A stretch of 20,465 nucleotides of DNA, from the IMG/VR virus record IMGVR_UViG_3300044825_001538, positions 1 through 20,465 of that record; one strand, 5' to 3'. This DNA is from a virus. The translations under genes and the position numbers were made by a program. Under the pieces are notes generated by a model. That model searched no databases and had not been told where the DNA came from. It worked only from the letters and a program-made list of their open reading frames with translations. Shown here one piece after another: positions 1 to 20,465 of this stretch (position 1 is the stretch's first letter; every line of letters begins with the position of its first letter).

Positions 1-485
1 TCTGTTGGGAACTGCCTCACGAAACCATCTCGACAGCTGATGGTCCGCAGCCGCGCATCATCTCGTCTGAGTACACGATGAGCATCGGCAAGAAGGCCAC
101 CCTGCGTGGCATCTTGGAGAGCTGGCGCGGTCGCCCGTTCACCAACGAGGAGCTGGGTGGCTTCGACCTGAAGAACATCATCGGGGCCAACTGCTTGCTC
201 AACATCGTCCACAAGCCGGGCAAGGCCGATCCGAGCCGCATCTATGCCCGCATTCAGGGCGTGATGCCGCTCACCAAGGGGATGGGTCCTGTACGTCCCT
301 CGATGGACACGGTGGTGTTCGACATTCCCGAATCGGGGCCGATTGTGGTGCCTGCTGCGGTGCCTGAGTGGATTCGGGCCAAGATTGATGCCTCTGATGA
401 GGTTCGTGCCCGCAGCAACAGTCGGGTGACGCAGGCCGAAACGGTGAACGACCAGATTAACGTTCTGGAAGACGCCCCGTTCTAA
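1..485 (+). CDS. Conserved phage protein, replication-module associated (5' partial)
   Basis: The reading frame is open from the first base of the window, so the N terminus lies outside and the first internal Met (base 78) is not a convincing start; about 160 residues are visible. The readable part contains the run ESWRGRPFTNEELGGFDL followed by a hydrophobic strand (CLLNIVHKPG), then MPLTKGMGP and a conserved-looking FDIPESG segment before PEWIRAKIDAS. From memory, this WRG...F..EEL..FDL...G..C.L.I.H pattern belongs to a common phage family of about 150-200 residues, usually unnamed and sometimes annotated as a single-stranded DNA-binding or recombination-associated protein. The alternating strands would fit an OB-like fold, but that is inference. 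Position ahead of exonuclease and helicase genes supports a DNA-metabolism role. It is followed after 10 bases by the lysozyme gene, whose Shine-Dalgarno begins at this stop codon. Confidence 0.6.
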   Translation, partial: CWELPHETISTADGPQPRIISSEYTMSIGKKATLRGILESWRGRPFTNEELGGFDLKNIIGANCLLNIVHKPGKADPSRIYARIQGVMPLTKGMGPVRPSMDTVVFDIPESGPIVVPAAVPEWIRAKIDASDEVRARSNSRVTQAETVNDQINVLEDAPF

Positions 486-489
486 GGAG
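484..489 (+). promoter_or_regulatory. Shine-Dalgarno for the TTG-started lysozyme gene
   Basis: AAGGAG lies six bases upstream of a TTG codon at 496 and overlaps the previous gene's TAA stop. No ATG or GTG in the frame fits the signal peptide better, so this site decides the start of the lysozyme gene. Confidence 0.7.
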
Positions 490-495
490 CTTCCC

Positions 496-921
496 TTGCG
501 CACGTTCCTAGCCTTCCTCCTTCTCTGCACGGCTTGTTCGGCTGCTCCCAATGCGGCGTTTTGGGTTGCGCTGCATCGGGTGGAGAGCGGAGGGAGGCTG
601 GGGCGTGTTTCTTGGGGCGAGCATCGTGGCCCGCTGCAAATCAGCAGGGCCTACTGGCAGGACAGTGGTGTGGGTGGGAGCTGGTCTGACTGCGACGACT
701 TGGAGAAGGCCAAGCTGGTGGTGGAGGGCTTTATGAAGCGCTACGTGCCAAAGGCTTGGGCCGAGGGTGATGTGCAGACGCTGGCGCGGGTGCACAAGGG
801 TGGTCCGAGGGGCCACAAGAAGGAAGGGACGCTGGCCTATGGGCGGCGTGTCGAAGCGATTGTCTATGAACACAATAAACAAACTGCTAGCGTGCTTTGG
901 GGTAAAGCTGGTGTCCGCTAA
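496..921 (+). CDS. Exported i-type (destabilase-like) lysozyme, probable endolysin
   Basis: 141 residues from a TTG start. Residues 1-17 form a short signal peptide (MRTFLAFLLLCTACSAA); C14 could be a lipid-attachment cysteine, but the -3 residue is not ideal. The body matches the invertebrate-type lysozyme pattern: RVESGG at 28-33 with E30 as candidate catalytic acid, GPLQISRAYWQD at 45-56 with D56 as second candidate, and LARVHKGGPRG near residue 97, all in family order. I-type lysozymes cleave the MurNAc-GlcNAc bond of peptidoglycan. The many disulphide cysteines of animal members are missing (only C62... region CDD and the signal-peptide cysteines remain), as expected for a distant bacterial or phage relative. 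A signal sequence implies Sec-assisted export, so it may not need a large-hole holin. It sits in the replication operon, far from the holin/spanin candidates near 19 kb. Family assignment is from motifs only. Confidence 0.75.
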   Translation: MRTFLAFLLLCTACSAAPNAAFWVALHRVESGGRLGRVSWGEHRGPLQISRAYWQDSGVGGSWSDCDDLEKAKLVVEGFMKRYVPKAWAEGDVQTLARVHKGGPRGHKKEGTLAYGRRVEAIVYEHNKQTASVLWGKAGVR

Positions 922-1078
922 GGACCACCACTCTAATTTCACACGGAAGGAGTGGCTTGAACGCGAGGAGGAGCTGATGCGCAGGTTGCACAACCAGCGC
1001 TGCCTCACCAACTACTACCGGAAGAAGAGCAACAAGCTGTCCGGCTATGTGGACAACTCCATTGAAGAGGCTTCCTGA
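866..1078 (+). CDS. Small basic hypothetical protein
   Basis: 70 residues from ATG 866, overlapping the end of the lysozyme gene by 56 bases in another frame. The sequence reads MNTINKLLACFGVKL, then a strongly charged helix (TRKEWLEREEELMRRLHNQR) and a basic YYRKKSNK tail. No family is recognised. The frame continues upstream to 767, but that part is a shadow of the lysozyme frame. GTG at 911 would give a 55-residue product that largely avoids the overlap, and the lack of a clear Shine-Dalgarno at either codon leaves the start uncertain. The hydrophobic N terminus (LLACFGVKL) is too short for a membrane helix. Confidence 0.5.
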   Translation: MNTINKLLACFGVKLVSAKDHHSNFTRKEWLEREEELMRRLHNQRCLTNYYRKKSNKLSGYVDNSIEEAS

Positions 1079-1115
1079 CACGGAAGCAGAGCAAACGACA
1101 CAACTTCCTAGTCAA

Positions 1116-1301
1116 ATGGACAACATCTTCGACTTAATTGCCGCCATCTTCAGCTTGGTTTGTCTGGCAGGCTCCTGCTTCTTCTTGGGCAAGGTGCTTG
1201 GTAGGCAGGAGATTCAGACGGATGCCGTCAAGAATGGCGCCGCCGTCTGGGTGATAAACAATGAGGGCAACCCCAGCCTGCACTGGAGGGTGAACAAGTG
1301 A
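1116..1301 (+). CDS. Small single-pass membrane protein
   Basis: 61 residues from ATG 1116. Residues about 4-28 (IFDLIAAIFSLVCLAGSCFF) form one hydrophobic segment followed by GKVLGRQE, suggesting an N-out/C-in single-pass inner-membrane protein. The C-terminal half has the shape DAVKNGAAVWVINNEG...LHWRVNK. A similar A(V/I)..G.A.WV.....G...F.W ending occurs, from memory, in many unnamed phage proteins with one N-terminal helix. An upstream extension to 1047 exists but reads through the previous gene. Its stop overlaps the GTG start of the next gene. It could be an extra holin or anti-holin given the lysozyme just upstream, but nothing in the sequence proves this. Confidence 0.6.
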   Translation: MDNIFDLIAAIFSLVCLAGSCFFLGKVLGRQEIQTDAVKNGAAVWVINNEGNPSLHWRVNK

Positions 1302-1756
1302 GCAACCACAACATCAGAGTGGATGCCATCGGGCTGGCTGCCGAGGTGGTGGAGTTGCGCAACGAGATTGCCCGCCTCAAGAACCAGACCAACTGGGTGT
1401 GTTCCTGCGGCGGCACCGACTGCGAAGGCCAGAAGGAGAACGCCGATTTGCGCAACACGCTTGATGCCGTCATTTGGGCAGACGAGCGGGCTGTTGAGCT
1501 ATGGAGAGCCGCGCACCCCGGCAAGGAGCTGGTCATCCCCGACCGGGCCAAGCTAGTGGAGTGGCTGCTGGAACAGAACGCCGCGCTGCGCAAGGACAAG
1601 GATCGGCTGGATTGGATTTTCTGGCCTTCACGCTCACGCAAGGCGCGTACCCGGATGCTCAAGCTAATTGGAACTCCCGGTTATCGGGGGGACGAAGGCG
1701 GAATGCTGGCTTGGCGTGACGCCATCGACGCTGCAATGAAGGAGGCGCAGCCGTGA
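1298..1756 (+). CDS. Hypothetical phage protein with coiled coil and Cys cluster
   Basis: 152 residues from a GTG start at 1298, with GGAGG at 1285-1289 giving an 8-base spacing; the GTGA overlap with the previous stop supports this start. Residues 12-30 form a heptad-like helix (LAAEVVELRNEIARLKNQ). A small CSCGGTDC cluster follows at 35-42 (C35, C37, C42), then a second helical part ending in LVEWLLEQNAALRKDKDRL. The C terminus (RLDWIF ... AWRDAIDAAMKE) resembles the tail of many small phage proteins of the form LDWL...REAIDAAM; this is memory-based. A metal-binding role for the three cysteines is possible but unproven. Function unknown. Confidence 0.65.
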   Translation: MSNHNIRVDAIGLAAEVVELRNEIARLKNQTNWVCSCGGTDCEGQKENADLRNTLDAVIWADERAVELWRAAHPGKELVIPDRAKLVEWLLEQNAALRKDKDRLDWIFWPSRSRKARTRMLKLIGTPGYRGDEGGMLAWRDAIDAAMKEAQP

Positions 1757-1965
1757 GCTATCCGATGCATCCCAAGGCCGACCAGATTGCCCAGATGCTC
1801 CTTGAGATGAGGCAATGGAAGGAGATTCAGAACGAGCTGGGCGTATCCGACCGTGCCGTTCGCAGGCAGTCCAGACGGCTGGAGATGATCCGCGTGCCAG
1901 TGACGCGGGAGGAGCGCCATATGCTGGCCGACCGCCGCAAGGTGACCCACAAATACGTGCCGTGA
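1753..1965 (+). CDS. Small HTH-like protein (paralogue of the gene at 2415)
   Basis: 70 residues from GTG 1753, with AAGGAGG at 1739-1745 seven bases upstream and a GTGA overlap with the preceding gene. The middle (IAQMLLEMRQWKEIQNELGV, then SDRAVRRQSRRLEM) reads as a helix-turn-helix of the kind found in small DNA-binding regulators: helix 2 WKEIQNELGV, turn SDRA, recognition helix VRRQSRRLEM. The tail is basic. The opening MSYP.H.K and the later RV.(V/L)T.EE...RK are shared with the gene at 2415, so the two are duplicates. A role in phage gene control is inferred. Confidence 0.65.
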   Translation: MSYPMHPKADQIAQMLLEMRQWKEIQNELGVSDRAVRRQSRRLEMIRVPVTREERHMLADRRKVTHKYVP

Positions 1966-2186
1966 AAGCCACCCTTGAGTTCCAACTACCGGAGGAGGAG
2001 CGAGACTTCCACATCGCCAGCCGCGCTCAAATGCTTGAGCGAGTGATTGGTGACATCGACGCCTGCCTCCGCTCCCATCTCAAATATGGGCCAGCAAACG
2101 ACATCAAAACCGCCGACGACCTAGCCAACTGGCTGCGTCAGGAGTACACGATCCCGGCCCTCAACCAAATCAACACCGATGCCTAA
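1962..2186 (+). CDS. Short conserved phage protein (LPEE..DF family)
   Basis: 74 residues from GTG 1962, which overlaps the previous stop as GTGA. The frame is open upstream to 1815, but that segment overlies the HTH gene and has no coding character of its own. The sequence KATLEFQLPEEERDFHIAS ... VIGDIDACLRSHLKYG resembles a widespread unnamed phage family with the layout LPEE..(E/D)F....A......L.D.D..LR...KY. The product is soluble and acidic, with two predicted helices. Function unknown; its place among small regulatory-looking genes gives no firm clue. Confidence 0.65.
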   Translation: MKATLEFQLPEEERDFHIASRAQMLERVIGDIDACLRSHLKYGPANDIKTADDLANWLRQEYTIPALNQINTDA

Positions 2187-2418
2187 GACACCCAAACGAC
2201 GCTACCGAAAGCTCAACACGCCTGAGATGATGGCGTCCATCGACAGGATGGTGGCGGAAGGCTACCGCGCACTGCACATCGCACAGGAGCTGCACCTCGA
2301 TCCTAAGATGGTTGCGGAGCGGGCCAACCGGAAAGGCTACCTCTTGGCCTACGTGAAGAAGGACGAGCACTCCGCCCTCATCAAGGCCCGGATGGAGGCG
2401 AGGGCAGCGGTCCAATGA
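2179..2418 (+). CDS. Small HTH-like DNA-binding protein
   Basis: 79 residues from ATG 2179, overlapping the previous gene by 8 bases. A basic N terminus (MPKTPKRRYRKL) is followed by a likely helix-turn-helix: MVAEGYRALHIAQELHLDPK and then MVAERANRKGY. The pattern '(A)EGY.A..IA..L.L....V..RA...G' is typical of small phage and bacterial DNA-binding proteins in which helix 2 is 'HIAQELHL' and the recognition helix follows the DPK turn. It sits between the two paralogous MSYP genes and stops by ATGA overlap with the second. A transcriptional role is inferred only. Confidence 0.6.
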   Translation: MPKTPKRRYRKLNTPEMMASIDRMVAEGYRALHIAQELHLDPKMVAERANRKGYLLAYVKKDEHSALIKARMEARAAVQ

Positions 2419-2633
2419 GCTACCCGCGACACAAGAAGACGACTGCAATCCGCCAGATGCTGATGGCAATGGACCCACTCAAGCTCATCGAGCTGGAGCT
2501 GGGCGTGAACCACGAACGCATCCACAAGCAGGTGCAGGAAATGAAACTGTCACGGGTCTACCTCACGGCGGAGGAGAAGGCCCTTATCCAAAATAATAGG
2601 AAAAAACTCTTGCAATCAGGACATCAATGGTAG
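2415..2633 (+). CDS. Small HTH-like protein (paralogue of the gene at 1753)
   Basis: 72 residues from ATG 2415 (ATGA overlap with the upstream gene). Aligned without large gaps to the gene at 1753 it shares MSYP.H.K...I.QML..M...K.I..ELGV, an aligned Gln in the second helix, RV..T.EE and RK; identity is roughly a third by eye. The likely helix-turn-helix is LKLIELELGV / NHER / IHKQVQEMKL. The last part becomes A-rich at the DNA level (aataataggaaaaaac near 2592-2607), unlike the GC-rich surroundings. A 19-base gap follows before the exonuclease gene. It is probably a regulator or DNA-binding accessory protein born by duplication. Confidence 0.65.
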   Translation: MSYPRHKKTTAIRQMLMAMDPLKLIELELGVNHERIHKQVQEMKLSRVYLTAEEKALIQNNRKKLLQSGHQW

Positions 2634-2652
2634 CACCCTGACCACGACACAT

Positions 2653-3432
2653 ATGAGCGAACACTGGTACACCCGCGACGGGAAACCGTCCCACACCCGC
2701 ATCAGCAAGTCGGGCGTCGTCCGCAGCACCACGCTGCGTGACGCCCGCTTAGAGCACCTGCTCCCCTCGGTGAGCAGCGTTCTCAATGAGGCAGCGGCCC
2801 CTGAATTGGACCGCTGGAAGACGAACAAGATTTTGGAAGCGTGCTACAGCAGCGGCGATCCGCTGGCCGTGGCCCCTACGCTCTCCGAGTATTGCACGAT
2901 CATCCGTGAGAAGGCGGACAAGGAGATGGAGCAGGCCCAAATCTTTGGCACTGCATTCCACAAAGCGATGGAGGGCGAGGTGCCGATTGGGATGGAGCTT
3001 CTGGTTGAATCAACCAACAAGGAGTTGGAGAAGCTAAAGCAGGGCGGCCTCCATTTGGTGGAGCAGGAGGTGTCGGTGGCCAATGTCCACCTTGGCTATG
3101 CTGGCACCACGGACTACGCCTTTGAGGAGCACTCGCTCCCCGGCATCCTCGATTTCAAAACGTGCAAAACTGAGAAGGACGAGCCAATCCCGTTCAAGCG
3201 GTCCCACTGCGCCCAGATTGCGGCGTACATAATGGCACGCTGGAGCCCGTGGGCCAAGGACCTCCCCGAATGCACCGGCATCAACGTCTACGTCAGCAAG
3301 ACGGAGCCGGGGCGCGTGGATGTGGTGCGTTACGACCACGATCAGCTTGCTGATTCGTGGGAGTGGTTCAATGCCTGCCTCATCCTGTGGCGGATGCGTC
3401 GCAACTACGATCCCCGGGAGCTTGGATCGTGA
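2653..3432 (+). CDS. PD-(D/E)XK exonuclease, RecB/Cas4-like
   Basis: 259 residues from ATG 2653. The N terminus carries LPSVSSVLNEAAAPELDRW (37-55), a known opening of phage PD-(D/E)XK exonucleases. Catalytic-core motifs follow in order: GTAFHKAME at 99-107 (H103, E107), GTTDY with D154, GILDFKTCK with D167 and K169, and Q188...Y192 (QIAAY), the RecB-family QxxxY motif. Such enzymes degrade DNA ends with Mg2+ and in phages usually prepare single strands for recombination, as lambda Exo does, or degrade host DNA. Length (about 260) fits the stand-alone phage members. No iron-sulphur cysteine set of Cas4 type is visible. It overlaps the helicase start by four bases (GTGA), so the two are probably co-translated. 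No dedicated annealing protein is recognised nearby; the truncated gene at 1-485 could fill that role. Confidence 0.85.
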   Translation: MSEHWYTRDGKPSHTRISKSGVVRSTTLRDARLEHLLPSVSSVLNEAAAPELDRWKTNKILEACYSSGDPLAVAPTLSEYCTIIREKADKEMEQAQIFGTAFHKAMEGEVPIGMELLVESTNKELEKLKQGGLHLVEQEVSVANVHLGYAGTTDYAFEEHSLPGILDFKTCKTEKDEPIPFKRSHCAQIAAYIMARWSPWAKDLPECTGINVYVSKTEPGRVDVVRYDHDQLADSWEWFNACLILWRMRRNYDPRELGS

Positions 3433-4766
3433 GCGCACCCATCCTTCCACATTCCGAGGAGGGTGAGCGCATCATCCTCTCCTGCATCCTGCTGGATGGC
3501 CCTGCCTCTCTGGCCAAGGCCATCGATGGCAAGATTGAGGAGGAGGTATTCTACCTCCCTCAGCACCGCCGCCTCTGGCGGGCCATCCAATGGCAGCACA
3601 AGAACAGCCAGCCGCTAGAGCTGCACGCTCTGGTGGAGGAGCTGAAGAAGTGCAACAAGCTGCACGAAGTGGGTGGCTTGGCTGGGCTGGTGGAGATGAC
3701 GCAGGCTGCCTGCACCACGGCCCAGCTTGGCCACTGGATTGACGTTGTGCGCCAGCACTACGTGATGCGGGAGCTGCACGCCACCTGCTCTCGGATGGCC
3801 GAGAAGACGCTGGCCCACAGCGGCAGCGTCGAGGGGTTTGTGATGGAGGTGAACAACCTCATCACGAAGCACCACGAAGGCCAGAAGCAGGAGACGCTGG
3901 CCGACGCAGCCGACTCCGCCATCGCACTGGTGGAGCGGGTGCAGGCTGGCACGTACACGGACAAGGACATCGGGATGAGCTTCCCGTGGGCCGATTGGGA
4001 CCGCCGCTTCGGCCTAGCCAAGCCCGGTGAGCTCATCATCATCTCGGCCCGTCCCGGTATGGGCAAGAGTAGCTGCTGCCGCCAGATTGCCCAGCACTGG
4101 GCCAAGGATGGCAAGGTGCTGCTGTTCAGCCGCGAGATGCCCACCAAGCAGATGGCGCCGCTGTTTGCCCAGACGGAGTGCGGCATCTCGTACAGGGACA
4201 TCCTGTCGGGGCGCCTATCCACCTCCTATCTGGAGACGTTCAAGCAGGAGCTGGCCAAGGTCCGCAGCCTACAGGTGGCGGTGTATGACCAAGACCGCAC
4301 CCTGTCGCACATCGTGACGCGGGCCAAGGCCTTCGCTCAGGTGAGCAAGCCCAAGGCGATCTGCGTTGACTACCTCCAGCGGTATGACGCCCAGCAGGAG
4401 CGCGGGGAAACCCGCGATATGGCCCTTGGCCGCTTCACAATGGCGATGAAGGACCTAGCCATTGAGCTGTCCGTCCCCGTCATCCTGCTTGCTCAGCTAG
4501 GGCGCAGCGTGGAGCGCGAGAACCGCGAGCCCCGCCTGTCCGACCTCCGCGAGAGTGGCAACTTGGAACAGGACGCCGACCGCGTAATTTTCCTCAACGC
4601 TCCCGACCATCGGCCTGACGGCACGATGCAAACCATCACCGACAACGACCTGCGCTTCATCTACGTGGACGCCATCCAAGCGAAGGGTCGCAGCGACGGC
4701 ACGGGCCGTTGCGGGATGATGTTCGACCGCCCCATCACCAAGCTCCTTCCCTACGCACCTGTATGA
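3429..4766 (+). CDS. dnaB: Replicative DNA helicase, DnaB family
   Basis: 445 residues from GTG 3429, which overlaps the exonuclease stop; the upstream extension to 3357 is shadow. Residues 1-150 give the DnaB N-terminal helical domain (EEGERIILSCILLDG, FYLPQHRRLWRAI). The RecA-type core has Walker A SARPGMGKSS at 206-215 (K213), the H1a glutamate in SREM (E236), Walker B ICVDYLQ at 311-317 (D314), the LAQLGRSVE motif near 354, the DLRESGNLEQDAD motif at 372-384 and KGRSDGTG near 419, corresponding to the arginine-finger loop. DnaB hexamers unwind the fork 5'-3' on the lagging strand. Length and motif order are normal. No primase, loader or DNA polymerase gene is in the window, so either the phage borrows host factors or those genes lie upstream. 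Confidence 0.96.
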   Translation: MSAPILPHSEEGERIILSCILLDGPASLAKAIDGKIEEEVFYLPQHRRLWRAIQWQHKNSQPLELHALVEELKKCNKLHEVGGLAGLVEMTQAACTTAQLGHWIDVVRQHYVMRELHATCSRMAEKTLAHSGSVEGFVMEVNNLITKHHEGQKQETLADAADSAIALVERVQAGTYTDKDIGMSFPWADWDRRFGLAKPGELIIISARPGMGKSSCCRQIAQHWAKDGKVLLFSREMPTKQMAPLFAQTECGISYRDILSGRLSTSYLETFKQELAKVRSLQVAVYDQDRTLSHIVTRAKAFAQVSKPKAICVDYLQRYDAQQERGETRDMALGRFTMAMKDLAIELSVPVILLAQLGRSVERENREPRLSDLRESGNLEQDADRVIFLNAPDHRPDGTMQTITDNDLRFIYVDAIQAKGRSDGTGRCGMMFDRPITKLLPYAPV

Positions 4767-5065
4767 ACACCTCACCCAACTTCTCTGAGGCCTCGTTAGA
4801 CCTCATCCTTGGCGACCGCAACGAAGCCTACGGCAATCCCCGCGAAGACTTTGAGGGCATTGCTATGATGTGGTCTGGCCTCATCAACGCAAAGCTGCAC
4901 CAAAGCATCACCGCCGAGGATGTGGCCCGTATGATGGTGGCCCTCAAGCTGCGCCGGGACAGCCACCGCCAGAAGGACGACAACCTCATCGACGCTCACG
5001 GCTACCTCCATTGCCTGAGTTGGATTCAGAAGGGGCTGCGCCCCGCGAGAGGAGATGAGGTATGA
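4763..5065 (+). CDS. DUF6378-like phage protein
   Basis: 100 residues from ATG 4763, joined to the helicase by an ATGA overlap. The body reads LGDRNEAYGNPREDFEGIA, then MWSGL, ITAEDVARMMVALKLRR, DDNLIDAHGYL. This corresponds to the phage pattern R...YG.P..N...IA..W.......I....VA..M...K..R......D...D..GY recalled as DUF6378. The conserved acidic DDN..D pair at the end of a helical bundle recalls all-alpha NTP pyrophosphohydrolases (MazG-like), but the full EExxExxD set is not visible, so nucleotide hydrolysis is only a possibility. Co-translation with the helicase suggests a replication or nucleotide role. Confidence 0.75.
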   Translation: MNTSPNFSEASLDLILGDRNEAYGNPREDFEGIAMMWSGLINAKLHQSITAEDVARMMVALKLRRDSHRQKDDNLIDAHGYLHCLSWIQKGLRPARGDEV

Positions 5066-5421
5066 GCCTAGGATATGATGTGTCGGAGACGATGACCTCT
5101 ATCCGCCACATACTAGCCAAGCATACGAAGGGCTGGAAGTGGGATGAGATTCCTGATGTCGTCGTGAAGTCCAAGAAGGAGCCATCCCGCAACCAGATTG
5201 AGAAGCCTGATCTTCTCTATCAGGTGAGCAAGGCGCTGGACGAAGGCATCCACCTGAAGGAGGCGTCCCATCGCTTCGACATCTCCTGCACTACAGCGTC
5301 TATGATTAAGCGCCGCCTTGAGCGTTACGAGGGTATGCCTCACGACCGTGACGGCATCCTCCTGTGGTACGTTGAGAGGAAGAATGCCAAAGCCAAAGCC
5401 AGAACTGACGCGAGCAGGTAG
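5062..5421 (+). CDS. HTH-like protein with basic tail
   Basis: 119 residues from ATG 5062. AGGAG at 5050-5054 is seven bases upstream, and the start overlaps the previous stop (ATGA). A likely helix-turn-helix lies in the second half: VSKALDEGIHLKEASHRFDI followed by SCTTASMIKRRLERYEG. This places the recognition helix at 'TASMIKRRLER' after the conserved-looking 'A..F.IS' turn. The C terminus is Lys/Arg/Ala-rich (ERKNAKAKARTD), suited to nucleic-acid contact. The last 38 bases overlap the HNH gene. No name can be given; a regulator or DNA-packaging accessory role would both fit. Confidence 0.6.
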   Translation: MSLGYDVSETMTSIRHILAKHTKGWKWDEIPDVVVKSKKEPSRNQIEKPDLLYQVSKALDEGIHLKEASHRFDISCTTASMIKRRLERYEGMPHDRDGILLWYVERKNAKAKARTDASR

Positions 5422-5920
5422 ACAATGGACGGAGGCACGCTACTGGTCCTTTTTAAGAAGCGCTTTAAGGCGTGCCTTCGTTCGTTGGCCTCCAAACTAC
5501 CAAGCCAGAAACGCAGGGCGCAGGCCCTACGTCGGGCCAGTGAAGCAGCAGAAATGGGAGTACGAATGCGCAATCTGTCACCAGTGGTTCCAGCAGAAGC
5601 AAACACAGTTGGACCACGTAAACCCGTGTGGGCAGTTGAGAAGCATCTCCGACCTGCCGGGGTTCGTGGAGAGGTTGTTCTGCGAGAGGGACGGGCTAAG
5701 GGTGCTGTGCAAGCCGTGCCACAAGGAGGTGACCGATGCAGCTAGATATGTTCACGGAGGTGAAGGAGCCGCCCCCGGAGTGGGTGAAGGCGCCACCGGA
5801 ACCCCCAAAGCCAAAGCCCGGAAGCCTCGCCCACCTAAGCAAGTGCGGATGGGAGACGTTCCGCCCGAAGCCTTACACGGTGGTCAAGGAAGGCCCGTAC
5901 AAGTGTTGGATTTCCAATGA
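5384..5920 (+). CDS. HNH endonuclease with an overprinted C-terminal tail
   Basis: 178 residues from ATG 5384. The frame is open upstream to 5318, but that part overlies the HTH gene. The nuclease core spans residues 57-117: a zinc pair C62-x2-C65 (CAIC), the catalytic LDHVNPCG (D77-H78), and a second zinc pair with the last histidine, CKPCHKEVT (C109, C112, H113). HNH enzymes of this small phage type nick or cut DNA and often assist packaging or homing. The arginine-rich N terminus (SALRRAFVRW) could bind DNA. After residue 117 the protein becomes a low-complexity Gly/Ala/Pro/Lys tail of about 60 residues, exactly where another gene with a strong Shine-Dalgarno starts in a second frame. The tail may be a passive by-product of that gene. 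Confidence 0.85.
   Translation: MPKPKPELTRAGRQWTEARYWSFLRSALRRAFVRWPPNYQARNAGRRPYVGPVKQQKWEYECAICHQWFQQKQTQLDHVNPCGQLRSISDLPGFVERLFCERDGLRVLCKPCHKEVTDAARYVHGGEGAAPGVGEGATGTPKAKARKPRPPKQVRMGDVPPEALHGGQGRPVQVLDFQ
5723..5732 (+). promoter_or_regulatory. Strong Shine-Dalgarno inside the HNH gene
   Basis: AAGGAGGTGA matches the anti-Shine-Dalgarno nearly in full; its AGGAGG core is six bases from ATG 5736. It is among the best ribosome-binding sites in the window and argues that the small overlapping gene is translated. It also codes for the last conserved HNH residues (KEVT). Confidence 0.7.
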
Positions 5921-5927
5921 AAACTGA
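5736..5927 (+). CDS. Small proline-rich protein overlapping the HNH tail
   Basis: 63 residues from ATG 5736. The sequence starts MQLDMFTEVKEPPPEWVKAP, passes through a Pro/Lys hinge (PPEPPKPKPGS) and ends in a compact CGWETFRPKPYTVVKEG part with YKCW before the stop. Codons in this frame favour G/C in the third position, as in neighbouring genes, whereas the overlapping HNH frame gives low-complexity protein here. This frame is therefore probably the selected one over the 185 shared bases. The two cysteines (CGW, KCW) might pair or bind metal. No family is recognised. The next gene begins 11 bases before this stop. Confidence 0.65.
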   Translation: MQLDMFTEVKEPPPEWVKAPPEPPKPKPGSLAHLSKCGWETFRPKPYTVVKEGPYKCWISNEN

Positions 5928-6804
5928 CGGCAAGCACGTTAACCACTCGGTGGACATACCCTGCAAGCTGGGGGAGCCGATCAAAATCATCCCCTTTGGG
6001 GACGTCCACCGCGATTCGGAGATGCACGCCCACTCTACGTGGCAGGACTTTCTGGCCTACGCCAAGGCCCAGAAGAACGCCTACTTCCTAGGGATGGGCG
6101 ACTACACTGACGGCGTATCAACCTCAGAACGGGCCATCCTCAATGCTTCCAACTTACATTCCACCACCAAGATATCTATGGGAGATATGTACAAGGGTGT
6201 TGTCCGCACTCTTGCTAACGAGCTTGGCTTTATGCGCCATCGCTGCATTGGCCTGCTTGGCGGTAATCACTATTTTGACTACAATGATGGCCAGAATACT
6301 GACCACCTGCTTGCGGCGGCTCTTGGAACTAGGCACCTCGGCGTCCACTCGTTCATCCTAGTTCGGCTGATGATTAACGAGCGCAAGACCACATCGGGCC
6401 GCCCCCGTTATGTGCCGCTGTGGATTCAGGCGCACCACGGGCTGGGCGGCGGAGCCTTGGCCGGGAGCCAGTACAACCCGATCCAGAAGATGGGGCATAT
6501 GTTCCCACGGGCTCACATCAATTTGATGGGACATAGTCACGGCAAGGGCTGCAATGGTGGCAATGTGGTGCTGGTGCCGCGTGAGATGAGTGAGTTCCCG
6601 TTCTTCACCATCGACGAACAGCCGAGCTGGCAGGGCCGAACGGGGAGCTTCCTGAAGGTGTACGAGGACGGCAAGTCCTCCTACAACGTGGACGCCTGCC
6701 GTTCCCCCAATGCGCTGGGCTGGATTGAGTTTGAGGTGACGCCCAAGCGGGTGCAGGATGGCAAGCGCGACCTGCTTACGCTATCCATCCGTGGCACTAG
6801 CTGA
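5917..6804 (+). CDS. Calcineurin-like metallophosphoesterase
   Basis: 295 residues from ATG 5917. The dimetal motifs are present in order: GDVH at 28-31, GMGDYTDG with D62, GGNHYFD with N117-H118, QAHHG with H173-H174, and GHSHGK with H206 and H208. These are the five signatures of the calcineurin-like fold, which hydrolyses phosphoester bonds (nucleic acids, nucleotides or phosphoproteins). No Mre11 accessory domain is seen, so this is a compact stand-alone phage enzyme; the substrate is unknown. A short stretch around 6120-6300 falls to about 49% G+C against roughly 60% nearby, suggesting recombination or a different codon history inside the gene. It is flanked by overlaps on both sides and belongs to the same operon as the HNH and helicase genes. 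Confidence 0.88.
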   Translation: MKTDGKHVNHSVDIPCKLGEPIKIIPFGDVHRDSEMHAHSTWQDFLAYAKAQKNAYFLGMGDYTDGVSTSERAILNASNLHSTTKISMGDMYKGVVRTLANELGFMRHRCIGLLGGNHYFDYNDGQNTDHLLAAALGTRHLGVHSFILVRLMINERKTTSGRPRYVPLWIQAHHGLGGGALAGSQYNPIQKMGHMFPRAHINLMGHSHGKGCNGGNVVLVPREMSEFPFFTIDEQPSWQGRTGSFLKVYEDGKSSYNVDACRSPNALGWIEFEVTPKRVQDGKRDLLTLSIRGTS

Positions 6805-7072
6805 TTCAGACCCAAAGCCCCTGTTCAGATTTAGGGGCAACCTGCGCAAGGTGTTGCTTGAGGAGGGCTGGCTCGACAACCCTAAGTTCTTCGACCCGGG
6901 GCGCAGCCGCTTTGCCATCATCTGCCGCAGCATGAATGGCCACATCGAGTGCGAGATTGTCGGAGGCCCCCAGTGCGGACTCAACTTCCTGCTGCCACTC
7001 GACTTCGACAACGACGGGGTGTTCTGGCAGTTCTGCGAACGGGTTAAGGACCCATCCTCCTTTTCTGGTTAA
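6791..7072 (+). CDS. Hypothetical protein, last gene of the + strand arm
   Basis: 93 residues from GTG 6791, overlapping the phosphoesterase end by 14 bases; the frame reaches back to ATG 6758, but that part is inside the previous gene. The protein has alternating basic and hydrophobic parts (FRFRGNLRKVLLEEGWLDN), then RFAIICRSMNGHIECEIVGG and LPLDFDNDGVFWQFCERV. It looks like a small alpha/beta fold with three cysteines, of no family I recognise. Its last 29 bases run into the 3' end of the opposing virion operon, so the two operons end tail-to-tail. Confidence 0.6.
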   Translation: MALADSDPKPLFRFRGNLRKVLLEEGWLDNPKFFDPGRSRFAIICRSMNGHIECEIVGGPQCGLNFLLPLDFDNDGVFWQFCERVKDPSSFSG

Positions 7073-10000
7073 TCTCAAGCATCTGGTAGTACACCTCCGG
7101 GGTGATGACACCAGCGGTTAAGAGCTTGTTTCTCAGCTTCTCGGCCACCTGAGCGCCTCCGGGCTGCTTGGCGTAGTTGACCATGATGGAGTCAATGGCC
7201 TTGGCTCGCTCGCCATCTGCAACACCCAGACCACCTAGGATGCTGACGTATGGGTCATTGCCCTTGGCCTCGGCCTTGATGTACTCCTTCCAAGTGTCCT
7301 GAAGGCGACGGGCCTTGAACGGATCGTTGGAAGCCTGAGCCATTAGTGTGGACAGGGCGTTCTTGCGCTTGGCCGGGTCGGACATGAGCTCCTCCACAAT
7401 CTCAGTGGGCGAGCGCTCAAGACCGCGGGGCATCTCGGAGGTGTGCCCGAAGGCGGCGGAGGCGATGAGCCGCGCCGGGACGCCAGCCTCCCTGAACGCC
7501 TTGACGATTTCCTTGTCCCCAAACCTGCCGGTCTTCTGGCCTATGGCCTGAAGGTCCATGAAGATTTGAGAGAGTGCCTTCTGGCCTTCCGCGTAGCCAG
7601 CGGCCCGGGAGCGATAGATCGACTCCTCGTCGATGTCGTTGTAGGCCCCCGTCTCGTTGTTCACCTTGTCCTTCAGGATGCGGCGGTAACCGGCAAGGTC
7701 GCCCATCATCGGAGTGATGGCATCCCGGATGCGGGCCTCCGCCAGCTTCAGGGGATCGTAGGTTTGGGCGCGGTAGCCGAACAGGCGCTTGGTGCTGTCC
7801 TCAAAGTTGTAAACGGCACCCAGCTTGGACACCTCCCCGCGTGCGGCCTTCTCCACTCGGCTCAAGGTGCCGGTGACAAACTGAGGCATGAATGCGCGAG
7901 TGACGAAGCGCTCAAGGAGGGCTACGTCATCCCGGCGTTCGGTGATAGGAACCTTTGTGCCGTAGTAGGTGTTGGTGATGAACTCCACCGCAGGGGTGGC
8001 AAGGGGGCCTAGGTCATCACCGATGAACATGGTCTTCATGTACGGCAGGGGGTTCCTGCCGTTCAGGCCCTCGTTCAGGGCCGCCATCGCATTGGCGTAG
8101 GGGGCCAGATAGTTGACGGGCGTGAACGTGATGTTCCCGTCCTTGGTGAGGCCGATGATGTTGGCCTTGTTGCGGTCGAAGGAGGGAAGGAGGTTGTTCA
8201 CCCGCTTCGCCGTCTCCTCGTCCGTGCCCAGCGCACGACTGCCCCACACGGCAAGCCCAGCCGTGGCGGCTGCCACACTGGCCATGGAGAGCGCCCGGGC
8301 CGCGCCAGCCTTCACCATCTCGGGGTTGCCGGATGCCAGCAGCTTGGCCGCATAGCGTGCCTGATTCACAGTGGTGCGCATCACCTCAAACTCAAAGGCA
8401 CCAAAGGCATTGGCCACCGTCAGGGCGGAAGCCTGCCGGTAGCGCCTCGGGATGAGCTCATAGGTGGGGAACTGGTCATTCGTGAGGCGGGCAGCTTCCT
8501 TCTTCAGCTCCATCTCCTCCGCCTTGCTGAACACCTTCCCGGGCTGGAAGCTCTTCAGCTCATCCAGATTGGACTTGTAGATGCCATACCTGACAGCCGT
8601 GTCAGGGAAGCCGTACACTTTGGAGAACTTCTCCAGCAGTTGGGCGCCCTTGTTCTCCTTGGCCGACATCTTCAGGAACGTTTCAAGCTCCTGAACGTCA
8701 GCGCCGCCGCGCATGATGCCCAGCGACTTGAGCTCCCGCATCTCGCGGGCTAGCTTGATTCGGGCATCGGCCCCAAGTTGACCGCCGCGCCATCCCAGAT
8801 CGAACAGGGTTTTGCGGGCACCGTCGATCAGGTTGATCGGGTTGGCCTTGAAGGAGGATGCGGCAAGGGCAAGGTTGCCCACCACCTGCGGGGCGATGGC
8901 CTCGGCAAGATTGCCCACGGTCTTCATGGCCTTGGAGAATGAACCAACGGCCATCCAGTTGCGGGCCACAGCCCCGTCGCCAATCAGATTGGGGGAGAGG
9001 ATTTCTTTGTATGCATCCGCCCACACCTGTGGAACGTACAGGTCTTTCAGGGATCGATGCAAAACGGGGGCGTCGCCCTCGACCAAGCGCACATAACCGC
9101 CTGCTGCGGGAGGAGCATCCAGCCCAATGCCGCTGGTCTTGAGGAACTGGGCCAACTGCCGGTCGTGCTCCTCGGTGATGACCAGACGGGACTGGGCCTT
9201 GAGGGTTTGGGTCACCCGCCTGCCGGGGTCCATCACCTCGCCAAGCCACTTCCGTCCGGCATCAGACAGGTCGCCCTTCGACATCAGGGCCGAGCTGGCA
9301 ATCCCGGCCCCACCACCCGGGATGCTTCCACTGCCTACATAGGCCACATCGTCCAGCATTCTGGCCATGATGGCATCGGCCTGCTTCTCCGCCTCCGCCT
9401 TGGCCACACCATCCTTGGTGATGCCCGTAATCAATTCATCCCGGTAGGCTTGCCGGTCGGCTGGAACGTCGAAGTCCACGTAGCGCTTGGCCTTGGGGTC
9501 GTGCGCTGCATAGGCCGTGCGGATGTAGGACGCACGATTGTTGTCGATGGCCTTCCGTAGGTCTGGGGCCAGATGCGGATAGAGCTGAAGGATGGCGTCG
9601 GTGTTCTCGTCGCGCAGGCGGAAGAACTCATCCATGTACGTCTGCATGTCCGACGACAGAATCGTCTTGTTGGCCCTGCCGTCCATGACACTGAGCACCT
9701 TGGCCGTCATGGCAGCGGGGTCACTGGAACTGGCGATCTCCTTGTTGATCCAGTTGCCAATACGGGCAGCCTGATCCTCGGTGGCCTTTAGCTTGTTCTG
9801 CATTTCCATCACTTGCAGAACCACCTCCTTCTTTGCCACTTGCTCCGGTCCGGCCACCACTAGCCGAGCCCTGTCCTTGTTGATCCTTTGGGCCAAGGAT
9901 GGGATGTGCGTGGCTCCGTAGGCCCCGAGCCCGTACAAGGCCGCCTTCACAAACGGGTCCTTCTCGCCCTGTTCCTGAGCGTCGTTGTAGACGTATGCCG

Positions 10001-10652
10001 CAACGCCAAGGCCGGTTGCACCCTGCGTGGCCTGAGCCAAGGCGTTGTTGGTGATGAGGCTCCCGTTGGTGGCATAGCGCCTCTCCACGGCGCCTAGGGC
10101 ACCACCGGCAATGGAGCCAATGGCAATGGGCGCCCTCACCTCCTGCCAAGTGGGCAGACGCCCCTCGTCGATGGCCTTCTCCACCACCTCGGCTGAAGCG
10201 GCAACAAGCCCGCCTTGGGCGGCGCGGGCCAGCATTGGGCGTGCGAAGCCAGTGGCGGCCTTGGCCACATTCCCAGCCGTTCCGCCCGCCAAGCCGGAAA
10301 CACCGGACGCCGCCACCTTGCCCATGCTTATCTCCTTGGAGCTACCCTCGCTCACCTCCGCCAATTGCTTCAGGTAGTTGCCAGCCGCACCACCTGCGGC
10401 AGCGCCCAAGTAGGTGCCAACAGGCCCTAACACCGACCCCATCAGGCCGCCCACCACCGACCCACCAAGCTCAAGGCCAATCCCCCGGGCCAGCTTCATC
10501 GTGGACTCGTTTTTCACTCTGGCAGCCGCATTCATGCGGTCTGCGCCCAAGTCCTGACTGGCCACCAGTTGCTCCGCCTCTTCAGGCGTAGGCTGGCGAT
10601 TGGCCTCCACCTGAAAGGTGCCCTTGCTGGTGGAGATGGTAAAGGTTGGCAT
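7044..10652 (-). CDS. Large internal virion/polyvalent-type protein (1202 aa)
   Basis: 1202 residues from the ATG at 10652. The N terminus (MPTFTISTSKGTFQVEA, then TPEEAEQLVAS) resembles the small 'TxxGxxYxVEAP...A' opening of several phage internal proteins. Glycine-zipper segments at 57-92 (GIGLELGGSVVGGLMGSVLG, GTYLGAAAGGAAG), 113-127 and 176-188 suit membrane insertion. Residues 300-580 are long charged helices. A hydrophobic helix at about 786-804 (MASVAAATAGLAVWGSRAL) is followed by NNLLPSFDRNKANIIGLTKDG, which recalls the C-terminal domain of large polyvalent proteins (LPD38-like, from memory). The last 250 residues are helical. By position, last in the virion operon after two other internal-protein-like genes, it is likely ejected with DNA like T7 gp16. 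No lytic transglycosylase motif or protease motif was recognised, so enzymatic activity is open. Confidence 0.65.
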   Translation of the reverse strand: MPTFTISTSKGTFQVEANRQPTPEEAEQLVASQDLGADRMNAAARVKNESTMKLARGIGLELGGSVVGGLMGSVLGPVGTYLGAAAGGAAGNYLKQLAEVSEGSSKEISMGKVAASGVSGLAGGTAGNVAKAATGFARPMLARAAQGGLVAASAEVVEKAIDEGRLPTWQEVRAPIAIGSIAGGALGAVERRYATNGSLITNNALAQATQGATGLGVAAYVYNDAQEQGEKDPFVKAALYGLGAYGATHIPSLAQRINKDRARLVVAGPEQVAKKEVVLQVMEMQNKLKATEDQAARIGNWINKEIASSSDPAAMTAKVLSVMDGRANKTILSSDMQTYMDEFFRLRDENTDAILQLYPHLAPDLRKAIDNNRASYIRTAYAAHDPKAKRYVDFDVPADRQAYRDELITGITKDGVAKAEAEKQADAIMARMLDDVAYVGSGSIPGGGAGIASSALMSKGDLSDAGRKWLGEVMDPGRRVTQTLKAQSRLVITEEHDRQLAQFLKTSGIGLDAPPAAGGYVRLVEGDAPVLHRSLKDLYVPQVWADAYKEILSPNLIGDGAVARNWMAVGSFSKAMKTVGNLAEAIAPQVVGNLALAASSFKANPINLIDGARKTLFDLGWRGGQLGADARIKLAREMRELKSLGIMRGGADVQELETFLKMSAKENKGAQLLEKFSKVYGFPDTAVRYGIYKSNLDELKSFQPGKVFSKAEEMELKKEAARLTNDQFPTYELIPRRYRQASALTVANAFGAFEFEVMRTTVNQARYAAKLLASGNPEMVKAGAARALSMASVAAATAGLAVWGSRALGTDEETAKRVNNLLPSFDRNKANIIGLTKDGNITFTPVNYLAPYANAMAALNEGLNGRNPLPYMKTMFIGDDLGPLATPAVEFITNTYYGTKVPITERRDDVALLERFVTRAFMPQFVTGTLSRVEKAARGEVSKLGAVYNFEDSTKRLFGYRAQTYDPLKLAEARIRDAITPMMGDLAGYRRILKDKVNNETGAYNDIDEESIYRSRAAGYAEGQKALSQIFMDLQAIGQKTGRFGDKEIVKAFREAGVPARLIASAAFGHTSEMPRGLERSPTEIVEELMSDPAKRKNALSTLMAQASNDPFKARRLQDTWKEYIKAEAKGNDPYVSILGGLGVADGERAKAIDSIMVNYAKQPGGAQVAEKLRNKLLTAGVITPEVYYQMLEINQKRRMGP

Positions 10653-10669
10653 AGGCCAATCTTACCAGC

Positions 10670-12049
10670 TTACTTGAAGGGGGAGGGCTTCTTCTCCAGC
10701 TCGTCAATCTGCTTGCGCAGCTTCTCGGCGGCAAAGGAGTCCTTGTTGCTCAAGGCGCGGAGCTGGCTCTTCAGGTTGTCCAGCTTGGTCTTGTTCTCAA
10801 AGACCATGGCACCGCCGCCAGCGGAAGGAGCCCCGCTCCAGTTTTGCCTGTCAATCACCTCGCCAATCCGGTTCTTGGCCCCGCGCAGGAAGTTGGCGGT
10901 TGCCTCGTTGGCGTCAGCCCGGGCGGTGCCGGTGCCGCGCACGATGTCCACCAGCGTCGGGCCAGAGGTGGGGGGCTTGCCGAGCCCGAGCCGCCCAATG
11001 TCAGGCATCTGCTCGTTGAAGGTGGGCAGGGCTACGGTTTTCAGTCCTCCAGTGACCTCAAGGGGGGTCATGTTCTTGTTGGCCGAGCGCTCCAAGTCGG
11101 CGACTGCAATCTCAGGGCCACCGGAGATGCCAGCCGCAGAGCCATAGTTGATGGCAGCAGCCCGCATCGCAGCCTGATCGCCCATGCCCTTGGCCGCGAA
11201 GTAGGCCGTGCGGTATTGCTCGGCCTTGGTGCCTCGGTCGTCCTTCTCTTGGGGCACCTTGATAACCTGCGTTTGCTGGATGCCACCGGGTCCAATCGTG
11301 AGCAGCAGGCTGGCCCCGGTGTTGGTGTCGGTCTCGATCCGGTAGCCCTTCTCATCGCCCCTGCGCACACGCTCAACAAACTCGCGGTCGGAAGCCTTGT
11401 TAATCAGGTCCTGCGTGCGGTCGGAGAGGCGATTCCTGAAATCAATGGCATTCTGGTTGAGCTGCTCCAGCGTCATATCCACCCCAAGCATGTCCTTTTG
11501 ATCCCGCAAAGGGACATTGGCGGCAATCATTGCATCCCGTTTCTGCTCAAGAGTTGCGTCAGGCCCAAGGTTTGAGACCAGCCTCTGGTAGCTGACGAGG
11601 GACTGGTTGCGAGCCCGCTCCTGATCCAGATCGAACTTCTGGCGATCCGTGGCGGCTTGGGCACTGGCGGCGTAAATCCGCTTCATCTCGTTCTCCTGAC
11701 GCATCTGCGCCGCCTCCACGGCGGTGGTGAGCTCGGCGTTCAGCTTGATGTTGTCGTTGAGCGTGAGCCCACCGCCCTTGGCCATTTTGGCCGTGTACTT
11801 CTGGATTTCGGGGCTGGAGGCCAATATCGGGTCGCGCCCGATTTCACGCAACAGGGCCGCATTCTTGCCCTCAAGAATGGCATTCTGCTCCCGCTTCTTC
11901 ACATACTCCCGGAACCCCTCTGAGAGTCCCTGCCCCATAGCGGCCATCCCTTGAGCCGCTAGGGCGCCGCCTTGGGCCATTCCTTGGGCCAAAGGAGAGT
12001 AGTCCACCCGACCAAGGGCGGGGTTGATGGTTGATCCGAATACGGCCAT
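10670..12049 (-). CDS. Helical virion protein, probable internal/ejection protein
   Basis: 459 residues from the ATG at 12049, three bases after the stop of the repeat-protein gene. The N terminus (MAVFGSTINPALGRVDYSPL, then a Gly/Ala/Met/Gln-rich AQGGALAAQGMAAMGQGL) is typical of small-residue N termini of phage head or internal proteins. Residues about 65-260 are Gln/Lys/Glu/Arg-rich with long helices (RQKFDLDQERARNQSLVSYQ), followed by a beta-like part (YRIETDTNTG, LLLTIGPGG). The C terminus has a coiled coil (TKLDNLKSQLRALSNKDS, AEKLRKQIDELEKK). It has no transmembrane helix. Its place between the 785- and 1202-residue genes suggests one three-part internal complex, comparable in layout to T7 gp14-gp15-gp16. 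No enzyme motif was found. Confidence 0.6.
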   Translation of the reverse strand: MAVFGSTINPALGRVDYSPLAQGMAQGGALAAQGMAAMGQGLSEGFREYVKKREQNAILEGKNAALLREIGRDPILASSPEIQKYTAKMAKGGGLTLNDNIKLNAELTTAVEAAQMRQENEMKRIYAASAQAATDRQKFDLDQERARNQSLVSYQRLVSNLGPDATLEQKRDAMIAANVPLRDQKDMLGVDMTLEQLNQNAIDFRNRLSDRTQDLINKASDREFVERVRRGDEKGYRIETDTNTGASLLLTIGPGGIQQTQVIKVPQEKDDRGTKAEQYRTAYFAAKGMGDQAAMRAAAINYGSAAGISGGPEIAVADLERSANKNMTPLEVTGGLKTVALPTFNEQMPDIGRLGLGKPPTSGPTLVDIVRGTGTARADANEATANFLRGAKNRIGEVIDRQNWSGAPSAGGGAMVFENKTKLDNLKSQLRALSNKDSFAAEKLRKQIDELEKKPSPFK

Positions 12050-12052
12050 AAT

Positions 12053-14410
12053 TTAACCCGGCGGGCCTCCGTAGCGGAACCCAGAACCCGGGGCCTGATA
12101 GGGGGTTCCTCCACGGGCCAGATAGGGCGGGGTTCCGGTGCTAGTGGGGGTTTGTCCGCCGAAGTTCATCATACCAGCCAGATAGGGCAGCGACTGAGCG
12201 AAGCTGCCAGCCATACTGGCCGTAGCCCCGGCACGGGCACCTGCCATACTGGCGGCGCCGCCAGCCACCGCAGCACCATATCCGGCCTGATTGGCCTGAT
12301 TGCCAAGGGCGATGTTGACGCCCGTGTCAGGATTGAAGAGGCGAGGCCCGGTGTCACGCGAGAGGTCGAGGCCAGCCCCATATCCGGTGAAGCCCAGAGG
12401 AATGGCCGCAGCATTCTGGCCAATGCCAGCCAGATTGATGGCGGTCGGGGTGATGTTGCCGAGAGTGGCAGCAAGACGTTCGGCGTAAGAACGGTCGGCA
12501 TTGAGCATATTCTGCTCCATGCCCGTCGTGGCGTTGAGGCGGTTGAACCGCGCAGTGAGCTCATCCAGACCAAACTGGCGGTTGGCAAGCTGGGCCTGAA
12601 GATTTTGCTGCGACCCAAGCTGGGAAATATTGAAGCCCATCTGCTGATTCGCCAAGGCTGCCTGAAGGTTGGCCGCTTGGTTGAGCCTCTGGGCATCCTG
12701 AGCAGCTTGGACATTGAACTGACCAGTCTGCATTCCGGCCTGCTGATTGGCGAGGGCGGCCTGCAAGTTGGCCGCCTGATTGAGCCGCGCCAGCTCGGTG
12801 GCATTGGAGATGTTAAACTGCCCAGCCTGCATCCCAGCAGCCTGATTTGCCAACGCAAACTGGTTTCCAGCCGCCTGATTGGCCTGCTGCACCGCAAGCT
12901 GATTGCGGGCGTTGATTTCCGCAGCCGACAGACCCGCTTGCTGATTAGCCAGCGCAAACTGGTTCTGCGCCGCCATATTGGCTTGGGCAATCGCCATCTG
13001 ATTGCCGATGTTGAACCGGCCAGCTTCCATCCCCGCCTGCTGATTGGCAAGGGCAGCCTGCAATCCGGTTTGCTGATTGGCAAGTGCCGCCCGCAGCATC
13101 GCGTCCTGATTGGCCTGCGAAGCCTGCAACCCGGTCTGCTGATTGGCCTGTGCCGCACGCAGGGCAGCATCCACGTTGAACGTCCCAGCCTGTAGCCCCG
13201 TAGCCACATTGGCCTGCTGACGGGCAATATCCGCCCGCAACACATCGGTGGCCAAGCTCTGGCCCGTCTGCTGGGCACCCAGAAGCTGGGCATTAATCTG
13301 TTGAGCAGCCGCAATGTCCTGCATCTGGCGCTCACGCGAGGCTCCAGCACGGGCCAAAGCCTCACCAGTGACGGCAGAGATGTCCTCCAAGCGACCCCTT
13401 GAGGCAGAGCGTTCCCGTGCCCCTTGTGTGGCCGCCCGGGCCTCCTCCGCCGTAATCTGACCCGGCGTCATTGCCATCCCCAAACCTTGGGCCTGAAGGG
13501 CCTGCGAGAGGGGGGAAAGCTGCTGGTTGCGAAGGGCCTGCTGATAAAGCGACTGACCTAGGGCTCCCGCCCCCACCTCACCGGCCTGCACTTGGCCTGC
13601 GGCAATGCGCTCGGAGGCAATGCGTTCAGCCGCCACCCGTTCAGCCGCCACCCGCTCGGGGGTAAGTTGACCCACCGATCCGAGCAGATTGGCACTCACC
13701 CGCTCCGGGCTGATGGCATCCATCGGCCCCATCATCATCGCACTCACCTGTTGTGGGGTGAGCGTTCCGGTGGGGCCAATTTGATTGGCAGAAATCTGCT
13801 GCGCGGTAAGACTGCTTGGTGCGCCAATTTGGTTGGCCGATACATTGGCTGGCGCGTTGATCGCGGGAGCCGTGATTGTTTGTCCGGTCCCCGGCTGCAT
13901 CGCCAAGTCGCCCATCGCGTTCAGGTAGCCGCTCACCTGACGGCCACCGAGGCTTTCCATCTGCGCAACGGACCGGGCGAATGCCGGGTTGGCCGCCAAA
14001 TACGCAGCTGTGGCTTCCGGGCCATACGACTTGAGCTGGTCCAGAACGTATTCGGTGTTCTGGGTGGCAAGGCGCTGGTTGAGCTCCGCCATCCGGTCGG
14101 CGGACATACTCACAAAATCCAAAGCGCCACGTGATCCACCGGTGCCGATCAGGCCAGCCTGAAGGTCGGCGGCATTCAGTTCCATGTATCCGGGACGGAA
14201 CTGGCCTTCCGCGCCCATGATCGTGTTCTGAAGGTCTACATTGCTAATGCTGTTGATGTAGTCCTGCATCGACTGCCCGACGTTAATCGGGGTAGGCCGA
14301 TTGGCGGCAGCGGCGTCCGCAGCTGTACGGGCAGCGCTCTTCGACGCATTGGCGCCAATCAGTGCCGACCCGATGCCCCCAACCGCAATGGCTGCTGCAA
14401 TGCCACTCAT
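12053..14410 (-). CDS. Repeat-rich virion protein (785 aa) with 11-residue array
   Basis: 785 residues from the ATG at 14410, which overlaps the cupin gene stop (ATGA). Order of parts: a short Gly/Ala-rich hydrophobic N terminus (IAAAIAVGGIGSALIGA, 4-20); a mixed helical region to about 170; four 16-residue repeats (190-253); six 5-residue repeats (254-283); helices rich in Ala/Gln/Arg (284-399); twenty 11-residue repeats (400-619); and a Gly/Ala-rich C-terminal part with MAGARAGATASMAG and YLARGGTPYQ. No enzymatic motif is visible. Similar Asn/Gln/Ala-rich proteins occur, from memory, before internal-protein genes in environmental podoviruses, without known function. Position favours an ejected or tail-interior protein. 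The strong helical periodicity suggests a long rod or a membrane-lying helix. Confidence 0.65.
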   Translation of the reverse strand: MSGIAAAIAVGGIGSALIGANASKSAARTAADAAAANRPTPINVGQSMQDYINSISNVDLQNTIMGAEGQFRPGYMELNAADLQAGLIGTGGSRGALDFVSMSADRMAELNQRLATQNTEYVLDQLKSYGPEATAAYLAANPAFARSVAQMESLGGRQVSGYLNAMGDLAMQPGTGQTITAPAINAPANVSANQIGAPSSLTAQQISANQIGPTGTLTPQQVSAMMMGPMDAISPERVSANLLGSVGQLTPERVAAERVAAERIASERIAAGQVQAGEVGAGALGQSLYQQALRNQQLSPLSQALQAQGLGMAMTPGQITAEEARAATQGARERSASRGRLEDISAVTGEALARAGASRERQMQDIAAAQQINAQLLGAQQTGQSLATDVLRADIARQQANVATGLQAGTFNVDAALRAAQANQQTGLQASQANQDAMLRAALANQQTGLQAALANQQAGMEAGRFNIGNQMAIAQANMAAQNQFALANQQAGLSAAEINARNQLAVQQANQAAGNQFALANQAAGMQAGQFNISNATELARLNQAANLQAALANQQAGMQTGQFNVQAAQDAQRLNQAANLQAALANQQMGFNISQLGSQQNLQAQLANRQFGLDELTARFNRLNATTGMEQNMLNADRSYAERLAATLGNITPTAINLAGIGQNAAAIPLGFTGYGAGLDLSRDTGPRLFNPDTGVNIALGNQANQAGYGAAVAGGAASMAGARAGATASMAGSFAQSLPYLAGMMNFGGQTPTSTGTPPYLARGGTPYQAPGSGFRYGGPPG
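12554..13213 (-). repeat. Twenty tandem 33-bp/11-residue repeats
   Basis: Within the 785-residue protein, residues 400-619 divide without a gap or slip into 20 units of 11. Typical units are ANQQTGLQAAL and ANQQAGMQTGQ. Position 2 is Asn in 19 of 20 units (the exception is LGSQQNLQAQL), and position 7 is Leu, Met or Phe in 16 of 20. From unit 5 to unit 19 (12587-13081) every third unit opens FN, IN or LG in place of AN or LN, giving a 33-residue super-repeat. DNA copies have diverged, so this is an old, selected array. Eleven-residue periodicity is the hallmark of alpha-11/3 helices. Confidence 0.9.
13562..13651 (-). repeat. Six 5-residue repeats
   Basis: Directly after the 16-residue repeats, residues 254-283 read VAAER, VAAER, IASER, IAAGQ, VQAGE, VGAGA: a branched aliphatic residue at every fifth position. 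The first two 15-base copies are identical, so this part may be younger than the 11-residue array. The pattern is not the classic A(D/N)LxX pentapeptide repeat. Confidence 0.8.
13652..13843 (-). repeat. Four tandem 16-residue repeats
   Basis: Residues 190-253 of the 785-residue protein form four in-register 16-residue units: VSANQIGAPSSLTAQQ, ISANQIGPTGTLTPQQ, VSAMMMGPMDAISPER and VSANLLGSVGQLTPER. Shared positions are (V/I)SA at 1-3, Gly at 7, (L/I)(T/S)(A/P) at 12-14 and QQ or ER at 15-16. The period and the Gly turn suggest short beta or beta-turn-helix rungs. Confidence 0.85.
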
Positions 14411-14925
14411 TTGCCACCTCCGTTTTGGCTGTCCATAAGCTCCTTGGCCTTGGCCATATCGAGCTGATACTGCTTGAAGGAGTTGCTCTTGATGAAGAGC
14501 TCGTCCTCAAGCTTCTCGATGTTGGTCTCCTGCGTTGAGTGGACTGTGACGAAGGTCATAGTTTCGTGTATGTAGCCCACCTTGCGCGTGTTGGCCGCAG
14601 ACTTGAAGATGCAGGGTCCAACAACCTCCTGAGACTTGCCGCCCACAAAGATGGTGGCCCTGCCGGACAGGACAAAATTGAAGTGCTCGGTTTTGTGTTC
14701 GTGCCCGACGATCAACGATCCGCTGGGCATAGTCACCTGCCGCAGATAGACGTCCGGCGCAAAGAAGTGATCCGGGGGGATGTCGAGCTGGGGCTCCTCA
14801 AGCATCCGCCTTTCAAGGTCCTCAATCAGCTTGAGCTCGATGGACTGTTTGGGCGGCAGACCGGGAGCCACCTCAACCACTTGAGGGTCAACAACGGCGA
14901 CTTCCTCTGCAACTTGATGTAGCAT
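14407..14925 (-). CDS. Cupin-like virion-operon protein
   Basis: 172 residues from the ATG at 14925, one base after the preceding stop; a TTG at 14934 would add three residues but overlaps that gene. Cupin motif 1 is GHEHKTEHFNFVLSG at 74-88, with H75, H77, E80 and H81 as possible metal ligands; motif 2 lies around IFKSAANTRKVGYIH with H120 and H129. The preceding LEEPQLDIPPDHFFAPDVYL segment and the C-terminal LEDELFIKSNSF helix are conserved, from memory, in proteins of many environmental podoviruses. Cupins may be enzymes or pure structural barrels; here the gene sits between a fibre-like gene and internal-protein genes, so a structural or assembly role is more likely than metabolism. The metal-site residues look intact. 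Confidence 0.75.
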   Translation of the reverse strand: MLHQVAEEVAVVDPQVVEVAPGLPPKQSIELKLIEDLERRMLEEPQLDIPPDHFFAPDVYLRQVTMPSGSLIVGHEHKTEHFNFVLSGRATIFVGGKSQEVVGPCIFKSAANTRKVGYIHETMTFVTVHSTQETNIEKLEDELFIKSNSFKQYQLDMAKAKELMDSQNGGGK

Positions 14926-14926
14926 A

Positions 14927-15622
14927 TTAAGCAAACTTGGTCTGGCTGGCCAGAACGGTGAAGGTGGCGGAGGCCGTCTTAATCACCACGAAGGTGTAGA
15001 CATCAATGGAGGAGGCATTGCCAGCCGTGGGGGCGGTGCCGCCAGACCACTTGGGGGTGACGGAATTGCCATCAATCTGCATCCCGCTCTGGTAGTAGGC
15101 CGTAGCACCCTGCGTCGCCATCACCACAAATGTGAAGGTGTCGCCAGTGGCCAGCACACTGTTGAAGGCGGTGGAGCCATCCCCCCGCAGGTTGAGGGTC
15201 CAGTTGCCCGTGGCGTTGCCCGTGATGTAGGCCACCGCCCCATCAAGGGCGTTGTAGTTGACGGTGCCAGACAGCCCTGTAGCTGAAATAGCGGCCTTCT
15301 CCACCATTTCGTACACCGTGGTAGTGCCCGTGGCAGAAAGGGCCGTAAACGCGCCGGAAGAGGGGGTTGTGGCCCCAATGGGCGTGGACTGAATGGAAGT
15401 GGCCGTCAGCGCCCCACCAGACGTCCAAGAAGGGCCACCCGTTGACAGCTTGGCTGGGGAGATTCCCCCATCCTTTACAATCACCGCACCGCCGGAAAGC
15501 TGCGTCGTGGCGTTGTCCACCGCATCCGCCGCAAAGGTGGCATTGTTGACGGCATTGTTCAGCGTCGTGGCCGTGACGCTATCACCCGTGGCGAACGTGT
15601 TGCCTGTGGCTAGGATGGGCAT
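14927..15622 (-). CDS. Tail fibre/appendage-like protein
   Basis: 231 residues from the ATG at 15622, one base after the tail-protein stop. It starts MPILATGNTFATGDSVTATT and continues LNNAVNNATFAADAVDNATT, a common opening of small phage fibre and appendage subunits, then GGISPAKLSTGG and PSSGAFTALSATGTTTVYE as found in fibre shafts. The C-terminal half (GNWTLNLRGDGSTAFNSVLA, then a Thr/Val-rich beta part with YTFVVIKTASATFTVLASQ) looks like a beta-sandwich head. It is Thr/Ser/Ala/Gly-rich with almost no charge, as usual for trimeric fibres. The receptor is unknown. It is co-transcribed with the cupin and tail genes. Confidence 0.7.
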   Translation of the reverse strand: MPILATGNTFATGDSVTATTLNNAVNNATFAADAVDNATTQLSGGAVIVKDGGISPAKLSTGGPSWTSGGALTATSIQSTPIGATTPSSGAFTALSATGTTTVYEMVEKAAISATGLSGTVNYNALDGAVAYITGNATGNWTLNLRGDGSTAFNSVLATGDTFTFVVMATQGATAYYQSGMQIDGNSVTPKWSGGTAPTAGNASSIDVYTFVVIKTASATFTVLASQTKFA

Positions 15623-15623
15623 A

Positions 15624-17804
15624 TTAGGTCTTGGAGGTGGCCGTGGGGTCGGTGATGGAAGCCTGCACCTTTACGGCTCGCAGCTTCGGACGGCCATTGC
15701 TTGGGGCAATCGAGAGCTGGGCGCCATATCCGCGCTTGTTGCCGATTCTACCACGCACAGAGGCGTCTTCCGCCGTGTCCAGATTGCCGCCCAACAGGTC
15801 GGCAATGGTGCCCAAGGCAGTGGTGGAGTCGGGGTTTTCCACCTCAATGGACACCGTGGCATTGGACGACTCCGACGACGAACTCTCAATGTGCAGCTCG
15901 TAGGCGGAAAACTTCTTCCGGTCCATCGTCCCAAACGTGTACTGCCGGGTGGTCATCTCAGAAGAGATGGGGTAGATGGCCGCAGGGACCCCGGCAAACA
16001 GGGACAGGCGGTCATTGCCGTCCTCCCGGGCGTCCACCTTGTGGATGGAGCCGGACGGGCTCACGGTGAACAGGGAGGCCAGCCCGCTGTTCTCACCCAC
16101 AATCAGGTTGTCGATGGTCCAGCCGTTCTGATACACCTCGTCCACGCTCTCCCACCCCTGATTCAGGAAGTTGTAGATGAGCAGGGCGTTGTTGGTCGTG
16201 GACGCATCCAGCGGCACCGCGATGTAGTAGCGGTTGTTGAAATACGCGGCCACAGCGTTCCCGGCGTAGTCCCGGTTGATCCGGGCGATGGTGCCAGCAA
16301 TAGGCTCCGACAACGGCACGCCAGCCCCTCTCAAGTTGTAGAGGTCGCCAAAAGCGGCTGCGTAAACCCCGTTGTCGGAGAGGAACAGCACCTGATTGCC
16401 CACCTGTAGGATGGATCGGCGGGCCACACACCCAATCTCAGAGGTGATGGCCGTCACCGTGGTGTCCGAAATGGCCCCGCTGATGCCCCGCACCAAGTGG
16501 ATGGAGTTGCGGTTGAATACCAGCAGGTTGTCCTCCGCAAAGGCCTGGAAGCCAACCACATAGTCTGCAATGCCAGCCGTGATACGGTATTGGTTCTCCA
16601 GCCGGTCGTAGGTGTCGCTGTCGAGGATGTCAGACGCGATGATTTCGTCCCGCCGGTTGCGGTCGGTGTAGCTGCCAGCCGCAGGCTCATACCAATACGG
16701 CACCCACAGCCGCCGCTGATGATAGTAGCCCCAGCCCGGGGCGGGCATATGGATGAAGCCCTTGCCGCTGCTGATGCGCTTGCTCACCACGAAGCGGTCG
16801 GAGGAGACGTCCGGCACCTGAGCCAGAAACTTGAAGGAGTTGGCGGAGGGGACGTCGCTGACGGTGTAGGCGAAGTCGCCCTCCTGCATCTCGGACATTC
16901 CCTTGTCTATGACGTACACCTTGTCGCCCACGGACAGGCCGTGGCCCACAGCGGTGATAGTTACCACCCCGTCCGTGATAGAGCCGTTGGCGGCGGCGTC
17001 GAAGTAGACGGGCTGCGTGTACAGGCCGCTGGCCACCGCCGTGAAGGCAGGGGAGCCTGACAGGTCGCCATCCCACTCCAAGGCAGCCAACCCCTCCCGG
17101 AACAAGATCACCTTGTCAAAGCACTGGAGCAGCTCCACGGCAGAGCTGATTGTGGTGCCAGCAGGGTAGGCGATGGTGGTGGAGGAGCCCCCGCCCACTG
17201 GCGTGGCAATCGCCTCCTTGTTCGTGGCCCGGATGATGTAGTTGGCGTTGTTGCTGGATGGGTCGGAGAACAGGCAGGACCCGTAGACGCCCGTGGTCGC
17301 AGTGGCCGATAGTTTGGGCGCTGCCACCGTAGCGCTGCTCAAAGAATAGGTCTCACTGCCCGTCGCACCCGCAATCGTGAAGGTGAAGGTGGAGGCCCCG
17401 GTGACGGTGACTAGGCGGTTGCCGGTGGGGTCCACCGTACCGCTCACCCCATTGATGCTCACCAGCGTGCTGCTGCTCAGGTTGTGGGCCGAGGAGGTGG
17501 TGATGGTGACGGTGGTGGTGGAGCGGGTGGCGGAGCTGATGCTCACCGTCCCGTACAACTTCCACACCGGAGGGTCCACCAGACGGATGGACTCTGTGTT
17601 GGCCGTCAGCGTGGGGCCAAAGCTGTCCAGCCCCTTGCGCACCTGCCAAGCCGCCTCAAGGTCCATCCGCCCGTTGAGCGACTGGGCAAGCTCCCCTTGG
17701 GCAAGCTGGTCGGGCCGCTTCCGATTGTTGAAGCTGACAAAGCCTACGTCGCCCTCATCGGCAACCACCGTGTCCAGCGTCCCGTATTTGGAATACCTAG
17801 GCAT
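15624..17804 (-). CDS. P22 gp10-like tail stabilisation/nozzle protein
   Basis: 726 residues from the ATG at 17804, overlapping the previous TAA by one base. Residues 20-62 (FNNRKRPDQLAQGELAQSLN ... WQVRKGL) match the N terminus of podoviral stabilisation or nozzle-type proteins, and 405-560 has propeller-like strands: AEDNLLVFNRNSIHLVRGIS, SEIGCVARRSI, VLFLSDNGVYAAAFGD, YFNNRYYIAVPLD. Two beta inserts of a type common in phage tail proteins ('HGL...GD.V.I.G', recalled as FCCH-like) are at about 85-155 (SSAHNLSSSTLVSINGV) and 274-330 (VGHGLSVGDKVYV). Such proteins plug the tail below the portal and hold DNA in. The C terminus (RPKLRAVKVQASI) is a final beta domain. Length is in the range of nozzle proteins carrying inserts. 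Confidence 0.8.
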   Translation of the reverse strand: MPRYSKYGTLDTVVADEGDVGFVSFNNRKRPDQLAQGELAQSLNGRMDLEAAWQVRKGLDSFGPTLTANTESIRLVDPPVWKLYGTVSISSATRSTTTVTITTSSAHNLSSSTLVSINGVSGTVDPTGNRLVTVTGASTFTFTIAGATGSETYSLSSATVAAPKLSATATTGVYGSCLFSDPSSNNANYIIRATNKEAIATPVGGGSSTTIAYPAGTTISSAVELLQCFDKVILFREGLAALEWDGDLSGSPAFTAVASGLYTQPVYFDAAANGSITDGVVTITAVGHGLSVGDKVYVIDKGMSEMQEGDFAYTVSDVPSANSFKFLAQVPDVSSDRFVVSKRISSGKGFIHMPAPGWGYYHQRRLWVPYWYEPAAGSYTDRNRRDEIIASDILDSDTYDRLENQYRITAGIADYVVGFQAFAEDNLLVFNRNSIHLVRGISGAISDTTVTAITSEIGCVARRSILQVGNQVLFLSDNGVYAAAFGDLYNLRGAGVPLSEPIAGTIARINRDYAGNAVAAYFNNRYYIAVPLDASTTNNALLIYNFLNQGWESVDEVYQNGWTIDNLIVGENSGLASLFTVSPSGSIHKVDAREDGNDRLSLFAGVPAAIYPISSEMTTRQYTFGTMDRKKFSAYELHIESSSSESSNATVSIEVENPDSTTALGTIADLLGGNLDTAEDASVRGRIGNKRGYGAQLSIAPSNGRPKLRAVKVQASITDPTATSKT

Positions 17805-18529
17805 TATTGATAGAGGTAGCGAATCACCACGACACCACTACCGCCGTCGCCATCTTTGTCGCCGCCATTACCTGTATTTGCGGCCCCAGAGTTAGAGCCG
17901 GTCCCATTGCCACCTGCGGAATAGACGGTAACCCCGTCGATGTCAGACACACGGCCAGAACCTCCAGTAGAGCCAGAACCAGCAGATCCGGCACCACCGC
18001 CGCCACCCGCTGTGAACAATGTTCCGTTGGCACCAGAGTTCCCAAACCCGCCAGATGCAGAAGTGGGCTGAAGGCCAGCACCACCAACATAAGTCCCCCC
18101 AGAGTCGCCGCCAGCGCCGCTACCGCCGTCCTGCCCGTTGTTGATGGTGAAGCCATTGCCACCGCCAAGACCCACTACAGAGGCAAAGGAGGAGTCTCCA
18201 GCGCGAGTTTCCGCTCCGCTGGTGGGTTGGCCAACAACAACTGAGTAGGAACCTAGAGATGCAGTCTGCCCCGACTTGTACACATAGCCACCACCACCGC
18301 CGCGCCTACTTCCGCCACTGCCCACCACAATGAAGTCGATGAACTTGCCCGCAGGGGTAGCCGTCACCGTAAACGTCCCGGAGGACGTAAACGTGTGAAT
18401 CTTGTAGTTGCCGCTTGTGGTGATGGTTCCGCCCGTGGCCGAAATAAACGCGGCTGCGGCTGCGGACTGCGCGCCAAACAGCCCGAAGGCTCTGGCCCCG
18501 GCTGCGCCAGTGGTGGATAGGAGCGGCAT
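17804..18529 (-). CDS. Glycine-rich adhesin-like tail protein
   Basis: 241 residues from the ATG at 18529, with AGGATAGGGG just upstream as ribosome-binding site. The N terminus is Ala-rich (MPLLSTTGAAGARAFGLFGA), then a beta segment GGTITTSGNYKIHTFTSSG (33-51) and FIDFIVVGSGG. Residues 75-232 are glycine-rich (GGGGGYVY, AGGGGGAGSAGSGSTGG), ending in GSGVVVIRYLYQ. This is the layout of the glycine-rich domain found in phage adhesins, where Gly-rich loops can pack as polyglycine-II helices as in S16 gp38. It is likely a distal, receptor-facing protein. It shares its beta motif with the partial gene at the right window edge. DNA is low-complexity GGN, which may favour recombination. Confidence 0.7.
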   Translation of the reverse strand: MPLLSTTGAAGARAFGLFGAQSAAAAAFISATGGTITTSGNYKIHTFTSSGTFTVTATPAGKFIDFIVVGSGGSRRGGGGGYVYKSGQTASLGSYSVVVGQPTSGAETRAGDSSFASVVGLGGGNGFTINNGQDGGSGAGGDSGGTYVGGAGLQPTSASGGFGNSGANGTLFTAGGGGGAGSAGSGSTGGSGRVSDIDGVTVYSAGGNGTGSNSGAANTGNGGDKDGDGGSGVVVIRYLYQ

Positions 18530-18549
18530 ACCCCTATCCTACCACGCCT

Positions 18550-18567
18550 AGCTGTTCAAGAACAGCT
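18550..18567. repeat. Perfect 8-bp inverted repeat
   Basis: AGCTGTTC and GAACAGCT flank a 2-base centre (AA), with the stop codon of the 46-residue gene inside it. The loop is too short for a good hairpin unless the last pair opens, and no T-run follows on the - strand. It may be an operator-like dyad or chance coding constraint. Confidence 0.4.
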
Positions 18568-18696
18568 CTTGCGCTTGGACGAATAGTCGCCCTTACGCAT
18601 CCCGCCGTATTCCATCATCTGCTCCTTCTTGCCCTCCCGCTTCTCGTGCATCATCTTGCCCTTCTTAGTCTTGTACCGTTCACCTGATTTGCTCAT
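18556..18696 (-). CDS. Tiny basic protein (46 aa)
   Basis: 46 residues from the ATG at 18696 to a TGA at 18556-18558: MSKSGERYKTKKGKMMHEKR, then EGKKEQMMEYGGMRKGDYSS and KRKSCS. About a third of residues are Lys or Arg, with Met-rich helix parts. A similar KTKK..MM.HEK.E...E...EYGG..K shape occurs, from memory, in short proteins of environmental phages; function unknown. It fills an otherwise empty 220-base gap between the glycine-rich gene and the 85-residue gene and has normal third-position G/C use. No Shine-Dalgarno is clear. Nucleic-acid binding or scaffold-like roles are both possible. Confidence 0.65.
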   Translation of the reverse strand: MSKSGERYKTKKGKMMHEKREGKKEQMMEYGGMRKGDYSSKRKSCS

Positions 18697-18732
18697 AGGA
18701 ATTTGGTTGACTGAAATTGGAGTTCCCCTCCA

Positions 18733-18750
18733 CCTCCCCGCTAGGGGAGG
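18733..18750. terminator. GC-rich stem-loop after the 85-residue gene
   Basis: CCTCCCC and GGGGAGG pair perfectly over seven bases with a GCTA loop, three bases beyond the stop of the 85-residue gene on the - strand. There is no T-run, so a classic terminator is doubtful; on the - strand the GGGGAGG-type repeats could also act as ribosome-binding or pausing sequence. Confidence 0.35.
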
Positions 18751-18753
18751 CGG

Positions 18754-19011
18754 CTAGCAGGACCACAGAACGCGCCTAGCCCAGTAGTTGGCTGAGAGCT
18801 TGTTGTCCTTGCCCTTGATGCCACCAGAACGGGCGCAATAGGACGCCCGACGATCCTTGCTCCGATGCTGGGTGTAGTCCTGCATCGAACTGTCACCGAA
18901 ATGGACGATCCTCTCCTGCCCATTCTGACACGCCTTCACCACCTTCTTCTTCCCCGGCCTCCAGCTCTTCATCGGCTGGTTGCACGGCATCTCCGCCTTG
19001 CTCTTCTTCAT
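18754..19011 (-). CDS. Small basic conserved phage protein (85 aa)
   Basis: 85 residues from the ATG at 19011 (ATGA overlap with the holin candidate). The sequence has PGKKKVVKACQNGQERIVHF, GDSSMQDY, a central RSKDRRASYCARSGG and a C-terminal LSANYWARRVLW. The pattern 'K..VKA...G....I.FG.......RR..(F/Y).AR......K.(S/T)A.YWA.K..W' is shared, from memory, by a family of short proteins in cyanophages and other marine phages. Members are strongly basic and of unknown role. Cysteines at PCNQP, KACQ, YCAR and WSC could bind metal in this member. It is the first of two small basic genes between lysis and tail genes. Confidence 0.65.
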   Translation of the reverse strand: MKKSKAEMPCNQPMKSWRPGKKKVVKACQNGQERIVHFGDSSMQDYTQHRSKDRRASYCARSGGIKGKDNKLSANYWARRVLWSC

Positions 19012-19187
19012 TTACTGGCCTCCCGGTGCCACTTCCAAATGAGGTAGAGGATGCCAAGCACAGTGCCAATGAGGCCAGCCACCTGATTGATCTGGGTGAG
19101 CGTGATGGACGCGGCAACAGGAGTGCTGGCGGCAATAATGTCCCTAGGGTGGAGCATCTGGAGCAGTTTACCACGATTTGCGCTCAT
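19008..19187 (-). CDS. Holin candidate, one transmembrane helix
   Basis: 59 residues from the ATG at 19187; a TTG at 19196 would add three residues. It overlaps the lipoprotein gene by 20 bases. After a polar start (SANRGKLLQMLHPRD) there is one hydrophobic helix, about 33-53 (INQVAGLIGTVLGILYLIW), then a basic tail KWHREASK. Short phage membrane proteins with 'LT.IN.V...AG...I..LIW.W.R' at their C terminus are common beside spanin genes and are often called holins. The neighbouring spanin-like pair supports a lysis role: a holin or pinholin that depolarises or opens the inner membrane. A structural or regulatory membrane protein cannot be excluded. Confidence 0.55.
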   Translation of the reverse strand: MSANRGKLLQMLHPRDIIAASTPVAASITLTQINQVAGLIGTVLGILYLIWKWHREASK

Positions 19188-19371
19188 AGTCGGCAATGGC
19201 CTTCAGGGCCTCGGCGGTGAAGTGCGGGGCAAACTGGGCCGCTGCTGGAAACTCAGGGTGCTGGAGCAGCCGCTCCACCTTAGGGGTTGTTCCGCACCCG
19301 CAGAGGGCAAGCCCCATAAGGGCACACAGGAGGGCCATTACGGGCGTTCTGGATGGCTTGGTCGATGGCAT
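19168..19371 (-). CDS. Outer-membrane lipoprotein, o-spanin (Rz1-like) candidate
   Basis: 67 residues from the ATG at 19371; an internal ATG at residue 12 would give 56. A signal peptide PVMALLCALMGLALCGC carries a lipobox LCGC, so C26 is the likely lipidated cysteine. The mature part is about 42 residues (CGTTPKVERLLQHPEFPAAA, FAPHFTAEALKAIADYERKS). Its first 92 bases lie inside the preceding small membrane-protein gene in another frame, which is the nested Rz/Rz1 architecture. O-spanins tether the i-spanin and fuse the inner and outer membrane at lysis, implying a Gram-negative-type host. It is less proline-rich than lambda Rz1, so the function is inferred from the lipobox and gene nesting. 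Confidence 0.55.
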   Translation of the reverse strand: MPSTKPSRTPVMALLCALMGLALCGCGTTPKVERLLQHPEFPAAAQFAPHFTAEALKAIADYERKSW

Positions 19372-19474
19372 TGTGGGCTGAGACTAGGCGAGCCTCCTGC
19401 ACTGCATCCAAGAGCCTATTGAGAAAGGGAATGGCCTTGGATAGGGCTAGGACTAGGCCGACGAGACTGGTCAT
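19280..19474 (-). CDS. Small membrane protein, i-spanin candidate
   Basis: 64 residues from the ATG at 19474, sharing one base with the preceding TAA (TAATG); an upstream start at 19498 overlaps that gene. The N-terminal part MTSLVGLVLALSKAIPFLNR could be a signal anchor, followed by an amphipathic helix LLDAVQEARLVSAHNAIDQA and a Pro/Cys C terminus (PPVCPYGACPLRVRNNP). The lipoprotein gene begins within it, supporting a two-component spanin. However, the protein is shorter than typical i-spanins, its hydrophobic segment is broken by Lys and Pro, and the coiled coil is brief. It may therefore be a degenerate or different membrane protein. Confidence 0.5.
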   Translation of the reverse strand: MTSLVGLVLALSKAIPFLNRLLDAVQEARLVSAHNAIDQAIQNARNGPPVCPYGACPLRVRNNP

Positions 19475-19839
19475 TACGGGGCCGGAATCTCCACCCATTG
19501 CTGGATGGACTCATCCCACCCATATGCTTTGCCGTCGGTCGGGTAGGGGATGGGAGCGTCCCAATCGAGCGTGATCTCGTTGAAAACCCACGAAAGATAG
19601 GGCTGCGGACGGATGAAGGCATCGCGCACGCTGTCGTAGCGGTAGCCAATTCCAGCGAAGCGAACGCGGATGTTGTTGTTGTACGATGTCTGGAGCCAGA
19701 CGCCCCCGAAGAGATTGGTGCAGAACGCAACGCCCACGGCCTCGCTTTCCTGTCCGTTGGCGTCGAGGCAGTCGTTGTTGGAGACGACGATTACCTGCCG
19801 CACGATCCCGTTGCCGTCGATTTGCGCGAAGTGGGCCAT
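19474..19839 (-). CDS. Conserved virion-associated phage protein (121 aa)
   Basis: 121 residues from the ATG at 19839, overlapping the stop of the glycine-rich gene (TAATG). It begins MAHFAQIDGNGIVRQVIVVS and contains GVAFCTNLFGGVWLQTSYNN, then RFAGIGYRYDSVRDAFIRPQ, PYLSWVFNE and YGWDESIQQWVEI. This 'HFA.I...VV..V..V.N...GI.FC...G..W.QTSYN......AGIGY.YD...DAFI.P.P..SW' pattern is, from memory, very widespread in cyanophages and pelagiphages, where it lies among tail or structural genes. Molecular function is unknown. The fold is probably beta-rich. It is useful as a marker for an aquatic-type phage. Confidence 0.75.
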   Translation of the reverse strand: MAHFAQIDGNGIVRQVIVVSNNDCLDANGQESEAVGVAFCTNLFGGVWLQTSYNNNIRVRFAGIGYRYDSVRDAFIRPQPYLSWVFNEITLDWDAPIPYPTDGKAYGWDESIQQWVEIPAP

Positions 19840-20465
19840 TAGTAGGTGATGCTTCCGCTAGAGGTGAAGGTGTAGATGTAGTAATTGCCGGACGTACTGC
19901 TGGATGGGCTGCCTGTGGTTGAGGCGGCTGGGACCAAAGCGCGCACAATTACGATGCCCGATCCTCCGCTGGCTCCTGCGGAAATGCCACTGGCACTCGT
20001 TACGCCACCACCACCTCCGCCACCTCCTGTACCTGATCCACCAGCGGTTCCGGCGTCTCCTGTGTTTGATGCTCCGCCACCACCGCCACTACCACCAGAG
20101 CCAGCATTTCCGGTGTAGCTGCGTTTGTCGATGGCGCCCCCGCCTCCCCCGCCTCTAGTTGCTGCCGTTCCGGTGATCGATGAAGAAATGCCAGCGCCTC
20201 CATCTGGAGCTACGCCGCTTGCGGCTTTAACGCCGTTTGCCGAAGCGCCGCCACCGCCACCGCCAGCCGTCGCATTTCCAGACCCAGTTCCGGCGGCACC
20301 ATTACTGCCTTGGCTTGCAGTGCCAGAACCACCGGCAACCGCCTCAACACCGCCAGCGCCGCCGCCACTTCCGCCGTTTCCGCCTGCCGTATTCCACGTT
20401 CCGCCGCGACCACCGCCAGATGATGTGATGGTTCCAAAAACGGAGTCATTGCCAATCGTACCGAC
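19839..20465 (-). CDS. Glycine-rich adhesin-like protein (5' partial)
   Basis: The frame is open on the - strand from the window edge down to a TAA at 19839-19841, so at least 208 residues with the N terminus outside; no Met start occurs inside, which makes it easy to miss. It begins near VGTIGNDSVFGTITSSGGGR and continues with long Gly/Ser/Ala/Asn stretches (GGNGGSGGGAGG, AGGGGGASANG, GGGGGGAIDKRSYTGN). It then has GGSGIVIVRAL, a linker, and a final SGNYYIYTFTSSGSITY. The GSG(I/V)V(I/V).R ending matches that of the gene at 17804, and the final motif matches that gene's N-terminal one. It is probably an adhesin or fibre tip with polyglycine packing. Confidence 0.75.
   Translation of the reverse strand, partial: VGTIGNDSVFGTITSSGGGRGGTWNTAGGNGGSGGGAGGVEAVAGGSGTASQGSNGAAGTGSGNATAGGGGGGASANGVKAASGVAPDGGAGISSSITGTAATRGGGGGGAIDKRSYTGNAGSGGSGGGGGASNTGDAGTAGGSGTGGGGGGGGVTSASGISAGASGGSGIVIVRALVPAASTTGSPSSSTSGNYYIYTFTSSGSITY

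Follow-up and report, generated by a model that had tools for sequence, protein, structure and literature searches.

The window, meaning the whole stretch of DNA that was analysed, is the entire 20,465-base virus record. Its minus strand carries, in this order, the genes P0007, P0006, P0005, P0004, P0001, P0003 and P0002. P0007 (17804-18529) matched Pfam Gly_rich_2, and a very Gly-rich open frame of similar composition leaves the record end at 19839-20465 (minus strand). P0006 (15624-17804, 726 aa) is a tail or head-closure-like protein (phrog_3287, phrog_578) with 37% identity to that of Phage C75C1, and P0005 (14927-15622, 231 aa) matched phrog_5906. P0004 (14407-14934) is cupin-like with a match to a short-tail-fibre PHROG; it lies just upstream of P0001 and overlaps the P0001 start by 4 bases. 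P0001 (12053-14410, 785 aa) carries a repeat array and takes the gene-order position of T7 gp14 and P22 gp7. It is followed by P0003 (10670-12049, 459 aa) in the gp15/gp20 position and by P0002 (7044-10652, 1202 aa) in the gp16 position, the latter being a phrog_22602 virion structural protein with a Gly-rich N-terminal segment.

The order P0006 - P0005 - P0004 - P0001 - P0003 - P0002 resembles the order 10 - ... - 7 - 20 - 16 of phage P22, and in order and sizes it also follows the rule that a gp14-like gene stands before gp15 and a larger gp16 (PMC8954989). Neither P0002 nor P0003 had a Pfam match, and hence no muralytic domain by Pfam. In other viruses with array genes, an SLT transglycosylase was encoded by the second gene downstream of the array gene (L197) or by the next one (L178), and a Phage_lysozyme2 domain was found in the second gene downstream in L165. 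In L195 and L145, visual comparison showed N-termini like that of P0003 in genes downstream of the array gene. Gene order and neighbours suggest that P0001 acts in DNA ejection, and its place in an ejection-type virion cassette lends support to that part of the earlier note.

P0001 is composed of several distinct segments, all encoded on the minus strand. Residues 1-36 (14303-14410) form a Gly/Ala-rich hydrophobic N-terminus that is missing from several homologues, and residues 37-178 (13877-14302) a helical region of the N-terminal part that is likewise conserved in the 302-aa orthologues without an array. A second repeat-rich region at residues 180-283 (13562-13873), variable in length among homologues, contains four 16-residue units (xNxIG..LTPxxV; ANQIG..LTPQQVS type) and then 5-residue VAAER-like repeats. 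The most conserved segment, a leading helix, covers residues 299-396 (13223-13516) with the motifs SPLSQALQ ... EEARAATQGARE ... INAQLLGAQQ ... LATDVLRADIA. The array occupies residues 400-619 (12554-13213), and the conserved C-terminal segment (FNPDTGVNIAL...AN..GYGA), which array-less orthologues have in common with P0001, residues 692-785 (12056-12337). P0001 had no Pfam match at all; the S74 domain in particular was found neither in P0001 nor in its 26 homologues by Pfam.

The array is composed of 20 units of 11 residues (hendecads) in an unbroken register. Position 2 is Asn in 19 of the 20 units and Gly in one, and position 7 is Leu, Met or Phe in 16 (eleven, four and one, respectively), so that the coordinates, unit number and residue counts of the earlier note were exact. 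When the array residues were shuffled, no single register held more than 10 Asn (mean 5.1). Autocorrelation over residues 400-619 gave z values of 14.2 at lag 33, 9.7 at lag 66, 9.5 at lag 22 and 7.1 at lag 11; the 33-residue super-repeat therefore exists. The units are almost uncharged, as had been noted, with 15 charged residues in 220 and a net charge of -1. Openings of the FN, IN or LG type occur in units 2, 7, 10, 13, 16 and 19; the proposed rule of one such opening in every third unit holds from unit 7 to unit 19, but not from unit 5. Four 33-residue triplets, each made of an FN/IN, an xN and an AN unit, lie at residues 466-597 (12620-13015). The 11-residue register runs on to the next conserved anchor, the distance between the anchors RQQxNV and DRxY being 241 residues (residues 397-637; 12500-13222).

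DNA identity among the array copies is merely 61-77%, and dS between the 99-bp copies is 0.7-1.7, a strong synonymous divergence. The array is therefore old, and neither a recent duplication nor an assembly artefact. Alternative long ORFs span the array at 12152-13195 (plus strand) and 12169-13365 (minus strand, other frame), a normal consequence of an in-frame repeat that has diverged. Among the homologues, the pattern at synonymous sites points to the 785-aa frame, which is under purifying selection there, over the alternative ORFs.

Searches of phage records by tblastn with P0001 and with residues 271-423 gave nothing useful, and neither did P0001 alone in viral-contig patterns, PHROGs, Pfam or PDB sequence searches. 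Homologues were reached through the neighbouring gene: P0006 aligned with Phage C75C1 led to 80 viral loci, nine of which hold P0001 homologues with phmmer E values of 1e-85 or better. A profile of these nine found further relatives, and 28 sequences remained after deduplication, the window included. Both anchors were found in 27 of them (the window and 26 homologues), 241 residues apart in the window and 120, 131 or 142 apart in the homologues, in each case 10 modulo 11. In L090, where the second anchor matched only with a widened pattern, the distance was again 131. A conserved FNI site inside the array divides it into two halves, which kept 3 and 7 modulo 11 in all 28 sequences. On a tree built from the part preceding the array, the pair of half-lengths requires at least eight changes and the total length five, always by whole units. 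The control distance from DR to FDPxAGIN in the same proteins was 51-54 residues, and its five changes were steps of 1-3 residues.

The strict 11-residue register thus extends to the 26 other homologues with both anchors. Changes in multiples of one or of three units, both considered in the earlier note, were both seen: single units distinguish relatives from one another, and the window exceeds most relatives by one single unit and three triplets of 33 residues, the latter being three of the four triplets at residues 466-597. The array is under purifying selection. Its dN/dS was 0.015-0.17 in nine pairs, similar to that of the flanking motif, and Asn was retained in 229 of 248 units. These values, the low DNA identity between copies and the finding of no out-of-register indel among the 27 sequences argue against a disordered linker shaped by neutral repeat slippage, in which whole-unit steps would be mere recombination between repeats. 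Unit number does vary between near-identical relatives (L017/L102 and L019/L096, one unit apart in each pair), as such slippage would have it, but we regard this explanation as highly improbable. Since unequal recombination also yields whole-unit steps, more weight falls on the absence of any surviving indel that breaks the register.

In other viruses the same slot holds a protein of about 300 aa (302 aa) without an array, which aligns with the window family on both flanks of the array (hhalign E 4e-37). In marine-type relatives (L060, L038, L049, L053 and L067) the protein in this slot has a period of 25 residues instead of 11. The 11-residue period expected of homologues is thus kept by the anchored relatives, but not by these distant orthologues; it is not essential to the slot, and the core function can do without the array. 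Repeats of 11 and 25 residues are both whole-turn helical repeats, with three and seven turns (11/3 and 25/7), so this exchange favours a helix over a beta-solenoid.

AlphaFold2, run on P0001 with 27 sequences, gave a mean pLDDT of 58 and a pTM of 0.25. The array was predicted to be helical, with pLDDT 80-88 over about residues 420-520; at this pTM, a helix call on an Ala/Gln/Leu-rich sequence is weak evidence. Helices were predicted at residues 341-408, 413-492, 496-530, 536-591 and 600-649, with no strand, and three of the four breaks (409-412, 493-495, 531-535 and 592-599) were at or beside FN units. The model of the array-less orthologue L027 (pLDDT 49.8) was too poor for use. Foldseek found no match in the PDB and none below 0.001 in BFVD, and P0001, its array and its profile matched no PDB sequence except a designed protein. 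From the prediction and the composition, the array is most likely helical, as the earlier note supposed; its picture of one very long straight helix fits less well with four predicted breaks and the low pTM. Breaks at several FN sites would permit hairpins, and the long helices might then form an intramolecular bundle around the portal in an internal core or packing protein, the length of which is set by head packing and not by a conduit. T7 gp14 itself is known in two forms, as an internal core and as a channel, between which it changes (PMC11784390). Nothing specific speaks against such a bundle, and the sequence fits it as well as it fits an ejection conduit, though we consider it rather unlikely.

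The hydrophobicity spectrum of the window array peaked at 163.5 degrees, matching the second harmonic expected for an 11/3 helix (163.6 degrees), with little power at the first helical harmonic (98 degrees). Power at 98 degrees was low in most relatives as well: the mean normalised powers for k = 1 to 5 over the 28 sequences were 0.78, 3.42, 1.84, 5.86 and 9.43, k = 3 (98 degrees) being the second lowest. Of four 25-residue sequences analysed, three had their top peak at 158.5-159 degrees, where the second harmonic of 25/7 is 158.4, and two of these three peaks were above the 95% shuffle level. The pattern is not universal. The fourth 25-residue sequence, L060, peaked at 115.5 degrees, L195 and L197 at 131 degrees and L219 at 98.5 degrees; L060, L195 and L197 fit neither helical harmonic.

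On a helix, a peak at 163.5 degrees means two opposite, weak hydrophobic faces and not one stripe. The hydrophobic stripe near 98 degrees per residue that marks a hendecad coiled coil or an amphipathic 11-mer was not found, and the spectrum disfavours both a one-stripe membrane helix and a canonical hendecad coiled coil in the window family. P0001 shares with right-handed hendecad coiled coils and with the 11-mers of apolipoproteins and synuclein a unit of 11 residues and three helical turns, but differs from them in having no such stripe and one conserved Asn per unit. The membrane-lying alpha-11/3 helix of the earlier note, in apolipoprotein or synuclein style, would agree with an 11-residue unit free of indels. 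The scarcity of charge, the richness in Gln and Asn and the near absence of 98-degree power make it very improbable. The helix could instead have a neighbour on either side, as the chains of a tube or a sheet do. In a helical-wheel model of a barrel, Gln at positions 4 and 8 would face the lumen for five or more chains, although this model is too crude to fix the chain number or the lumen face.

The 163.5-degree peak also prompted us to consider a beta-solenoid of 11-residue coils with an Asn ladder. A hydrophobicity alternation with a period of 2.2 and one Asn per unit would suit such a fold, and solenoids likewise change by whole coils. We set it aside as very improbable, since AlphaFold predicted no strand, the composition (Ala, Gln, Leu, Met, Glu and Arg 65%; Val, Ile, Thr and Phe 11%) is against it, and the period is 25 residues in some orthologues from this slot.

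The DNA pattern of ANQxxxLQAxLANQ occurred in at least 120 viral contigs, each with an ORF containing the pattern, and in bacterial and archaeal genomes in only eight stretches in 257 billion bases, at least four of which encode array proteins of this type. The similar arrays of these viral contigs had no match among PHROGs, Pfam families or isolates. Array family A5 joins the window family by profile (E 2.6e-41). Family A6 (GGSR type) aligned with it within the array only, homology outside being unsupported, so the module either moved or arose twice.

Two array-pattern proteins of bacterial genomes (L240 and L241) end in a Peptidase_S74 chaperone domain. The L241 protein (Enterovirga) matched phrog_4287, 'DNA ejection protein', the match being best over the S74 part at its C-terminus. 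Relatives of the L241 protein without an array occur in Sinorhizobium phage phiM5 and Ochrobactrum phage vB_OspP_OH, and the annotation of both names a tailspike or tail fibre domain. Some related proteins owe these names to the S74 domain. The phiM5 relative (gp27), an S74-bearing protein annotated as detected in virions, stands directly upstream of three internal virion proteins; it is kin to the Asn-hendecad protein of L241, but has no array and is tied to the window family only via array-bearing proteins.

These proteins bear on an external rod or fibre, in which the array would be the shaft (a parallel coiled coil) of a trimeric fibre associated with the tail, and the C-terminal domain, in some relatives, an assembly chaperone. 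The S74 ends, the tailspike and tail fibre annotations and the adjacency of the P0001 slot to the short-tail-fibre-like P0004 would all suit a fibre. The window protein itself, however, has neither S74 nor any other Pfam domain, its downstream genes are of the ejection type, a hydrophobic a/d/h core stripe at 98 degrees is missing, and the family of the S74-bearing protein (A6) is joined to the window family through the array alone. A fibre is therefore unlikely, in our opinion.

Among known systems, the DNA pilot tube protein H of phage phiX174 (PDB 4JPP) comes closest in kind, being a virion protein with a Gln/Asn-rich hendecad helical segment. The H tube has three hendecads, a lumen lined with amide and guanidinium groups and a length of 170 A (PMC7354561). 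The anchor span of most P0001 relatives is 120-142 residues, against 121 residues in the H tube. H has only three hendecads, followed by heptads, against 20 in the window; its hendecads are rich in charges and have a distinct hydrophobic stripe close to 100 degrees, and neither applies to the window array. H comes from an ssDNA microvirus, unlike P0001 of a dsDNA tailed phage, and PDB sequence searches gave no match between them. phiX174 was the sole phage case that searches of open-licence papers for hendecads returned.

T7 gp14 and P22 gp7 share with P0001 the position before gp15/gp20-like and gp16-like genes, the predicted helices and the virion cassette. Proteins of this type are 181-240 aa long in the phages of PMC8954989, against 785 aa for P0001, with no repeat array described and no detectable homology to it. 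By hhalign, A4 and A7 compared with P22 gp7, gp20 and gp16 and T7 gp14 and gp15 gave probabilities of at most 0.9%. The likeness is therefore one of position and not of membership. The gp72:gp73 channel of Pseudomonas phage DEV, a helical ejection tube of about 300 A beside a large ejected protein (PMC10925440), resembles P0001 by analogy only.

The array is genuine: a repeat module under strong constraint, with quantised length, in a virion protein of the ejection slot. It is most likely a length-adjustable part of the DNA conduit. The fuller reading, a length-variable helical module of a DNA-ejection-cassette protein that forms a multi-chain tube or bundle and so lengthens the conduit, appears to us plausible, if still short of probable. 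P0001 would be a virion protein, encoded in the gp14/gp7 slot of a DNA-ejection cassette of podovirus type, and each 11-residue unit would make three helical turns, rising 11 x 1.5 A = 16.5 A. As these are whole turns, units could be gained or lost without rotating the flanking parts. Several chains would associate laterally, in contact through two faces of weak hydrophobicity (positions 3/7/11 and 1/9); of the two polar faces, one would carry Asn 2 and the other Gln/Arg at 4 and 8. The resulting tube or bundle, possibly in contact with DNA, may extend the conduit from the phage tail to the host envelope, as the hendecads of phiX174 H do; the comparison is an analogy of working, and relatedness to H or to the T7/P22 family has no support. 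We might further speculate, with considerable doubt, that the array is a genetically tunable ruler, its unit number setting the length of a multi-chain ejection tube in 16.5 A steps; the dsDNA phages would then have evolved, independently, their own counterpart of the H tube, and it would be widespread among uncultured phages.

How short-tailed phages span envelopes of differing thickness is an open question. A module that changes length in whole helical units only, and that some orthologues lack or replace by a unit of 25 residues, offers a direct handle on it. The array is also a recognisable, unannotated mark of ejection-type genes in uncultured phages.

Phage C75C1 (L002, OQ984151), the nearest to the window by P0006 and P0002, has in the P0001 slot a gene for a 2769-aa protein (38751-39484 and 1-7576 of its record). 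A hendecad array was not found in this protein, which contains, close to its N-terminus, a nearly perfect duplication of 75 residues, and also a repeat of 66-67 residues. The array protein of L195 (3069-6692, plus strand; 1208 aa) has an array that spans 34 units in register, and its C-terminus resembles a Hint domain, below the Pfam cut-off. Other array relatives end in CWVAREVYG-type or S74 domains, and C-terminal processing-type domains seem to recur on array proteins. The L195 counterpart of residues 180-283 contains many GYNAALAQSQ-type repeats, matching Pfam Decapeptide below the curated cut-off.
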